DNA from: Candidatus Krumholzibacteriia bacterium
Lineage (GTDB): Bacteria; Krumholzibacteriota; Krumholzibacteriia; JAJRXK01
Reading direction: 5' to 3'
Length of the DNA: 64,000 bases
Assembly: GCA_035268685.1 (NCBI GenBank)
Contig: DATFKK010000006.1
Coordinates: forward strand, 1 to 64,000
This document shows positions 1-64,000 of the stretch, in pieces. Under the pieces are notes generated by a model. The model was given only the letters and a program-made list of their open reading frames with translations. It did not search any database and was not told the DNA's origin. The position numbers and the translations under genes are program-made. Numbering within the stretch: the stretch's first letter is position 1; every line of letters starts with the position of its first letter.

Positions 1-30
1 CATGGTGGTGGACGACGGGTGGCGAGGCAC

Positions 31-55
31 GCCCCGGCCGTGGTCCGGCCGGGGC
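31..55 (-). terminator. GC hairpin downstream of the cytochrome gene
   Basis: A perfect 9-bp stem (GCCCCGGCC at 31-39 pairing with GGCCGGGGC at 47-55) with a 7-nt loop lies about 35 bases after the stop of the minus-strand cytochrome gene. No T-run follows, so it may be a terminator or only a 3' stabilising hairpin. Positions 1-88 hold nothing else that I can support. Confidence 0.5.
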
Positions 56-88
56 AGATGTCACTGTAGACGGTCGACGAGCGCCGGG

Positions 89-1426
89 CTACTGCACTGC
101 GAGTTCGAGCGTCTGCCGCCCCATCTCCTCGCGCTCGTACGAGTCGGGCGGCACCTCCAGGAACTTCGCCACGCTCGACACCAGGCGCTGGTAGAACACC
201 TCGGCGCGGATCGTCAGCGGACCCGCGGGGATGTCGTCCGGCAGGGTCCACGTGAAGCTCTCGGGCACGGCCTCGAGCGGAGGCAAGCGGTAGTCGGGGC
301 CGAGGCTGGCCGTGTGCCACTGGGCGATGGTCATGCGTCCCTCGGGATCGAGGTAGGGCATGCGGTAGATGCGGTTGCCCTCGGGAACGTCGCCGTCGCG
401 CAGCAGCCCCTCGAAGTCCTCCAGGTCCTGGATGTCGCCGATGTCCTGGTAGGCCAGTTCCGTGCTCGAGGCGATGGTCCAGTCCTCGCCCTCGAATCCC
501 TTCCGGTCGACCGGGAGGTGGTGCACGGTACCCTCGCTGTCGACGGCCTCCACGTGCAGGTGCACGACGCGTTCCTCGACCGAGCCCGAGGGGATCATGT
601 GTCCGGCCTTCGCGTTCATGACCATGGCGTCGATCACGATCCGGTCGCCGGCCTCGATCTCCTCGGTATCGCAGTAGAGTAGCACGTCGACGGCGCCGGC
701 CAGCTTGCTGTCGGTGTGTGCGCCGTGGAAGAGGTGCTGGCGTGCGTCGGGATACACCTCGCCACCGCTGGCGAGTTCGGTCTTCGCCGGCGGCATGTGG
801 CAGTCCTGGCAGAGCACGCCGCGCTCGGCCCACGGGCTGTCGCGCCACTCGAAGTGAGTGGCCTTGACCCACACGCCGTAGGGGTCCTTCTCGTTGTGGC
901 AGGTACCGCAGAAGTCCGCGGTGCCGAGGAACTCGTTGACCTCGATGTCGTGGTAGAAGCTCTCGCCCGCGCCGCGCGTTCCCTGCTTCGCGTCGCCCGG
1001 CTTCACCACGAAGTTGCCGTTGAAGGGTTCGTCGCCGTCGAAACCGACGATCGAGTGGCAGAGGTCGCAGCTCGTGCCCTCGTTGGCCCGTGTTCCGGCC
1101 GAGGGACGCTCGGGTGGGATGTCGCCGGCCAGAAAGGCCAGCGGCGCGTGGCAGTTGTTGCAGCCGGCTTCGATGCCGGCCACCTTCTCGAGCTCCTGGC
1201 TGTGTGGGTAGGCCAGCGCGAAGTACTCGATCTCGTCCCAGTGGTGGGTGAAGCACTGGCTCATGAGCGCCTGTTCGTGCTGTACCGTGAAGCGCACGTG
1301 GCACTCGGCGCACACGTCGGGCGTCTCGAAGGCGTCGTAGGGGACCGCGCCCTCGGCCGCGGGGGTCTGGGCGGCGGCGGGGGTCGAGAGCAGGGCCAGG
1401 ACGATCAGGGGGATGGCAACGCGCAT
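89..1426 (-). CDS. Secreted five-heme cytochrome c
   Basis: A 445-residue exported protein that should carry c-type hemes in the periplasm or on the cell surface and move electrons between redox partners. The N-terminus is a signal peptide (hydrophobic core, AAA-Q cleavage region near residue 20). Five CxxCH heme motifs are visible: CAECH (39), CNNCH (89), CDLCH (120), CGTCH (173) and CQDCH (206). All lie in the first half, as in cytochrome c-554-like multiheme families. The second half (about 240-445) has no heme motif and looks like a beta-rich Ig-type domain. I chose ATG at 1426 because GAGGAG sits 8-9 bases upstream and the signal peptide starts there; a longer frame to 1501 lacks a ribosome site. 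The partner oxidoreductase is not in the window, so the electron donor or acceptor is unknown. Confidence 0.85.
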   Translation of the reverse strand: MRVAIPLIVLALLSTPAAAQTPAAEGAVPYDAFETPDVCAECHVRFTVQHEQALMSQCFTHHWDEIEYFALAYPHSQELEKVAGIEAGCNNCHAPLAFLAGDIPPERPSAGTRANEGTSCDLCHSIVGFDGDEPFNGNFVVKPGDAKQGTRGAGESFYHDIEVNEFLGTADFCGTCHNEKDPYGVWVKATHFEWRDSPWAERGVLCQDCHMPPAKTELASGGEVYPDARQHLFHGAHTDSKLAGAVDVLLYCDTEEIEAGDRIVIDAMVMNAKAGHMIPSGSVEERVVHLHVEAVDSEGTVHHLPVDRKGFEGEDWTIASSTELAYQDIGDIQDLEDFEGLLRDGDVPEGNRIYRMPYLDPEGRMTIAQWHTASLGPDYRLPPLEAVPESFTWTLPDDIPAGPLTIRAEVFYQRLVSSVAKFLEVPPDSYEREEMGRQTLELAVQ

Positions 1427-1720
1427 CACGGACGCTCCTCGGGCCAGGGGACGACCCCACAGCCGGTCGTCCGCGGCGGGGCCGCGACGTTCCTGTCCCA
1501 CTCGTCGCGATGGACGGAGCGGAGCACGACGGCGCCGGGCGTGCGCGAGGTCCCGGACCGGAGGAACGCCGTACGTTCTCCACCTTGACCGTGAGACGGT
1601 GCCCTGGCCAATGTGGAGTTGTGAGCCCGGGCACGACCGGATCGCGGCCTGGATGCCGGAACCGTCGATCCCCGTGCAGTCCCCCGCGGCCCGTGGTCAG
1701 AGGCCTGATTCCTCTGTACC

Positions 1721-2713
1721 ATGGACCGGAACCGCTTCCCCCTCCCGGTCGCCATGAGCCTCGAAGCCCTGCTCGTCCAGCCCCGCGGATTCTGCGCCGG
1801 CGTGGACCGCGCCATCGACATCGTCGACCTGTGCCTGCAACGCTTCGGCGCTCCGGTCTACGTGCGCAAGGAGATCGTGCACAACAAGGCCGTCGTGCAG
1901 CGATTCCGTGAACGCGGCGTGGTCTTCGTCGAAGAGCTCGATCAGGTGCCCGACCACGGTCTGTGCGTGTTCAGCGCCCACGGTGTCTCGCCGGCGGTGT
2001 TCGAGGACGCCCGGGCGCGCGGGCTCGAGGTGATCGACGCCACCTGTCCGCTCGTGACGAAGGTGCACAACGAAGTGCGCCGGAACGTGAAGCAGGAGGG
2101 CTCGACCGTGGTGTTGATCGGTCACGACGGCCACGAAGAGGTCGAGGGCACCATGGGGCAGGCACCCGACCACGTGGTGCTCGTCGAGAGCGTCGACGAC
2201 GTGGCCGCGCTCGAGTTCGATCGCGAGACACCGCTGTCGTACGTCACCCAGACCACCTTGTCCGTCGACGAGACGAAGGGCATCATCGACGCGCTCCGCG
2301 CGCGGTTCCCGTGGATCGAGGGGCCGGCGAAGGACGACATCTGCTACGCGACCCAGAACCGTCAGGACGCGGTGAAGCACCTGGTCGACGTCGAGGGCAT
2401 CGATCTGCTGCTGGTGATCGGTAGCACGAACAGTTCGAACAGCAAGCGTCTGGTCGAAGTGGCGCGCGACCGCGGTGTCGACGGGTATCTGGTCGACGGT
2501 CCCGACGATCTGGACCCGTCGTGGGTCGAGGGGAAGAGCCGGATCGGCGTGACCGCGGGTGCGAGTGCGCCCGAGGACCTCGTGCAGGGAGTCGCCGGAC
2601 GTCTGCACGACCTCGGTGCGACGGTGCGCGACGCAGTGGTCACCGAGGAGAACGTCACCTTCGCCCTGCCGCCGCAGCTGCGGCGGCCGACGCGGTCGGG
2701 CGCTTCGGACTGA
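1721..2713 (+). CDS. ispH: 4-hydroxy-3-methylbut-2-enyl diphosphate reductase
   Basis: This is the last enzyme of the MEP isoprenoid pathway. It uses a [4Fe-4S] cluster to convert HMBPP to IPP and DMAPP in the cytoplasm. The family signatures are all present: PRGFCAGVDRA, VHNKAVV, FSAHGVSP, DATCPLVTKVH, GHDGHEEVEGT, YVTQTTLS and GSTNSSNS. The three cluster cysteines are C25, C109 and C208, counted from the ATG at 1721. Its length (330) is normal to slightly long. The ATG at 1754 (residue 12) fits the usual start of the family equally well and no clear ribosome site decides between them. The next gene, IPP isomerase, starts 17 bases downstream, so the two probably form an operon that makes and balances IPP and DMAPP. 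The 294-bp gap on the left (1427-1720), shared with the divergent cytochrome gene, shows no convincing promoter. Confidence 0.97.
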   Translation: MDRNRFPLPVAMSLEALLVQPRGFCAGVDRAIDIVDLCLQRFGAPVYVRKEIVHNKAVVQRFRERGVVFVEELDQVPDHGLCVFSAHGVSPAVFEDARARGLEVIDATCPLVTKVHNEVRRNVKQEGSTVVLIGHDGHEEVEGTMGQAPDHVVLVESVDDVAALEFDRETPLSYVTQTTLSVDETKGIIDALRARFPWIEGPAKDDICYATQNRQDAVKHLVDVEGIDLLLVIGSTNSSNSKRLVEVARDRGVDGYLVDGPDDLDPSWVEGKSRIGVTAGASAPEDLVQGVAGRLHDLGATVRDAVVTEENVTFALPPQLRRPTRSGASD

Positions 2714-2730
2714 ACGAGCAAAGGAGTTCC

Positions 2731-3813
2731 GTGGCGGACGAGGGCGTCATCGGCGCGCGCAAGCGCGATCATCTGGAGATCTGTCTCGACGGCGACCGTG
2801 CGGCGTCCGGGCGCGGCAACGGTCTCGACCGCTACGCGCTGGTCCACGACGCCCTGCCCGAAGTCGATTTCGACGCCATCGACCTGTCGACCGAGTTCCT
2901 GGGCCACGCCCTGTCGGCTCCGCTGATCATCTCGTCGATGACCGGGGGGACCGACCGGGCCACGTCGGTCAACCGCACGCTCGCCCGTGCCGCCCAGCAC
3001 GCCGGCATCGCCATGGGGGTGGGCAGTCAGCGGGCAGCCCTCGAGGACGACGTCGTCGCGCAGACCTACCGGATCCGCGATGCGGCGCCGGACGTGCTGC
3101 TGTTCGGCAATCTCGGCGCGGTGCAGTTGAACCGGGGCTACGGACTCGACGAGTGTCTGGCGGCCGTCGAGATGATCGAGGCCGATGGTCTGTTCCTGCA
3201 CCTGAACTCGCTGCAGGAGGCGTGTCAGGAGGAGGGGGACCGGGACTTCTCGGGATTGCGCGACCGCATCGCTTCGCTGTGCCGGCACGCGCCCTTTCCC
3301 GTGTTGTTGAAGACCGTGGGCAACGGGATCTCGCCACGGACCGCGCGCAAGCTGGTCGGCCTGCCCCTGGCCGGGCTCGAGGTGAGCGGGGCCGGGGGCA
3401 CCAGCTGGTCGAAGATCGAGGCCCTGCGCGGTGGTGACGACGGAACGTTGGCTCCCTTTGCGAGCTGGGGTGAGTCGACGGCGGAATCGATCGGGGCGGT
3501 GCGTTCGGTGCTCCCCACGATCCCGCTCATCGCCAGCGGAGGTATCGGTGACGGTGTCGACGTGGCCCGGGCGTTGGCCCTGGGGGCCGACGTGGCCGGG
3601 ATCGCGCGTCCCATGCTCCAGGCCGCGCACCGGGGCGAGGATACCCCGGCCCGCACGATCGAGAGGATCGCCCACCAGCTCCGGATCAGCTGTTTCTACT
3701 GTGGCCGGGCGTCGGTGCGGGCGCTCGACGCGGACGATCTGCGGGGCCCTTACGACGGGCCCCGTGGAACGCCGGGCCGGACCTCCGGGAACTCCCCGGA
3801 CCCTTCCGCGTAG
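2731..3813 (+). CDS. fni: Type 2 isopentenyl-diphosphate isomerase (FMN-dependent)
   Basis: This enzyme interconverts IPP and DMAPP using reduced FMN and is unrelated to the type 1 isomerase. A TIM-barrel pattern of the FMN-dependent family runs through the protein: SSMTGGT near residue 70, GVGSQRAAL, the H-L-N-S/Q stretch LFLHLNSLQEAC, LLKTVGNGIS, the VSGAGGTSW loop and the phosphate-binding SGGIGDG segment. The GTG at 2731 is chosen because AAGGAG lies 4 bases before it; the reading frame stays open upstream into ispH, but that part is shadow. The protein is 360 residues, with a Pro/Gly-rich tail of about 25 residues beyond the normal end. The DNA for this tail contains two hairpins (3742-3764 and 3784-3800) that may help end transcription of the ispH-fni unit. 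Confidence 0.93.
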   Translation: MADEGVIGARKRDHLEICLDGDRAASGRGNGLDRYALVHDALPEVDFDAIDLSTEFLGHALSAPLIISSMTGGTDRATSVNRTLARAAQHAGIAMGVGSQRAALEDDVVAQTYRIRDAAPDVLLFGNLGAVQLNRGYGLDECLAAVEMIEADGLFLHLNSLQEACQEEGDRDFSGLRDRIASLCRHAPFPVLLKTVGNGISPRTARKLVGLPLAGLEVSGAGGTSWSKIEALRGGDDGTLAPFASWGESTAESIGAVRSVLPTIPLIASGGIGDGVDVARALALGADVAGIARPMLQAAHRGEDTPARTIERIAHQLRISCFYCGRASVRALDADDLRGPYDGPRGTPGRTSGNSPDPSA

Positions 3814-3846
3814 GTCCGGGGTCTGGCAGTCTCGGACTTCGACTGC

Positions 3847-3874
3847 TAGACACGGGAACTCCGTTTCCTATACT
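3847..3874 (+). promoter_or_regulatory. Sigma-70-type promoter of the Gld-like ABC operon
   Basis: TAGACA (3847-3852) and TATACT (3869-3874) are separated by 16 bp. Each hexamer matches the bacterial consensus at five of six positions. The site lies about 105 bases before the ATG of the ABC ATPase gene and after the fni stop, which fits the start of a new transcription unit. This is a reading of the sequence only. Confidence 0.6.
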
Positions 3875-3978
3875 GGGAAGGTTCCCCCAGCCGGAGCCGC
3901 CCTGTCCGCGGCGGATCCGAATCGGCTGAATCCGTTGTGAATGTTGCTGTTTCACCGTTGCAGGAGGCCTCTGCCACG

Positions 3979-4971
3979 ATGATCCGCGTCGAAAATCTCT
4001 CGAAGGACTACGGTCCGGTGCGCGCGCTGGATGCGGTGTCCTTCGAGGTTGGACGCCAGCAGATCCTGGGCTTCCTCGGCCCGAACGGCGCCGGCAAGAG
4101 CACCGCGATGAAGATCATCACGACCTACCTCGCCCCGACGGCGGGGAAGGTGCTCGTCGACGGCATCGACGTGACCGAGGACCCCATCGCCGTGCGCCGC
4201 CGCATCGGCTATCTGCCGGAGACCAACCCGCTGTACATGGACATGCGCGCCGACGATTACCTGCGCTTCTGCGGTCAGGCCCGCGGGCTGCGCGGGGAGG
4301 ACCTGCGGCGGCGCTTCGACTTCGTGGTCGAGGCCGCCGGCATCGGCCACGTGTTGAAGAAGCAGATCAACCAGCTCTCGAAGGGCTTCAGGCAGCGCAC
4401 GGGGCTCGCCCAGGCGCTGATCCACGACCCGCCGGTCCTGATCCTCGACGAGCCCACCAGTGGTCTCGATCCGCTGCAGATCATCGAGATCCGACGGCTG
4501 ATCCAGGAACTGGCGCGCGAGAAGACGATCATCTTCTCGACGCACATCCTCAGCGAGATCAGCTCGACCACCGACGACGTGATCATCATCAACAACGGCA
4601 GGGCGATCGCGAAGGGTCGGATCCGCGACCTGCAGCGTGACGCCCACCGCGAGCTGCCCGTCCGGGCCTCGTTGGTGGCCCCGCGCGATGCCGTCGAAGA
4701 CGAGCTGCAGCAGATCGCCGGCGTGGAGCACGTGAGCGTGCTCGGCGAGCGCGAGGGCCACGTGAGCGTGGAGTTCCGCGTCGAGGGCGACATCGTGGCC
4801 GCGCAGCGCATGGTCGGCGAACGTGCCCGCGAGCACGGCTGGACGGTGCTCGAACTGGGGACCTCGGAGGTCACGCTCGAGGAAGTGTTCATCTCACTGG
4901 TGCAGCGTTCGAAGAGCCACGACGGACGGCCTGCAGCCGAAGCGGTGCGTGCGGGGGTGAGCCATGGGTAA
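3979..4971 (+). CDS. ABC transporter ATP-binding protein, GldA/CcmA-like
   Basis: The cytoplasmic ATPase of an ABC-2-type membrane complex. Walker A is GPNGAGKS (34-41), followed by the signature LSKGFRQ, Walker B LILDEPTSGLDP and the switch histidine in FSTHIL. A C-terminal regulatory domain of about 90 residues follows. The ATG at 3979 has AGGAGG 11 bases upstream; an earlier ATG at 3937 lacks a ribosome site. The next gene overlaps by 8 bases, and a permease, a GldG-like protein and a DUF4340 protein follow. This gene order is known from Gld-type ABC systems of gliding Bacteroidetes and from similar clusters in many non-gliding bacteria, where the substrate is unknown. The function is therefore named by family only. 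Confidence 0.9.
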   Translation: MIRVENLSKDYGPVRALDAVSFEVGRQQILGFLGPNGAGKSTAMKIITTYLAPTAGKVLVDGIDVTEDPIAVRRRIGYLPETNPLYMDMRADDYLRFCGQARGLRGEDLRRRFDFVVEAAGIGHVLKKQINQLSKGFRQRTGLAQALIHDPPVLILDEPTSGLDPLQIIEIRRLIQELAREKTIIFSTHILSEISSTTDDVIIINNGRAIAKGRIRDLQRDAHRELPVRASLVAPRDAVEDELQQIAGVEHVSVLGEREGHVSVEFRVEGDIVAAQRMVGERAREHGWTVLELGTSEVTLEEVFISLVQRSKSHDGRPAAEAVRAGVSHG

Positions 4972-5689
4972 CGTCGGTATCATCTTCCGCCGCGAGTTCC
5001 GCGCCTACTTCGACAGCAGCATTGCCTACATCTTCATGATCGTGTTCCTGCTGCTCATGGGCGGGATCTACATGAGTTCGTTCTTCCTGGCCGGCGCTGC
5101 GGACATGCGCGGCTTCTTCGGGAACCTGCCGTTGTTCAATCTCTTCTTCCTGCCCGCCGTGACCATGCGCCTGTGGGCCGAAGACAAACGCATCGGCACC
5201 ATGGAACTGTTGATGACGCTGCCGATGAAGGCGCAGGAGATCGTCGTGGGCAAGTACCTGGCCGCGCTCGCCTTCTACGCGATCGCGCTCGCCGGTACAC
5301 TGACGATCCCGGTCATGATCAGTGCGGTCGGCAACCCCGACGTGGGGGCCATGGTCAGTGGTTACCTCGGTAGCCTGTTGCTCGGCGCATTCTACCTGGC
5401 GGTGGGGATCTTCGTGAGTGGGCTGTTCAAGGACCAGATCGCCGCCTTCGTCGTGGCGCTCATGTTCTGCCTGTTCTTCTACTTCGCCGGCACGCCGCTC
5501 GTGGTGGCCACCACCGACGGCTGGATCAGCGGGCTGGGCACCTTCCTCGAGAACTACGTCGGCATTTCCGGGCACTTCGACGACATCCAGCGGGGCGTCG
5601 TCGACGTGCGCAACGTGCTCTACTTCGTCTCGATGACGGCGTTGTTCCTGGTGTTGAACACGCTGTCGCTCGAAGGGAGGAAGTACTGA
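4964..5689 (+). CDS. ABC-2 type permease, GldF-like
   Basis: A 241-residue inner-membrane permease. About six hydrophobic segments are visible: IAYIFMIVFLLLMGGIYM near residue 25, the 48-60 region, 100-120, 130-155, 160-180 and 220-235. The N-terminal 'FRREFRAYFDSSIAYIF' is typical of the GldF/ABC-2 family, as is the loop 'MRLWAEDKRIGTMELL'. It overlaps the ATPase gene by 8 bases and the next gene by 1 base, so the products are surely co-translated and should form one complex. Confidence 0.88.
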   Translation: MGNVGIIFRREFRAYFDSSIAYIFMIVFLLLMGGIYMSSFFLAGAADMRGFFGNLPLFNLFFLPAVTMRLWAEDKRIGTMELLMTLPMKAQEIVVGKYLAALAFYAIALAGTLTIPVMISAVGNPDVGAMVSGYLGSLLLGAFYLAVGIFVSGLFKDQIAAFVVALMFCLFFYFAGTPLVVATTDGWISGLGTFLENYVGISGHFDDIQRGVVDVRNVLYFVSMTALFLVLNTLSLEGRKY

Positions 5690-7428
5690 TGGCCAGCCAG
5701 AAGACCAGCTTCAACCTGCGGTTCGCGGTGACGGCGGTCGTGGTCGTCGGGATCGTCGTCTTCCTCAACGCCCTCGCGGGGACGGTCGACACCGCTCGCT
5801 TCGACCTCACCGACGACCAGATCTACACGGTGAGTCCGGCCGCGAAGCGCGTGCTGAGCGAGCTCGAGGTCCCGGTGCAGGTCAAGCTCTACATGACCGA
5901 CAAGGACGAGATGCCGACCGGGCTGCAGACCCTCGAGCGGGATCTGGTCGACAAGCTCCGCGAGTTCTCCGTGATCAGCGACGGAAACGTCGAGTACTCG
6001 GTCGTCGACCCGTCCGAGAGCGAGGAGCTGAAGGAGAAGATCGCCAACAAGGGGATCCGGCCCTTCCAGGTCCAGACGGTCGAGCGTGACGCAATGGGCA
6101 TCAAGCTCGTGTACTCGGCCATGGAGATCGGTTACCTGGACAAGGATCCCGAGATCCTGCCGCAGATCCTGCCACAGTCGCTGGAGACCTTCGAGTACGA
6201 CGTCTGTTCGGCGATCAGCCGGCTCACACGGGACATGGATCCGGTGGTGGCGGTCTACGCCAGCCGGCAGCAGATCGACCCCCAGATGATGCAGATGTAT
6301 CTACAGATGGGGCAGCAGCCGCCGGAGCCGCCCGAGGTCTACGGCAACGTCATGGAGCTGCTCCGTGGTCAGGCCTACGACGTGCGTCGCACGCAGATCA
6401 CCGAGGACTCGCCGATACCCGAGGAGGCGAGCACGCTCGTCCTGCTGGCTCCGCGTAACCTGAACGAGCGGCAACTCTACGAGATCAACCGCTTCGCCCA
6501 GATGGGCGGCAACGTGATCGTGGCCGTGCAGAACTACGAGTTCCAGTACGCGCCCTCGCGGCAGGGAGGCTTCACCTTCACGCCGCAGCCGGTGAACCCG
6601 GGCACCGATCCGCTGCTCGACGGCTGGGGCGTGACCGTGAGCGACGGCGTGCTCATGGACTCCAACATGGAGGTCCTGGGCATTCCGAGCACGCGCAACG
6701 TCGGCGGATTCCGCATGCAGGTGAGCGAGCCGGTGCAGGCACCGATGCACATCAAGGTGACCCAGGACCAGTTCGTGGCCGACACCTCGATCACCAACGG
6801 CGTGGGTGACCTGCTCTACCTGTGGGGCAGCCGTCTGGAGATCGATCACGAGCGCCTGGCCGAAGCCGGCATCGAGCCGATCACCCTCTTCACGACCTCG
6901 AGCGACACGTGGGAGGTCGACTGGAGCGCCGGTCCGCTCACACAGTCCTCGTTGATCAGTGACCCCGACTCGGACCTTTCGCGCGAGCCATTGGCCGTGC
7001 TCATGCGTGGGGAGATCCCGAACGTCTACCCGACCGGCAACAAGCCCGAGTGGCCGGGTGGGGCCGCGTCCGACACCACGGACACGGGTCCGGAGCCGGT
7101 GGAGGAGTTCGTGCCGGTGGGGTCGAGCGTGGTCGTTCTCGGCGACGCCAAGATGTTCGAGGACTCGTTCCTTCAGATGGTCCCGGGCAACAGCATGCTG
7201 CTGCTCAACGCCGTCGATGCTCTGACGCTCGGCGACGACATCATCCAGATCCGCGCCCGTACCATGACCCAGCGCACGATCCAGCCGCTGAGCGACCAGG
7301 CCAAGCTGGGCTGGCGCTTCTTCGCGGTCGGCCTGGTGCCGCTCGTGGTCGCGGCCTACGGGATCTTCCGTTCCGTCCGCCGTCGGCGCGAGGAGGCCGC
7401 CTTCCTGGCGGCCCAGCGCGCGGCCTAG
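5689..7428 (+). CDS. GldG-like ABC auxiliary protein
   Basis: A 579-residue membrane-anchored protein of the 'ABC-type uncharacterized transport system' auxiliary family (GldG/IFT52-like domain). It has one N-terminal transmembrane helix (about residues 10-30) and a large periplasmic region with the expected 'LTDDQIYTVSPAAKRVLSELEVPVQVKLYMT' beginning. A second helix near the C-terminus (FFAVGLVPLVVAAYGIF) is followed by a basic tail (RRRREEAA). The start overlaps the permease stop by one base. In gliding bacteria the homologue is needed with GldA and GldF; here no gliding machinery is visible, so a role in envelope assembly is only a guess. Confidence 0.85.
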   Translation: MASQKTSFNLRFAVTAVVVVGIVVFLNALAGTVDTARFDLTDDQIYTVSPAAKRVLSELEVPVQVKLYMTDKDEMPTGLQTLERDLVDKLREFSVISDGNVEYSVVDPSESEELKEKIANKGIRPFQVQTVERDAMGIKLVYSAMEIGYLDKDPEILPQILPQSLETFEYDVCSAISRLTRDMDPVVAVYASRQQIDPQMMQMYLQMGQQPPEPPEVYGNVMELLRGQAYDVRRTQITEDSPIPEEASTLVLLAPRNLNERQLYEINRFAQMGGNVIVAVQNYEFQYAPSRQGGFTFTPQPVNPGTDPLLDGWGVTVSDGVLMDSNMEVLGIPSTRNVGGFRMQVSEPVQAPMHIKVTQDQFVADTSITNGVGDLLYLWGSRLEIDHERLAEAGIEPITLFTTSSDTWEVDWSAGPLTQSSLISDPDSDLSREPLAVLMRGEIPNVYPTGNKPEWPGGAASDTTDTGPEPVEEFVPVGSSVVVLGDAKMFEDSFLQMVPGNSMLLLNAVDALTLGDDIIQIRARTMTQRTIQPLSDQAKLGWRFFAVGLVPLVVAAYGIFRSVRRRREEAAFLAAQRAA

Positions 7429-7438
7429 GGGGTTCGCC

Positions 7439-8476
7439 ATGGGCAACAATCGCAACCTGATCGTGCTGGGTGTGGTGTTGGTCGTGCTGGTGGGCGCGTA
7501 TCTGCTGACGCAGGACCGGCGCCCCGAACTCGACGAGACCGGGGGCTTCGAGGAGCTGGTCGAGACCGAGCTCTCGACCGATGACGTCTACACGCTCGAG
7601 GTGTCGCTCGGCGGCGATCCCGAGCAGGGCTTCACCGTGGTGCAGCGCGACGACGAGTGGTTCGTGAGCAGCCACTACGACGCGCCGGCCAATCTCAACA
7701 AGATCCGCACCCTGCTGGGCAACCTGGAGACCGTGAGCGGTGAGCCGCGCAGCGACGACGCCGGCGTGCTCGACGCCTACGCCCTCGACGACTCCAGCGC
7801 CTACCACGTGCGGATCCTCGGCGAGGGCGGCGACCCGATGCTCGAGCTGTTGATCGGCGAGCGCAGCGGCCAGGGATGCTTCGTGCGCCGGCCGGGCAGC
7901 AACCGCGTGCTGCTGGCCGACCACAACTTCCTCAGCGACTTCGGTGTGTGGGGCGACGAGCGTCCCGCACCGAAGGCCAGCAGCTGGATCGACCTCGTGG
8001 CCTTCGAAGTCGAGCGGGACGAGGTGCGCACGATCGAGATCCGGGGCGACGAGCAGACCGTGGTCATGACGAAGGAGTTCGTCGAGACCGAGGCGGCACC
8101 GGCCGACACCATGAATGCCGCCGGACCCGAGGTGCAGGATCCCAACGCCTACGAATGGCGTGTGAAGGCGCCGTCGGACTTCGTGGCCTCGAAGACGCGG
8201 GCCGACGGCGTGCTCAACGCCATCACCAACGTCCGCGCCCGCGACGTCGTGGGCGATGCCCTGGAGGAGGACCTCGGGCTGGGCGACGACGCCCGCAGCG
8301 TCGTGGTCACCCTGGCCGACGGCACCTCGCACACCCTGTACTTCGGCGAGACGCTCGGGGACGACGACTCGCTGCTGTACTTCCGGGTCGAAGACGAGGC
8401 GCTCGTCTGGTCACTGCCCGAGTACGTGGCGAACAACGTCTTCAAGACCGAGGACGACCTGCGGGCCGAGTCCTGA
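7439..8476 (+). CDS. DUF4340 membrane-anchored protein
   Basis: A 345-residue protein with one N-terminal transmembrane helix (NLIVLGVVLVVLVGAYLL) and a repeated alpha/beta extracytoplasmic part of the DUF4340 family. Visible features are the 'GFTVVQRDDEWFVSSHYDAPANLNKIRTLLGNL' type repeat and a second copy of the same theme after about residue 190. It lies 10 bases after the GldG-like gene and is the usual fourth member of this cluster type. The function is not known; the position suggests a periplasmic partner of the ABC complex. Confidence 0.82.
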   Translation: MGNNRNLIVLGVVLVVLVGAYLLTQDRRPELDETGGFEELVETELSTDDVYTLEVSLGGDPEQGFTVVQRDDEWFVSSHYDAPANLNKIRTLLGNLETVSGEPRSDDAGVLDAYALDDSSAYHVRILGEGGDPMLELLIGERSGQGCFVRRPGSNRVLLADHNFLSDFGVWGDERPAPKASSWIDLVAFEVERDEVRTIEIRGDEQTVVMTKEFVETEAAPADTMNAAGPEVQDPNAYEWRVKAPSDFVASKTRADGVLNAITNVRARDVVGDALEEDLGLGDDARSVVVTLADGTSHTLYFGETLGDDDSLLYFRVEDEALVWSLPEYVANNVFKTEDDLRAES

Positions 8477-8567
8477 GCCTCGGCCACGATTCGTATCGGA
8501 GTCGCACGCCGGGGCCCGGATCGGGTCCCGGCGTCGCATTGGTGGTGGCGCGCCGGTGCCGGCGCGC

Positions 8568-8586
8568 TATAGTGTGCACATGCACG
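8568..8586 (+). promoter_or_regulatory. -10 box with overlapping palindromic operator (copy 1)
   Basis: TATAGT (8568-8573) is a good -10 box, directly followed by GTGCACATGCAC (8574-8585), a near-perfect palindrome that would cover the transcription start. The same arrangement, ATAGTGTGCAYATGCACGA, occurs in reverse at 11582-11599 before the NifX-like gene. No good -35 box is seen, which would fit an activator-dependent or extended-type promoter. The DUF134 gene starts 25 bases downstream, so its product is the natural candidate to bind here. Confidence 0.6.
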
Positions 8587-8610
8587 AAATCGACCCCCGA
8601 GGAGGCCGCC

Positions 8611-8946
8611 GTGCCGCGACCGCGTAAACGATGCCGGTGCCGACGTTTCGACGGCGACCGCGTCTTCAAGCCCCGCAGCGTGCCGATGAGCGCACTGGAG
8701 ACGGTGGAGCTCGAGCTGGCCGAACTCGAGGCCATGCGCTGGTGCGACGTCGAGGGCCTGCAGCAATCCGAGGCCGGGGAGCGGATGGGGATCTCGAGGG
8801 GGACCGTGCAACGTTATCTGCAGAGAGGACGGCAGAAACTCGTGGGCGCCCTGCTCGCCGGCCGGGCCGTGGTCGTGCACGACGGAGACGTCGACGAGGC
8901 CGTTCTCGACTCCACGGAGGCAGGCACCCGGAGCCGGCGCGGCTGA
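8611..8946 (+). CDS. DUF134 family helix-turn-helix regulator
   Basis: A 111-residue protein of the UPF0251/DUF134 family. The start 'PRPRKRCRCR', the 'FKPRSVPMSALETVELELAELEAMRW' core and the HTH region around 'SEAGERMGISRGTVQRYL' match the family well. Members are predicted DNA-binding proteins and are often found beside NifX/NifB-type metal-cluster-binding genes, one of which lies 2 kb away here. The GTG at 8611 is preceded by GGAGG (8601-8605). The gene opens a three-gene unit with an oxidoreductase and a DUF302 protein. It is likely autoregulated through the palindrome at 8574-8585; this is inference. Confidence 0.85.
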   Translation: MPRPRKRCRCRRFDGDRVFKPRSVPMSALETVELELAELEAMRWCDVEGLQQSEAGERMGISRGTVQRYLQRGRQKLVGALLAGRAVVVHDGDVDEAVLDSTEAGTRSRRG

Positions 8947-9020
8947 CCCACCCGGGCCAGGGCGGCGCGTCGGATTCCCGGGGGCCGGCTCCGCCCTCCA
9001 ACGGCAACCGGGAGTCCGTC

Positions 9021-10403
9021 GTGACCGATTCCTACGACGTCGTCCTCGTGGGTGGGGGACCCTCCACCCGTATCCTCAACAAGTTCCTGCACCAGTTGCT
9101 CCCCGACGTGCGCACGGTGGTGATCCGCGACGAGAACCGGATCGTGAACCACTGCGGCACTCCCTACATCGTCGAGGGCGAGATCCCCTGGCAGAAGGGC
9201 CTCATTCCCGAGAAGCTGGTCGAGCAGTTCGACACCGAGATCCTGGTCGATCCGGTGGTCGGCGGCGACCCGGTCGCCCACGAGGTCGAACTCGCCTCGG
9301 GCCGCGTGCTCCGCTACCGCCAGCTCGTCTTCGCCACCGGGACCGACCAGATCACCCCACCGATCCCCGGGTTCGACCTCGACGGTGTGCTGAAGGTGCG
9401 CCGCACGGTCGACGTCGAGCGCGCGATGCAGGCACTGAGCGGCGTCGACGACGTGGTCGTGCTCGGTGGCGGCTACATCGGTCTGGAGTTCGCCGTCTCG
9501 CTGGCCAACATGGGCAAGCGAGTGAGCCTGGTCGAGATGCTCGACCGCGTGATGGGCGATCGCATCGACCTCGCCATGGCCGCGGCCATCGAGGAGCATC
9601 TGCGCGCACGGGGAATCGATCTGCGCACCGGCGTGGCGGCGAGCCGCATCCTGGGCGATGCCGGACACGTGACCGGCGTGGAACTGGCCGACGGTTCGAA
9701 GATCCACGCCGATGCCGTGATCCCGTCGGTGGGAGTGCGGCCGATCGTCGATTTCGCGTCGAGGCTGGGTCTCGAGACCGACACCGACGGTCTGGTGGTC
9801 GACGACCACTTCCGTACCAGTCAGCCGGACGTCTACGCCATCGGTGACTGTGTCGGCACCCGTTGTGCGATCACCGGCCGCCGGATCAATGGCAAGCTCG
9901 GCTCGAACGCCGGCCGCATGGCGCGCACGCTCGCCCTGCAGCTGAGCGGTCTCGACGACCGGCCCTTTCCGGGCATCGTCAACGTCGCCGCCACCGTTCT
10001 CGGCGGCCTGGCCTACGGCAGTGCCGGTCTGACCGAACGCGACGCGCACGACGCGGGCATCGAGGTCCACACGGTGCGGGCCCAGGCCACGCACACCTAC
10101 GACAACATGCCCCACCCGCACCCGGTCGACATCAAGATGACCTACCGCGCCGACGACCTGCGCGTGCTCGGCGGCGAGCTGCTCGGGCGCTTCAACCCGG
10201 CGGGTCACCTCGAGGCCCTCGGCCAGATGATCGAGCGCGGCGCGCGCCTGTTCGACGTCGTGGGCGCGAGCTACTGCTCGCACCCCGAACTCACCCCGAA
10301 GACCAGTCACCCGTACTGGACCTTCGCGTCCGAGAAGCTCCTGTTCCGTCTGCAGTCGGAGAAGGAACTCGCAACCACGGCTCCCGTCGGGAGTGGGGAG
10401 TGA
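9021..10403 (+). CDS. FAD/NAD(P)-dependent disulfide-type oxidoreductase
   Basis: A 460-residue flavoprotein of the pyridine nucleotide-disulfide oxidoreductase superfamily. The N-terminal FAD site is VVLVGGGPSTR (8-17), a full NAD(P)-binding GGGYIGLEFA site lies near residue 155, and the second FAD motif is DVYAIGDC near 275. A C-terminal dimerisation-type domain follows. The single cysteine in 'NHCGTPYI' (C45) sits where CoA-disulfide reductases and NADH oxidases/peroxidases keep their redox-active cysteine. The substrate could therefore be a low-molecular-weight disulfide, oxygen or a persulfide. The GTG at 9021 has GGGAG 6 bases upstream; the frame is open further left but that part antisenses or overlaps DUF134. 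The next gene starts 2 bases after the stop. Confidence 0.85.
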   Translation: MTDSYDVVLVGGGPSTRILNKFLHQLLPDVRTVVIRDENRIVNHCGTPYIVEGEIPWQKGLIPEKLVEQFDTEILVDPVVGGDPVAHEVELASGRVLRYRQLVFATGTDQITPPIPGFDLDGVLKVRRTVDVERAMQALSGVDDVVVLGGGYIGLEFAVSLANMGKRVSLVEMLDRVMGDRIDLAMAAAIEEHLRARGIDLRTGVAASRILGDAGHVTGVELADGSKIHADAVIPSVGVRPIVDFASRLGLETDTDGLVVDDHFRTSQPDVYAIGDCVGTRCAITGRRINGKLGSNAGRMARTLALQLSGLDDRPFPGIVNVAATVLGGLAYGSAGLTERDAHDAGIEVHTVRAQATHTYDNMPHPHPVDIKMTYRADDLRVLGGELLGRFNPAGHLEALGQMIERGARLFDVVGASYCSHPELTPKTSHPYWTFASEKLLFRLQSEKELATTAPVGSGE

Positions 10404-10405
10404 TC

Positions 10406-10894
10406 ATGGATCCGATCGTCGCTCTGCTCGTCGGCCTCGTCGTCGGCAGCGTCCTCACCGGTGTCTTCGTCCTCTGGCTCATGCGCACGAAGATGGTGGT
10501 GGCCCAGCGCAGTGCACGCAGCTTCGAGGATACCTGTGCGACCGTCGAGGAGGTGGTCGAGGACGCGAAGGGTTGGGGCTTCCCGATCGACAGCTGGGAC
10601 ATGTACCGGACCTTCGCCGACAAGGACCTCGTTCCCGATGGCTTCCGGAAGCTGCGGATCTACTTCGTGTGCAACGCGGGTTTCGCCAGCCGTTTGCTGT
10701 CGTCGGTGCCGGGCTTCGTGGGGATGATGCCGTGCACCTGGGCGGTGTACGAACTCGACGACGGCAGCGTGCATCTGTCGAAGCTCAACATCGGTCTGAT
10801 GAGCCGGATGTTCGACGGGCCGGTGCGCGAGGTGATGGGGAAGGTGGCCCGGGCGGACGACGAGTTCGTACCCGTGGCGCTGGGGACGAACTAG
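10406..10894 (+). CDS. DUF302 protein with N-terminal membrane helix
   Basis: A 162-residue protein with one transmembrane helix (IVALLVGLVVGSVLTGVFVLWLM, residues 3-25) and a cytoplasmic or periplasmic DUF302 (TT1751-like) domain. The conserved pieces are 'IYFVCNAGFASRLLSS', 'GMMPCTWAVYELDDGSVHLSKLN' and 'VMGKVARAD'. Two cysteines (in FVCNAG and MPCTW) are conserved-looking and could bind metal or thiol. GGGGAG lies 5-6 bases before the ATG. It is the last gene of the DUF134 unit. DUF302 proteins have no established general function; the context suggests thiol, sulfur or metal handling. Confidence 0.85.
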   Translation: MDPIVALLVGLVVGSVLTGVFVLWLMRTKMVVAQRSARSFEDTCATVEEVVEDAKGWGFPIDSWDMYRTFADKDLVPDGFRKLRIYFVCNAGFASRLLSSVPGFVGMMPCTWAVYELDDGSVHLSKLNIGLMSRMFDGPVREVMGKVARADDEFVPVALGTN

Positions 10895-10904
10895 ACTCCG
10901 GATA

Positions 10905-10931
10905 CCCCCGCGGCCGTCTCGGTGGCGGGGG
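10905..10931. terminator. GC hairpin between convergent genes
   Basis: CCCCCGC (10905-10911) pairs perfectly with GCGGGGG (10925-10931) across a 13-nt loop. It lies between the convergent DUF302 and NifX-like genes and could end transcription in both directions. There is no T-run. Confidence 0.4.
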
Positions 10932-10995
10932 CGCCTTCCGGAGGCCCGAACGACTGCGCCGGAAGTGAGGTGCGCCCCCGCCTGCTGGGCGTGGT

Positions 10996-11526
10996 CTAGT
11001 CGCCCCGGACGCGCTGCCGGTCACGCCGGTGGCCGCCACCGCGACCGCCGCCTCCATCGTGGGGTCGGCAACGGCCGCGTCCCGGACCGTGACCCTCGCC
11101 GTGGTGATCGTCTTCTCGGTGGCCGTGACCATGCCCGAGACCGTGCGCGTGGCCATGCCCATGGCCGTGACCGTGCCCGCCGCAGGCCGCGCTCTCGTCC
11201 ATCGCCTCCACGGTACCGGCCTTCACGGCCTCGACCACGTCGGCCACGTGCGGAGCGGGGCTCGCGTAGACCTCGATGCCGGCGTCGTGCAGGCCCTGCC
11301 AGGCCCGGCGACCGACGCCCACGCCGGCCACGGCGTCGACGCCGAGCGCGCGCAGGGTGTCCACGTGCTGGCACACCCCGGGGTGGGTGTGGCAGCTGGG
11401 GTTGGCGCGGGTGTCGATCCCACCGGTGTCGGTGTCGACGATCGTGAAGAAGGGAGCGCGCCCGAAGTGTCCGACGGTCTCGCTCTCGAGACCGCGGTCG
11501 TCGCGACTGGGAATGCAGAGTTTCAT
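10996..11526 (-). CDS. NifX/NifB-like metal-cluster-binding protein with His-rich tail
   Basis: A 176-residue protein. Residues 1-112 form the dinitrogenase iron-molybdenum cofactor-binding fold (MKLCIPSRDD, VGHFGRAPFFTIVD, LRALGVDAVAGVGVGRRAWQGLHDAGIEVY, VVEAVKAGTVE). Such small proteins bind Fe-S or Fe-Mo-type clusters, and most are not part of nitrogenase. The tail of about 60 residues is extremely rich in His and Gly (repeated HG), followed by an Arg/Gly end, and should bind divalent metals such as Ni, Zn or Cu. Extra possible ligands are 'PSCHTHPGVCQH' near residue 43. GAGAGG lies upstream of the ATG at 11526. The promoter carries the same palindrome as the DUF134 unit, so the two are probably one regulon. 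Confidence 0.85.
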   Translation of the reverse strand: MKLCIPSRDDRGLESETVGHFGRAPFFTIVDTDTGGIDTRANPSCHTHPGVCQHVDTLRALGVDAVAGVGVGRRAWQGLHDAGIEVYASPAPHVADVVEAVKAGTVEAMDESAACGGHGHGHGHGHAHGLGHGHGHREDDHHGEGHGPGRGRCRPHDGGGGRGGGHRRDRQRVRGD

Positions 11527-11582
11527 GGTGATCGCCTCTCCGTGGCGGAATGCCTTCGGCGGATCCCTGCCCGCCTTGATTC

Positions 11583-11600
11583 GTGCATATGCACACTATC
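11583..11600 (-). promoter_or_regulatory. -10 box with overlapping palindromic operator (copy 2)
   Basis: On the minus strand, GATAGT (11600-11595) is followed at once by GTGCATATGCAC (11594-11583), a perfect 12-bp palindrome. It is the mirror of the site at 8568-8585, with the same spacing between -10 box and palindrome. It lies 57 bases before the ATG of the NifX-like gene. Confidence 0.6.
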
Positions 11601-11680
11601 AAGACGAACGGAGAATGCCGCTACGACTCTGTGACCCGGATCCGAATTGGTGCAGGTGGATCAGAAGCGCCGCGGAGGAG

Positions 11681-12742
11681 TCAGCGGCCGAGGTAGAACT
11701 CGAGCATCCGCACGAAGCGCGGCGACTCGATCTGGTCGAGCAGGGCCCGGTTGAGGTCCTCGCGCCGCGGCGAGCCCGGGGGCAGGACGAAGGCGTAGTC
11801 CTGACGCTCGATCCTCTCGGGCAGGACCTCGAGGTCGTCGCCGCCGTGCTCACGCAGCTCCCAGCGCAGGATCGGCGCGTCGTGGACCAGAGCGTCGACC
11901 TCGTCGCGGGCGAGGGCACGCACCGCCTTTCGCGTGGTCTCGAACTCCCGCGGCTCGATCTCGAGTTCGCTGCTCAGATAGGCCGCGCCGGTGGTGGCGC
12001 GGACGGCGCCCACCCGCAGTCCCGGCAGGTCGGAGGGACCTTCGATCCCCTGGGCCAGGCTCTGCACGGTCAGGGCGGTGGCGATGGAGGCAGTGAAGAA
12101 GGAGATCACGATGATGCTCGCGAACATCCACACCAGGGCGACCACACGGCCACCGATCGACACCGGCGCCTTGTCGCCGTAGCCCACGGTGGTCATGGTC
12201 ACGGCCGCGAACCAGAACGAAGACCACAGTCCGCGAGCCGTCTCGGACTGGAACTCGTCGGGATTACGGCGCCGCTCGAACAGCCACACGACCACGCCGA
12301 CGGCGAGCAGCAGCACCGCGAGCGCGCTCACGGCGCGCAGGAAGTCCCACGAGACGACGCGGGTGAGGACGGTCGTCCAGGGCGAACCGGCGGACGGCGC
12401 CGCGATGGCCAGCCCGGAGCTGAGGAAGGGGTGCATGAAGTCGAGCCGCTGCTCGCGCACCGCGGTCACGGTGGTCGCACCGACCCCCACGTCGGCGTCG
12501 CCGGCGGCGACCACGTCGAGCATGGTGTCGAGGCCGACGACCTCGAATTCGTAGGGCACCTGGCGGTCCTCGGCGATGCCGCGCCAGAGGTCCACGCTGA
12601 TCCCGGAGAATTCGCCGTCGCCCTCGTCGATCACGAAGGGCGGGGCCACGCGCAGCAGCACGCGCAGGGGCTCGTCGGCCGGGGGCTGGGCCGCCACGCC
12701 GGTCGAGAGCAGGAGAAGAAGGGTCACGAGCACCGTTCGCAT
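11681..12742 (-). CDS. Prokaryotic ionotropic glutamate-receptor-like channel (GluR0 type)
   Basis: A 353-residue protein that joins a periplasmic amino-acid-binding domain to a potassium channel. Residues 1-19 are a signal peptide. The binding domain is split into lobe 1 (about 25-120) and lobe 2 (about 235-353). Between them are a helix (137-155), a pore loop with the K+ filter TMTTVGYGD (182-190) and a further helix (198-225). This is the GluR0 topology. The ligand-binding landmarks are R96 in 'AVREQRLDF' (alpha-carboxylate site in the family) and D289 in 'VHDAPI' (amino-group site), which point to an amino acid ligand. The start at 12742 is set by the signal peptide; no strong ribosome site is seen. 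It is divergent from an oligopeptidase gene. Its physiological role is unknown. Confidence 0.88.
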   Translation of the reverse strand: MRTVLVTLLLLLSTGVAAQPPADEPLRVLLRVAPPFVIDEGDGEFSGISVDLWRGIAEDRQVPYEFEVVGLDTMLDVVAAGDADVGVGATTVTAVREQRLDFMHPFLSSGLAIAAPSAGSPWTTVLTRVVSWDFLRAVSALAVLLLAVGVVVWLFERRRNPDEFQSETARGLWSSFWFAAVTMTTVGYGDKAPVSIGGRVVALVWMFASIIVISFFTASIATALTVQSLAQGIEGPSDLPGLRVGAVRATTGAAYLSSELEIEPREFETTRKAVRALARDEVDALVHDAPILRWELREHGGDDLEVLPERIERQDYAFVLPPGSPRREDLNRALLDQIESPRFVRMLEFYLGR

Positions 12743-12874
12743 GCAGCCGAGGGTCGCCCAGGCGCCCGCCGGGGTCAACCAGCGGTCCGCGCGCGACTTG
12801 ATCCCGCCGGCCTGCGGCGCGTACCTTGGGCGGTCCGCCCAGACACCCCGGCGCCCCGTTCCAGGAGATCTCCG

Positions 12875-15040
12875 ATGATCCGTACCCCCGTGAAGCCGGC
12901 CGGACCGATCGCGCTGGCCCTCACGCTGCTCGCCCTCGCGGCACCCGTCGTCGCCGGCGCCTCCCCGCTGCTCGAGGAATGGACCGGCCCCTACGGTGGC
13001 GTTCCCGCCTTCGATCGGATGCAGCTCGAGGATCTGCAGCCGGCCATGGAGCAGGCCATGACCGAGCACCTGCGCGAGCTCGACGCCATCGCCATGAAGA
13101 AGTCGATGCCCACCTTCGAGAACACCATCGTGGCCATGGAGGCGTCGGGCGAGACCCTCGATCGGGTCTTCACCTACTACGGGATCTGGAGTGCGAATCT
13201 GTCGTCGCCGGAGTTCCGCGAGATCCAGCGCGAGCTCGCCCCGAAGATCAGCGAGTACTCCTCGAAGATCACGCAGAACGTCCCGTTGTTCGCGCGGGTG
13301 AAAGCCGTGTACGAGAGCGACGAGATGAAGCGGTTGCGGCCCGACGAGCAGCGGCTCGTGCAGCTGGTCTACGACCGCTTCGCCCGCAACGGCGCCGAGC
13401 TCGAGGGCGCGAAGAAGGAGCGTTACGCCGAGATCCAGCGTCGTCTGGCCGAGCTCTACACCCGCTTCTCGAACAATGTGTTGGCCGACGAAGAGGGCTA
13501 CGTGCTCTACCTCGATGACACGCAGCTCGGTGGTCTGAGCGACGCCTTCGTGAAGGCGGCCGCCCAGGCCGCGGCCGACCGGGGGCACGCGGGGGAGTAC
13601 GCGATCCTGAACACACGTTCTTCGATGGAGCCCTTCCTGACCTTCAGCGACGAGCGCGACCTACGCGAGACGGTGTGGCGGACCTACTACTCGCGCGGTG
13701 ACAATGGGGACGACCACGACAACAACGCGATCATCTCCGAGATCCTGCAGCTGCGGCACGAGCGCGTGCAGTTGCTCGGTTACGAGAACTTCGCGCAGTG
13801 GCGGCTCGAGAATCGCATGGCCAAGAGTCCCGAGGGTGCCCTGGCACTCATGGAGGCCGTCTGGCCCGCCGCCCTGGCGCGCGTCGAGGAAGAAGTCGCC
13901 GACATGCAGGCCCTGGCCGACGCCGAGGGCGCCGACATCACGATCGAGCCCTGGGACTACCGCTACTACATGGAGAAGGTCCGCCGGGCGAAGTACGACC
14001 TCGACAGTGACGAGGTGAAGCAGTACCTGCAGCTCGACCGGCTGGTCGACGCCATGCACTACGTGGCCGGTGAGATCTTCGGCTTCGCATTCACGCCCGT
14101 TCCCGAGGGCACCGTACCCGTGTTCCACGAGGACGTGGTCGTCTACGAGGTGACCGACCGCGACACCGGTGACCATGTCGGTCTGTGGTACCTCGACGCC
14201 TACGCGCGGCCGGGCAAGCGTTCCGGTGCGTGGGCCACGACCTACCGCAGCCACCACACGCTCGACGGCCTCTCGACCGTGTTGGCCGCCAACAACTCGA
14301 ACTTCATCGAAGGGGCACCGGGCGAGCCGGTGCTGATCTCGTGGAGCGATGCCGAGACGCTCTTCCACGAGTTCGGCCACGGTCTGCACTATCTCACCTC
14401 CGAGGTCGACTACCCCGGTCTCAACGGCGGTGTGCGTGACTACACCGAATTCCAGTCACAGCTGCTCGAGCGTTGGATCTTCACCGAGCCCGTGCTCGAG
14501 AAGTATCTGGTGCACCACGAGACCGGCGAGCCGATTCCCGACGGGCTCGTGCAGAAGCTGGAACGCGCCGCGACCTTCAACCAGGGCTTCGCCACCACGG
14601 AGTACCTCGCATCGGCGCTGATGGACATGAGGTACCACACGGTCGACCCCGCGGGGATCGACCCCGATGCCTTCGAGCGTGAGCAGATGGCGGCACTGGG
14701 TGCTCCCGAGGAGATCCCCATGCGGCATCGATCGCCGCAGTTCGGGCACGTGTTCTCGGGCGAGGGCTACGCGGCCGGCTACTACGGCTACATCTGGGCC
14801 GACGTGCTCACCGCCGACGCTGCCGAGGCCTTCGAGAACGCACCGGGCGGATACTACGACCGTCAGCTGGCCGAGAAGCTGGTGGAGCACCTCTTCGCAC
14901 CGCGCAACGCGATCGATCCGGCCGACGCCTATCGGGCCTTCCGGGGTCGCGACGCTGCGATCGACGCACTCATGCGGGCGCGGGGGTTTCCTGTGGCCGG
15001 TGGAGGTGGCCCCTCGTCGGCGGGAGACGCCCACGAGTAG
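12875..15040 (+). CDS. dcp: M3 family peptidyl-dipeptidase / oligopeptidase, exported
   Basis: A 721-residue zinc metallopeptidase of the M3 (thimet oligopeptidase/Dcp) family. The zinc site is HEFGH (H498, E499, H502), with the third ligand most likely E525 in 'DYTEFQSQLLERW'. The substrate-binding 'SHHTLDGLSTVLAANNSNF' stretch and the C-terminal 'GYAAGYYGYIWADVLTADAAEAF' signature are also clear. Unlike cytoplasmic Dcp it starts with a signal peptide (about residues 1-29), so it should act in the periplasm on oligopeptides. AGGAG lies 7 bases before the ATG at 12875. A hairpin terminator follows. Together with the aminopeptidase and peptide transporters elsewhere in the window it indicates peptide use. 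Dcp versus another M3 subtype cannot be settled by eye. Confidence 0.92.
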   Translation: MIRTPVKPAGPIALALTLLALAAPVVAGASPLLEEWTGPYGGVPAFDRMQLEDLQPAMEQAMTEHLRELDAIAMKKSMPTFENTIVAMEASGETLDRVFTYYGIWSANLSSPEFREIQRELAPKISEYSSKITQNVPLFARVKAVYESDEMKRLRPDEQRLVQLVYDRFARNGAELEGAKKERYAEIQRRLAELYTRFSNNVLADEEGYVLYLDDTQLGGLSDAFVKAAAQAAADRGHAGEYAILNTRSSMEPFLTFSDERDLRETVWRTYYSRGDNGDDHDNNAIISEILQLRHERVQLLGYENFAQWRLENRMAKSPEGALALMEAVWPAALARVEEEVADMQALADAEGADITIEPWDYRYYMEKVRRAKYDLDSDEVKQYLQLDRLVDAMHYVAGEIFGFAFTPVPEGTVPVFHEDVVVYEVTDRDTGDHVGLWYLDAYARPGKRSGAWATTYRSHHTLDGLSTVLAANNSNFIEGAPGEPVLISWSDAETLFHEFGHGLHYLTSEVDYPGLNGGVRDYTEFQSQLLERWIFTEPVLEKYLVHHETGEPIPDGLVQKLERAATFNQGFATTEYLASALMDMRYHTVDPAGIDPDAFEREQMAALGAPEEIPMRHRSPQFGHVFSGEGYAAGYYGYIWADVLTADAAEAFENAPGGYYDRQLAEKLVEHLFAPRNAIDPADAYRAFRGRDAAIDALMRARGFPVAGGGGPSSAGDAHE

Positions 15041-15072
15041 CGAGGGTGCGCCTCCGAGATCGTGCATTTCCC

Positions 15073-15101
15073 AGCGGGGCGGGCCAGCGGCTCGCCCCGC
15101 T
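15073..15101. terminator. Bidirectional hairpin between convergent genes
   Basis: AGCGGGGCG (15073-15081) pairs perfectly with CGCCCCGCT (15093-15101), loop 11 nt. It sits in the 218-bp gap between the M3 peptidase and the convergent racemase gene. There is no T-run; I see nothing else in the gap. Confidence 0.5.
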
Positions 15102-15258
15102 CGTCCTGGTCCTCGGAACGCGCACTTCGGCTCGTGCCGCCGGTTCACCGGGAACAGCAGATTCCTCGGTGTCCGCGACTCCTCCGACGACATCACCTGG
15201 TGGCGTACCGGAACCGGGACGTCCCGGTTCGCGGGTGGATGAACCCGGTGACCGTCCC

Positions 15259-16422
15259 TCAGGGGACCACGATTCGTGGGATGTGCGAGGACAGCCGGGC
15301 GAGCACCTCGTAGTTCAAGACATAGGTCCGCTCCCCGAAGGCGCCGACCGAGATCTCGCCGTCGTCCTGTTCGCCGATCAGGACGACTTCGTCGCCGATC
15401 CGGGCCTGGGGGACGTCGGTCACGTCGACCGTCATCATGTTCATGCTCACCGTTCCGACGATCGGGCACGGGTGGCCGTGAACGAGCACGCGGCCCATGT
15501 TCCCCTGGCCGCGGGGCAGACCGTGCGAGTAGCCCACCGGCACCGACGCGATCCGCGTCTTGTGCAGGGTCTGGTGGCTGAGGCCGTAGCCGACGAAGGC
15601 GCCGGGGGGCACCGTGGTCAGGCTCATGATCCGGCTCTTCCAGCTCAAGACCCGCGCAAGTTTGGAGCGCCCGCTCTTGGCGCGTTCCATTCCGGTGCGA
15701 AGATAGAAGAGGCGGGTTTCCTCGCTGGGCCAGTAGCCGTACTGGGCGATCCCGACGCGTACACGATCGTAGATCGCATCGGGATAGTTGAAGACCGCCG
15801 CCGAGCAGGCCACGTGGCGCTCGACGTCGATCATGTCGTTGTCCTCGAGGCGATCGATCCGTCGCCGGAAGGTCTGCAACTGCTCGGTGATCCGGTAGTA
15901 GTTGGCCGATGACTCCGCCCCGCTCAGGTGCGTACACATGCCCTCGATCCGCACGTGCTGGGGGTGGGTCCGCGCGCGCCGGATCGCCGCCTGCAGAGAA
16001 CGTTCGGTGAGGCCCGTGCGGTACAGGCCCGTTTCCACCTCGAGGTGCACGCGGGCCGGTCTGCGGATCTTCTTGGCCGCCCGGATGGCGGTGTCGAGCC
16101 GGCCGAGGTCGAAGACGAAGAACGAGATGTCGTTTTCGATGGCCCACGTGACGTCCTCGGTCGCCAGGTGGCCCATGATCATGATCGAGCTGCCGGTGGA
16201 GCTGGACGCCAGCACCTCCGACGCTTCACGAGCACTGAAGACGGCGAAGTGACGTACGCCGCAGCGCTCGGCCATGGGGACGTAGACGTCGATGCCGTGC
16301 CCGTAGGCGTTTCCCTTGACCACCGAACAGAACTTCGGGCCGCGTCCGATCACGCGGCGCAGGAACCGGAGGTTCGAGCGCACCCGGCTCTCGCGGAGTT
16401 CGATCCAGTTGGAGGGCTTCAT
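15259..16422 (-). CDS. alr: Alanine racemase
   Basis: A PLP enzyme of fold type III that makes D-alanine for peptidoglycan. It is 387 residues, the usual length. The PLP lysine is K36 in 'SVVKGNAYGHG'. The catalytic tyrosine of the partner subunit lies in 'GAFVGYGLSHQTL', and the following 'IASVPVGYSHGLPR', 'VGTVSMNMMTVDVTD' and 'GDEVVLIGEQ' segments are classic. The ATG at 16422 overlaps the stop of the upstream amidohydrolase gene by 4 bases (ATGA), so the two are translationally coupled. Unusual for the family is the rather long, basic middle part (residues 210-250). A housekeeping Alr may exist elsewhere; the coupling hints at a catabolic or remodelling role. Confidence 0.9.
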   Translation of the reverse strand: MKPSNWIELRESRVRSNLRFLRRVIGRGPKFCSVVKGNAYGHGIDVYVPMAERCGVRHFAVFSAREASEVLASSSTGSSIMIMGHLATEDVTWAIENDISFFVFDLGRLDTAIRAAKKIRRPARVHLEVETGLYRTGLTERSLQAAIRRARTHPQHVRIEGMCTHLSGAESSANYYRITEQLQTFRRRIDRLEDNDMIDVERHVACSAAVFNYPDAIYDRVRVGIAQYGYWPSEETRLFYLRTGMERAKSGRSKLARVLSWKSRIMSLTTVPPGAFVGYGLSHQTLHKTRIASVPVGYSHGLPRGQGNMGRVLVHGHPCPIVGTVSMNMMTVDVTDVPQARIGDEVVLIGEQDDGEISVGAFGERTYVLNYEVLARLSSHIPRIVVP

Positions 16423-17573
16423 CCTTCCCGTTCGCTCCGTCCGGGATCGAGGATCGCGTGGACCGTGTCGGTCAGCAGATCGCTGCCCGGCTCGAGCAGC
16501 GCGTCGGGGAAGTCGTAGCCGTTGCCGTGCAGGGCCGGCTGGTCGACGCCCGAGCCCAGCCCGAAGAGCACCCCGCGGAAGCGCGAGGTGAAGTGACCGA
16601 AGTCCTCCGACCAGGCGTAGGGGTGGTCGCGCCAGACCACCTGCATTCCGCGTGCCCGCGCCGTGCGGTCGACCACGTCGACCAGTTCGGCGTCGCACGG
16701 GCTCGAGGGGAACTCCTCGGCCCAGGAGATCGACGCCTCCAGGCCGAAGGTGGCGGCGATGCCGCGGGCCACGTCGGTGGCGCGTTCGGCCAGACGATCG
16801 ATCACCCCCTGCTCGTGGGCGCGTAGGGTGGCCATGACGCGGCCGTCCCCCGGGCTGGTGCCGAATGCGGGGCCGCCGACCTCGACGCCGACCACCGTCA
16901 CCTGCCCGGTCTCGTGCAGGGCCGTGGCGTTCTGGGGCAGGGCCGCGAGGGCGTGGGACAGGGCAGCGGCTGCCGGCACCGGGGTGCGGCCCTCCTGCGG
17001 CTCGGCCGCGTGGGCGCTGCGACCGTGCAGGTCGATGATCATCCCGCGCGAGGCGCTGGCGAAGACCTCGTGTCGCAGCACGACGGCCCCGAGCGGTTGA
17101 CCCGGCAGATTGTGCTGAGCGATCGCGAAGTCCGGCCGCAGGGGAGCGAAGGCGGGATCCTCGATCACGGCGTGCGCCCCGGCGCCGGTCTCCTCGGCGG
17201 GCTGGAACAGGACGACCACGCGACCGCGTTCCGGCCGGCGCGCCGCGATCCGCCGGGCCACACCCACGACGATCGTCATGTGGCCGTCGTGACCGCACAG
17301 GTGCGCGGTGCCGGGCGTCTCGGAGGCGTGCTCCAAGGAGGGGTCGTCCGGCAACGGGAGGGCGTCCATGTCCCCACGCACCAGAACGGTCGGCCCGTCC
17401 TGCGCGCCCCCGAAGACGGCTGCGATTCCGTGACCGCCGAGTCCGTCCACGAGCTCGTCGGGACCCAGGGGCTCCAGTTCGGAGCGGAGGATCTCCGCCG
17501 TGCGCTTCTCTTCGCCGGAACGTTCGGCGGCCCGGTGCAGGCGCCGGCGCAGGTCTCTCACGTCTTCACCCAT
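16419..17573 (-). CDS. M20 family metal-dependent amidohydrolase
   Basis: A 384-residue cytoplasmic hydrolase of the M20D group (hippurate hydrolase, N-acyl-amino acid amidohydrolase, IAA-amino acid hydrolase). The dinuclear-metal residues are in RGDMDALPL, HLCGHDGHM and PAEETGAGA. The dimerisation domain has 'GRSAHAAEPQEG'. The start at 17573 is chosen because GGAGG lies 5 bases before it and the family's N-terminus begins there; a longer frame reaches 17660. It is coupled to alr by a 4-base overlap. A plausible role is to release free amino acids from N-acyl or peptide forms for the racemase, but the substrate cannot be read from the sequence. Confidence 0.88.
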   Translation of the reverse strand: MGEDVRDLRRRLHRAAERSGEEKRTAEILRSELEPLGPDELVDGLGGHGIAAVFGGAQDGPTVLVRGDMDALPLPDDPSLEHASETPGTAHLCGHDGHMTIVVGVARRIAARRPERGRVVVLFQPAEETGAGAHAVIEDPAFAPLRPDFAIAQHNLPGQPLGAVVLRHEVFASASRGMIIDLHGRSAHAAEPQEGRTPVPAAAALSHALAALPQNATALHETGQVTVVGVEVGGPAFGTSPGDGRVMATLRAHEQGVIDRLAERATDVARGIAATFGLEASISWAEEFPSSPCDAELVDVVDRTARARGMQVVWRDHPYAWSEDFGHFTSRFRGVLFGLGSGVDQPALHGNGYDFPDALLEPGSDLLTDTVHAILDPGRSEREG

Positions 17574-17742
17574 CGTGTCCTCCGGGGTCCTGGATCGAGG
17601 TCTGGCCCGTTCGAGACCGGCTGGACCGCCGTTCCCGCCGGTGTCCGGACCGGTTCCCACGAGGTATCAGATAGCAGTCACGCGTGCCAGAGTGTAGGGT
17701 GAACTTGCGAGCGACTTCCCTTCACCTCAACATGTCCGAATC

Positions 17743-18906
17743 ATGAACAGTCTGACCATCGATCTCGAAGCCCTGCGGCACAACATCCAGACCATCGACG
17801 AGTGGGTCTCGGCGCACGATGCATCGTGGACCCTCGTCACCAAGTCCCTGTGCGGGCACAAGGCCACGCTCGAGGCCCTGCAGGCCATCGGAATTCGTTC
17901 CATGGCCGACTCGAGGCTCGGCAATCTCGAGGAGATCGCGAACCTCGAGCATCCGATCGAGTCGTGGTATCTCCGCCTTCCGCACATGCCGAAGATCGCC
18001 GACATCGTCCGGCTCACCGACGTGAGCCTGAACTCGGAGATCGAGACGATCAAGGCCCTCAGCGACGAGGCCGTGCGCCAGGACCGACACCATGGCGTCG
18101 TCATCATGATCGAGCTCGGCGATCTCCGCGAGGGCGTCCTGCCGGGAACCCTCGCCGATTTCTACACCAAGGTGTTCGAATTACCGAACATCGAGGTGAT
18201 CGGGATCGGCAGCAACCTGGGATGCCTGTCGGGCACGATGCCGAACGTCGACCTCTTCGCGCAGCTCGGACTGTACCGCGAATGGCTCGAGCTGAAGTTC
18301 GACCGCAAGATCCCCTTCATCTCGGCGGGGACGAGCATCGCGCTGCCGCTGCTCCGTGACGGCATCCTGCCGAAGGCGGTGAACCACTTCCGCATCGGCG
18401 AGTCGGCCTTCCTCGGGACCGATCTCATCAACGGCGACAACCTCCTGGGCCTGCGCGACGACGCCTTCACCCTCGACGTCGAAGTCGTCGAGGTGAAGGA
18501 GAAGAGCATGGTTCCCATGGGCGAGACGAACGACATGACGCCTTTCGAGGCGCTCGAGCAGGAGGGTCCTGACCCCGGCGAGCGCGCCTACCGCGCGATC
18601 TGTACCATCGGGCAGGTCGACACCGAGATCGCGGGTCTCACGCCCCTCCACCCCGACTACCGGATCGTGGGCGCGAGCAGTGACCTGACCGTGGTCAACG
18701 TGGGCACCGACGCCGACGAGGTGCAGGTGGGTGGCACCATCAAGTTCCGGCCGTCGTACGGAGCTCTCGTCCGCCTGATGCTCGACAAGTACATCGACAA
18801 GATCGTCACCCCGAACGTCGAGCGCTTCACCGACCAGATCAGCGACGAGGAGGAAGTCGAACTCCCGCCCGTCGTGGCCCGCGAGTCCAACGGCGAGATC
18901 GGCTGA
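17743..18906 (+). CDS. PLP racemase, alanine/ornithine racemase-like
   Basis: A 387-residue fold-type III PLP enzyme that differs from the Alr encoded on the other strand. The PLP lysine is K34 in 'LVTKSLCGHK'. The later pieces 'IGIGSNLGCLSGTMPN', 'ISAGTSIALPLL', 'HFRIGESAFLGTD' and the conserved 'AICTIGQVDTE' belong to the ornithine racemase (Orr) / YhfX-like group. It should interconvert L- and D-forms of an amino acid, possibly a basic one. Its start has no clear ribosome site; ATG 17743 gives the expected family N-terminus 'LTIDLEALRHNI'. The acidic tail (DEEEVELPP) is unusual. It is divergent from the M20-alr pair across 169 bp and is followed by a GNAT and a symporter gene. Confidence 0.8.
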   Translation: MNSLTIDLEALRHNIQTIDEWVSAHDASWTLVTKSLCGHKATLEALQAIGIRSMADSRLGNLEEIANLEHPIESWYLRLPHMPKIADIVRLTDVSLNSEIETIKALSDEAVRQDRHHGVVIMIELGDLREGVLPGTLADFYTKVFELPNIEVIGIGSNLGCLSGTMPNVDLFAQLGLYREWLELKFDRKIPFISAGTSIALPLLRDGILPKAVNHFRIGESAFLGTDLINGDNLLGLRDDAFTLDVEVVEVKEKSMVPMGETNDMTPFEALEQEGPDPGERAYRAICTIGQVDTEIAGLTPLHPDYRIVGASSDLTVVNVGTDADEVQVGGTIKFRPSYGALVRLMLDKYIDKIVTPNVERFTDQISDEEEVELPPVVARESNGEIG

Positions 18907-19032
18907 CCCCCGCGCGACACCCGAACGCGTGCCCCGGACACCGTTGCGGACGCCGGCGCGCGCCCACCGATCGTGGCCCCCCGGGGCATTCGTCCGCCGA
19001 TCCCATCGAATCCCATGAGGAGTTGAACCGCC

Positions 19033-19494
19033 GTGGAATCCAAGATCATCCGTGTCGACCGCGAAGCCGATCTCCCCACCTGGGCCGACCGGGGCACCCT
19101 GGAGACGTTCTTCCACGAGACCATGGAGCCGTGGAACGACTCGCCCGAGGACGTGCGGGGCGCCCTGGACTACCTGTTCTCCGACGAGCCGGGCAAGGGT
19201 GGCTTCCTGGTGCTCGCCGAAGTCGACGGTGAGCTGGCCGCAGCGCTGGCCATGCTGAACACGGGCATGAAGGGCTACGTGCCCGCGCACATCCTGCTGT
19301 TCGTGAGCGTCGATCCCTCGATGCGTGGCAAGGGGATCGGTGGGGACGTCGTGCGGTACGCACTCGATCAGTGCGAGGGTCCGGTGAAGCTGCACGTGGA
19401 GTACGAGAATCCGGCCAAGCGTCTGTACGAGCGTCTCGGTTTCACGAGCAAGTACGCCGAGATGCGCTACGATCCCGAGGCGAAGAAGAGCTGA
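19033..19494 (+). CDS. GNAT family N-acetyltransferase
   Basis: A 153-residue acyltransferase. The acetyl-CoA binding loop is visible as 'VSVDPSMRGKGIGGDVV', and the C-terminal 'NPAKRLYERLGF' is the typical GNAT ending. The GTG at 19033 has AGGAGTT upstream. Because it lies between a racemase and a symporter it may acetylate an amino acid or amine, but the substrate is not predictable. The symporter gene begins 7 bases after the stop. Confidence 0.88.
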   Translation: MESKIIRVDREADLPTWADRGTLETFFHETMEPWNDSPEDVRGALDYLFSDEPGKGGFLVLAEVDGELAAALAMLNTGMKGYVPAHILLFVSVDPSMRGKGIGGDVVRYALDQCEGPVKLHVEYENPAKRLYERLGFTSKYAEMRYDPEAKKS

Positions 19495-19501
19495 CCGACG
19501 C

Positions 19502-20980
19502 ATGACCTCCGTCGACGCCGTCATCCTCGTTCTGTACATGTGCGCCATGCTCGGCGTGGGGTTCTGGTTCCTGCGCCGCAACGCCGACAACGACGACTAC
19601 TACGTCGGAGGCCGGGGCATGGGGAGCACGCACGTCGGCCTTTCGGTCGTCGCCACCGATGTCGGCGGCGGCTTCTCGATCGGTCTCGGCGGGCTCGGCT
19701 TCGCCATGGGACTGAGCGGCTCGTGGATGCTGTTCACGGGCTTCCTCGGGGCGTGGATGGCGGCGGCGCTGTTGATCCCGACCGTGTTCCGCATGGGGCG
19801 CCGCTTCGGTCTCCTGACCTATCCACAGGTCTTTGGTTCGGTCTACTCGGCGCGCGTGGCGCTCGTGGCGGCGATCATCTCGGCCATCGGCTACGTGGGC
19901 TTCACGTCGTCGCAGGTCCTGGCCGGGGCCAAGCTGGCGTCGGCAACGATCGAAGGACTGGACCTGCAGTCCGCACTGTTCGTCATGGGTGCGCTCGCGG
20001 TGGTCTACACCTCGATGGGCGGGATGAAGGCCGTGATCTACACCGACACGGTCCAATGGATCCTGTTGCTGGTCGGACTGATCTTCGTCGGCCTGCCCAT
20101 CGCCTACCACGAGCTCGGCGGCTACACCGCGATCCGTGCGACGGTGCCCGACGAGATGCTCAGCCTGAGCAATGTCGGAGTCGTGCAGATCCTGAACTGG
20201 ATGTTCGCGATCCTGCCGATCTGGTTCGTGGGGATGACCCTTTACCAGAGGATCTACGCCTGCCGAGACGAGCGATCGGCCCGGCGCGCATGGTACCTGG
20301 CCGGTGTGCTCGAGTGGCCGACCATGGCCTTCCTCGGAGTGGCGCTGGGATTGTTGGGCCGGGTGGCGTGGCAGCAGGGTTACTTCGCCGCGGTCGGCTT
20401 CGGCCCGGCCACGGAGATGGATCCCGAGATGGGTTTGCCGCTGTTGCTCTCGCAGCTGCTCCCCACGGGCATGATGGGTCTGATGATGGCGGCCTATTTC
20501 AGCGCGATCCTGTCGACCGCCGACAGCTGTCTCATGGCCGCCTCGGGAAACGTGACCACCGATATCCTGCCGGCGAAGCGCGGGACCACGAAGCGGGGCC
20601 ATCTGTTGCGTTCGCAAGGCTTCACCCTGGGGCTGGGGGTGATCGCCCTGGTACTGGCCTCGTCGATGACCAGCGTGCTCGACCTGATGCTCTACTCCTA
20701 CGGCTTCATGGTGTCGGGACTCCTGGTGCCGACCATCGCGCTGCTCGCGCTCGCGCGGCCTTCGTCGCGGGCTGCACTGGCCGCGATGCTCGGCGGGGGA
20801 GGCGTCACGATCACGCTCGGCGCCCTCGGAATCGCACTGCCGGCCGGCCTGGACGCGAACATCTTCGGGATCTCGACCGCGCTCGTCGTGTTCCTGGTCG
20901 TGCAGGCGAACGACGGCGGCTTCGCGCGCAAACGTTCGGTCGAGCCCATGGCCGAGGAGCTCGAGGACAGCCGGATCTGA
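19502..20980 (+). CDS. Sodium:solute symporter (SSS family)
   Basis: A 492-residue inner-membrane transporter with about 12-13 hydrophobic segments. SSS landmarks are the N-terminal 'DDYYVGGRGMG', 'TDVGGGFSIGLGGLGFAMGLSG', the 'YPQVFG' loop, 'YTSMGGMKAVIYTDTVQWILL' and 'AAYFSAILSTADSCLMAASGNVTTDI'. The last includes the conserved Ser/Thr residues of the second sodium site. It should import a small solute with sodium. Its place after a racemase and a GNAT enzyme suggests an amino acid; the family also carries sugars, proline and organic acids. Confidence 0.9.
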   Translation: MTSVDAVILVLYMCAMLGVGFWFLRRNADNDDYYVGGRGMGSTHVGLSVVATDVGGGFSIGLGGLGFAMGLSGSWMLFTGFLGAWMAAALLIPTVFRMGRRFGLLTYPQVFGSVYSARVALVAAIISAIGYVGFTSSQVLAGAKLASATIEGLDLQSALFVMGALAVVYTSMGGMKAVIYTDTVQWILLLVGLIFVGLPIAYHELGGYTAIRATVPDEMLSLSNVGVVQILNWMFAILPIWFVGMTLYQRIYACRDERSARRAWYLAGVLEWPTMAFLGVALGLLGRVAWQQGYFAAVGFGPATEMDPEMGLPLLLSQLLPTGMMGLMMAAYFSAILSTADSCLMAASGNVTTDILPAKRGTTKRGHLLRSQGFTLGLGVIALVLASSMTSVLDLMLYSYGFMVSGLLVPTIALLALARPSSRAALAAMLGGGGVTITLGALGIALPAGLDANIFGISTALVVFLVVQANDGGFARKRSVEPMAEELEDSRI

Positions 20981-21060
20981 GCCACGACCGGCCGTCGACG
21001 GGCCGATGGTGAATCTGCACCGTTTCGCACGCTCGTGTCCTCACACGCTCCGGCGCGGGC

Positions 21061-21066
21061 TATAGT
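21061..21066 (+). promoter_or_regulatory. Possible -10 box before the STAS-phosphatase pair
   Basis: TATAGT at 21061-21066 in the context GCGGGCTATAGT lies 56 bases before the STAS start codon. It is identical to the -10 box at 8568. No -35 match is seen at 16-18 bp. Confidence 0.35.
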
Positions 21067-21122
21067 CCCAGTCCAGAATGGGTGGAGGGTTCTCTTGTCC
21101 TGCCGGATCGGGAGGTCCCCCC

Positions 21123-21494
21123 ATGAGGATCCGACGTGACGACCGTGATGCGGTCACCGTGCTGCACCTCTCCGGAGCCATGACCGGCGGTCCGGATGCC
21201 GAGACCTTCGAAGGCGCCGTCGACGAGTTGATCGACGACCGACGCCACTGGCTCGTGCTCGACTTCGGGGGCGTTTCGTTCCTCGGCAGCCAGGCGATCG
21301 GCTACGTCGCGCGTTACTACGCTCGCTTCGTCCGCGCCGGGGGGCAGGTGGTCACCGCCCGGATCTCGGGCCGCGTCGCGCTTCCCTACGACCTGTTCCT
21401 GCGCCAGCTGCTCGAGGCCTTCGACACCGTCGACGAGGCCGTGGACGTGTCGTGTCGACGCGCGGGCAAGGACGCCTCGGCCACGGAGGCCTGA
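21123..21494 (+). CDS. STAS-domain anti-sigma factor antagonist-like protein
   Basis: A 123-residue single-domain STAS protein. 'VTVLHLSGAMTGG' and 'WLVLDFGGVSFLGSQAIGYVARYYARF' match the family, with the serine in 'LGSQA' at the usual phosphorylation position. Such proteins switch partners with an anti-sigma kinase, depending on phosphorylation. The ATG at 21123 follows GGGAGG; an ATG 45 bases upstream is possible but has no ribosome site. The next gene, 3 bases downstream, encodes the matching type of phosphatase. No kinase of the RsbW type is in the window. Confidence 0.85.
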   Translation: MRIRRDDRDAVTVLHLSGAMTGGPDAETFEGAVDELIDDRRHWLVLDFGGVSFLGSQAIGYVARYYARFVRAGGQVVTARISGRVALPYDLFLRQLLEAFDTVDEAVDVSCRRAGKDASATEA

Positions 21495-21497
21495 GCC

Positions 21498-23087
21498 ATG
21501 CGCATCCAGGTGCAGGAGGACGGCGAGATCCGCGCGGTCGACCTTCCGCCGGGGTCGCATCTCGTCGGTCGGTCCACCGGGGCCACGCTCCGGTTGCGGG
21601 CACCCACGGTGAGCCGGAGGCACGCCGTGTTGCACGTCGGCGATGGCACGCTGTCGGTCGAGGACCTCGGCAGCCGGTGGGGAACCTTCGTCGACGAGCA
21701 CGCGGTCGGGGCCGACCGCCCCCGCGGCGTTCCTCCTGGGGCGGTCCTGCGTTTCGCCCAGGTCGAGGCCTGGACCGGCGAACGGGACGCACCGCACGAC
21801 CCGGCTCGCCAGACGGGGACCGAGGACGAGACCGTGCGCTCGGTCGCGTGGTTCGACGAAGACCGGTTCACGCACCAGCGCTCGACGCGCATGCTGCGGC
21901 ACCTGTTCGATCTCTACCGCGAGGAGACACCGCCCGGGTCGACGATCGAACAGGAGGGCTGCCTGTTCGTGCGCGACTGGATCGACGTCGATCGAGTCTG
22001 CGCGCGGACCAGCGACACCGCCGGCGAGCCCCTGCGCGTGAGCGGGTGGTGGAGCCGGGCTCCCGACGACCAGCGGGGCCGTTGTATCAGTCGATCGATC
22101 GTCGACGAGGTGTTGCGCACGGGCAAGGTCGCCGTGTGGTCTTCGTACCGCGGAAATCCGGAGCCGGAGGAAGCCGACAGCTGGAAGGACCTCGACATCT
22201 GCTCCGCTGCGGCCGTCCCGGTCCACGCCGACCCGGACGTCCGGGGGGTGCTCTACGTCGATCGCCTGGGCCGCGGGCCGAGCTTCGGCGAAGAGGACCT
22301 CGAACTGCTGACCACCACCGCGGCCGCCATGGCCACCAAGCGCGAGATGATCCTGCTCGGAGTCGAGAGGGAGCGTGCTGCACGGATCCAGTCCCGGATG
22401 CTGCCGGACACCTTCCCAGCGATCGCGGGCTACGAACACGAGGCCGCCCTGTCGATGTGCCGCACGGTCGGTGGGGACTTCTACGACTGCGTGGTGCGCG
22501 ACGACGGGCGGGTGGTCCTGATCGTGGGCGACGTGTCGGGGAAGGGTCTCACGGCGGCGCTCATCGCGGCCGGAGCCGGACTCCTGTTCCGCTCCGTGGC
22601 CGGTGCGGCGGGTGGGCCCGCCCGGATCCACCGGATGCTGCACGAGAACCTGAGCACCAAGCTCGAAACCGGACAGTTCGTGGCCGTGTTCCTGGCCGTC
22701 CTCGATCCGTCGGACGGCAGCCTGTGCTGTGTGAACGCCGGTCTTCCGTATCCACTCCTGATCCGGTCGGATGGCGGCCACGAGGCCGTCGAGGCCACGG
22801 GCATGCCGCCGGCCCTCTACGGGGATTGCCCCGACGCGACGGAAGTGGAGACGCACCTCGAACCGGGGGATCTGCTCGCGGTGTTCACCGATGGCTACCA
22901 CGAGGCCACCGTCGACGGAGAGGCCGTCCTGGGCCTGCATGCGGTGTGGGATCGATTGACCGCCGACCACGGCCGTCCGCTTCCCGAGATCCGGGAGCGG
23001 CTCGATACGGCGGTCGAAACCTTCGTCGGTCCGGCGGGCTCGTCCGACGACCAGACCCTGGTCCTGCTGCGACGCTGTCGTGCTTGA
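21498..23087 (+). CDS. FHA-GAF-PP2C (SpoIIE/RsbU-type) serine phosphatase
   Basis: A 529-residue signalling phosphatase with three parts. A FHA domain at about residues 10-90 has 'GRSTGATLRL' and 'VSRRHAVL ... GSRWGTFV' and reads phosphothreonine. A GAF-like sensor spans about 115-295. A PP2C/SpoIIE domain at 305-529 has 'GGDFYDC', 'VGDVSGKGLTAAL', 'FTDGYHEA' and 'SSDDQTLVLL', the metal-binding aspartates. It most likely dephosphorylates the STAS protein encoded 3 bases upstream. The FHA domain suggests extra input from a Ser/Thr kinase; one is encoded at 47394-49946, but a link is speculation. GGAGG precedes the ATG. Confidence 0.9.
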   Translation: MRIQVQEDGEIRAVDLPPGSHLVGRSTGATLRLRAPTVSRRHAVLHVGDGTLSVEDLGSRWGTFVDEHAVGADRPRGVPPGAVLRFAQVEAWTGERDAPHDPARQTGTEDETVRSVAWFDEDRFTHQRSTRMLRHLFDLYREETPPGSTIEQEGCLFVRDWIDVDRVCARTSDTAGEPLRVSGWWSRAPDDQRGRCISRSIVDEVLRTGKVAVWSSYRGNPEPEEADSWKDLDICSAAAVPVHADPDVRGVLYVDRLGRGPSFGEEDLELLTTTAAAMATKREMILLGVERERAARIQSRMLPDTFPAIAGYEHEAALSMCRTVGGDFYDCVVRDDGRVVLIVGDVSGKGLTAALIAAGAGLLFRSVAGAAGGPARIHRMLHENLSTKLETGQFVAVFLAVLDPSDGSLCCVNAGLPYPLLIRSDGGHEAVEATGMPPALYGDCPDATEVETHLEPGDLLAVFTDGYHEATVDGEAVLGLHAVWDRLTADHGRPLPEIRERLDTAVETFVGPAGSSDDQTLVLLRRCRA

Positions 23088-23088
23088 C

Positions 23089-23877
23089 TCAGGAGACGTC
23101 CGCGGCCGTCTGTTCCACGGTCGCCGTGCCGGCCTCGGCCACCTCGACCACGGTCCCGACTTCGACGCCCTTGTCGATCGCGGCCAAGACGTCGGCCGGG
23201 GTCACGTCGAGCAGCACGCCGATCCGACGACCGCCCAGGCGCACCGGATCCCCGGCCACCGGCAGTGCCTCGCCCGTGCGCGGGGTCTCGAAACGGAGCC
23301 GGGCCACATGGCGCTTCACCTTGTCGTAGGTGTCGAGACGGGCCACGACCTCCTGGCCGATGTAGCAGCCCTTGGTCCAGCCGATGTGATCGTGCCAGCC
23401 GATCTCCAGGGGGTTCGGAGCGGCGGCCAGGGACGGACCGGGAACCACCACCCCGGCCTCGACGAAACGCTCGCGCCACGCGTCGAGGTCGATCAGTGCG
23501 TAGGCCGTGTCGGGGGACGGCGGGTCGAACACGAATTCCGAGGGCTCGCGGGGATCATCGGCCAGGACTTCCACGACCGTATCGTCCAGGGGCTCGACGG
23601 TGACGTCCTCCATGATCACCCACTTCTCGATCCACGCGCGCAGGGCGGGGCCGCGGGTGGGGCCACAGACGAGGGCCACGTGGTCGTCGCGGCGGATCGC
23701 CGTCGGTGCGTCGACGACACGGCCCTTGTCGTCGGTGAACACGATCACGCGGGGACCGTCGAGATCGAGCACGTCGCTGGCCGCGATGCGGTGGAGCAGG
23801 TCGAGCGTGTCCTCACCGCCGATGCGAAGGAGATCCTCGGGTGCACGGCGAAGAGCGAGTGGGCGGGATTCGGTCAT
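23089..23877 (-). CDS. ygfZ: YgfZ/GcvT-like Fe-S cluster repair protein
   Basis: A 262-residue folate-binding protein of the YgfZ (IBA57-like) family, which helps build or repair certain [4Fe-4S] proteins such as MiaB. The signature 'KGCYIGQEVVARLDTYDKVKR' contains the conserved cysteine C171. The N-terminal part is short, as in many YgfZ proteins. GGAGG lies 8 bases before the ATG. It is convergent with the phosphatase gene (1-base gap) and divergent from iscS, which supports the Fe-S role. Confidence 0.88.
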   Translation of the reverse strand: MTESRPLALRRAPEDLLRIGGEDTLDLLHRIAASDVLDLDGPRVIVFTDDKGRVVDAPTAIRRDDHVALVCGPTRGPALRAWIEKWVIMEDVTVEPLDDTVVEVLADDPREPSEFVFDPPSPDTAYALIDLDAWRERFVEAGVVVPGPSLAAAPNPLEIGWHDHIGWTKGCYIGQEVVARLDTYDKVKRHVARLRFETPRTGEALPVAGDPVRLGGRRIGVLLDVTPADVLAAIDKGVEVGTVVEVAEAGTATVEQTAADVS

Positions 23878-23981
23878 GGCTTCACCTCCGCCCGGAAGGT
23901 AGGGGCAGAGACGGACACAGCCACCATTGCGCGGCCGGGGGGCGGCATTAGCGTATCGGCACCCCCGGTCACGAGGCGCCC

Positions 23982-25199
23982 ATGAGCCGCCACATCTACC
24001 TCGATCACCACGCGACCACGCCCTGCGATCCGCGCGTCGTCGACGCGATGCTGCCCTGGTTCACCGACAAGCCGGGCAACGCCTCGAGTCCCCACGCCTT
24101 CGGCTGGGAGGCACGCGAGGCCTGCGAGCGCGCCCAGGAACAGGTGGCCTCGCTGGTCGGCGCCGAGCCCGACCATGTGGTCTTCACCGGCAGCGCGACC
24201 GAGTCCATCCACCTGGCCCTGATCGGTCTGGCCGAGCGCCGGGTGAGGCAGGGACGGCACATCGTCACCACCGAGTTCGAGCATCCCGCCGTGCTCGAGA
24301 CCCTGGCCCGCCTGGAGTTCCGCGGATACCAGGTGAGCCGGGTGCCGATCGACGCCCACGGCATGGTCGACCCGGCGGCGGTGGAGGCGGCGATCCGCCG
24401 GGACACGATCCTCTGCTCGGTGATGTGGGCGAACAACGAGATCGGGACGATCCAGCCCATGGCCGAGATCGCCGAGGTCTGCCACCGCCACCACGTGCTC
24501 CTGCACAGCGACGCCTGCCAGGCGGTGGGGCGGATTCCCGTCGACCTGCGGGCCACCGGCGTCGACCTGCTCACCCTGAGCGGCCACAAGATGTACGGTC
24601 CCAAGGGGATCGCGGCCCTGATCCTCCGTCGGCAGCGTCCCCGCGTGCGCCTGCAGCCCCAGCTCGTGGGCGGGGGCCAGCAGCACGGACTGCGAAGCGG
24701 CACCCTGCCCGTCCCGCTGGTCGTGGGGCTGGGCGAGGCCTGTGCGCTGGCCGAGACCGAGATCGCGGACGAGGCCGTCCGGCTGCGGAGCCTGCGAGAT
24801 CGCCTCCTGGAGCGTCTGGAGCGGGAGGCGCCGCCCGTGATCGTCAACGGAGACCTCGAGCACCGCTTGCCAGGGAATTTGAATGTTGGTTTCATTGGGG
24901 TGGAGGCGGAGACCATTCTGCTCCGTCTGCCCGGTCTGGGTCTCAGCGTCGGCTCGGCGTGCAGCGCCAGCCACAGCGAGCCCAGTCATGTCCTGAAGGC
25001 CCTGGGCCTGACTGACGAACAAGCCCACGCGACGCTGCGCTTCGGCCTGGGGCGGGGCACGACCGAAGCCGAGCTCGACGAGGCCACCGACGCGCTGGTC
25101 GACGTGGTCCGCGAGATGCGCGAGGAGAGTCCCACCCACCGCGCCGTGCGCGCGCGAGCGGGAGGCGACGAGATCGATCCGGAAAGGGACCGACGATGA
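23982..25199 (+). CDS. iscS: Cysteine desulfurase
   Basis: A 405-residue PLP enzyme that takes sulfur from cysteine and passes it on as a persulfide for Fe-S assembly. The N-terminus 'IYLDHHATTPCDPRV', the PLP lysine K203 in 'LSGHKMYGPKG' and the persulfide cysteine C327 in 'SVGSACSASHSEPSHVLKALGL' are diagnostic of group I (IscS/NifS). The C-terminus carries an extra tail rich in Arg and acidic residues. It overlaps the A-type scaffold gene by 4 bases. No IscU-type scaffold or IscR is adjacent, so this is a reduced isc unit. Confidence 0.94.
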   Translation: MSRHIYLDHHATTPCDPRVVDAMLPWFTDKPGNASSPHAFGWEAREACERAQEQVASLVGAEPDHVVFTGSATESIHLALIGLAERRVRQGRHIVTTEFEHPAVLETLARLEFRGYQVSRVPIDAHGMVDPAAVEAAIRRDTILCSVMWANNEIGTIQPMAEIAEVCHRHHVLLHSDACQAVGRIPVDLRATGVDLLTLSGHKMYGPKGIAALILRRQRPRVRLQPQLVGGGQQHGLRSGTLPVPLVVGLGEACALAETEIADEAVRLRSLRDRLLERLEREAPPVIVNGDLEHRLPGNLNVGFIGVEAETILLRLPGLGLSVGSACSASHSEPSHVLKALGLTDEQAHATLRFGLGRGTTEAELDEATDALVDVVREMREESPTHRAVRARAGGDEIDPERDRR

Positions 25200-25525
25200 T
25201 CAACATCACCGACGAAGCCCGCGAGGCGATCCTCGAATCCCTGGCTTCCGACGGCCTCGACCCCACGAGCAACTACCTGCGGGTGGGCGTCAAGGGCGGC
25301 GGATGCTCGGGGCTGAGCTACCAACTCGCCTTCGACACCGACCTGAAGGACGACGACGAGGTCTTCTCGTCGGGGAACGCCCGCATCGTGGTCGACAACA
25401 AGAGCATGCTGTTCCTGCACGGACTGACCCTGCATCACACCAAGGGTCTGAACGGCAAGGGTTTCGAGTTCCAGAACCCGAACGCGCAGGGCACCTGCGG
25501 GTGTGGGCAGTCGTTCAAGGTCTGA
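25196..25525 (+). CDS. A-type Fe-S cluster carrier (IscA/ErpA/SufA family)
   Basis: A 109-residue A-type carrier protein. Its three cluster cysteines are C37 in 'GGGCSGLSY' and C101/C103 in 'GTCGCGQSF'. It accepts an Fe-S cluster and delivers it to target enzymes. The gene overlaps the end of iscS by 4 bases (ATGA), so they are co-expressed. A hairpin follows the stop. Confidence 0.94.
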   Translation: MINITDEAREAILESLASDGLDPTSNYLRVGVKGGGCSGLSYQLAFDTDLKDDDEVFSSGNARIVVDNKSMLFLHGLTLHHTKGLNGKGFEFQNPNAQGTCGCGQSFKV

Positions 25526-25548
25526 AGCGCGCACTGATCCGACACCAC

Positions 25549-25579
25549 GACGGGCGCTCCGGCACACGGGGCGCCCGTC
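25549..25579 (+). terminator. Hairpin after the iscS-A-type carrier unit
   Basis: GACGGGCGC (25549-25557) pairs perfectly with GCGCCCGTC (25571-25579), loop 13 nt, 24 bases after the stop. No T-run follows. Confidence 0.5.
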
Positions 25580-25620
25580 ACTCGTCGGAGCCATCCCCAA
25601 CCGGGACAAAAGGTTGCGCA

Positions 25621-25647
25621 CGCGAAGGGCTGATGTAACACTTCGCG
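25621..25647. repeat. Inverted repeat before the aminopeptidase gene
   Basis: CGCGAAG (25621-25627) and CTTCGCG (25641-25647) form a perfect 7-bp inverted repeat with a 13-base spacer, 43 bases upstream of the pepA start. It may be a regulator site or a leader hairpin. Confidence 0.4.
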
Positions 25648-25690
25648 GCGTTCCGGTTCTCGCACGATTCCGCAGAGCAGGGGGAAGAGA

Positions 25691-27199
25691 ATGAACGTCA
25701 CCGTTCGCAAGGCGAGGGCTGCCGACGTCCGCGCCGACGCTCTGGTGGTGGGCGTGCACGAGGGTTCGCGCAAGCTGAACTCCGAAGCCGCCGCCGTCGA
25801 CAAGGCACTCCGTGGAGCCGTGAAGACGGCCCAGGGGTACGCGGCCTTCAAGGGCAGGGCAGGGCAGTGCGTCTGGCTCGACGGTGGCAAGACGGCCGCC
25901 AAGCGCGTGCTGGTGGTGGGTCTGGGCAAGGTCAAGGACTACGACACCACGAAGGTGCGCGATGCCGCGGCCCTGGCCGCGCGCCAGGCCATGGACGAGC
26001 GCTGCACGAACGTGGCGATCGCGCCTCTCGCCGAAGGCGAGGTGTCGCCCGCCGACGCCGCGGCGGCCATCGCCGAGGGCATGGGCATGGCCAGCTACGA
26101 GCCCGGCTTCCACATGACCGACGGTCTGAAGGAGCGGGCGCCCGTCCTGAAGAAGGTGTCGATCTTCGCGCCCGACAACGACCTGGTCGCCGAGCTCCGC
26201 GACGGCGCCAAGCGGGGCGAGGCCCTGGCCGCCGGCGTGAACTTCGCGCGCGATCTGGTGAACGAGCCCAGCAACGTGCTCACGCCGACCGAGATGGCCA
26301 ACCGCGCCAAGGAGATGGCCGCCGGCTACGACACCGTCACCTGCAAGGTGTGGGGGCCGAAGGAGATCGAGAAGAACGCCATGGGCGGGATCGTGGGCGT
26401 CGGCCGCGGCAGCACCGAGCCCAGCCAGTTCATCCAGCTCGAGTACAAGCCCCAGGGCGCCTCGAAGGACCTGAAGACCATCGCCTTCGTCGGCAAGGGC
26501 CTGACCTTCGACACCGGCGGCATCAGCCTGAAGCCCCCAGCCAATATGGAACTCATGAAGTTCGACATGGGGGGCGCGGCGGCCGTGCTCGGCGGATTCC
26601 ACATCCTCGGCGCGCTGCAGCCGAACGTTCGGGTACTCGGCTTCATCCCCGCCGTCGAGAACATGCCCGACGGCAGCGCGATCAAGCCCGGCGACCTGCT
26701 GACCATGATGAGCGGCCTGACCGTCGAGGTGAACAACACCGACGCCGAAGGCCGTCTGGTGCTGGCCGATGCCCTGCACCACGCCAAGGGACTCGAGCCC
26801 GAGTTCATCGTCGATGCCGCGACCCTCACCGGTGCGTGCATGATCGCCCTGGGCGACGTGGCCTGCGGTCTGATGAGCGAGGACGACGAGCTGGCGACGT
26901 TGATCCAGGGCGCGTCGGGCAAGTGCGGCGATCCGGTCTGGCGGCTGCCCCTGCAGCAGAAGCATCGCGACCTCATGAAGGGGCACGTGGGCGACCTCGT
27001 GAACACCGGGCCGCGCGAGGGCGGGGCGTCGACCGCGGCGGGCTTCCTGAGCCGCTTCGCCGAGGGCGCGCGCTGGGCGCACCTCGACATCGCCGGCACC
27101 GTGTGGGCCGAGAAGCCCGAGCCGATCAACCCGAAGGGGGCGACCGGATTCGGGGCGCGGTTGTTCGCGTCGATCGCCGAGGAGGCGGCCGAGGCCTAG
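25691..27199 (+). CDS. pepA: Leucyl aminopeptidase (M17)
   Basis: A 502-residue dinuclear-metal aminopeptidase that removes N-terminal residues from peptides in the cytoplasm. The active-site stretches are 'VGKGLTFDTGGISLKP' (metal and catalytic lysine region), 'KFDMGGAAAVLG', the family signature 'NTDAEGRL' and 'DAATLTGA'. The N-terminal macro-like domain has the usual weak conservation. The ATG at 25691 is preceded by GGGGAAGAG. It completes a peptide-degradation theme with the exported M3 peptidase and the peptide transporters. In some bacteria PepA also binds DNA, but that cannot be judged here. Confidence 0.95.
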   Translation: MNVTVRKARAADVRADALVVGVHEGSRKLNSEAAAVDKALRGAVKTAQGYAAFKGRAGQCVWLDGGKTAAKRVLVVGLGKVKDYDTTKVRDAAALAARQAMDERCTNVAIAPLAEGEVSPADAAAAIAEGMGMASYEPGFHMTDGLKERAPVLKKVSIFAPDNDLVAELRDGAKRGEALAAGVNFARDLVNEPSNVLTPTEMANRAKEMAAGYDTVTCKVWGPKEIEKNAMGGIVGVGRGSTEPSQFIQLEYKPQGASKDLKTIAFVGKGLTFDTGGISLKPPANMELMKFDMGGAAAVLGGFHILGALQPNVRVLGFIPAVENMPDGSAIKPGDLLTMMSGLTVEVNNTDAEGRLVLADALHHAKGLEPEFIVDAATLTGACMIALGDVACGLMSEDDELATLIQGASGKCGDPVWRLPLQQKHRDLMKGHVGDLVNTGPREGGASTAAGFLSRFAEGARWAHLDIAGTVWAEKPEPINPKGATGFGARLFASIAEEAAEA

Positions 27200-27285
27200 T
27201 CCAGCCCTCGGATCGAGATCCATTCGACGACGCGCGCGCCCCGGGGGTTCGCGCGTCGTTTCGTCCTCCCCCGCCAGGAGTGATC

Positions 27286-28461
27286 GTGAAGCGGGCCCTG
27301 ATCTTCCTGAGCTTCGTCGTCGCGATGGCCACGCCCGCCGGTGCCACGGTCACCGAACGCGAGGCCGTCGAGCGCTTCTACACCCAGGAGTTGCAGCCCG
27401 AATGGTTCGGGCCCGACTTCCTCGAGCAGGTTCCCTTCGAGCAGCTCGCCCCGATCCGCGACCGCATCGCCGGTGATCTCGGCGCTTTCGTGGAGGCCCG
27501 GCGCGACGGGGACCGCTGGCTGGCCGTTTTCGAGGAGGGACGCGTGCCCACGCACGTCGCCCTCGACGCGGAGGGCCGCTTGACCACGCTCTTCCTGCGG
27601 CCGCCCGTTCCGAACGCCGCGGACCTCGACGCGGTGGCGGAGCGATTCGACGCGTTAGCGGGCGATGGGCATCTCCTGGTCCGCGTCGACGGCGAGGCGC
27701 GCCTGTCGGTGAACGCCGACGAGCCCTTCGCGGTGGGCTCGGCCTTCAAGCTCGTCGTGCTGCGCGCCCTGGTCGACGCGATCGAGCGCGGCGACCGCAG
27801 CTGGAGCGACGTGGTCACCTACGAGGACGTCGACCGCGGGCTGGCCACGGGCACGCTCGGGCGGTGGCCGGTGGGCTCGCCGCTGACCCTGCACACCGCG
27901 GCCACGCTCATGATCTCGCAGAGCGACAACGAGGCCACCGATCTGTTGATCCGTGAACTCGGCCGCGCGGCGGTGGAGGCGGCCGATCCGTCACAACGGA
28001 ACCTGCCCTTCCTCACCACGGTCGAGGCCTTCAAGTTGAAAGACCCCGACAACGCATCGCTGCTCGAGCGCTGGCGCGGTGGTGACGAACGGGCTCGCCG
28101 CGACCTGCTCGGCGAGCTGCCGCTCGTGATGGAGCTGCCGCGACCGTCGCTCTTCTCGGGCGACCCGGTGGCCACCGACGTCGAGTGGTTCCTCACCGCC
28201 ACCGAACTCTGCGAACTCATCGCGGAACTGTCCGATCTCGACCTCATGGGTGTGAATCCCGGTGTGGTCGATGCGACGAACCACGAGCGAGTCGCGTACA
28301 AGGGCGGGTCGGAGCCCGGTGTGCTGAACATGACCACGTGGGTCCGCGACGACGAGGGTCGGGAGATCTGCGTGTGCGCCACCCGCAACGCGGACGAACC
28401 GATCGAGACGACCGACCTGTCGGGCGTGGTCAGCGCGGCCTTCGACGTGCTCGATCGCTAG
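27286..28461 (+). CDS. Secreted beta-lactamase-like serine hydrolase
   Basis: A 391-residue exported protein (signal peptide 1-20). The N-terminal domain (about 22-110) is small and resembles the NTF2/isomerase-like front of two-domain LpqF/ORF12-type proteins. The C-terminal domain has the class A-like triad of motifs: S152-A-F-K155 (SxxK), S213-D-N215 and K339-G-G (in place of KTG). No clear Glu166 equivalent was found, so true beta-lactam hydrolysis is doubtful and a D,D-peptidase- or esterase-like activity is possible. The GTG at 27286 has AGGAG 5 bases upstream. Its stop overlaps the stop of the convergent permease gene within a shared CTAG. Confidence 0.8.
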   Translation: MKRALIFLSFVVAMATPAGATVTEREAVERFYTQELQPEWFGPDFLEQVPFEQLAPIRDRIAGDLGAFVEARRDGDRWLAVFEEGRVPTHVALDAEGRLTTLFLRPPVPNAADLDAVAERFDALAGDGHLLVRVDGEARLSVNADEPFAVGSAFKLVVLRALVDAIERGDRSWSDVVTYEDVDRGLATGTLGRWPVGSPLTLHTAATLMISQSDNEATDLLIRELGRAAVEAADPSQRNLPFLTTVEAFKLKDPDNASLLERWRGGDERARRDLLGELPLVMELPRPSLFSGDPVATDVEWFLTATELCELIAELSDLDLMGVNPGVVDATNHERVAYKGGSEPGVLNMTTWVRDDEGREICVCATRNADEPIETTDLSGVVSAAFDVLDR

Positions 28462-29318
28462 CGCCGCGTCTTCGGATCGAAGGCGTCGCGCAGACCGTCG
28501 CCCACGAAGTTCAGCGCGAGCAACGTGATCGAGAACATCGCGCCCGGGAAGACGATCCACCACCACATGGAGTCGACCGGGTTGATCGCCGCGGCGCCTT
28601 CACTCGCCAGCGAACCCCAGCTCGCCAACGGGGGTTGCACGCCGAGACCCAGGAAGCTCAGGAAGGCCTCTTCGAGCATCACGGTGGGGACGGTGAGCGT
28701 GGCCACCACGAGCACCGGCCCCAGCAGGTTCGGCAGCACGTGGCGCACCAGGATCACGGGCGTGGGCACGCCGATCGAGCGCGCCGCGAGCACGAATTCG
28801 GCGTGGCGTATCCGCAGCGTCTCGGCGCGGACGATGCGACTGGTGGTGAGCCACTGCACCGCACCCAGCGCCACGAACAGCAGCACGAGGCTCTGCCCGA
28901 ACCAGGCCACGAGCAGAACCACGAAGAAGAGAAAGGGCAGTCCGTAGAGCAGATCCACGAAGCGCATCATGCCGTCGTCGATCCGACCTCCGTTCCAGCC
29001 GGCGACCAGTCCCCAGGTCACGCCGATCACGATCGACACCAGGGTGGCGACCACGCCCACGAGCAGGCTGATGCGTCCGCCGTGCAGCGTCCGGGTCAGC
29101 AGGTCGCGCCCCACGGCGTCGGTGCCGAAGGGGTGCTCCCAGCTCGGGGCCTGCCGTGCGCGCGCAAGGTCCTGTTCCGTCACCCCGTGCGGCGACACCC
29201 ATTCGACGGCGACCGCCGACACGGTGATCGCCACGAGGACGAACAGCGCGGCCATGGCCGCGCGGTTGCGGGCGAAGCGCGCGAAGGCCAGACGCCAGGG
29301 ATCGCGCGAGCGGCTCAC
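28458..29318 (-). CDS. Oligopeptide ABC transporter permease, OppC/DppC type
   Basis: A 286-residue inner-membrane permease with six hydrophobic segments. The 'SWEHPFGTDAVGRDLLTRTLHGGRISL' motif after the first helix is diagnostic of OppC/DppC. The EAA-type loop is 'EFVLAARSIGVPTPVILVRHVLPN'. The GTG start at 29318 overlaps the stop of the OppB-like gene. It forms the peptide channel with that protein. No ATPase gene of the OppD/OppF type follows; the operon ends here against the beta-lactamase-like gene. Confidence 0.92.
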   Translation of the reverse strand: MSRSRDPWRLAFARFARNRAAMAALFVLVAITVSAVAVEWVSPHGVTEQDLARARQAPSWEHPFGTDAVGRDLLTRTLHGGRISLLVGVVATLVSIVIGVTWGLVAGWNGGRIDDGMMRFVDLLYGLPFLFFVVLLVAWFGQSLVLLFVALGAVQWLTTSRIVRAETLRIRHAEFVLAARSIGVPTPVILVRHVLPNLLGPVLVVATLTVPTVMLEEAFLSFLGLGVQPPLASWGSLASEGAAAINPVDSMWWWIVFPGAMFSITLLALNFVGDGLRDAFDPKTRR

Positions 29319-30232
29319 GAGGTCTCCGTCCGGGGATCGAAGGCGCGCGCCAGCACGTCGACCAGCAGGTTCAGCCCGATCAGCAGGGTGGAGTAGAGCA
29401 GCACGGAACCCATGGCCAGCGTGTAGTCGCGGTTCAGAGCGGCGTTGATGAAGAACGACCCCAGCCCTGGCAGGTCGAAGATGCGTTCGACGACCACGCT
29501 GCCCACGAGGATCGACGCGATCGCGGGGCCCAGGTACTGCACCACCGGCACGATGGCGATCCGCAGGGCGTGCCGTGCGACCACGACGCGCTCGCTCAGG
29601 CCCTTCGCGCGCGCGGTACGCACGAAGTCCTGCTGCAGCACGTCGAGCATGCCCGCGCGTGCAAGCCGCCCGATGTAGGCCGCGCGGACCGCGCCCAGGG
29701 TGACCGCGGGAAGGATCACCTGCTCGGGCGAGCCCCATCCGCCGACCGGCAACCATCCGAGTCCGAACACGAAGACCAGCACCAGCACCGGGCCCAGGAC
29801 GAAGTTCGGGACGCACACGCCGACCAGCGCGATCGACGTCGCCAGGTGGTCGGCCCAGCGGTTGTGGTACAGGGCGGCGATCACGCCGAGCGGGATCCCG
29901 ACGAGCAGGGCGATCAGCAGTGCTCCCGCTCCCAGGGTCAGCGACACCGGTGCACCCTGAGCGATGATCTCCTGCACCGACCAGCCCACGTACTTGAAAC
30001 TCGGGCCGAGATCTCCTTCCAGGAGCCCGCCCACGTACACGCCGAGCTGCTCGACCAGCGGCCTGTCGAGTCCATAACGAGCTTCGAGGTTGGCGCGCAC
30101 CTGGGGATCGAGCGCGCGGTCGGCGTCGAAGGGTCCCCCGGGGGCGAGTCGCATGAAGAAGAACGACACCACCACGATTCCCAGGAGCAATGGAACGGTG
30201 GCCAGCGCGCGGCGCAGCACGAAGCCGGTCAT
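29315..30232 (-). CDS. Oligopeptide ABC transporter permease, OppB/DppB type
   Basis: A 305-residue permease with six membrane segments and the classic N-terminus 'LRRALATVPLLLGIVVVSFFFMRLAPGGPFD'. The loop 'QQDFVRTARAKGLSERVVVARHALR' is the ATPase-contact (EAA) region. Start and stop overlap the neighbouring genes by 4 bases each, so binding protein, OppB and OppC are translated as one unit. Confidence 0.93.
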   Translation of the reverse strand: MTGFVLRRALATVPLLLGIVVVSFFFMRLAPGGPFDADRALDPQVRANLEARYGLDRPLVEQLGVYVGGLLEGDLGPSFKYVGWSVQEIIAQGAPVSLTLGAGALLIALLVGIPLGVIAALYHNRWADHLATSIALVGVCVPNFVLGPVLVLVFVFGLGWLPVGGWGSPEQVILPAVTLGAVRAAYIGRLARAGMLDVLQQDFVRTARAKGLSERVVVARHALRIAIVPVVQYLGPAIASILVGSVVVERIFDLPGLGSFFINAALNRDYTLAMGSVLLYSTLLIGLNLLVDVLARAFDPRTETS

Positions 30233-31809
30233 CGCGACACTCCTGTGCGCACCGGACGCACCCGGCGCAGGTCGAGCGAGTTCAGCAGGTCGGGTTCGAG
30301 CCCGGCCCACTGCGTGTCGTCGTAGAGATTGGTCACCGAGTACACGTACACCGGCAGGATGATCGCGTCGTCGAGCACGACCATGCGTTCGCACTCCCGC
30401 AGCAGGGCGGCGCGCCGTTCGGGATCGCGTGTGCGCGAGGCCGAGGCGATCAACGCGTCGTAGCGCGCACTCGACCATCCCGTGCGGTTGTTGCCGTTGC
30501 CCGTGGTGAAGATCTCCAGGAAGTTCTGCGCATCGAGCACGTCGCCGATCCAGCTGCCGCGGGCCAGGTCGTAGTCCCGCGCACGCACGGTGGTGGTGAA
30601 GACCTTCCATTCCTGGTTCAAGAGTTCGATCTCGATGCCCAGGTGTTCGCGCCACTGCTGCTGCAGGACCTCGGCGATCTGCCGGTGCCATTCGCTGGTG
30701 TTGAACAGCAGGGTGAGCGAAGGAAATCCTTCTCCGCCGGGATAGCCGGCCGCGGCCAACAGGGAGTGTGCGCGCTCGACGTCGAACAACGGGGCGTCGA
30801 TGCCGTCATGACCCGGCACTCCGGGTGGTACGAGCCCGCGCGCGGGCACCTGCCCCGCCCGCGTCACGTGCGTGGTGATCGCCTCGGCGTCGAGCGCGTA
30901 GCTCAGGGCGCGGCGCACGCGTTCGTCGTCGAGCGGTGGACGCTCGACGTTGCAGCGCAGGAAGTAGGTGGCGAGGAAGGGCCCGGAGTGCCAGTCGGGG
31001 CGTCGCTTCAGGGCGTCGACGAGTGCCGGCGGGACGCCGCCGCTGTCGACCCAGTCGATCAACCCGCTCTCGTAGCGGTTGAAGTTCGCGTTGGCGAAGT
31101 CGCCGGCGACGGCTTCGACCACGTCGAGCGCGATGGCTTCGACGTTCCAGTAGCGCGGATTGCGCTGCAGCCGCATGCGGTCCTGCAGGCGCCAGTCGTC
31201 CAGGACGTAGGGACCGTTGCTGACGATCCACTCCGGTCGGGTCCAGGTCTCGCCGACCTTCTCCACCACGTGGCGGGGGCTGGGGGCCAGCGGGGGAGCA
31301 GCGGCCAGGTCCGCGAGGTAGGGAGTGGGGGTCTCGAGTTCGACGACGAGCGTCGTGTCGTCGGGCGCGAACAGACCCAGGTCGTCGGACACGCCGGCGT
31401 TGAACTTCCGCGCACCCCGGACCGGGAACAACAACTGCGCCGACTTGCTCGCCGTGCGTGGATCGAGCACGCGCCGCCACGACCACACGAAGTCGCGCGC
31501 GGTCAACGGCGTGCCGTCGCTCCAGGTGCTGCGGCGCAGGCGGAAGGTCCAGGTCAGTCCGTCGTCACTGGTCCACCAGTCGGTGGCGATGCCCGGCCCT
31601 GGCGCCAGCGAGGGGGGCACGCGCACCGTGAGCCCCTCGAACAGATTGGCCACGATCCGTCCGCCGGCCTGTCCGCCCACGCGGCCGGGGTCGATGGTCT
31701 CGGGTTCGGTGTTCAGGAAGCGGAAATCGGCCGGACGCTCGTCGGCGGAACAGCCCACGGCGGCCAGCAGGGCCAGGATCGGGACCAGGATTCGGTGCAT
31801 CGACGGCAT
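30229..31809 (-). CDS. Oligopeptide-binding lipoprotein (family 5 solute-binding protein)
   Basis: A peptide-binding protein of the OppA/DppA family, 526 residues from this start. The N-terminus 'MHRILVPILALLAAVGCSADE' has a lipobox ending in a cysteine, so it should be anchored in a membrane. Family landmarks are 'EPETIDPGRVGGQAGGRIVANLFEGL', 'LTWTFRLRRSTWSDGTPLTARDFVWSWRRVLDP' and 'RRALSYALDAEAI'. The start could equally be the ATG at 31800; no ribosome site decides. The gene heads the three-gene peptide-import operon and is divergent from xseA. The ATPases must be encoded elsewhere. Confidence 0.92.
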   Translation of the reverse strand: MPSMHRILVPILALLAAVGCSADERPADFRFLNTEPETIDPGRVGGQAGGRIVANLFEGLTVRVPPSLAPGPGIATDWWTSDDGLTWTFRLRRSTWSDGTPLTARDFVWSWRRVLDPRTASKSAQLLFPVRGARKFNAGVSDDLGLFAPDDTTLVVELETPTPYLADLAAAPPLAPSPRHVVEKVGETWTRPEWIVSNGPYVLDDWRLQDRMRLQRNPRYWNVEAIALDVVEAVAGDFANANFNRYESGLIDWVDSGGVPPALVDALKRRPDWHSGPFLATYFLRCNVERPPLDDERVRRALSYALDAEAITTHVTRAGQVPARGLVPPGVPGHDGIDAPLFDVERAHSLLAAAGYPGGEGFPSLTLLFNTSEWHRQIAEVLQQQWREHLGIEIELLNQEWKVFTTTVRARDYDLARGSWIGDVLDAQNFLEIFTTGNGNNRTGWSSARYDALIASASRTRDPERRAALLRECERMVVLDDAIILPVYVYSVTNLYDDTQWAGLEPDLLNSLDLRRVRPVRTGVSR

Positions 31810-31871
31810 GGTGGTGGCGGAGGGCTCCGGCGGCGCGGGGATCGACACTGGGCACCCGTCCGTCCCGCGTG

Positions 31872-31877
31872 TATAAC
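31872..31877 (+). promoter_or_regulatory. Possible -10 box of the xseA operon
   Basis: TATAAC (31872-31877) matches the -10 consensus at five of six positions and lies 57 bases before the chosen xseA start. It argues against an earlier ATG at 31869. No -35 box is evident. Confidence 0.35.
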
Positions 31878-31934
31878 CGGCGCGGGGCCGATCTCCAACC
31901 CCGATACACCGCCGACCCCACCCACGAGCCCGTC

Positions 31935-33461
31935 ATGGACGATTTCGGACCGCTCTTCGCACCGCCCGAGCCCGAGCCGCAGGAGCCGCCCACCTGGTCG
32001 GTCCTCGAGCTGAACCGTGCGATCGAGACGGCCCTGCAACAGGCCTTCCCCGAGGAGATCTGGCTGCGCGGCGAGATCCAGGGCCTGGCCCGCACCCGCA
32101 TGCGGCGGCACTGGTATTTCGAGCTGGTGGAGAAGGATCCCGACTCCGACCAGGTCAAGGGCAAGGTGAGTGTCGCGCTGCTGCAGTGGAACCGGCCCAA
32201 GGTCGACCGCATGATGCGCGGTGCGCCGGGCTTCGAGCTCGACGACGACGTCGAGGTCCGCATCCGCTGCCAGGTGGGCTACTACCCGCCCTTCGGCAAG
32301 CTGCAACTGGTGATGACCGGCGTGGACCCGAGCTTCACGCTGGGCCAGATGGCCGCCAACCGCGAACGCATCCTGCGCGCGCTGAGTGCCGAGGGCCTGC
32401 TGCGCGCCAACGCCGAGCACGTGCTGCCGATGGTGCCGACGCGCGTGGGGCTGGTGACCAGCGTGGGCAGCGCGGCCTACAACGACTTCGTCGAGGAGAT
32501 CGCGCGCGGCGGCTACGGCTTGCACGTGGCCGCGTGCGACGCCCGCGTGCAGGGTGCCGACACCGAGCGGACCGTGATCGCCGCCCTGCGCACGCTCGTC
32601 CGCCAGGGCTGCGACGTGGTGGTGATCGCGCGCGGTGGGGGCTCGCGCAGCGATCTGGCCGGTTTCGACAGCGAGGCCATCGCGCGCGCGATCGCGGTGA
32701 GTCCCGTGCCGGTGCTCACCGGCATCGGCCACGAGATCGACACCAGCGTGGCCGACGCCGTCGCCCACACCGCCTTCAAGACCCCGACCGCGTGCGCGGC
32801 CTTCCTCGTGGAATGCGCCCGTGCGACCGTGGACCGCGCCGAAGCCGCCTGGGAGGGGCTCGCCCGCGAGGCCGTGCGCGTGCAGCGTGACCAGGAACAG
32901 CGGCTGCTGCAGACCGCCCACGGGATCGGTCGGGGTGCCCGGAGCGCGTTGCGCCACCGTGACCGCGATCTCGACGGACTCCACGCCGCACTGGTCCGCG
33001 AAGGACGAGAATCCCAGGCGCGGGCCACGCGGGGTCTGGATGCCACGATCCACCGCGCTGCCCAGCTGGTCCGCGTACGCCTGGCATCGCACGAAGCCCG
33101 TCTGGAGCTCGCCCAGCGGCGCCTGTCGCCCCAACGCGTGGGCCGTGCGCTGGAGCAGCGCTCGGTCCGGTTGGCAACGCTCGCCCGGCGTCTGGCCCCC
33201 CTCGCCCTGCGCCGCCTGACCCGCGAGGAGGCCGACCTGAAGTCCCGTGCCCAGGCCGTGCGGGCCCTCGACCCGCGCCGCGTGCTACGGCGTGGCTACT
33301 CGCTCACCTACGACGACCAGGGGAATCTGGTGCGCGACCCGTCGACCGTGTCGAAGGGCGACGGCCTGCGCACGGTGGTGGCCGGCGGCGGGATCCACAG
33401 CCGCGTCGAGTCCACCCGGTCCGTTCCCGATCCCGACCCGACCCCGGAGGATTCCGCGTGA
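31935..33461 (+). CDS. xseA: Exodeoxyribonuclease VII large subunit
   Basis: A 508-residue catalytic subunit of exonuclease VII, which degrades single-stranded DNA from both ends in repair and recombination. It begins with the OB-fold domain ('SVLELNRAIETALQQAFPEEIWLRGEIQGL'). The catalytic core has 'VLPMVPTRVGLVTSVGSAAYNDF', 'VVVIARGGGSRSDLAGFDSEAIARAIA' and 'GIGHEIDTSVADAVAHTAFKTPTACA'. A long Arg-rich coiled-coil region follows, ending in 'DPRRVLRRGYSLTYDDQG'. The ATG at 31935 gives the normal N-terminus; an ATG 66 bases upstream is rejected. The small subunit gene overlaps its stop by 4 bases. Confidence 0.96.
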   Translation: MDDFGPLFAPPEPEPQEPPTWSVLELNRAIETALQQAFPEEIWLRGEIQGLARTRMRRHWYFELVEKDPDSDQVKGKVSVALLQWNRPKVDRMMRGAPGFELDDDVEVRIRCQVGYYPPFGKLQLVMTGVDPSFTLGQMAANRERILRALSAEGLLRANAEHVLPMVPTRVGLVTSVGSAAYNDFVEEIARGGYGLHVAACDARVQGADTERTVIAALRTLVRQGCDVVVIARGGGSRSDLAGFDSEAIARAIAVSPVPVLTGIGHEIDTSVADAVAHTAFKTPTACAAFLVECARATVDRAEAAWEGLAREAVRVQRDQEQRLLQTAHGIGRGARSALRHRDRDLDGLHAALVREGRESQARATRGLDATIHRAAQLVRVRLASHEARLELAQRRLSPQRVGRALEQRSVRLATLARRLAPLALRRLTREEADLKSRAQAVRALDPRRVLRRGYSLTYDDQGNLVRDPSTVSKGDGLRTVVAGGGIHSRVESTRSVPDPDPTPEDSA

Positions 33462-33748
33462 CACCTCGCAAGAAACCCGAGACTCCGGCTGCAGATGCCC
33501 AGGAAGACGTCCGTTACGCCGATCTGGTCGAGGAACTGGAACGGATCTTGGAGGATCTCGAGAACGACGCCATCGACGTCGACGAACTGGCCGCGCGCGT
33601 GCAACGCGGCAGTGAGTTGATCCGGACCTGCCGCGACCGCCTGGTGAAGAGCCGGGCGCAGATCGAGCAGGTGGTGGCCGATCTCGAGGCCCTCGATCCC
33701 TCCGGTGAGGACGTTCCCGTTGACCCCGACCACGAAGACGACGCCTGA
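33458..33748 (+). CDS. xseB: Exodeoxyribonuclease VII small subunit
   Basis: A 96-residue helical protein that binds the coiled coil of XseA. The central 'YADLVEELERILEDLENDAIDVDELAARVQRGSELIRTCRDRL' stretch is typical of XseB. It starts with GTG in a 4-base overlap (GTGA) with xseA. An acidic tail (DPDHEDDA) extends the protein and overlaps the start of the next gene by 44 bases. Confidence 0.95.
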   Translation: MTPRKKPETPAADAQEDVRYADLVEELERILEDLENDAIDVDELAARVQRGSELIRTCRDRLVKSRAQIEQVVADLEALDPSGEDVPVDPDHEDDA

Positions 33749-35672
33749 GGTCCGTCCGGCCGATCCGGGGACCGCTCCCGAGACGACCGGGCCGCCGCCG
33801 GCTCCGGCCATGCCTCCGGACAGCGGTCCGGACGAGCGACGGGATGCCTTCGTCCGGCGCGGTCCCCACGAGTCTCCCCGGGACTACGACGCCCGCTGGC
33901 GCGACGAGATCTACCAGGGATCGGTTCCGCAGCTCACGGTGCGTGCGGTGGCCACGGGTACCGTGCTGGGATCGATCCTGGCCGTCAGCAACCTCTACGT
34001 GGGCCTGAAGGCCGGCTGGTCGCTGAGCGTGACCATCACCGCGCTGGTGTTGAGCACCGCGCTGTGGAGGGTGCTGACCGCGTCGAAGCTCGCGCGCTCG
34101 GACATGTCCCTCCTCGAACAGAACTGCATGCAGTCGACGGCCGCTGCGGCGGGGAACACCTCGAGCGTGGTCCTGGTGACCGCGGTCCCGGCCTGGATGC
34201 TGGTGACCGACCGCTACGTCGACCCCTTCGTTCTGGTGGCATGGACCTTCCTCGTGTCGGTGCTCGGCCTGGCCCTGGCCGTTCCCTTCAAGCGACAGCT
34301 CCTGCACTACGAACGCCTCGCCTGGCCCAGCGCGGTGGCCATGGCCCAGACGCTGCGCACGCTGCACGCGCGCGGGAGCGCCGCGGTCGACCAGGCGCGA
34401 TGGTTGTTCGGAAGCGCACTGGTGGCAGGAGCCGTGCGTTGGTCGATCGGCAACACCTTCGGGTGGTGGAAGTTGCCGGCCTGGCCGGAAACCATTGCGC
34501 TTCCCGGCCGCTGGGGAGCGCTCGGCGTCGGAATCGACGCGAGCGCACTGTACTACGCGGCCGGGGCTCTGCTCGGCCCACGCGTGAGTGGTTGGATGCT
34601 CGTGGGCTCGGCCTCGGTGTGGCTGGGCTTCGTGCCGTGGTTGCTCTCGACCGGACGGCTCGACGAGCCGGGCTACGGGGCGGTGATGTTCGCCGGAGCC
34701 CTGTGGGCCGGGGCGGGGATCATGGTCGCGGCGGGAATCACCGGCCTGTTCCTGCAGGCGGGCGTGTTGCTGCGCGGGCTGCGCGGTCTCCGCCGGCGCA
34801 GCGCCGGGGGGGCGTGGCGCGACGATCCGCTGCGTCGGATCGAGGTGCCGATGGGCTGGGCGGCGGTCGGGATCGTCGCCGCTGCGGTGGGCATCGTCTG
34901 GATCGGCGAGCGGGGACTCGGGATCCCCTGGTGGCTGAGCCTGGTGGGAGTGGTCGTGGCCATGGTCCTGGCTTCGGTCGCGATCCGCGCCTACGGCGAG
35001 ACCGACATCACCCCGGCGGGCCCGCTGGGAAAGGTCATGCAGCTGGGCTACGGCGTCGCCGCCCCGCAGGCGCTGTCGGCGAATCTGTTCGGGACCACGA
35101 TCGTGGTCGGTAGTGCGGCGGTAGCGGCCGACACGTCGGCGAACCTGCGGTGCGGTCACCTGCTGGGCGCCGATCCGCGCAAGCAGTTCCTGGCGCAGTT
35201 CCTGGGTCTGGGAACCGGGATCGTGATCGCCGTGGCCGCCTTCGGCGTGCTCGTGCCCGATCCGACGGCGGTCGGCACCGAGACCCTGCCCGCGCCGGCC
35301 GCCCAGGCCTGGCGCGCGGTGGCGCAGATCGTGGCCGAAGGGCTGGGCGCGCTCGACGGCGTGGCCCGCGCGGCCGTCGCGGTGGGTGCGCTCCTCGGCG
35401 TGGGGCTGACCCTCGGTGACCGGCTCGGGCCACGGCGGCCGGCGTGGTGGCCGAGTCCCTTCGGCCTGGGCATCGGCATGGTGATCGGCTTTGCGCAGTC
35501 GACGGCGTTCTTCGTCGGGGCCATGATGGCGGTCCTGTTGCGTCGCAAGCTCGCCGACCGCGACGAGGCCAACGACCGCATCGTGGCCCTGTCCAGCGGC
35601 GGCATCGCCGGCGACAGTCTGGTGGGCGTGTTGCTCGCCCTGCTGGTCGCCCTGGGATGGATGTCCACTTGA
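33705..35672 (+). CDS. OPT family oligopeptide/metal transporter
   Basis: A large inner-membrane transporter (655 residues from this GTG) with about 14-16 hydrophobic segments. OPT landmarks are 'QLTVRAVATGTVLGSILAVSNLYVGLKAGW' in the first helix, 'EQNCMQSTAAAAGNTSS' and the late 'DTSANLRCGHLLGADPRKQFLAQFLG'. Bacterial OPT proteins import peptides or metal chelates. The first ~45 residues are Pro-rich and probably disordered. The true start is uncertain: GTG 33705 lies inside xseB, TTG 33720 and ATG 33810 are also possible. The gene is coupled to exonuclease VII only by position. Confidence 0.88.
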   Translation: MRTFPLTPTTKTTPEVRPADPGTAPETTGPPPAPAMPPDSGPDERRDAFVRRGPHESPRDYDARWRDEIYQGSVPQLTVRAVATGTVLGSILAVSNLYVGLKAGWSLSVTITALVLSTALWRVLTASKLARSDMSLLEQNCMQSTAAAAGNTSSVVLVTAVPAWMLVTDRYVDPFVLVAWTFLVSVLGLALAVPFKRQLLHYERLAWPSAVAMAQTLRTLHARGSAAVDQARWLFGSALVAGAVRWSIGNTFGWWKLPAWPETIALPGRWGALGVGIDASALYYAAGALLGPRVSGWMLVGSASVWLGFVPWLLSTGRLDEPGYGAVMFAGALWAGAGIMVAAGITGLFLQAGVLLRGLRGLRRRSAGGAWRDDPLRRIEVPMGWAAVGIVAAAVGIVWIGERGLGIPWWLSLVGVVVAMVLASVAIRAYGETDITPAGPLGKVMQLGYGVAAPQALSANLFGTTIVVGSAAVAADTSANLRCGHLLGADPRKQFLAQFLGLGTGIVIAVAAFGVLVPDPTAVGTETLPAPAAQAWRAVAQIVAEGLGALDGVARAAVAVGALLGVGLTLGDRLGPRRPAWWPSPFGLGIGMVIGFAQSTAFFVGAMMAVLLRRKLADRDEANDRIVALSSGGIAGDSLVGVLLALLVALGWMST

Positions 35673-36949
35673 GTCCGATCGATCGGGTTCGCCACTTCGG
35701 CTCGACTCCGGCCGCGGCCATGGCGGCCGCCAACGCCAGCACCGTCGCCCTGAACCTCGTCCAGGGCTTTCTCTTCGCGCGGATCCTCGGCCCCGAGGAC
35801 TACGGCGTGTGGCTGGGCCTGCTCCTGCTGTTCCAGTACGGGCAGTACAGCTACCTGGGCGCGACGACCTCGGTCCTGCGGCAGATCCCGCTGCAGCGCG
35901 GCCGCCGCGACGAAGCGCGGGCCCGGCGGCTCACTGCGGCAGCGCACGGGCTCGTGCTCACCACGAACGTCGGCTGGGTCCTGCTCGGGGCGGCCCTGGC
36001 CTTCACCGTGTACGGCGACGTGTGGTTCGGAGCGCTCGCGCTGGTCGGACTGACCGTGCTCGAGATCTGGCTGCAGCAGGGCCAGGCCGAACTCAAGGGC
36101 AGTCAGCGTTTCCACGCCGCCGCCGGCGTGATCGCCACGCGGGGTGTGGTGAACCTGATCCTGCTGCCGCTCGTGGTGTGGCTGGGCCTCGAGGGCGCCT
36201 ATCTGCGCTGGTTCGTGCTCGCCACGCTGCTGCTGGTCCTGACCTGGCGCTTCGATCCCGTTCCCTTGCGTTGGCGCTTCGACCGCGCGGACTTCGCGGC
36301 GTTGATCCGTGACGGCGGCCCGATCCTGATGGTCGGGGTGGTCTTCGCTTTCCAGGTGCACTGTGACCGCACGCTTCTGCTGTTGATGGCCGACGACGTG
36401 GCCATGGGGCACTACGGCATCGCGGCGATCCTGATGACGGTGATGATGGCCGTGCCCGCCGCCGTGGGACAGACCTCGTATCCCGGCATGGTCGAGGAGT
36501 TCGGGCGGACCGGTCGTACCGACGGGCTGTGGCGCGCCACACTGCGGCGAACCGCCCGCGTGGGCGGCGTGGCGGTTTTCGCCGCCGGCTGCGCGTGGGT
36601 GCTGCTACCGCCCTTCGTTCGCTGGGTGCTTCCCGACTTCGCGCCGGGCACCGACGCCGCGCGCTTCGTGCTGCCGGGGACCGTGTTCCTCGCGAGCAGC
36701 GTTCCGGTGAGCTACTTCGTGCAGACCATCGGCCGCCAGGGACTGCACGTGGCCGTGAACCTCGTGGCACTGACCGGTCAGGCCGGGTTGGGCGTGATCG
36801 CGCTGCAGCGGGGCACGGGGATCGAGGGACTGGCCGTGGCCATGTCGATCGGCTTCGCCGTCTACCTGGCGTTGCTGACCGCCACCGCGTCACGTGCGCG
36901 CTTCGCGCCCCGTCGCGAGGCGCCGGTCGGAGAACCGGGAAGAACCTGA
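35657..36949 (+). CDS. Polysaccharide flippase-like membrane protein (MATE/MOP superfamily)
   Basis: A 430-residue protein with about 12 membrane segments, like Wzx and other oligosaccharide-lipid flippases. Visible pieces are 'VALNLVQGFLFARILGPEDYGVWLGLLLLFQYGQYSYLG' and 'GHYGIAAILMTVMMAVPAAVGQTSYPGMVEEFGR'. The start overlaps the OPT gene by 16 bases; a TTG at 35669 is an alternative. It is followed by a methyltransferase, and a sulfotransferase-like gene lies 19 kb away. No glycosyltransferases are adjacent, so its substrate is unknown. Confidence 0.78.
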   Translation: MDVHLSPIDRVRHFGSTPAAAMAAANASTVALNLVQGFLFARILGPEDYGVWLGLLLLFQYGQYSYLGATTSVLRQIPLQRGRRDEARARRLTAAAHGLVLTTNVGWVLLGAALAFTVYGDVWFGALALVGLTVLEIWLQQGQAELKGSQRFHAAAGVIATRGVVNLILLPLVVWLGLEGAYLRWFVLATLLLVLTWRFDPVPLRWRFDRADFAALIRDGGPILMVGVVFAFQVHCDRTLLLLMADDVAMGHYGIAAILMTVMMAVPAAVGQTSYPGMVEEFGRTGRTDGLWRATLRRTARVGGVAVFAAGCAWVLLPPFVRWVLPDFAPGTDAARFVLPGTVFLASSVPVSYFVQTIGRQGLHVAVNLVALTGQAGLGVIALQRGTGIEGLAVAMSIGFAVYLALLTATASRARFAPRREAPVGEPGRT

Positions 36950-37007
36950 TCCGAGGCGTTGCGATGCAGCTGTGCTACCATCGTCCGTCTTCGCGAGGAG
37001 AGCGACC

Positions 37008-37832
37008 GTGTCGACCGTGGTTCCGGGTCTGATCGAACGCAAGGTACGCGTGTTCCGGCGCGATGTCTGGCGGGTGGCGTCGAGCCTGCCCGCGTGGCTG
37101 CGCTACCGCGCGTCCGGCCGTCTGCCCGAACCCGCCGGGCTCGAGGTCGGCGGCCTGTCGCGCCGCGACCTGCAGTTGTACGTCGACCCCTGGTACCACG
37201 ACTTCGCTGCGCTCGGCGTGCCCACGCCCCAGGGCGACGATCACTTCCCGGGCAATCAGCGTTCGAAGGAACCGGTGCTGACGTCGATGCTCGAAGAAGC
37301 TCTGTCGCGCTCGCGGGCCGAGACGCCTTCGCTGCTCGAACTGTTCTGTGCCGATGGCTACTTCGGCTGCATGGCCGCGCAGAAGGGCGCGGGTTCGGTC
37401 GTCGGGATCGATCTCAATCCCTACCACCTCTCTCGCGCGCGCCTCGCCGCGCGGATGCTCGGCCTGGAAGACCGCGTGCGCTTCGAGCGCCGCAACGTCT
37501 TCGCCGTCGACGGCCGCTACGACGTGATCATGAACTGCGGTGGCCTGTACCACATCGACAACCCGTGGGAGCTGCTACGGCGCAACCGCGCTCTCGCGCC
37601 CGACGTGCTGATCGTGCAGACGGTGTACAGCCTGGCCCGCACCGAAGCCGACTATTTCGAGACCCCCACGCCCGGTTGGACCTGGGGCTGTCGCTTCAGC
37701 CTGGCCTTCTTCGAGGACATGCTGATGCGCGCCGGCTGGCGGATCGAGCGGATGGAGACCAACGAGCTCGAGGGCAACACGCGACCGGAGGATCGGGGGT
37801 CGGTGTACGCGGTGTGCGTGCCGGCCGGGTGA
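37008..37832 (+). CDS. SAM-dependent methyltransferase (DUF1698/CmoB-like)
   Basis: A 274-residue class I methyltransferase. The SAM-binding motif I is 'LLELFCADGYFGCMAAQKGAGSVVGIDLN', with the acidic residue at the end of strand 2, and 'VIMNCGGLYHIDNPWELLRRNRAL' is motif IV. The N-terminal part 'HDFAALGVPTPQGDDHFPGNQRSKEPVL' resembles the CmoB/DUF1698 group acting on tRNA or small molecules. The GTG at 37008 has GAGGAG 7 bases upstream. It lies 58 bases after the flippase gene, so a role in modifying a surface saccharide is possible. Confidence 0.8.
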   Translation: MSTVVPGLIERKVRVFRRDVWRVASSLPAWLRYRASGRLPEPAGLEVGGLSRRDLQLYVDPWYHDFAALGVPTPQGDDHFPGNQRSKEPVLTSMLEEALSRSRAETPSLLELFCADGYFGCMAAQKGAGSVVGIDLNPYHLSRARLAARMLGLEDRVRFERRNVFAVDGRYDVIMNCGGLYHIDNPWELLRRNRALAPDVLIVQTVYSLARTEADYFETPTPGWTWGCRFSLAFFEDMLMRAGWRIERMETNELEGNTRPEDRGSVYAVCVPAG

Positions 37833-37955
37833 TGGTGGGGGTGGGCCGCGGAAGGATGGCCCGCAGGCGATCGCCGAGACCTTGGGTCGTGGGCGGCGAA
37901 GTGATACGGATCACCGCGTGCCCGTCACGTTGGACACCGAACCGGAGCGAGTCGA

Positions 37956-38357
37956 ATGGGAATGAGTGTCCGTCGGAAGAGACGTAGGACTCTCGAGTTG
38001 CTGGTGGGGGTCTCCGTGTATCGCGCTTGGACCCAGATGCTCGCCGGTCTCGCACCCGATGGTCGCTCCCACCGTCTGGCGACTCTGGTCGCTGGGTTCC
38101 TCCACCACGCGACCAACGTTGCCCACGAGCACGACGAATCGGGTGCGCGTGCGGATGCGGTCCGGTGCTCGATCCTCCTCGCGGCGGAGTCCCAGGATCC
38201 CGAGGAACTGCTCGACGAGGTTCGCGACCTTCTCCGGCAGCTCTTCGCCGATGCAGGGATCGCGAGTGAACGCGTCAGTGCTCGGGGGGAGTCCTACGAG
38301 ATCCTCGAAGCTGCTGCCCACGAGTACATCCACTGGTACGACATGCCCTGGGAGTAG
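37956..38357 (+). CDS. Small hypothetical protein
   Basis: A 133-residue protein that I do not recognise. It has a basic start (MSVRRKRRRT), a hydrophobic stretch (HRLATLVAGFLHHATNVA) and an acidic middle with 'EELLDEVRDLLRQLFADAG'; it ends in 'EYIHWYDMPWE'. There is no signal peptide. Third codon positions are GC-rich but less extreme than in its neighbours. ATG 37962 is an alternative start. A short inverted repeat GTGAT-N4-ATCAC (37901-37914) precedes it. The function is unknown. Confidence 0.6.
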   Translation: MGMSVRRKRRRTLELLVGVSVYRAWTQMLAGLAPDGRSHRLATLVAGFLHHATNVAHEHDESGARADAVRCSILLAAESQDPEELLDEVRDLLRQLFADAGIASERVSARGESYEILEAAAHEYIHWYDMPWE

Positions 38358-38437
38358 GGCGATCCCAAGGGCCTTGCCGCCGATTCGAGGTTGGTGTCAT
38401 GCCCGACGCGCGGGTGGCGGCTCGCCCGGGCGAGGCG

Positions 38438-38443
38438 TACAGT
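38438..38443 (+). promoter_or_regulatory. Possible -10 box of the DUF4153 gene
   Basis: TACAGT in the context GGCGTACAGT lies 36 bases before the GTG at 38480. It resembles the TATAGT and TATACT boxes elsewhere in the window. If used, it excludes the upstream ATG at 38399. Confidence 0.3.
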
Positions 38444-38479
38444 TCGCCGCCGGCGAGGACTCTTCGGTGGAGGTGTCAG

Positions 38480-40285
38480 GTGCTCGGTCGTCTCGTACTG
38501 GAACGTGTCGGTGAAGCGCCGATTCGTGTCGCGCGGAGATTCCCGGCGGTCACCGTCGTGGTGCTGACGGCAGCGGTTGCCGCGCAGTGGATGGTCGCCG
38601 GGAGCGCGGGGGCCGCCGTCCGGATCCTGGTGGCCTCGACCTTCGCGGTACCGGCCCTGACCGCCACGGCGCTCGCTCGTGAGACACGCGTCGGAAATCG
38701 CGGCTTGCTCGCACTCGACACACTCGTGGTCGCAGTGGCCGTCGCCTTTGCGTGGATGTGGCCGGCGTGGTCGGAGGCCGTGGGTATCACCCGCCTCGTT
38801 CAGGCCAACCTCGCCGGCCTGCTCGCGGTCGCGGTCCTCCCGTTCCTGGTCCGCGACGGACGCGCGATGTTCTGGCCCTTCAACCGGACGCTCTTCGTCC
38901 GCTTCGTGGTGGCCTCGATCTTCGCGGGTGTCCTCTTCGCGGGACTGGCGCTGGCAATCGCCGCGCTCCAGACCCTCTTCGACCTGTCCTTGCCCGACGA
39001 GATCTACGCGCACCTCCTGTTCCTCCTGCTCACCGTCTTCCACCCGCTGTACGTGCTGTCGGGGATCCCGGCACCGCTGCGCGCCCTCGCGGACGACGAC
39101 GACCTGCCGGCCGTGATCCGCGTGTTCGCGCAGTTCGTCCTCTTGCCGCTGGTGTGCGTGTACCTGGCGATCCTGCTCGCCTATCTCGCCCGCGTGCTTA
39201 TCTCGCAGGAATGGCCCCAGGGATGGATCGGATGGATGGTCTCGGCCGTTGCGGTGGCAGGGCAGCTCGCGGTGTTGCTGCTGGACCCGCTGACGCGCAC
39301 CCATCGCGGGGGATGGGTACGGCGGGCAGCGCGGATCTACTACGCGGCCATGATTCCTTCACTGGTGATGCTCCTCGTGGCGATCTGGTTGCGGGTGGCG
39401 CAGTACGGGATCACCGAGAACCGGTACTTCCTCGCCGCGCTCGCGATCTGGATGCTTCTGCTGTGCATCGGACGCACGGTGGGCGCGTGGCGTGATCCGC
39501 GGTGGATCCCGGCGTCGCTGGCGGTGGTCGTGCTCCTGACGAGCGCCGGACCCTGGAGCGCGTACGCGGTGTCGCAGGCCTCGCAGGCCGCCCGGCTGGA
39601 ACGCCTGCTCGACGACGCCGGGCGGCTCGAGAACGGCGTGGCCGTCGCCGGCACCGGTACCGTGGACGTGGCCACGGTGGAGGAGGTCGTCAGCGTCGTC
39701 CGGCATCTCGTCGGAACCTACGGGCCCCATGCGGTCGATCCGTGGTTCGGCGGCGACGTGTCCGCGGGGATCGACACGGCGCGCTCACCGCACCCGCACT
39801 CGGAGGCCGCGGACCGGATCGTCCGGCGTGCACTCCAGCGGATCGGACTGGACGGGACCGAGGTGCTCAAGGCACGGAACGCCGTCTCCGTCACACTCCG
39901 GGCTGCCGACGCCACGTGGTCGTTCCCGATCGAGGACGCCACGCATGTCGCGGCCTTCGTGCTCCGGATGCCGCAGCCGCAGGAGATCACACTCGCGGGC
40001 GACGCCCTCGTGCTGACGGTCGTCGGAGGGCGGTTGGTCGCGACCCGGCGGGAGGCGGTTGCCGACACCGCATTCGTCGCATCGCTGGAAGGGGCGTTCG
40101 ACCGGGCGAAGCCACGGTCACCGACCGCCGCGAAGGGCCCGAGCGGAGAGGATGTCGTCGTGCTCGCCGTGATCGGGCCGGACTGGACCGGCAAGGTCGT
40201 CGTGGAGTCCATCCACGCGTGGGTCGAGGGCGACTCCCGCCGCGTCGAGTCGATGGCCGGAACCCTCCTGCTCCGTCGTCGGTGA
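38480..40285 (+). CDS. DUF4153 multi-pass membrane protein
   Basis: A 601-residue protein. Its first ~370 residues hold about 11-12 membrane helices of the DUF4153 family ('FNRTLFVRFVVASIFAGVLFAGLALAIAALQTLFDL', 'FHPLYVLSGIPAPLRAL', 'RVLISQEWPQGWIGWMVSAVA'). A soluble C-terminal part follows (about 375-601) with low-complexity Ala/Val-rich sequence. The GTG at 38480 is preferred because GGAGG lies 6 bases upstream and a -10-like box at 38438 would exclude the ATG at 38399. The function of DUF4153 is unknown. Confidence 0.82.
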   Translation: MLGRLVLERVGEAPIRVARRFPAVTVVVLTAAVAAQWMVAGSAGAAVRILVASTFAVPALTATALARETRVGNRGLLALDTLVVAVAVAFAWMWPAWSEAVGITRLVQANLAGLLAVAVLPFLVRDGRAMFWPFNRTLFVRFVVASIFAGVLFAGLALAIAALQTLFDLSLPDEIYAHLLFLLLTVFHPLYVLSGIPAPLRALADDDDLPAVIRVFAQFVLLPLVCVYLAILLAYLARVLISQEWPQGWIGWMVSAVAVAGQLAVLLLDPLTRTHRGGWVRRAARIYYAAMIPSLVMLLVAIWLRVAQYGITENRYFLAALAIWMLLLCIGRTVGAWRDPRWIPASLAVVVLLTSAGPWSAYAVSQASQAARLERLLDDAGRLENGVAVAGTGTVDVATVEEVVSVVRHLVGTYGPHAVDPWFGGDVSAGIDTARSPHPHSEAADRIVRRALQRIGLDGTEVLKARNAVSVTLRAADATWSFPIEDATHVAAFVLRMPQPQEITLAGDALVLTVVGGRLVATRREAVADTAFVASLEGAFDRAKPRSPTAAKGPSGEDVVVLAVIGPDWTGKVVVESIHAWVEGDSRRVESMAGTLLLRRR

Positions 40286-40371
40286 GAGGGTACGGCCACG
40301 ACTGCACCGCTGCTCACCTTCACCGTCATGGCATCACCGGCGCGAGACGAGATTGATCGTATCGGATCATG

Positions 40372-40389
40372 GACACGAACCGTCGTGTC
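40372..40389. repeat. Operator-like palindrome before the sigma-54 activator gene
   Basis: GACACGAACCGTCGTGTC is a perfect 7-bp inverted repeat with a 4-base spacer. A second, shorter repeat (TGATC-N6-GATCA, 40354-40369) lies beside it. Both are in the 281-bp gap before the activator gene. The rest of the gap shows no gene. Confidence 0.4.
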
Positions 40390-40566
40390 GTGAAAGTGTC
40401 ACTCGCGAAGAAGATCGCCCGGTCGCGGTCCGCTGCGGCGGATGCATGACTCCCAGGCTCCCGTACGCCAGGCCGTCATGGGCTCCCACCTCGTGGCGGC
40501 GATCCCAAGGCTCCCTTCCCATGCGTCGATGGTTCGGTGACACGCACACCGGATGGAGGCCGTGGT

Positions 40567-41580
40567 ATGCCCTGTTCGTTGGTGGGAGAGAGTCCGTCGA
40601 TCTGCGGACTCCGTGACCGCCTCGGCGTGATCGCGCGCACCCAGCCGGGCGTCACGATCCTGATCACCGGTCCCTCCGGTTCCGGCAAGGAACTCGTGGC
40701 CCGTGAGATTCATTGTCTGAACGCCAGGACCCGCAGGGGTGCCTTCGTCCCCGTCGACCTGAGCTACGTGCCCCGCGAACTGGCGGGCAGTCGACTCTTC
40801 GGACACGAGCGCGGCGCGTTCACCGACGCACGGGAACGCCGCCCTGGCGCCTTCGAAGAGGGGCGCGGCGGCACCGTGTTCCTGGACGAGGTCTCGAGCA
40901 TCACTCTGGAGTTCCAGGGCATGTTCCTGCGCGTGCTGCAGGAGCGCGAGTTCGCGCCTCTCGGCTCGACGAAGGTCTTTCGTACCGATGCGCGGATCAT
41001 CGCGGCCAGCAACGAGAACCTCTGGGACAAGGTCCAGGCCGGTTTCTTCCGTCAGGACCTGTACTTCCGTCTGAAGGTGCTCGAGGTCTTGGTGCCGTCC
41101 CTGAGTGAACGGACGGAGGACATCCCTCTGCTGGTGCGCCATTTCATCGTGAAGCACGCGCCACAAGTGGGGTGCGACCCGGGGCTCGCCGTCGACGACG
41201 AGGTCTTCGAAGCCCTGGCCCGTCGGCCCTGGCCCGGCAACGTGCGGCAACTCGAGAACGTGATCATCCACAGTCTGGCCCTGGCCATCGACGACACGGT
41301 TCTCCGTGCGTCCCACCTCCCTCCGCAGGGTCCGGAGGAGACCGGGGGGCGGGTGTCGCCCGTCGCGCGCGACCTGCTCGCCATGCCCTACCCGGAAGCA
41401 CAGCGCGAGTCCCTGCGTCGCTTCAAGATCTCCTACTGGACGCATCGATTGCACGAGTCGGGCGGGAGCATCGCGAAGACCGCGCGCGGTGCCGGCATCC
41501 TTCCTTCGAGTCTTCACCGGATGGTGAGCGAACTGGGACTCAAGGGCCGATACGAATCGGGGCAAGCCGATGAAGCGTGA
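40567..41580 (+). CDS. Sigma-54-dependent transcription activator without sensor domain
   Basis: A 337-residue AAA+ enhancer-binding protein. Walker A is GPSGSGKE (35-42), the sigma-54 contact loop is ERGAFTDA (81-88), Walker B is GTVFLDE (102-108), and 'FFRQDLYFRLKVLEV' and 'RPWPGNVRQLENVI' complete the AAA+ core. A Fis-type HTH follows at about 295-330 ('SIAKTARGAGILPSSLHRMVSELGLKG'). There is no receiver, GAF or PAS domain, so control must come from level or partner proteins, as with PspF. The ATG at 40567 has GGAGG 7 bases upstream; a GTG at 40537 is an alternative. It lies directly before the secreted cohesin/dockerin genes and may activate them. Confidence 0.9.
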   Translation: MPCSLVGESPSICGLRDRLGVIARTQPGVTILITGPSGSGKELVAREIHCLNARTRRGAFVPVDLSYVPRELAGSRLFGHERGAFTDARERRPGAFEEGRGGTVFLDEVSSITLEFQGMFLRVLQEREFAPLGSTKVFRTDARIIAASNENLWDKVQAGFFRQDLYFRLKVLEVLVPSLSERTEDIPLLVRHFIVKHAPQVGCDPGLAVDDEVFEALARRPWPGNVRQLENVIIHSLALAIDDTVLRASHLPPQGPEETGGRVSPVARDLLAMPYPEAQRESLRRFKISYWTHRLHESGGSIAKTARGAGILPSSLHRMVSELGLKGRYESGQADEA

Positions 41581-41786
41581 CCCTACACACTTCTCCTGTC
41601 TGCGTTCACACCCGAGTTACGCGATCGACACACGCGCGTTAGCGATCACGTCCGGACCGGGACTTCAGCGATCGAGGACGGATGACGTATGCATTGGTCA
41701 CTTCGTCACTTGCACGTTCTCTCGTTTCGTTTCGGTCCTTGGTACGACCGTTGCGCGAAGGGTGTCCTGTCAGTCGTGCATCGCAC

Positions 41787-41800
41787 GGCACCCTCACAGC
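41787..41800 (+). promoter_or_regulatory. Weak -24/-12 (sigma-54) candidate with upstream repeats
   Basis: GGCAC at 41787 and GC at 41799 have the exact 10-base gap of a sigma-54 promoter (GG-N10-GC), 69 bases before the secreted-protein gene. The TTGC half is poor (CAGC here), so this is weak. Upstream, GCGATC occurs three times, at 41621, 41642 and 41668, where an enhancer site could be. The rest of the 288-bp gap holds nothing I recognise. Confidence 0.2.
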
Positions 41801-41868
41801 CGGTCCGCCCGTTCGGGTTGCTGGTTCACGACAAGTAGACGACCACTCATCCAAGGAGATGAACCCCC

Positions 41869-43725
41869 ATGTATGCGCTGACAAGTCGGTCGTACGGCGC
41901 CCCCGCTCTCTTCCTCGGCCTCGCGGCCCTTCTGGTGTTCGGCACGACGCCCGTCCAGGCCGGATGCATCGACGTGTCGATCGCCGACGAGATCACGGTC
42001 GATCCCGGAGAGACGGTCACCGTGCCGGTGTTCGTCTCGGACGTCGACCAGGGTCTGCATCCCATCTACAGCTACGAGATCGACATCCAGTACTGCCCCT
42101 ACGACACCCGTAACACGCTCGAGCTCGTCGGGGTGAACGACGAGAACACGTTGCCCGCGTCCCTGGACTGGCGTGCGCCCGTGTGGTCGGAGGACGACGG
42201 TGTGATCCGCATCGTGTCCGCCGGCGATCAGCCGTTGCCCGGCGGCACACGGGGCACGCTGCTCAATCTGGTCTTCGAGGTGAGCCCGGTCGCGCAGGGC
42301 TGCGACGTCTGCGACATCGTCGTCCTCGACGTCCTGTTCAACGAGCCCGATCAGGACAACGTCGTGTGCATGGGCGACGGCCAGGTGGTCCTGGACCACT
42401 ACGCCTGTGTCGGAGAGGTCGAGTTCTGGAACCAGAACTGGATCAATCTGACTCGTACCTGGCAGCGTCGCCCCATGCAGGAGGTCAAGACGCGCTTCCT
42501 CGGCAACTGTGGCGAGCTGCCGTCGCGGAGCACGACCTTCACCGACGAGGACGGTTGGTACACCCTCAACTGCCTCCTGAGCTGCACCGACGAGAACACG
42601 GTCACGCCGACCCGGTTCTACGACCAGAATCCGCAGGTGCGGGAACGCATCACGACCATGGATGCCTCGCTGGTCCTGCAGTACGTGATCGGGTCGCAGG
42701 CGGCGGACGTCTGGAACCCGGACAACCCGAATGCGGAATTCCTGCGTGACGACTGTGACGTGAATCCCCCAGAGGTTGCCTCGGACGTCTCGGGCGACGG
42801 CTCGATCTCGGCCTACGATGCCTCGTTGATCCTGCGTTGGTACGTCGGCGAGATCCAGCGCTTCCCGGCCGACAACGAGGACCTGTGGTTCTTCTACAAC
42901 CGGTCCACCTGCGAGGTCGACGTGGGAACCTGCCCGTCGTCGACCGATGAGCTCGGCGAGGAAGTGGAAGGCCCCGATTTCATCGGCCTGCTCCTGGGTG
43001 ACGTGAACGGCAGCTGGGGGGACGAGGACACGACCTCGGATCCGGCCGACGTCGATCCTCTCTATCGTGAGACCGACATGACCGTGGCGACGCTCCGACT
43101 CGGGGAGACCCGCGAGGAGGGCGATGCCGTGATCGTTCCGGTGCTCGCCGAGGGAGACGCCGCGCTGTCCGCCGGTGCGCTCAGCTTCCAGATCGACAAT
43201 GCGGCGCAGTACGAGGGCGTGCGCTCGCCTCGTGGGAACGGCGTTCTGACGGCCGGTCATGCCGCCGGCGACGTGTTGACCGTGGCCTTCGCCACCGGTG
43301 AGGCCTTCGAGGCGAACGGCGCGTTGGTCGAACTGGTCTTCGACCGGGCCGCCGACGTGTCGATGCTCGACGCCGAGCTGAACGACGGGGCCGTGACCGT
43401 GGTCATGGACAACCGCGACGTGACGTCGGCGTCGGTGCCGAATCGGACCACCCTCGTGGTCCACGGCAACCACCCGAACCCCTTCAACCCGAAGACCCAG
43501 ATCTCGTTCTACCTCCCCGAGGAGCGGCGGACGACGGTCCAGGTCTACGACGTGTTCGGGCGGGTCGTGCGGACGCTGGCCATGGACGAGACGATGGCCG
43601 GGGAAGTGGCGCTCGAGTGGGACGGCACCGACGATCGCGGCGGTGCGGTGGCCAGCGGCGTGTACTTCGCCCGTGTCAGTGCGGGGGACTGGACGGCCTC
43701 TCACAAGATGGTGCTCAGCAAGTAG
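41869..43725 (+). CDS. Secreted cohesin/dockerin-type protein with FlgD-like C-terminal sorting domain
   Basis: A 618-residue exported protein. Signal peptide: about 1-31 (ends PVQA-GC). Residues 33-180 look like a cohesin-type beta-sandwich ('ITVDPGETVTVPVFVSDV'). Next comes a short CNA-B-like unit and a dockerin-type region. Its first half is degenerate ('TTMDASLVLQYVIG', near 263), followed by a full F-hand loop 'DVSGDGSISAYD' (306-317) and 'GDVNGSW' (377). A second beta-sandwich covers about 400-525. The C-terminus (535-618) is 'HPNPFNPKTQISFYLP ... VYDVFGRVVRTL ... GVYFARVSAG ... KMVLSK', the FlgD-like/type IX-type sorting domain. It should be secreted and attached to the surface. AAGGAG precedes the ATG. 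It has no catalytic domain, so it is structural or adhesive. Confidence 0.85.
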   Translation: MYALTSRSYGAPALFLGLAALLVFGTTPVQAGCIDVSIADEITVDPGETVTVPVFVSDVDQGLHPIYSYEIDIQYCPYDTRNTLELVGVNDENTLPASLDWRAPVWSEDDGVIRIVSAGDQPLPGGTRGTLLNLVFEVSPVAQGCDVCDIVVLDVLFNEPDQDNVVCMGDGQVVLDHYACVGEVEFWNQNWINLTRTWQRRPMQEVKTRFLGNCGELPSRSTTFTDEDGWYTLNCLLSCTDENTVTPTRFYDQNPQVRERITTMDASLVLQYVIGSQAADVWNPDNPNAEFLRDDCDVNPPEVASDVSGDGSISAYDASLILRWYVGEIQRFPADNEDLWFFYNRSTCEVDVGTCPSSTDELGEEVEGPDFIGLLLGDVNGSWGDEDTTSDPADVDPLYRETDMTVATLRLGETREEGDAVIVPVLAEGDAALSAGALSFQIDNAAQYEGVRSPRGNGVLTAGHAAGDVLTVAFATGEAFEANGALVELVFDRAADVSMLDAELNDGAVTVVMDNRDVTSASVPNRTTLVVHGNHPNPFNPKTQISFYLPEERRTTVQVYDVFGRVVRTLAMDETMAGEVALEWDGTDDRGGAVASGVYFARVSAGDWTASHKMVLSK

Positions 43726-43743
43726 CCCCGGGTCGTTCCCTGA

Positions 43744-43767
43744 GGGGGCGGGCGCCGGCTCGCCCCC
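43744..43767 (+). terminator. Hairpin after the first cohesin/dockerin gene
   Basis: GGGGGCG (43744-43750) pairs perfectly with CGCCCCC (43761-43767), loop 10 nt, 19 bases after the stop. No T-run, so it may be a partial terminator or an mRNA 3' end stabiliser. Confidence 0.45.
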
Positions 43768-43821
43768 GACCCCTCGCTTCGATCCATGTCCCAGACGCAT
43801 CCCGTGCGATCAGGAGGAATC

Positions 43822-46707
43822 GTGAACAGCGGTCATCCGCGCGGAGGGAGTCTCCCCGAGGTGACGATGATGTCCGTGATCGTCCCCTCGTTCCACCGCG
43901 TCGCTCTCGTTCTTCTTCTCTTCTCCCTGCTGCTCTCGTGGACGACGCCCTCGCGGGCCGCCGTCGTCGTGAAGTCCTTCGACACCAGTGCATTTCCGGT
44001 CGTCGAGGCCACGGTCGAGCTCACCGGTGCCGACGGCGCACCCCTCTGCGCGTTGGAGCCCTCCGACTTCGACGTGATGGAGAACGCCGTCCCCGTTCTC
44101 GATCTCGAAGTCGAGAACGACGTGACACCCGACGGCCGGCGGCGCCTCGTGCTCGTCGTGTCGGCCGGCCTGCGCACGGCGGGCGCGGTCCTCGAGTGCA
44201 CGGTCGACCGGGCCGAGCAGATCCTCGACCTGCTGAGTCCGGGAGACGAGGTCGGGCTCGTCGTCGTGCGCAGCTGCGCGACCCTCGACGTCGCGCCGAC
44301 GACCGATCACGCGGAGGTCCGGACCGCCCTCGACGCGCTCGAGCCGGACGGTGGTGCCGCGCTGATCGACGGCCTCTACCTGGCCCTGCAGACCGTGTGC
44401 GACGCCGGCGGAGGCAACGTGGTCGCGGTGACCGACGGCCTCGAGCTCGACAGCGACACGTGTCCGATCGCCCCCGACGGCTCCGCCGACGACATCCTCG
44501 ACGACGACGTGCAGGAGCTCGTGGCTCTCGGAACCTCCTGCGGGGCCGAGCTCGACGTGGTCTCGGCTCGCGACGAGAGTGTCGGCTGGCTGCGGGACAC
44601 GGTCGACGCGCTCGGTGGACGGGCCGTGCGCTGCAGCGAGGCCACCACGGAGGATCTCGAGGACATCCTGCGCACCGGTGGACTCCAGCTCTGCGAGACC
44701 ACGATCCGCTTCACGTCTCCGTCGGGATCCGGGGGGGATCCACGACGCTCGGTCGAGGTCTGTGTCCCCCTGGCGAGTGCACCGTCCTGCGACGAGTTCA
44801 CCTACGCGGTCGCCGGCCTGTTCCTGCCCTCCGATCTGGCCGGTCCCTTCGAGGTGTGTCAGGACCCGGCGGAGCCGATCGCCGTGGGCGTCGGGGTGTC
44901 GGCCGGTGAGGACGAAGTGGTCTCGGCGCGTCTGGAGCTGACCGAGGTCGCGTCTTCCGGTGACGACGAACTCGTGGTGGACCTGGTGGCCGACCCCGGA
45001 GACCTGCTGTTCCGCGGGACCGTGCCCGCCGGACGACTGGGCTTCGACACCCGCTACGACGCCGTGTTCGCCGCGACCACGGCCGGAGGTGCGACGCTAC
45101 GGCTGCCACCCGAAGGTGCGTTGGAACTCTGCACCCTTCCGGCCGGGGACGAGGCCATCGCCCTGGTGTTGCCCACGGTCGAGACACGCCCCGGTGCCGA
45201 GGTCGAAGTCCCGATCGAACTGCGCGGCCTGCGGAGCTCCTTCGTGGTGTCCTATTCCATCGAGCTCGATCTCGGCGATGCCCCGGTCGACGCCGTCGTG
45301 GGTTCGCACGAGTCGACCGTCGCGGGCGACGCCCAGTGGGGTCCACCCGCGGCGTCGCTCACCGACGACGGACGTCTGTTCGTCTCGGGCGCGGGGGCCG
45401 CCCCGATCGCGACCACGGGGGTCCTGGTCCGGCTGCGGCTGCAGGTGGGTCTGGCCGGGCCGAGTGGATGCCAGCCCTCGACGATACGATCGGCGACGCT
45501 GAACGAGGGGGATCCACCCGTCGTCGAGACCATCGACGGGCAGATCTGCGTCGACACGCAGTGCGTCGATTCGAGCGTACGTCTGTGGAAGTCCGACGAA
45601 CCGGTCGGCGGCGTGCAGGTGCTGCGGACCGTCGACGGGACCCAGGTCACGACCACCGCCGACGACGGGAGTTTCTCGCTCTGCGTGGGAGACGACGAGA
45701 CGCTCGAGCTGGAGTTGCGCGGTCCCACGGACGACACGGTCGGGGTGTCCGCGCTGGACGCATCCCTGGTCCTGCAGTCGACGGTGGGCCTGGTCGCGCT
45801 TCCCGACCCCGACGTGGCCATAGAGAGCCCGTGTGACGACGACCCGGTCCAGCCCGACCTGTGGGCCGCCGACACGTCGGGTGACGGCACGGTGACCGCC
45901 TTCGACGCTTCGCTCATCCTGCAGCGTGTGGTGGGAATCCTCGATTCCTTCCCGGCGGGTGCCTGGCGCTTCACCTGTTCGCCCTTCCTGGTAGGGGGCG
46001 ATACGGCCGTGGCCGAGCACCGCGCCGTACGCGTGGGAGACGTCAACGCGTCTTGGGTCGGCGATCCGATCCCCGCGGCCCTGAGCCGCTCCGGTGTGCA
46101 GCGGTCGTTGCACTGGCGGCCGCTCGACGACGAAGGGCTTCGCTGGGCCCTGGGGGTCGACGAGGCCGATGCGTTCCGGTCGTTGGTGTTCGCCGTCGAG
46201 GGGGCGCCCCTCGACGTTTCCGTTCGGGCTCCCGGGAACTGGTCGAGCGCGGTCCGCCGCGATGGCGCACGTCTGCGGGTGGCCGCAGCGGGAGCCCGGT
46301 CCCTGGGCGAAGGCGCCGACCTGTTGGTCCTCGAGGGCAGTGAGCCCTGGTGTCCCCGCAACGGTGCCGTCGAGCTCGACGGCGACCCCGCCACGATCAC
46401 CCGACAGGGCGGTGCACGTCCGTCCACCCCGAAGAGCACGTTCGACCTGAGGATCGAACCGGAAGACGACGGATCGGGGCTCTGTGTGCGTTGGAACCTC
46501 GGCCGCGCCACAACGGGCCGGATCCAGGTCTTCGACGTGCGTGGTCGGCGTGTGACGCAGCTGCCGGTGTCGGGCGAAGTCGGGTCCACGCGGTGGATCG
46601 GCACCGACGCCGACGATCGTCGACTCGCTCGTGGAGTCTACTTCATGCGGCTGAGCACCGACGACGGCTCTGCTGTCGTCCGCAAGGTCGTCCTGGTCGA
46701 TCCCTGA
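43822..46707 (+). CDS. Secreted vWA-like, cohesin/dockerin protein with FlgD-like sorting domain
   Basis: A 961-residue exported protein. Signal peptide: about 1-46. Residues 50-300 resemble a von Willebrand A-type domain ('VVEATVELTGADGAPLCALEPSDFDVMEN', 'RRLVLVVSAGLRTAGAVLE', 'GGNVVAVTDGLE'), though the MIDAS motif is not clean. A cohesin-like sandwich follows at about 445-600 ('LPTVETRPGAEVEVPIELRGLRSSF'). The dockerin-like region has the degenerate 'SALDASLVLQSTVG' (near 643), the full loop 'DTSGDGTVTAFD' (684) and 'GDVNASW' (739). The C-terminal 90 residues are the sorting domain ('IQVFDVRGRRVTQL ... LARGVYFMRLS ... KVVLVDP'). The GTG at 43822 has AGGAGG close upstream. Its order of modules copies that of the preceding gene, so the two are paralogues. 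Confidence 0.83.
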   Translation: MNSGHPRGGSLPEVTMMSVIVPSFHRVALVLLLFSLLLSWTTPSRAAVVVKSFDTSAFPVVEATVELTGADGAPLCALEPSDFDVMENAVPVLDLEVENDVTPDGRRRLVLVVSAGLRTAGAVLECTVDRAEQILDLLSPGDEVGLVVVRSCATLDVAPTTDHAEVRTALDALEPDGGAALIDGLYLALQTVCDAGGGNVVAVTDGLELDSDTCPIAPDGSADDILDDDVQELVALGTSCGAELDVVSARDESVGWLRDTVDALGGRAVRCSEATTEDLEDILRTGGLQLCETTIRFTSPSGSGGDPRRSVEVCVPLASAPSCDEFTYAVAGLFLPSDLAGPFEVCQDPAEPIAVGVGVSAGEDEVVSARLELTEVASSGDDELVVDLVADPGDLLFRGTVPAGRLGFDTRYDAVFAATTAGGATLRLPPEGALELCTLPAGDEAIALVLPTVETRPGAEVEVPIELRGLRSSFVVSYSIELDLGDAPVDAVVGSHESTVAGDAQWGPPAASLTDDGRLFVSGAGAAPIATTGVLVRLRLQVGLAGPSGCQPSTIRSATLNEGDPPVVETIDGQICVDTQCVDSSVRLWKSDEPVGGVQVLRTVDGTQVTTTADDGSFSLCVGDDETLELELRGPTDDTVGVSALDASLVLQSTVGLVALPDPDVAIESPCDDDPVQPDLWAADTSGDGTVTAFDASLILQRVVGILDSFPAGAWRFTCSPFLVGGDTAVAEHRAVRVGDVNASWVGDPIPAALSRSGVQRSLHWRPLDDEGLRWALGVDEADAFRSLVFAVEGAPLDVSVRAPGNWSSAVRRDGARLRVAAAGARSLGEGADLLVLEGSEPWCPRNGAVELDGDPATITRQGGARPSTPKSTFDLRIEPEDDGSGLCVRWNLGRATTGRIQVFDVRGRRVTQLPVSGEVGSTRWIGTDADDRRLARGVYFMRLSTDDGSAVVRKVVLVDP

Positions 46708-46715
46708 TCGCTCCG

Positions 46716-46750
46716 GGGAGGACCGGCGCACCGCGTGTGCCGGTCCTCCC
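46716..46750 (+). terminator. 15-bp hairpin between the second and third secreted genes
   Basis: Positions 46716-46730 pair with 46736-46750 (15 pairs, one of them G-U, loop CCGCG). It is the strongest hairpin in the window. It lies right after the stop and 34 bases before the next start, so it may lower expression of the third gene or protect the mRNA end. No T-run. Confidence 0.6.
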
Positions 46751-46783
46751 GGGTGCTCGATACCTCCTGCGAAAGGAACGGCA

Positions 46784-47287
46784 TTGCGCACGCTTGCTCT
46801 GACCCTGGTGCTCCTGGCCTGTGCGGCCACCTTCCCCGGCGACGGATCGGCGCAGGACCTGCCCATCGATCTGGTCTTCGACCTGCCCGACTCGACGATC
46901 GCTCCCGGCGAGACACGCCACGTGGTCGTCGACTACTTCGGAACGGGCGGCGACGTCGAAGTGTTCGGGATCGCCCTCACGATCGAGTTCCAGAACCTCG
47001 AGATCGTCGAGGAATCGGTGCGGTCGGGGGAAGACGTACGTCCCCGCTGGGGCGATCCCATCGTCCGGATCGAAGAGGGGCAACTGCGGACCGCGATCGC
47101 CGGCGTGACCGAGATCGTCGATCCACGGTACCTGCTCGAGTTCGACGTGCGTCGGCCCGAGGTCGACGGGGAAGCACCGCCCTACGGGCTGAAGATCGTA
47201 CGAGCGGTGATGAACGAGACCATCGTGGTCCGTCACGACATGCAGACGTGGGGCGAGGTGAAGTCCCACTACCAACCGCGCCGATGA
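46784..47287 (+). CDS. Small secreted single cohesin-like domain protein
   Basis: A 167-residue exported protein that starts with TTG (46784), with GAAAGGA 6 bases upstream. Residues 1-23 form a signal peptide (ends GSAQ). The rest is one cohesin-like beta-sandwich: 'DSTIAPGETRHVVVDYFGTGGDVEVFGIALTIEFQNLEIVEESV' is the usual A-P-G-E beginning and 'EEGQLRTAIAGV' the usual later strand. It lacks dockerin and sorting domains, so it could be a free or partner-held component of the assembly made by the two preceding proteins. Confidence 0.75.
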   Translation: MRTLALTLVLLACAATFPGDGSAQDLPIDLVFDLPDSTIAPGETRHVVVDYFGTGGDVEVFGIALTIEFQNLEIVEESVRSGEDVRPRWGDPIVRIEEGQLRTAIAGVTEIVDPRYLLEFDVRRPEVDGEAPPYGLKIVRAVMNETIVVRHDMQTWGEVKSHYQPRR

Positions 47288-47332
47288 CCGCCGAGAGAAC
47301 CCGAACGGCTCTGTGAGGCGTGTGCGCGGCGG

Positions 47333-47358
47333 CGGCGGCCGGTTCGGTCCGGCCGCCG
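47333..47358. terminator. Hairpin between convergent genes
   Basis: CGGCGGCCGG (47333-47342) pairs perfectly with CCGGCCGCCG (47349-47358), loop TTCGGT, followed by TTGTGG. It separates the secreted-protein operon from the convergent kinase gene. Confidence 0.6.
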
Positions 47359-47393
47359 TTGTGGTCGTGGGTGCTGGTCGGTACCGCGGAAGG

Positions 47394-49946
47394 CTACTGC
47401 TCCGCGTACTCCCGATATCGCGCCACCATGGCAGGGTCGCCGGTCTTCTCGCCGAGAGTCACGAGGGACTGCGCGGCGGCCACGGTGCGCGGGTGGTCGA
47501 CACCGGATTTCTCGAGGAACACGTCGAAGGCGCTGAGCAGGGGCGCACGCGCCTCGTCGTAGCGCTCCAAGGCCATGAGCGTGACGCCGCGATCGCCGTG
47601 GGCCAGTGCCGTTCGTGGGTGGTCCGGGTCGTACATGCGTCCGGCGATTTCGAGGGCCTGGTCGAAGAGGACGAGCCCTTCGTCGGAGCGTTCGAGACCG
47701 CGAAGGGCGAGCCCTTCGTTGCGCAGCACGGCGAGCACGTCCGGGTGGTCGGTTCCGCGGACTTCGATCAGGCGCGGCCGCAGTTCGCGGTAGACGTCGA
47801 CCGCGCGCTGGTTCTCGCCGGTGATCATCGCGACGGTGCCGACGTTGATGCGTGTGCGGATCGCGTCGATGTGATCGGATCCGAGATTGCGGGCGCGGAT
47901 CTCGTAGGTCGTTTCGAGGGCGGCGAGGGTCTCCTCGGCGCGACCCATCCGATAGAGGACGCCGCCCCGGTTCTCGACGCAGGTGGCGTACTCGGGGTGG
48001 TCGGTTCCGAAGTGCTGCTCGTAGAGCTGCAGGGCGCGATCGAAGTCTGCGAGTGCACCCTCGTAGTCGCCGCTCTGACTGCGGTACTGGGCAGCGTTGT
48101 TCATGTACACCGCCAGCCGGGGACTGTCGGGATCGACTGTGAGCATGTGATCGTAGGCCGCGCGGGACAGGGAATCGGCGACCGCGGCGTCGCCGTCCCG
48201 CAGGACGATCAGATCGGCCCGTTGGGACAGGTTCTCGGCTCCCAGCCTCCGATCGCTTCCCTCGAGCCGCGACGCGAGGGCTTCGGTGATCGTCAGGAGC
48301 GAGTCGGCCTCGTCGAAGCGCTGGGCGTAGAGCAGACTGCGGGTGAGATACTGCCGTGCCTCGACGCGTTCGCCGAGCGAGGCCGACGGATCGTTCTCGG
48401 TCCTCTCCACGGCGGCGGTCGCCGCTTCGACGGCCTTCGGATAGTCGTTCGCCGCGCGAGCGACGCGCGACTCGAGACCGTACAGTGACGCCAACGCACG
48501 CGGATCGACCTCACCGAGGGCAGCGTGGATCTCGAGGGCGCGCGTGACCTGTTCGGTGGCCGGCACGAGCCGCCCCAGGCCGAGATAGGCATCCCCGAGC
48601 ACGGTGTGCATCGACGCCTCGACGGCCGGTTGGTCGGCGAAGGACGTCGCGACCTCCTCCACCGCCGCGTCGAGGAGCTCGACGACGGTGACGTCGCGCG
48701 ACCCGCCCCGCCACGGATCGGCCGACGCCAGCGTTCGCGTGAGGAAATCGTTCATCGCTTCGGCCTTGGCCGCTTCGGCGGTGGCACGGTCACGCTCGCG
48801 TGCGATCGCCGTCGCCTGCACCGTGGCGAGGACGGCGAAGGCGGCGAGTGCGAGCACGGCGCCCGTCGACATCACGACTCCGGCGCGGTGGCGCCGCACG
48901 AACTTGCCCATGCGATAGCCCGCGGTCGGTGGTCCGGCCTGGACGGGTTGGTCGTCGAGGTGGCGTTGGATGTCCTGTGCGAGTTCCGCCGGCGAAGCGT
49001 AGCGACGGTTGCGGTCCTTCTCGAGCGCACGCATCACGATCCAGTCCAGGTCACCGCGGACCTGGCCGGACAGACGTCGGGTATCGGTGCGGCGCGACTG
49101 GGTGATCTTCGTGGCGCTCGCGCCGAGCGCGGACAGCCGGGTGCTGGGCTTCGGTGGGTCCTCCTCGCGCAGGATACGGAGCATGCCCGCGAGTCCGCCG
49201 TGACGCAGTTCCTCGGCCTCGAAGGGAAGCGCTCCCACGAGGATCTCGTAGAGGATCACGCCGAGGCTGTAGACGTCGGTGCGCGTGTCGACGTCTTCGT
49301 TCGTGAGCTCTGCCTGTTCCGGACTCATGTACTCGGGCGTTCCGATCATCTGCCCGATCGACGTGGCCATGGTCTGCTCGGTGAGCTTGCGGGTCGTGGC
49401 CTTGGCCACGCCGAAGTCGATCACCTTCGGTGAGGGCTGCGCGTCGACGTCGGCCACCAGGATGTTCGAGGGCTTGAGGTCGCGATGCACGACCGACTTC
49501 TGGTGCGCGTGCCCGACCGCGTGGCAGACCTTCTGGAACAGTTCGAGCCGGGCTCTCGTGTCCAGACGTCGGCGATCGCAGTACTCGTTGATCGGCGTTC
49601 CCTGGACGTACTCCATCGCGAAGAAGGGGCGTCCGTGTGGAGTCGTGCCCGCGTCGAAGACCCGTGCGATGCACGGATGATCCATCAAGGCGAGCGCCTG
49701 TCGTTCGGCCTCGAACCGCGCGAGCACTTCGCGCGAATCCATACCCGCCTTGATCAGTTTGAGGGCGACGGTTCGCCGGATCGGGGCCGCCTGGTCGGCC
49801 TTCCAGACCTCGCCCATGCCCCCGGTTCCGATCCGATGGCGGAGCACGTAGGGTCCGAGTCGAGCACCTTCATGGGCGCTGGGGTCGGCGGCCTGCGGCG
49901 AGCCCGGGTTCTCGCCGGAGGAATGCAGGGTGCGATCGTCGTTCAT
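47394..49946 (-). CDS. Membrane Ser/Thr protein kinase with TPR repeats
   Basis: An 850-residue Hanks-type kinase. The kinase domain (32-310) has the glycine loop GTGGMGEV (40-47), K63 in ALKLIK, the HRDLKPSN catalytic loop (D156), DFG (177-179) and 'GTPEYMSPEQA'. A transmembrane helix follows at about 358-380. The C-terminal half (about 420-850) is a series of TPR repeats, several with the '...YEQHFGTDHPEYATCVENRGGVLYRMG...' pattern of bacterial kinase-TPR proteins. It is expected to sense a partner through the TPRs on the other side of the membrane. There is no ribosome site before the ATG at 49946. It lies 44 bases after the D-lactate dehydrogenase gene. Confidence 0.93.
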   Translation of the reverse strand: MNDDRTLHSSGENPGSPQAADPSAHEGARLGPYVLRHRIGTGGMGEVWKADQAAPIRRTVALKLIKAGMDSREVLARFEAERQALALMDHPCIARVFDAGTTPHGRPFFAMEYVQGTPINEYCDRRRLDTRARLELFQKVCHAVGHAHQKSVVHRDLKPSNILVADVDAQPSPKVIDFGVAKATTRKLTEQTMATSIGQMIGTPEYMSPEQAELTNEDVDTRTDVYSLGVILYEILVGALPFEAEELRHGGLAGMLRILREEDPPKPSTRLSALGASATKITQSRRTDTRRLSGQVRGDLDWIVMRALEKDRNRRYASPAELAQDIQRHLDDQPVQAGPPTAGYRMGKFVRRHRAGVVMSTGAVLALAAFAVLATVQATAIARERDRATAEAAKAEAMNDFLTRTLASADPWRGGSRDVTVVELLDAAVEEVATSFADQPAVEASMHTVLGDAYLGLGRLVPATEQVTRALEIHAALGEVDPRALASLYGLESRVARAANDYPKAVEAATAAVERTENDPSASLGERVEARQYLTRSLLYAQRFDEADSLLTITEALASRLEGSDRRLGAENLSQRADLIVLRDGDAAVADSLSRAAYDHMLTVDPDSPRLAVYMNNAAQYRSQSGDYEGALADFDRALQLYEQHFGTDHPEYATCVENRGGVLYRMGRAEETLAALETTYEIRARNLGSDHIDAIRTRINVGTVAMITGENQRAVDVYRELRPRLIEVRGTDHPDVLAVLRNEGLALRGLERSDEGLVLFDQALEIAGRMYDPDHPRTALAHGDRGVTLMALERYDEARAPLLSAFDVFLEKSGVDHPRTVAAAQSLVTLGEKTGDPAMVARYREYAEQ

Positions 49947-49952
49947 CCGCGG

Positions 49953-49958
49953 ATTCTA
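49953..49958 (-). promoter_or_regulatory. Possible -10 box of a leaderless kinase transcript
   Basis: TAGAAT on the minus strand (49958-49953) would place the transcription start at or next to the ATG at 49946. No Shine-Dalgarno sequence is present, which fits leaderless translation. No -35 box is seen. Confidence 0.35.
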
Positions 49959-49990
49959 CCGCTCGGGGGCCGAAGAGCCCAGCGCTTTGG

Positions 49991-52930
49991 TCATCGGCCT
50001 TCGGATTCCGATTCTGCGGGCCGCGACGTCTCCTCGAGCAGATAGAGGAACGACTCGAAGGGCCGGCCCGTCTGCGCACCCAGCCCGGTCTCGCACGTGA
50101 GGTTCGAGCTGACGAATCGCTGCGCTCCGGCAGCCTCGAGGTCGCCCTTCTCCCGTCTCAGCGCGCTGGCCGAGAGTTCGGGGAAGATCAACCCGCGATC
50201 GCCGGCCGTGGCACAGCACGCCAGGTTCTCGGGCACGATCACCTGCCGGCTGGCCGCGTCGACGCAGGCCACCAGGTCGGTATCGGCGCCGAAGTGGCGC
50301 GCGGCGCAGTTCGGGTGCACGAAGGCGACGGCATCGGTCGGTTCGATGGTGAGCCGCGGCACGAGGGTCTCCCGCGCGAAGCGGGTCACGTCGCGGAGGT
50401 CGAGGTCTTCCCACTGTCGGCGGGCCGCGCCCTCCAGCGTCTGCCCGTTCTCCAATGCGGCGTGCGTGCACGACGACGCGTCGATCACCACGGGGACCCG
50501 TCCGCCGTCGCTCAGCTCGTGCAGTCGGCCCACCAGATCCGCGAGCAAGTCGATCGAAGCGGCCGCGTGACCCTTCGACGCCATCGCCAGCCCGCAGCAC
50601 GCGCCTCCGAGGGCGGCGGGGGCCCAGGCCCGGACGCCGGCGCGTTCGCAGAGCGTGAGCAGGATCTCGGTCTGTGACGCGTCGTGACCGCGGGGTCGGC
50701 CCATGATCCGCGAGACGCAGGTCGGGAAGACGATGGCCTCGGGCGCGGCCGGCGGCGCATCGGTCATGAAGTCCAGGCTTCGAGGCGCGTGCGGTTGCGA
50801 CGGCACCCAGTCCGGCAGTTGCCAGCCGGTGACCTTCCTGGCCACGGCGACCGCTCCCCGCACGGCTCCGGCACCGAGAACCCCTTCGAGGGCGTGGGCG
50901 CTCCGCACACCGAGGCGCATGGCGGTCTCCGTCGTCCGCGCGTTGTCGACGATCCAGCGGGCGATGCGGTGCCGGCCGGTTCCGTTCTGCTCGTCGCGTA
51001 GCCGCTTGACCATGTGGCCGGTGTCGATGCCCACCGGACACGCCGTCGAACACAGGCCGTCGGCAGCACAGGTGTCGAGCCCGGCGTAGTCGTAGTCGGC
51101 GAGCAGCGAGTCGATCGTGCGATCGATCGCCGGACCGTCGCCATTCGCCAGTGGACGGGCGTGACGGAGCCGCTCGACGTGGCGCAACACGGCGATCCGC
51201 CGGCGTGGTGAAAGGGTGAGGTCGACGCTCGGACACACCTTCTCGCAGAATCCGCACTCGACACAGGCATCGACCTCCGGAGCGGCCGAGGGCAGATGCT
51301 TGAGATTCTGCAGATGACAGGTGGGGTCGTCGTTCAGGACGACCCCGGGATTGAGCACGCCGTCGGGGTCGAAGATCGCCTTCAGACGTTTCATGACGGC
51401 GAGCGCCTCGGATCCCCACTCGGCTTCGACGAAAGGTGCGATGTTGCGCCCCGTGCCGTGCTCGGCCTTCAGGGCACCACCGAGGCGATGTGCGATGAGC
51501 TCGACGAGGTCGTCCATGAAGTCGGCATAGCGTCGGGTGGCGATCTCGTCGTCGAAGCGCTGCGTGATCACGAAGTGCAGGTTCCCGTCCTTGGCGTGGC
51601 CGAAGATGATCGAACCACCGTAGCCGTGACGATCGAAGAGCTGTTGCAGACCCTCCACGCATTCGGGAAGGCGATCGACGGGCACGGCCACGTCCTCGAT
51701 GATCACGGTCGTCTCGGCCGCGCGGACGGCACCGACGGCGGGGTAGAGACCCTTGCGGGCCTTCCAGATCAGGGCCTGCCGTGCGACGTCACGGGTGAAC
51801 TCCGCGGGGCGGGCCAGGTCGATCTCCGCCACGGCGGCGGTGATCGCCGTCTGCAGGGCCGCGAGCTCCTCCTCCGTGGCCACCTGGTATTCCACGAGAA
51901 GGGCGGACGAGCCGTCGTGGAAGGTGACGTCTTGGCCGAGGAGTTCACGGGCGACATCGTCCACTGCGGCCAGGCTCGCCCGGTCGAAGAACTCGACCGC
52001 CCGTGCTCCCGACCCGGCGAGAACCCGGGTGGCCTCCGCCGCCTGCGCCGGAGAGTCGAAGAGCATGAAGCTGGTCGTCTTCACCGGATAGGTCGGAAGG
52101 GTCTCCAGCGTCGCCTCGGCGATGAAAGCGAGCGTGCCTTCCGACCCGATCAGCAGCCGCGGCAGGATGTCGATCGGCTCCTCGTGGTCGATGAGCGCGT
52201 TGAGCGCGTAGCCGGTCGTGTTCTTCTGGCGGTACTTGGTGCGGATGCGCTCGGTGAGCTTCTCGTCGGCGAGGACCTCGGCGCGCACACGGCGTAGACC
52301 TTCGGCCACCTGCGGCGCCTCGCGCTCGAGCGTGGCGGCGGCGTCCGGCACGCCGGTGTCGATCAGCGTGCCGTCGGCGAGCAGGACCTTCGCCGAAGCG
52401 ATCGTGTGGTAGGCGTTCTCGTCCACGCCGCAGCACATTCCACTGGCGTTGTTCGCGAGGATGCCTCCCATCATGCAGCTGTCGATCGAGGCCGGGTCGG
52501 GGCCGATCCGGCGTCCGAAGGGCACGAGGAACCGGTTCACCTGGGCCCCGATGACGGCCGGCTGGACGCGGACGTACGCACCGTCGTCGAGGGCGTCGAT
52601 CTCTTCCCAGGCGCGCGACAGCACGACGAGAATCCCGTCGGTGACCGCTTGACCCGACAGACTCGTTCCCGCCGCGCGGAAGGTGACGGGCACGCCGAAC
52701 TCGTGGCCGACCCCGACTACGCGACGGACCTCGTCGACGTCGATCGGATGCACGACGGCGCGCGGCAACAGATGATAGAAGCTGGCGTCACTGGCCCAGG
52801 CCACGAGGTCGATCGGTCGCGTCTGGACGCGTTCGGCATCGGCCACGGCCGTGCGAAGGGCGTCGTGCAGCCGGGCGACGCCGGGGTCGGCCTCGGTCGC
52901 CGTGACGGGGATCACGTTGGATGCATCCAT
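49991..52930 (-). CDS. Fused D-lactate dehydrogenase (FAD, 4Fe-4S, CCG domains; Dld-II type)
   Basis: A 979-residue membrane-associated enzyme that oxidises D-lactate (or another 2-hydroxy acid) to pyruvate. Residues 55-200 are the FAD-binding PCMH domain ('GVPVTFRAAGTSLSGQAVTDG', 'GPDPASIDSCMMGGILANNASGMC'). Residues 270-540 are the FAD-linked oxidase C-terminal domain ('GHAKDGNLHF', 'GTGRNIAPF'). Two [4Fe-4S] cysteine clusters follow: 'CVECGFCEKVCP' and 'CAADGLCSTACP'. Two CCG modules complete it ('LGGACCGLAM', 'NLACCATAGDRG'). The order is that of the Dld-II type. GAGG lies 8 bases before the ATG. It follows the permease gene by 14 bases. A glycolate oxidase-type role is a less likely alternative. 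Confidence 0.92.
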   Translation of the reverse strand: MDASNVIPVTATEADPGVARLHDALRTAVADAERVQTRPIDLVAWASDASFYHLLPRAVVHPIDVDEVRRVVGVGHEFGVPVTFRAAGTSLSGQAVTDGILVVLSRAWEEIDALDDGAYVRVQPAVIGAQVNRFLVPFGRRIGPDPASIDSCMMGGILANNASGMCCGVDENAYHTIASAKVLLADGTLIDTGVPDAAATLEREAPQVAEGLRRVRAEVLADEKLTERIRTKYRQKNTTGYALNALIDHEEPIDILPRLLIGSEGTLAFIAEATLETLPTYPVKTTSFMLFDSPAQAAEATRVLAGSGARAVEFFDRASLAAVDDVARELLGQDVTFHDGSSALLVEYQVATEEELAALQTAITAAVAEIDLARPAEFTRDVARQALIWKARKGLYPAVGAVRAAETTVIIEDVAVPVDRLPECVEGLQQLFDRHGYGGSIIFGHAKDGNLHFVITQRFDDEIATRRYADFMDDLVELIAHRLGGALKAEHGTGRNIAPFVEAEWGSEALAVMKRLKAIFDPDGVLNPGVVLNDDPTCHLQNLKHLPSAAPEVDACVECGFCEKVCPSVDLTLSPRRRIAVLRHVERLRHARPLANGDGPAIDRTIDSLLADYDYAGLDTCAADGLCSTACPVGIDTGHMVKRLRDEQNGTGRHRIARWIVDNARTTETAMRLGVRSAHALEGVLGAGAVRGAVAVARKVTGWQLPDWVPSQPHAPRSLDFMTDAPPAAPEAIVFPTCVSRIMGRPRGHDASQTEILLTLCERAGVRAWAPAALGGACCGLAMASKGHAAASIDLLADLVGRLHELSDGGRVPVVIDASSCTHAALENGQTLEGAARRQWEDLDLRDVTRFARETLVPRLTIEPTDAVAFVHPNCAARHFGADTDLVACVDAASRQVIVPENLACCATAGDRGLIFPELSASALRREKGDLEAAGAQRFVSSNLTCETGLGAQTGRPFESFLYLLEETSRPAESESEGR

Positions 52931-52944
52931 GGTGGACCTCGCGA

Positions 52945-54630
52945 TCAGAACGTGTCGGGGAAGGCGACCAGCATGAGCAGCGAAGCGACGATGCCCACCA
53001 CCAGACCGTAGACCAGGAAGGGCCAGACCGTCCGCCGGAGGATGACCCCTTCACGGCCGGACAGACCGACCACCGCGCACACGGCCACGATGTTGTGGAT
53101 GCACACCATGTTGCCCATCGCCCCGCCGACCGCCTGCGCGGCAACGGTGATCGTACGCGAGAGTCCGAGTTCGGTGGCCACGCCCCACTGGAACTCGGCG
53201 AAGAGCAGATCGCTGACCGTGTTGGAGCCAGTGATGAACGAACCGAGTCCGCCGATGAACGAGGCCACGACCGGCCAGGCGTTGCCGACGGTCGCCGCGA
53301 CCACCTCGGCCAGCGCCAGGGGCATCGAGGGCAGTCCCTGCGGGTTCGTCGCCGACAACCGGAAGATCGAGACCAGCGCCACCGCGAAGACCAGCGCGAT
53401 CGCCGGATTCTTCATCTTGGCGACCGACTCGCCCCACGCCGCCCGCACGGCGGGGCCCGGCATGCGGTGCAGCCCGATCGTCAGCAGCGCGACCAGCACG
53501 AAGGGTATCGTCCCCGGTAGGTAGAGGATCGCGATCGCATTGTTGACGTTCTCGAAGCCGAGGATGCCGTCGAAGGGGATCGCCACGCCGCTCAACACGT
53601 CCTTCAGTCCGAGCTCCGGGATCCGGGTCACCACCAGGATCGCGCCGATCAGCACGTAGGGCAGCCAGGCCCGGAACTGCGACATGCGCGGCTTCAACTC
53701 GCCGGAGGTGTCGGCGGTGATCTCGCCCGTCCAGTCGGCATCCCATCCGGTGCGTGGGCCGAAGTCCCACGTTTCGGCGGGGACGAACCAGCCCTTCTTC
53801 GCACCCAGGACGATCACGCCGAGGCCCACCAGGCCGCCGATCAGCGACGGGAACTCGGGGCCGACCAGCCAGGCGAAGGCCAGGTAGGGGACCAGGAAGG
53901 ACACGGCCGCGAACACGCAGAAGCGCCACGCGCGCAGTCCGGGAGCCCACGATCGCTCGGGCCCGAACGACCGGGTCATGAAGCCGAGAACGAAGATCGG
54001 CAGCAGGATGATCATCGGCGCGTGGAGCACGGTCGCCCACTGCCCGACGAGCGCGTTGAAGCCCTCGACCGAATCGAAGGGAAGCCCGGGAACGTCGGCG
54101 GCGATCGCGCGCTCGACCAGTGGGTGCACGTAGCGGAGCCCCAGGACGATCGGTGTCCCCACGGCGCCGAAGGTCACCGGGAAGGAGTTGAAGACCAGGC
54201 ACACCACGGCCGCCGCGAGGGGAGGGAAGCCGAGCGAGATCAACAGAGGGGCGGCGAGAGCGGCGGGAGTGCCGAAGCCGGCGGCGCCCTCGACGAAGGC
54301 CGTGAACATGTAGCCGATGATGATCGCCTGGATCCGGGCGTCGGGTGTGACCTGTTGCATTCCCCACTGGATCGTCTCCATCCCGCCGCTGGCCTTGAGC
54401 GTGTAGAGGATGACGATCGCACCGAAGACGATGATCAGGACGCTCACCGCTGTCACGACGCCGTGCAGCGAGAGGGCGGCCACGTACAGGAGTTCGAGGT
54501 CCCAACCGATCAGGGCTCCGGCGACGGCGGCCAGCCAGGCGAGCGGCATGGCACGGGTGGCCGGCCAGCGGAACCCGACCATGAGGACCAGCGCGACGAG
54601 GATCGGGAGCAGGGCGAGAAGAGCGAGCAC
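52945..54630 (-). CDS. lldP: L-lactate permease (LldP/LctP family)
   Basis: A 561-residue inner-membrane permease with about 12-14 membrane segments that imports lactate (L- and D-forms) with protons. Family pieces are '[49 protein letters not shown]', '[16 protein letters not shown]' and the C-terminal '[19 protein letters not shown]'. The GTG at 54630 has GAAAGGA 7 bases upstream; a longer open frame to 54801 lacks a ribosome site. It heads the lactate operon with the dehydrogenase and probably the kinase gene. Confidence 0.94.
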
Positions 54631-54997
54631 GAAGGGGTCCTTTCGTCCGCCGCGACCGTAGGGTCGCGGGTGCGGGGGAGCGGACCGGGACGGCCACGGG
54701 TCGTCCGTGTGGACGGATGCGGCGAAGTGCCGGGGCGACGTCGGCGAGAGGCCGTCGGACAGGAGAATTCCACGGTAGGCCGTCGTGGCCGCGATGTCCA
54801 AGGTGGGGGACGGTCCATCACGGGTTCACATGAGCCGGTCTCATTCCGATTTCGTGAGACTTCCGGATGAGTGCTTTCGTCGAGGCAGGACAACCGTGAA
54901 TGTCCACGACATTCCTGGCCCGTCAGGACGCTTCCCCCGTTCTCTCGCACCGGCTCGTGTCGGGCTCGCGCACCCCATCCCACGGGAGGGATCCCAC
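54631..54997. promoter_or_regulatory. 367-bp divergent control region between lactate operon and outer-membrane barrel gene
   Basis: This gap holds no gene. It contains the palindrome GAATGTC-CAC-GACATTC (54898-54914, perfect 7-bp arms). It also has two overlapping inverted repeats, ATGAG-N5-CTCAT (54830-54844) and GTCTCA-N11-TGAGAC (54838-54860). Ribosome sites flank it on both sides (54638-54644 minus, 54984-54990 plus). No clear -10/-35 pair was found. It is the natural place for a lactate regulator to act on both directions. Confidence 0.5.
54898..54914. repeat. Operator-like palindrome GAATGTC-N3-GACATTC
   Basis: A perfect 7-bp inverted repeat with a 3-base spacer, 83 bases before the outer-membrane barrel gene and 267 before lldP. 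The size and symmetry fit a dimeric regulator site. I saw no second copy near it. Confidence 0.5.
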
Positions 54998-56245
54998 ATG
55001 CCGTCCGGACCCCTGGACATACTCACCACTCGCCCGGCCCGGCGTCCGATCGGACTCGCGGTGCTCTTGGCCTTGACCCTCTCGCCCGTGCTCGCGACGG
55101 CCCAGACGATCGACGTCGGGGGCTTCGTCAAGTCGTCGTACTACTACGACACTCGTCAGATCGCCGGTGCGCGAGAGGGCGACTTCGTGCTGTACCCAAA
55201 GCCGGAGGAACCGGTCGACGGCGAGGACGCGAACTCGACCGACAACCTGCTCTTCTTCCCGCTGTTCTCGCGCATCGCCTTCGCCGTGGGCGATCTGCCC
55301 TCGGTCTTCGGGGCAGAGGTCACCGGTCGCATCGAAGGGGACTTCCACGGAGCCAGCAACGACGTGCTGAACAGCTATCGTCTGCGTCGCGGGTACGTGA
55401 AGTTCTCCTGGGATCGGCACGAGGCGCTCTTCGGAATGGAGTGGTCGCCGACCTTCCTCGAGACCTGGCCGCGTACGGCCGCGACGGAAGCCGGCGTTCC
55501 GTACCACACCTTCTCACGGCTGCCCCAGGCGCGCTGGACCTACCGGCCCGACGGTTTCAAGGTCATCCTCCTGGCTGCGCAGGAACGGGACGCCTTCGCC
55601 GAACTCAGCGGACTGAAGTCGGCGCAGCAGGCCGGTCTTCCCATGTTCATGGCCTTCGCCGGGATCGAACGCGAGACCCTGCGCCTCGGCGCCGGGGCGT
55701 GGACGAAGTGGGTCCGCCCGACCCTCACCGCCGACCGGTTCAATGCCATGGCCTATCAGAGCTACGTCACCTGGTCGCCGTCGCCGTTCACCTTCCGCGC
55801 GAAGGTGACCTACGGGGAGGACCTGGCCGACCAGATCATGACGGGCGGATACGTGGTCGACGACACCGGAGAGGCCGTCTCGTTGCGGACGCTGGCCGCG
55901 TGGGGTGAGATCGAGACGAATCGAGAGGGCCTGAACCTCGGCTTCTTCGGCGGTTGGTTCACCAACCTGGGCGCGGGCGAGACCGTCGACGTCGCCGAGC
56001 TCGTCGACGATCCGGCAGATCCGGCGCGCAACGTGTTCGTGCGTGGGCTCACCATCGACCGCGGCTTCCGCGTGGCGCCGCGGGCCACCTACGACGTGGG
56101 ACGGGTGCGCTTCGCCCTGGAGCTGCAGATCGACGACGCGGTCTACGCCTCGGCCCTCGATTCCGAACTCGCACCCGACCCGGCGGACGACGACGACTCG
56201 GTGACCAATGTTCGCACCGACTTCTCGGTGTTCCTGTTCTTCTAG
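54998..56245 (+). CDS. Outer-membrane beta-barrel protein (porin-like)
   Basis: A 415-residue exported protein (signal peptide about 1-36, ending ATAQ). It shows alternating hydrophobic/polar strands through its length ('VFGAEVTGRIEGDFHG', 'YRLRRGYVKFSWDRHEALFGMEWSP', 'LRLGAGAWTKWVRP', 'FTFRAKVTYGEDLADQ', 'VRFALELQIDDAVYAS'). The last residue is aromatic ('DFSVFLFF'), the usual signal for outer-membrane insertion. GGGAGGG lies 7 bases before the ATG. It shares its control region with the lactate operon, so it may be a channel for lactate entry, but that is inference. A family beyond 'porin-like' cannot be assigned. Confidence 0.8.
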   Translation: MPSGPLDILTTRPARRPIGLAVLLALTLSPVLATAQTIDVGGFVKSSYYYDTRQIAGAREGDFVLYPKPEEPVDGEDANSTDNLLFFPLFSRIAFAVGDLPSVFGAEVTGRIEGDFHGASNDVLNSYRLRRGYVKFSWDRHEALFGMEWSPTFLETWPRTAATEAGVPYHTFSRLPQARWTYRPDGFKVILLAAQERDAFAELSGLKSAQQAGLPMFMAFAGIERETLRLGAGAWTKWVRPTLTADRFNAMAYQSYVTWSPSPFTFRAKVTYGEDLADQIMTGGYVVDDTGEAVSLRTLAAWGEIETNREGLNLGFFGGWFTNLGAGETVDVAELVDDPADPARNVFVRGLTIDRGFRVAPRATYDVGRVRFALELQIDDAVYASALDSELAPDPADDDDSVTNVRTDFSVFLFF

Positions 56246-56250
56246 TCGCG

Positions 56251-56286
56251 CGGGTCGTCACCCGGGGGGGCGGGTGGAGGCACCCG
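56251..56286 (+). terminator. Small hairpins after the barrel gene
   Basis: Two short stems follow the stop: CGGGT-CGTC-ACCCG (56251-56264) and CGGGTG-GAGG-CACCCG (56271-56286). They could form a weak terminator. The gap to 56452 holds nothing else. Confidence 0.35.
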
Positions 56287-56452
56287 GGAACAGCGGCCGA
56301 GCCGGGGGCTCGACCTCTTGGCCGGAATGGTGGAGAATCGACCCCGCCGGTGTCCCGCGGGCGACACGGACTGCGTGACCGGCCGGGCTTCGGCGAGCGG
56401 GCGCGGGCGAAGACCGGGTTCCACGTTCCAACCGCGGTAGGTCTCTTCGGCC

Positions 56453-57262
56453 ATGAAGCTTCGACATCTGCCGCGGGCCTTCGTGCCGACGCTGCGGTAT
56501 CTACCCCTGCACTTCGATTCCCGCCGTCATGAGGTCTACGTCCATGGCCTGAAGCGTTCCGGCAATCACGCGGTCATCAACTGGATGATCCGCCAGGCCC
56601 GCGGTCCCGTGGCGTTCCTGAACAATGTCGAACCCGGCCGTTCGTTCCTGCGCCCCGCCGACAAGGTCATCGTGCCGGGCAACGGCAACGGTGCGGCTCC
56701 CCTGGTCATCGCGTCGTACGAGGACAAGGAACTCGCAGAGATCTCCGGACACCCACGAGAACGACGTCGCCGCGCGACGGGTGCCCACGTGGTCGAGCTG
56801 CTCGTCCTTCGTGATCCGTTCAACACCTTCGCCAGTCGCCATCGCCGCAAGCATCGCCCCTTCTGCCACGATCGCGCCTACCGCGAGTGGGTGAAGGCGC
56901 AGTGGAAGGACTACGCACGGGAATTCCTGGGCGAGACCGATCACCTTTCCTTCGGTCGCGTGGGTGTCGACTACAACCGGTGGTTCCGCGACGTCGACTA
57001 CCGCCGCGCCCTGGCCGAGCGTCTCGATCTTCCGTTCAGCGACGCGGGCATCCGTGACGTGCCCGACTACGGCGGTGGCAGCTCCTTCGAGGGAACCGGA
57101 TCCGACGGACGGGCCGACCGCATGGCGGTCATGGATCGCTGGAAGGAACTCCTCGACGACCAGGCCTTCGTCGATCTCTTCCGCGGCGACCACGAGCTGT
57201 TCGAACTCTCGCGGCGCATCTTCGGAGATCTCGAAGGCACCGAAGCCCTCGTGCGGGGTTGA
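56453..57262 (+). CDS. Sulfotransferase-like protein
   Basis: A 269-residue protein with the two PAPS-contact motifs of sulfotransferases: the 5'-phosphosulfate loop 'GLKRSGNHAVINWM' (32-45) and the 3'-phosphate motif 'VLRDPFNTFASRHRR' (about 116-130). It would transfer sulfate from PAPS to a hydroxyl or amine of a saccharide, lipid or peptide. No kinase or PAPS-synthesis gene is adjacent. The start is the first ATG of the frame; its ribosome site is weak. The substrate is unknown. It is convergent with the carboxylase operon. Confidence 0.72.
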   Translation: MKLRHLPRAFVPTLRYLPLHFDSRRHEVYVHGLKRSGNHAVINWMIRQARGPVAFLNNVEPGRSFLRPADKVIVPGNGNGAAPLVIASYEDKELAEISGHPRERRRRATGAHVVELLVLRDPFNTFASRHRRKHRPFCHDRAYREWVKAQWKDYAREFLGETDHLSFGRVGVDYNRWFRDVDYRRALAERLDLPFSDAGIRDVPDYGGGSSFEGTGSDGRADRMAVMDRWKELLDDQAFVDLFRGDHELFELSRRIFGDLEGTEALVRG

Positions 57263-57311
57263 TGGGCGCGACCCGGAGTGGGTCTCGCGGCCCGGCCGGA
57301 GACCGGCGGGG

Positions 57312-57791
57312 CTAGTGGTCTTCGCCGCTCCGCTGGCAGAGCTCGAGCAGGATCCCGCCCGTCGCCTTCGGATGCACGAAACCGATGTGCGCGCCGCCCG
57401 CGCCGGTACGCGGCTCTTCGTCGATCAGGCGCACGCCGACCTCCTTCAGCGCGCCGAGTGCCCGGGCGCAGTCGGTGGCGCGCAGGGCCACGTGGTGCAG
57501 ACCCGGGCCGCGCTTCTCGATGAACTTCGCGATGGGGGAGTCGTCGCCGGTGGGCTCGAGCAGTTCGAGATGACCCTTGCCCAGGTCGAAGACGGCGACC
57601 CTCACGCGGTCGGTCGCGACCTCGTCGTGGTAGAGCAGGGGCAGGCCGAGCAGGTCGCGGTACAGAGGCACCGACTCGTCGAGGCTGCGCACGGCCACGC
57701 CGATGTGGTCGAGGCCGGTGGTGAGCGGCCGGACGTCGTCGGGCAGGGTGTCGAGCACCCGCTGCACGCGGTCGAGATCGATCGTGGTCAT
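57312..57791 (-). CDS. mce: Methylmalonyl-CoA epimerase
   Basis: A 159-residue glyoxalase-fold protein that interconverts the (R)- and (S)-forms of methylmalonyl-CoA. The two vicinal-oxygen-chelate halves are 'GLDHIGVAVRSLDESVPLYRDLLG' and 'GPGLHHVALRATDCARALGALKEVGVRLIDE', with metal ligands in H(28), 'HLELLEP', 'HHVAL' and 'LLELCQ'. GAGGAGG lies 8 bases before the ATG. It is the last gene of the propionyl-CoA carboxylase operon, which confirms the assignment. The mutase is not in this window. Confidence 0.93.
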   Translation of the reverse strand: MTTIDLDRVQRVLDTLPDDVRPLTTGLDHIGVAVRSLDESVPLYRDLLGLPLLYHDEVATDRVRVAVFDLGKGHLELLEPTGDDSPIAKFIEKRGPGLHHVALRATDCARALGALKEVGVRLIDEEPRTGAGGAHIGFVHPKATGGILLELCQRSGEDH

Positions 57792-57825
57792 GGTCGGGCC
57801 TCCTCGGGGTGTCGTCAGGGTGGGA

Positions 57826-58353
57826 TCAGTCGTCCGATTCGGCAAGGCGCACGAGCAGGACATTGCTCTCCACGCTCTGCCCGGCGCTCACGAGGATCTC
57901 CTCGACCACGCCGTCGCCGGGGCTGGCGAGCTCGTTCTGCATCTTCATGGCCTCGAGCACGAGCAGGGGCTGGCCGCGCTCCACGGTGTCGCCGACGGCG
58001 CACTTGAGTTCGACGACGAGGCCCGGCATGTCGGCGCGGAGTTCACGCGCGGTGGCCCCGCCGGCGTCGACGTCCGCGGCGGCCGCACCGAGTTCGTCGT
58101 AGAGGTGCACCAGACCGCCCTTGCCGTTGACCAGCGCGCGCAATGCGGTGTCGGTGCGCGCGGTGAGGTCGACCAGGTACATGCGCCCGTCCAGACGCAC
58201 GGACACGGTCCGACCGCCGTCGAGCACGATCGCGTCATCGATCTGCTGACCGTCGCTGGTCTCCACCCACACCTGGCCGCTGCCGTCGCGCACGAGCGTG
58301 GCCACGGTCTCGCGGTCCTCGGTGCGGACGATGTACTTCTTGCGCAGTTCCAC
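57826..58353 (-). CDS. Biotin carboxyl carrier domain protein of acyl-CoA carboxylase
   Basis: A 175-residue protein whose last ~75 residues are a biotinyl domain with the biotin-accepting lysine K137 in 'LEAMKMQNEL'. The preceding ~100 residues form the short beta-barrel linker seen in propionyl-/acetyl-CoA carboxylase alpha subunits. It starts with GTG at 58353 (GGGAGG upstream). Here this part is a separate gene rather than the C-terminal end of the alpha chain, so the carboxylase is built from three chains. Confidence 0.92.
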   Translation of the reverse strand: MELRKKYIVRTEDRETVATLVRDGSGQVWVETSDGQQIDDAIVLDGGRTVSVRLDGRMYLVDLTARTDTALRALVNGKGGLVHLYDELGAAAADVDAGGATARELRADMPGLVVELKCAVGDTVERGQPLLVLEAMKMQNELASPGDGVVEEILVSAGQSVESNVLLVRLAESDD

Positions 58354-58367
58354 GGCGTCCTCCCGGT

Positions 58368-59896
<1,529 letters not shown>

Positions 59897-59900
<4 letters not shown>

Positions 59901-61453
59901 AGCGGCAGGTTCCCGTGCTTCTTGCGTGGCAGCTCCTGGCGCTTGTTGCGCAGCGAGCGCAGCGCGCTGATCAGACGTGGACGCGTGTCGCGCGGCTCGA
60001 TGACGTCGTCGAGATAGCCGTGGCCGGCGGCCACGTAGGGATTCGCGAAACGCTCCTGGTACTCGGCGATCTTCTCCTGGCGCAGGGTGTCGGGATCGTC
60101 GGCGGCCTCGATCTCGCGGCGGTACAGGATGTTCACCGCGCCCTCGGGGCCCATGACGGCCAGCTCGGCGGTGGGCCAGGCCACGTTCCAGTCGCCGCGG
60201 ATGTGCTTCGAGCTCATCACGTCGTAGGCGCCGCCGTAGGCCTTGCGCGTGATCACGGTGAGCTTGGGCACCGTGGCCTCGCAATAGGCGTACAGGAGCT
60301 TCGCGCCGTGTTTGATCAGCCCGCCGAACTCCTGCTCGGTGCCGGGAAGGAATCCGGGAACGTCCTCGAAGGTCACCAGCGGTACGTTGAAGCAGTCGCA
60401 GGTGCGGACGAAGCGCGCTCCCTTGATGCTCGCGTCGATGTCGAGCACGCCGGCCAGCACCTTGGGCTGGTTGGCCACGATACCGACGCTCTGTCCACCC
60501 AGACGCGCGTAGCCGATCACGATGTTCCCCGCGTAGTCGGGCTGGATCTCGAGGAAGTCGCCGTCGTCGACCACGCAGCGGATGACGTCCTTGATGTCGT
60601 AGGGCTGCTTCGAGCTGTCGGGCACGATCTCGTCGAGCCGGGGATCGCGCCGGTCGAGCGGATCATGACAGGTGAGCAGCGGCGGGTCCTCGAGGTTGTT
60701 CTGCGGCAGGAAGCCCAACAGCTTCTTGATGAACAGCAGGCATTCCTGGTCACTGCTGGCCATCGCGTGGGCCACGCCGCTCTTCGTGCTGTGCGTGGCC
60801 GCGCCGCCGAGTTCCTCGAAGGTCACGTCCTCGTTGGTGACCATCTTGATCACGTTCGGGCCGGTCACGAACATGTGGCTCGTGCCCTCGACCATGATCG
60901 TGAAGTCGGTGATCGCGGGCGAGTACACCGCGCCGCCCGCGCAGGGACCCATGATGGCCGAGATCTGCGGCACCACACCGCTGGCCATGGTGTTGCGCCA
61001 GAAGACCTCGGCGTAGCCGGCCAGGCTGAGCACGCCCTCCTGGATGCGCGCGCCGCCCGAGTCGTTCAGGCCGATCACGGGCAGGCCGTTGTCCATGGCG
61101 AAGTCCATCAGCCGGCAGATCTTCCAGGCGTTCGACTCGCTCATGCTGCCGCCGAACACCGTGAAGTCCTGCGCGAACAAGGCCACGGGGCGGCCGTCGA
61201 CGCGGCCGACGCCGGTGACCATGCCGTCGCCCGGCGGGCGGTTGTTCTCGAGCCCGAACTCGTGGCTGCGGTGGGTCACGAAGACGCCACTCTCGTCGAA
61301 CGAGCCCTCGTCGACGAGCAGGTTGATCCGTTCGCGAGCCGTGAGCCGGCCCGAGGCGTGGATCTTCTCGATGCGTTCGGGACCGCCGCCTTCGAGTGCC
61401 TTCTCTCGTTGCCGGCGCAGCTCTTCGATCTTCTTGCGGACGATGTCGCCCAT
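59897..61453 (-). CDS. Acyl-CoA carboxylase carboxyltransferase subunit (propionyl-CoA carboxylase beta type)
   Basis: A 518-residue carboxyltransferase of the PccB/MmdA family. Landmarks are '[13 protein letters not shown]', '[30 protein letters not shown]', '[16 protein letters not shown]', '[16 protein letters not shown]' and '[34 protein letters not shown]'. It moves CO2 from carboxybiotin to propionyl-CoA, giving methylmalonyl-CoA. The ATG at 61453 has GGAGGAGG 8 bases upstream; a longer frame exists. It heads the operon with biotin carboxylase, carrier and epimerase. Confidence 0.95.
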
Positions 61454-61568
61454 GGCTGCCGCCTCCTCCGCGGGTGAACGGGACGGATCGGCCCGCCGCG
61501 AGCCGGCGCGGCGCGACCGACGGCCGAGCATAGCAGTGGAGGCGACGGGACCCCAGCCCGATCGGACG

Positions 61569-64000
61569 CTATTCGACGACCAGCACGGAATTGCGGCCGC
61601 CGAATCCGTCGTCGACGGCCTCGGGGTTCGACGGATCGGCGATCCACCGGCTGCCGTCGACGGCGAACTTGTACTCGAAGCGGCCCGGCTGCAGGCGGAC
61701 CTTGGCCTGCCAGCGGCCGTCGTCGCGGCGGACCATGCGTGTGGCCGTCGGCGACCAGCCGTTGAAGCTGCCGACCACGCTCACCGAGCCGGCGTCCGGG
61801 GCATCGAAGGTGAAGGGCACCAGGCGCATGCTCTCACGGTCGAGGGTCCGCGTGTCCTGCTCGTCGGCGTCCTGGGTGCGGGTCAGGTAGGCGTACTGGT
61901 CCAGCAGGCTCTCGAGCGCGTTGGACACGCCGCGAAGGGGCTGGCCGTCGATGTCGCGGACCTCGATCCGCGCGCGTGCCGGTCGACGTCCAGGGGCGTG
62001 GAGCTTCACCAGCAGGAAGTTGGTGCCCGCGTCGAAGCGGACCTCGGCCTCGTCGTCGCCACCCCAGGCCGCCGTGCGTCCGACGAGCCGGCCGTTCACC
62101 CGGGCCGTGGCCGCGGCGTTCGACTCGAGCCGGATCACCGACTCGCGGCTGCCGGTGGTGAAGGCGGTGAACACGTAGTGCACCGCCTCGGGATCGTCGG
62201 AGTCGGACAGGCGGATCCAACCGTCGGCACCGACGCGGGAGGAGGGCAGCCGGCTCCAGCCCACGGTCCGCATCACGCCATCGAAGCGTCGCGCCAGGTC
62301 GATGCTCCGGTCGGGCGCGTACTCGTGGTCGACGGGTACTTCGCCCCGGGGCTCCAGGGGGCCGAGACGCAGCCACTGGAAGGGGACCGAGGCCCGAGTC
62401 CTCGCCGACGCCACCTGGTCGCGGTCGTCGAAGAGATCGAATCGCACGGGATGGAGGGCGGGGCCACCGTTCGGGTCGGGTCGGAGTTCGACGTCCCAGA
62501 CGTACGCCGCCCCCGCCTCGACCACGAAGTCGTGCTGCATGCCGGGATCGACCTCGAAGGACACCGGTGCTTCGACCTGCAGACGGGCGTGGACAGGGTC
62601 GGCCACTTGGCTCGTGACCTCGGCGCGATAGGTGAGCGCCCGTCCGCGGCGCCCGAGGGCGACCACGCGCAGTTGGAGGGGATCGACCACGGCCACCGCC
62701 GGTGGCAGACGCAAGGCGCCGGGCAGGCCCTCGACCACCGCCTGCCACAGGCCGATCCGGTCGGGAGTCGTGCCGAGACCGGAGGTCCAGGTGTCGCCCT
62801 CGCGGACCAGTTCCACCGGACGCGCGGGCAGGACACGGCGACCGTCGGTCCACAGGACACGGGCCATGAGGGTGTCGGCGGCGCCCGGCACGGCGCGGGT
62901 CGTCTCGATCCGCAGGGCCGCCGGGTCGCCGCGACCGATCACGGCCGGCTCGATCCGACCGCGCCAGGGCGAGCGTGGGTGGGCGCCCAGGTGATGGGCC
63001 ACCACGTCCTCGGTCAGCAGATCGAGGGCGCGCGACTGCCAGAGTCCGGCGTCGACGTCGCTCCAGCGGAAGACGGATCCCTCGCGGGCGATCGGCTGGC
63101 GGCCGGCGCGCCGTTCGGACCACAGCAGGGCATGCTCGCCGGGATCCTGCGCGCGCCAGGCCGCGAGCAGGGCGGTGAGATCGGACACCAGGCGATCACG
63201 CGCCGCGTCGTCGCCGTGGGCGACGACCGAGTCGACGCGGGCGGGCAGGGTCTCGGATCGGGCGCGTGACAGCACGCCCATGCGATCGAGGGCGTGCACC
63301 GCCGCGCGGGCGCGCTCGAGAGGGCGAGGGGCCAGGGCCCCGGTGCGCAGCGTCGGCTCGTGGGCTCCGAGGCGCAGGCGCAGGGTTCCTTCGGTCCGCA
63401 GGCCGGCGGCGTCGAGGGCCTCGCGCACGGTGCGCGACAGCGCGACGTCGGCGAGACGATCGATCCCGGCACGGATCAGTCCCGCCATGATCTGCGGGTC
63501 CAGGACGCGCAGGCCCGGGTCGTCGCCCCAGCCGAGCAGTGTCTCGGCGCGCTCGAGCGCGTGGATACGGTCGGCTCCGTCGACGTCGTCGACGTCCCGG
63601 GGAACACGCCCGGTCCACAGTCGCCATTGGGTTTCCCGGGCGGTCGCCGGGGCGACGGGCAGTCCGGTGGCCAATGCCACCGCGGTCGAGATCCCCAGCG
63701 CGCGGCGGCGGGCACCGAGCGAGTCGAGATCGGTGTGGGCTCCGACGTGGCCGTCCAGCAGGAGGCGCTGCAGTCGATCCTCCAGCCGTGCGTGGTCGGT
63801 CCACCACACGAGGGCGTCGTAGGGCTGGTCCAGAGATCCGGCCAGACGCGCCAGGGCCGCCAGTTGTACCAGCTCGAGGCTCGCGTGGGCCGCCAGGACC
63901 GCGCCCTGGTGGCCGGTTCCGACCGGCACGGTGGCGGCGTCGACCGACCACAGACCGCGTCCCCGGGAGTCCCATCGGGCACCGGTCCAGAAGTGCCACC
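61569..64000 (-). CDS. Large protein with C-terminal glycogen-binding (AMPK-CBM-like) domain, 5' end outside window
   Basis: The visible 809 residues lack the start, which lies beyond the right edge. The N-terminal half is not recognised with certainty; '[33 protein letters not shown]' and what follows faintly recall the region after the catalytic core of PIG-L-type deacetylases. Residues of the middle part (about 63000-62000) look like beta-sandwich domains. The last ~85 residues ('[27 protein letters not shown] ... [37 protein letters not shown]') are clearly an AMPK/isoamylase-type glycogen-binding domain. The function is unknown; a link to a polysaccharide is likely. Confidence 0.7.

Follow-up and report, generated by a model that had tools for sequence, protein, structure and literature searches.

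A probable family-specific operon pairing a sigma-54 activator with three exported cohesin/dockerin proteins: a candidate non-catalytic surface scaffold in the Krumholzibacteriota

Introduction

The role that cohesin and dockerin modules play when no cellulosome is present is an unsettled question (PMC5244752), and the non-cellulosomal proteins that carry them (Peer et al., 2009, cited in PMC5244752) appear in that citing article as proteins of unknown function. A compact instance of the question lies in the draft genome of a Candidatus Krumholzibacteriia bacterium (4.59 Mb in 202 contigs), on contig C6, of which the first 64,000 nucleotides form the window analysed here. Four same-strand genes occupy positions 40537-47287 (+) of this window, encoding a sigma-54 enhancer-binding protein (EBP) and three exported proteins (P1, P2 and P3). 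A first-pass annotation had placed the same four genes here, and all four are confirmed on the + strand; it had read them as a sigma-54-controlled surface assembly, not a cellulosome and possibly undescribed. The cassette is a small, conserved, enzyme-free set with an activator and a promoter, and its partners and expression conditions are directly testable. Our best explanation, to which we assign a probability of roughly 55%, is that a sigma-54 operon with a dedicated activator makes a non-catalytic scaffold exported by the type IX route.

Gene order and conservation

The order EBP-P1-P2-P3 is kept in 4/4 examined genomes of the host family (BLAST of fetched loci): the host itself, one genome of the same genus (G001) and two of the same family (G002 and G003). 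The flanks contain zero genes common to the four loci, and the remaining BLAST matches are antisense or fall in FlgD-type tails. Because gene order is conserved while the flanks differ, the four genes are best read as one functional unit, as had been proposed; the search for the same gene set in relatives, suggested at the time as a check, thereby recovered all four, identically ordered, from each of the three further family genomes.

Among the four family genomes, the exported proteins P1-P3 are 27-43% identical, and the EBP orthologues, in the same position in G001-G003, are 58-63% identical over the full alignment. These orthologues score 402-457 bits, against at most 223 bits for every other EBP in 80 genomes of the phylum, so that the other 76 phylum genomes lack an orthologue (next best match 223 bits). 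In the same 76 genomes, a profile spanning the P1 cohesin to dockerin found single-domain matches only, and among the matches listed in a scan of GTDB contigs for the EBP there were only paralogue-level hits, from many phyla, with best segments of at most 49%.

The relatives differ in detail. In G002 only, an additional exported gene with a FlgD-type tail lies between P1 and P2 (L072:8187-8990), and in G003 P2 lacks its tail and P3 is longer. Convergent with P3 in the window is a gene for a serine/threonine kinase fused to TPR repeats (47394-49946, - strand), which does not belong to the cassette in relatives. Rfam families gave zero matches in the region.

The activator and its promoter

EBP (347 aa; 40537..41580, + strand; alternative ATG start at 40567) comprises an AAA+ core (Sigma54_activat, PF00158, E=5.7e-52), a lid and a C-terminal helix-turn-helix-like region, with no sensor domain. 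An AAA+ domain with a GAFTGA-type loop marks it as a sigma-54 enhancer-binding protein; the sigma-54 contact loop reads GAFTDA here and GAFTGA in two orthologues. GAFTDA is among the variants expected to retain activity and is present in the Desulfovibrio vulgaris regulator DVU2106 (PMC4641369). In the stop-to-stop frame its Walker A motif lies at residue 73, against at least residue 171 in the others among the 20/24 EBPs of the genome that our script could parse, making this the only activator of those 20 without room for a sensor; the sensorless activator described just upstream of the exported genes is thus borne out. Without such a domain, control would probably be exerted through the level of the activator itself or through a separate inhibitor.

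PspF-type sensorless sigma-54 activators adjoin their target operon. EBP resembles them in having only an AAA+ core and a DNA-binding end and in sitting beside a sigma-54 promoter; it differs from them in sharing the orientation of its target, in that target being a surface-protein operon and in having no known inhibitor gene adjacent. Its match to the NCBIfam pspF model falls far below the cut-off.

A sigma-54 -24/-12 element (TGGTACGACCGTTGCG; 41740..41755, + strand) lies 129 bp upstream of the P1 start codon. The match at 41740 in the EBP-P1 gap (TGGTACGACCGTTGC) is still the only one in the window when one mismatch is allowed, at which stringency 1.5 matches are expected by chance. Genome-wide, the exact pattern gives 4 matches against 7 for a reversed control pattern, so that this count carries little weight by itself. 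The comparative evidence is stronger: in all four EBP-P1 gaps the highest-scoring -24/-12 match falls 110-129 bp before P1 (110-120 bp in G001-G003), with scores reached by 6, 14, 87 and 35 of 2000 dinucleotide shuffles (naive product of the four frequencies ~2e-8). An rpoN gene is present, with its DNA-binding part intact and its upstream part cut by the contig end; promoter and rpoN together mark the operon as probably sigma-54-dependent. An association of sigma-54 with cell-exterior genes has been described (PMC3162934). Taking the element in four genomes, the rpoN gene and the conserved EBP linkage together, we regard sigma-54 control of a single operon, as originally suggested, as very likely.

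Neither sigma-70 promoters nor terminators exceeded chance numbers in the region. Between P1 and P2, around 43742-43770, a putative stem-loop where no terminator was called could lower read-through and to that extent counts against our best explanation. Within the P2 coding sequence, positions 46194-46216 hold a GC-rich stem-loop of 10 perfect pairs with TTTC behind it, which resembles a terminator by pattern only.

Domain architecture of the exported proteins

P1 (618 aa; 41869..43725, + strand) runs from a signal peptide through a cohesin, a prealbumin-like unit, a dockerin and a beta-rich stretch to a FlgD-type tail. Its cohesin (41989..42297, +) scores 33.4 bits against PF00963, above the cut-off, and its profile matches solved cohesins. 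The small module that follows (42406..42654, +) had been described as CNA-B-like; a module is present at that place, and it is better matched as prealbumin-like, the G001 orthologue hitting CarboxypepD_reg (E=1.4e-6) and SdrD_B (3.5e-6), both below the curated cut-offs. The dockerin (42646..42864, +) is weakly matched by Dockerin_1 (0.0077) and more clearly by profile comparison with the solved dockerin 4uyq (2.6e-5); its second calcium-loop repeat is canonical (DVSGDGSISAYD) and its first is degenerate, which counts against mutual binding. The C-terminal FlgD_ig/type IX tail (43495..43722, +) scores 47.9 bits against PF13860 and 32.4 bits against TIGR04183, above the cut-off, and is also matched by Por_Secre_tail. 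A second cohesin-like sandwich at residues 395-530 was considered and set aside, profile comparison giving it just 42-43% probability.

P2 (up to 973 aa; 43786..46707, + strand) has alternative starts at GTG 43822, behind AGGAGG, or ATG 43867. The common layout claimed for P1 and P2 holds for cohesin, beta unit, dockerin and tail, which follow in the same order in both; it fails at the ends, as P2 opens with a von Willebrand factor A (VWA) domain, overlooked in the first-pass annotation and absent from P1, and its sorting domain is weak and missing from the G003 orthologue. The VWA domain (44137..44685, +) matches VWA_2 (8.1e-6) and VWA folds in the PDB (for example 1shu, TM 0.78 by target length); a canonical metal-binding VWA was rejected on alignment, the MIDAS motif being non-canonical in 4/4 orthologues. 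The P2 cohesin (45160..45492, +), supported by fold search and profile, is above the PF00963 cut-off in the six-frame genome search and just below it in the protein scan. For the dockerin (45745..45930, +) the Dockerin_1 match in the protein scan is below the cut-off, and the four-member P2 profile matches solved dockerins (6.8e-8) as well as cohesins and VWA domains. A fold search likewise returned cohesins and VWA domains, using only those two regions of a full P2 model whose mean pLDDT is 54. The sorting tail scores 22.7 against a cut-off of 23 (TIGR04183), and this shortfall, with the loss in G003, counts against our best explanation.

P3 (167 aa; 46784..47287, + strand) is exported and carries a single cohesin with zero Pfam matches. 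The assignment comes from an AlphaFold model built from four orthologues (block pLDDT 73-93 across most of the core), whose best PDB matches are cohesins, and from the P3 profile, which aligns to the P1 cohesin at E=2.4e-6. The lone cohesin-like domain reported for this protein is therefore a single cohesin fold, to which a conserved C-terminal tail has to be added. Membership of the cohesin family (PF00963) is thus shown for P1 by score, for P2 in the six-frame search and for P3 by fold and profile only; for an assignment to the type I dockerins (two calcium-loop repeats plus helices), weak Pfam scores stand beside profile matches to solved dockerins. The domain scan recognised no catalytic domain in P1, P2 or P3.

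Further cohesin stretches occur in the genome on C78, on C47 and on C6 downstream of the window. At G000:C6:66573-66902 (L005), 2.5 kb past the window end, is a stand-alone 459-residue ORF with a signal peptide, a cohesin, two dockerin repeats and a FlgD-type tail.

Export and the proposed assembly

P1, P2 and P3 each have a signal peptide, and the genome encodes SprA and six PorV-family proteins above the cut-off, which point to a type IX secretion system and would give the FlgD-type tails of P1 and P2 a plausible machine. P1 combines the sequence features expected of type IX cargo (signal peptide and C-terminal sorting domain in a genome with SprA and PorV); P2 does so with a tail just below the cut-off, and P3 is without a FlgD-type tail.

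Under our best explanation, the operon would be specific to the family and have its own activator. EBP would act on the sigma-54 promoter at 41740 to yield a P1-P2-P3 transcript. All three products would pass the inner membrane via Sec; P1, and probably P2, would then cross the outer membrane via the type IX system using their FlgD-type tails, and P3 would be sorted by its different, short tail. As P1 and P2 have one cohesin and one dockerin each, end-to-end joining is possible, and they could chain cohesin to dockerin without enzymes, with P3, which has a cohesin and no dockerin, capping or anchoring whichever dockerin end is left unbound. A scaffold or fibre without catalytic activity would result at the cell surface, where it would serve in adhesion or hold other proteins. 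That the parts bind one another cohesin to dockerin and form a surface structure is plausible given the signal peptides, the type IX-type tails of P1 and P2, SprA and PorV; transcription by EBP, the export route, part-to-part binding, surface location and role are what we infer.

The main rival keeps the same sigma-54 operon and treats the cohesin and dockerin modules as plain structural spacers, P1-P3 being separate adhesins that do not bind one another. It is a real possibility, if clearly the less probable one: such modules are widespread outside cellulosomes with unknown function (PMC5244752), the first P1 dockerin repeat is degenerate, and the cohesin-dockerin-FlgD tail protein at C6:66573 stands alone, outside any EBP cassette. 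Against spacers, the joint retention in four genomes of two cohesin-plus-dockerin proteins and a lone cohesin, always in one order, is the pattern expected of a matched set. The cohesins located away from the cassette also mean that binding partners may be encoded elsewhere, which weighs against our best explanation; carried further, P1 and P2 would be a docking backbone for distant dockerin or cohesin proteins, in a larger cellulosome-like complex with distant enzymes. The stretches on C78, C47 and downstream C6 favour such a complex, which we nevertheless think unlikely with one recognised cohesin per scaffold protein. Least probable is that EBP controls other genes and lies beside P1-P3 incidentally. 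The search for an activator-binding site speaks for it, and against our best explanation, in that shared words and dyads in the four gaps were not above shuffles; the linkage, kept in all four genomes although their flanks differ, and the presence of a sigma-54 element in every gap speak the other way.

The content of P1-P3 does not support a true cellulosome, with dockerin-bearing enzymes on a multi-cohesin scaffoldin: these proteins have no recognised catalytic domain and a single recognised cohesin each, and on this point the first-pass annotation is supported. The cassette does resemble cellulosome scaffoldins and autonomous cohesins (Clostridium, Ruminococcus ScaG/ScaE type) in its cohesin and dockerin modules, whose folds match solved ones, and in setting a lone-cohesin protein beside multimodular ones. 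It differs in lacking catalytic or cellulose-binding domains, in its one recognised cohesin per protein, and in its FlgD/type IX-type tails (P1 and P2), new P3 tail, sigma-54 control and VWA domain. The description as an undescribed system stands in so far as no orthologue was found outside the family and curated libraries name single domains only; as a system, the cassette is a variant of the non-cellulosomal cohesin/dockerin proteins. With those it shares modules outside any cellulosome (PMC5244752), and from those, as that article presents them, it is set apart by a conserved operon, its own activator and promoter, and a testable partner set.

A C-terminal tail shared across the phylum

P3 ends in a tail (TWGEVKSHYQPRR; 47246..47284, + strand) that is a divergent form of [ST]WGx[IV]Kx[LIM]YR-stop, and its orthologues end SWSAIKQLY, SLGQWKLRYIR and SWGGIKAMYGRDG. 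The window tail fits 6/7 constrained positions, the orthologues 6, 4 and 7. As an exact DNA pattern, WGxxKxxYR-stop gave 336 matches in 70/80 phylum genomes, against 0 for a reversed-pattern control; outside the phylum there were 2 matches in 52 genomes, one of them with an in-frame stop within the motif.

Thirty tail proteins were sampled (loci L185-L214). At positions left free in the search pattern, S or T precedes W in 27/30, and I/V/M two residues after WG and L/I/M/V/F before Y are found in 30/30; E stands at -13 in 19/30. By a simple rule, 26/30 have a signal-peptide-like start, and 29 of the 30, compared without signal peptide and tail, form 22 unrelated groups. A clear C-terminal membrane helix was found in none of the 30 (19-residue hydropathy over the final 60 residues peaking at 1.66 or less, mostly <1.1), and in the ten proteins tested the tail falls under no Pfam or NCBIfam model. 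With pattern-fetched loci excluded, a looser form of the tail ends 8/1801 frames in phylum loci and 0/5499 elsewhere, a contrast that needs care since this form was picked after some such tails had been seen.

PEP-CTERM, GlyGly-CTERM and MYXO-CTERM are likewise short homologies at the extreme C-terminus of unrelated exported proteins of a lineage (PMC1569441, PMC3237569, PMC11980579); the WG-K-YR tail differs in lacking both a membrane helix and a basic cluster, and it matches nothing in Pfam or NCBIfam. Assignment of the P3 tail to any of these classes was rejected, as the helix is lacking and the motif itself ends the chain. The [ST]WGx[IV]Kx[LIM]YR-stop tail has the look of a sorting signal not yet described, and we put at about even odds that the P3 tail is a new C-terminal sorting or anchoring signal of many exported proteins across the phylum; a common job for all these tails is likewise our inference. 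The tail, absent from the first-pass annotation, may be more novel than the cassette. If its role is as suggested, the cassette would join two export or anchoring routes (FlgD-type for P1 and P2, the new tail for P3) in one surface assembly, and the tail offers a second line of work: a short signal in 70/80 phylum genomes, with a receptor or translocon to find.

SFGSLKARY/F-like forms recur in the host genome, and tail loci include L005, L019, L065 and L073. The frame directly upstream of the 459-residue ORF in L005 ends SFGSLKARF, and from L065:13736 onward (C6, about 77.7 kb) an exported protein with a CTACHASG haem-type motif ends in SWSTLKSLFGERN, a variant of the P3-type tail.
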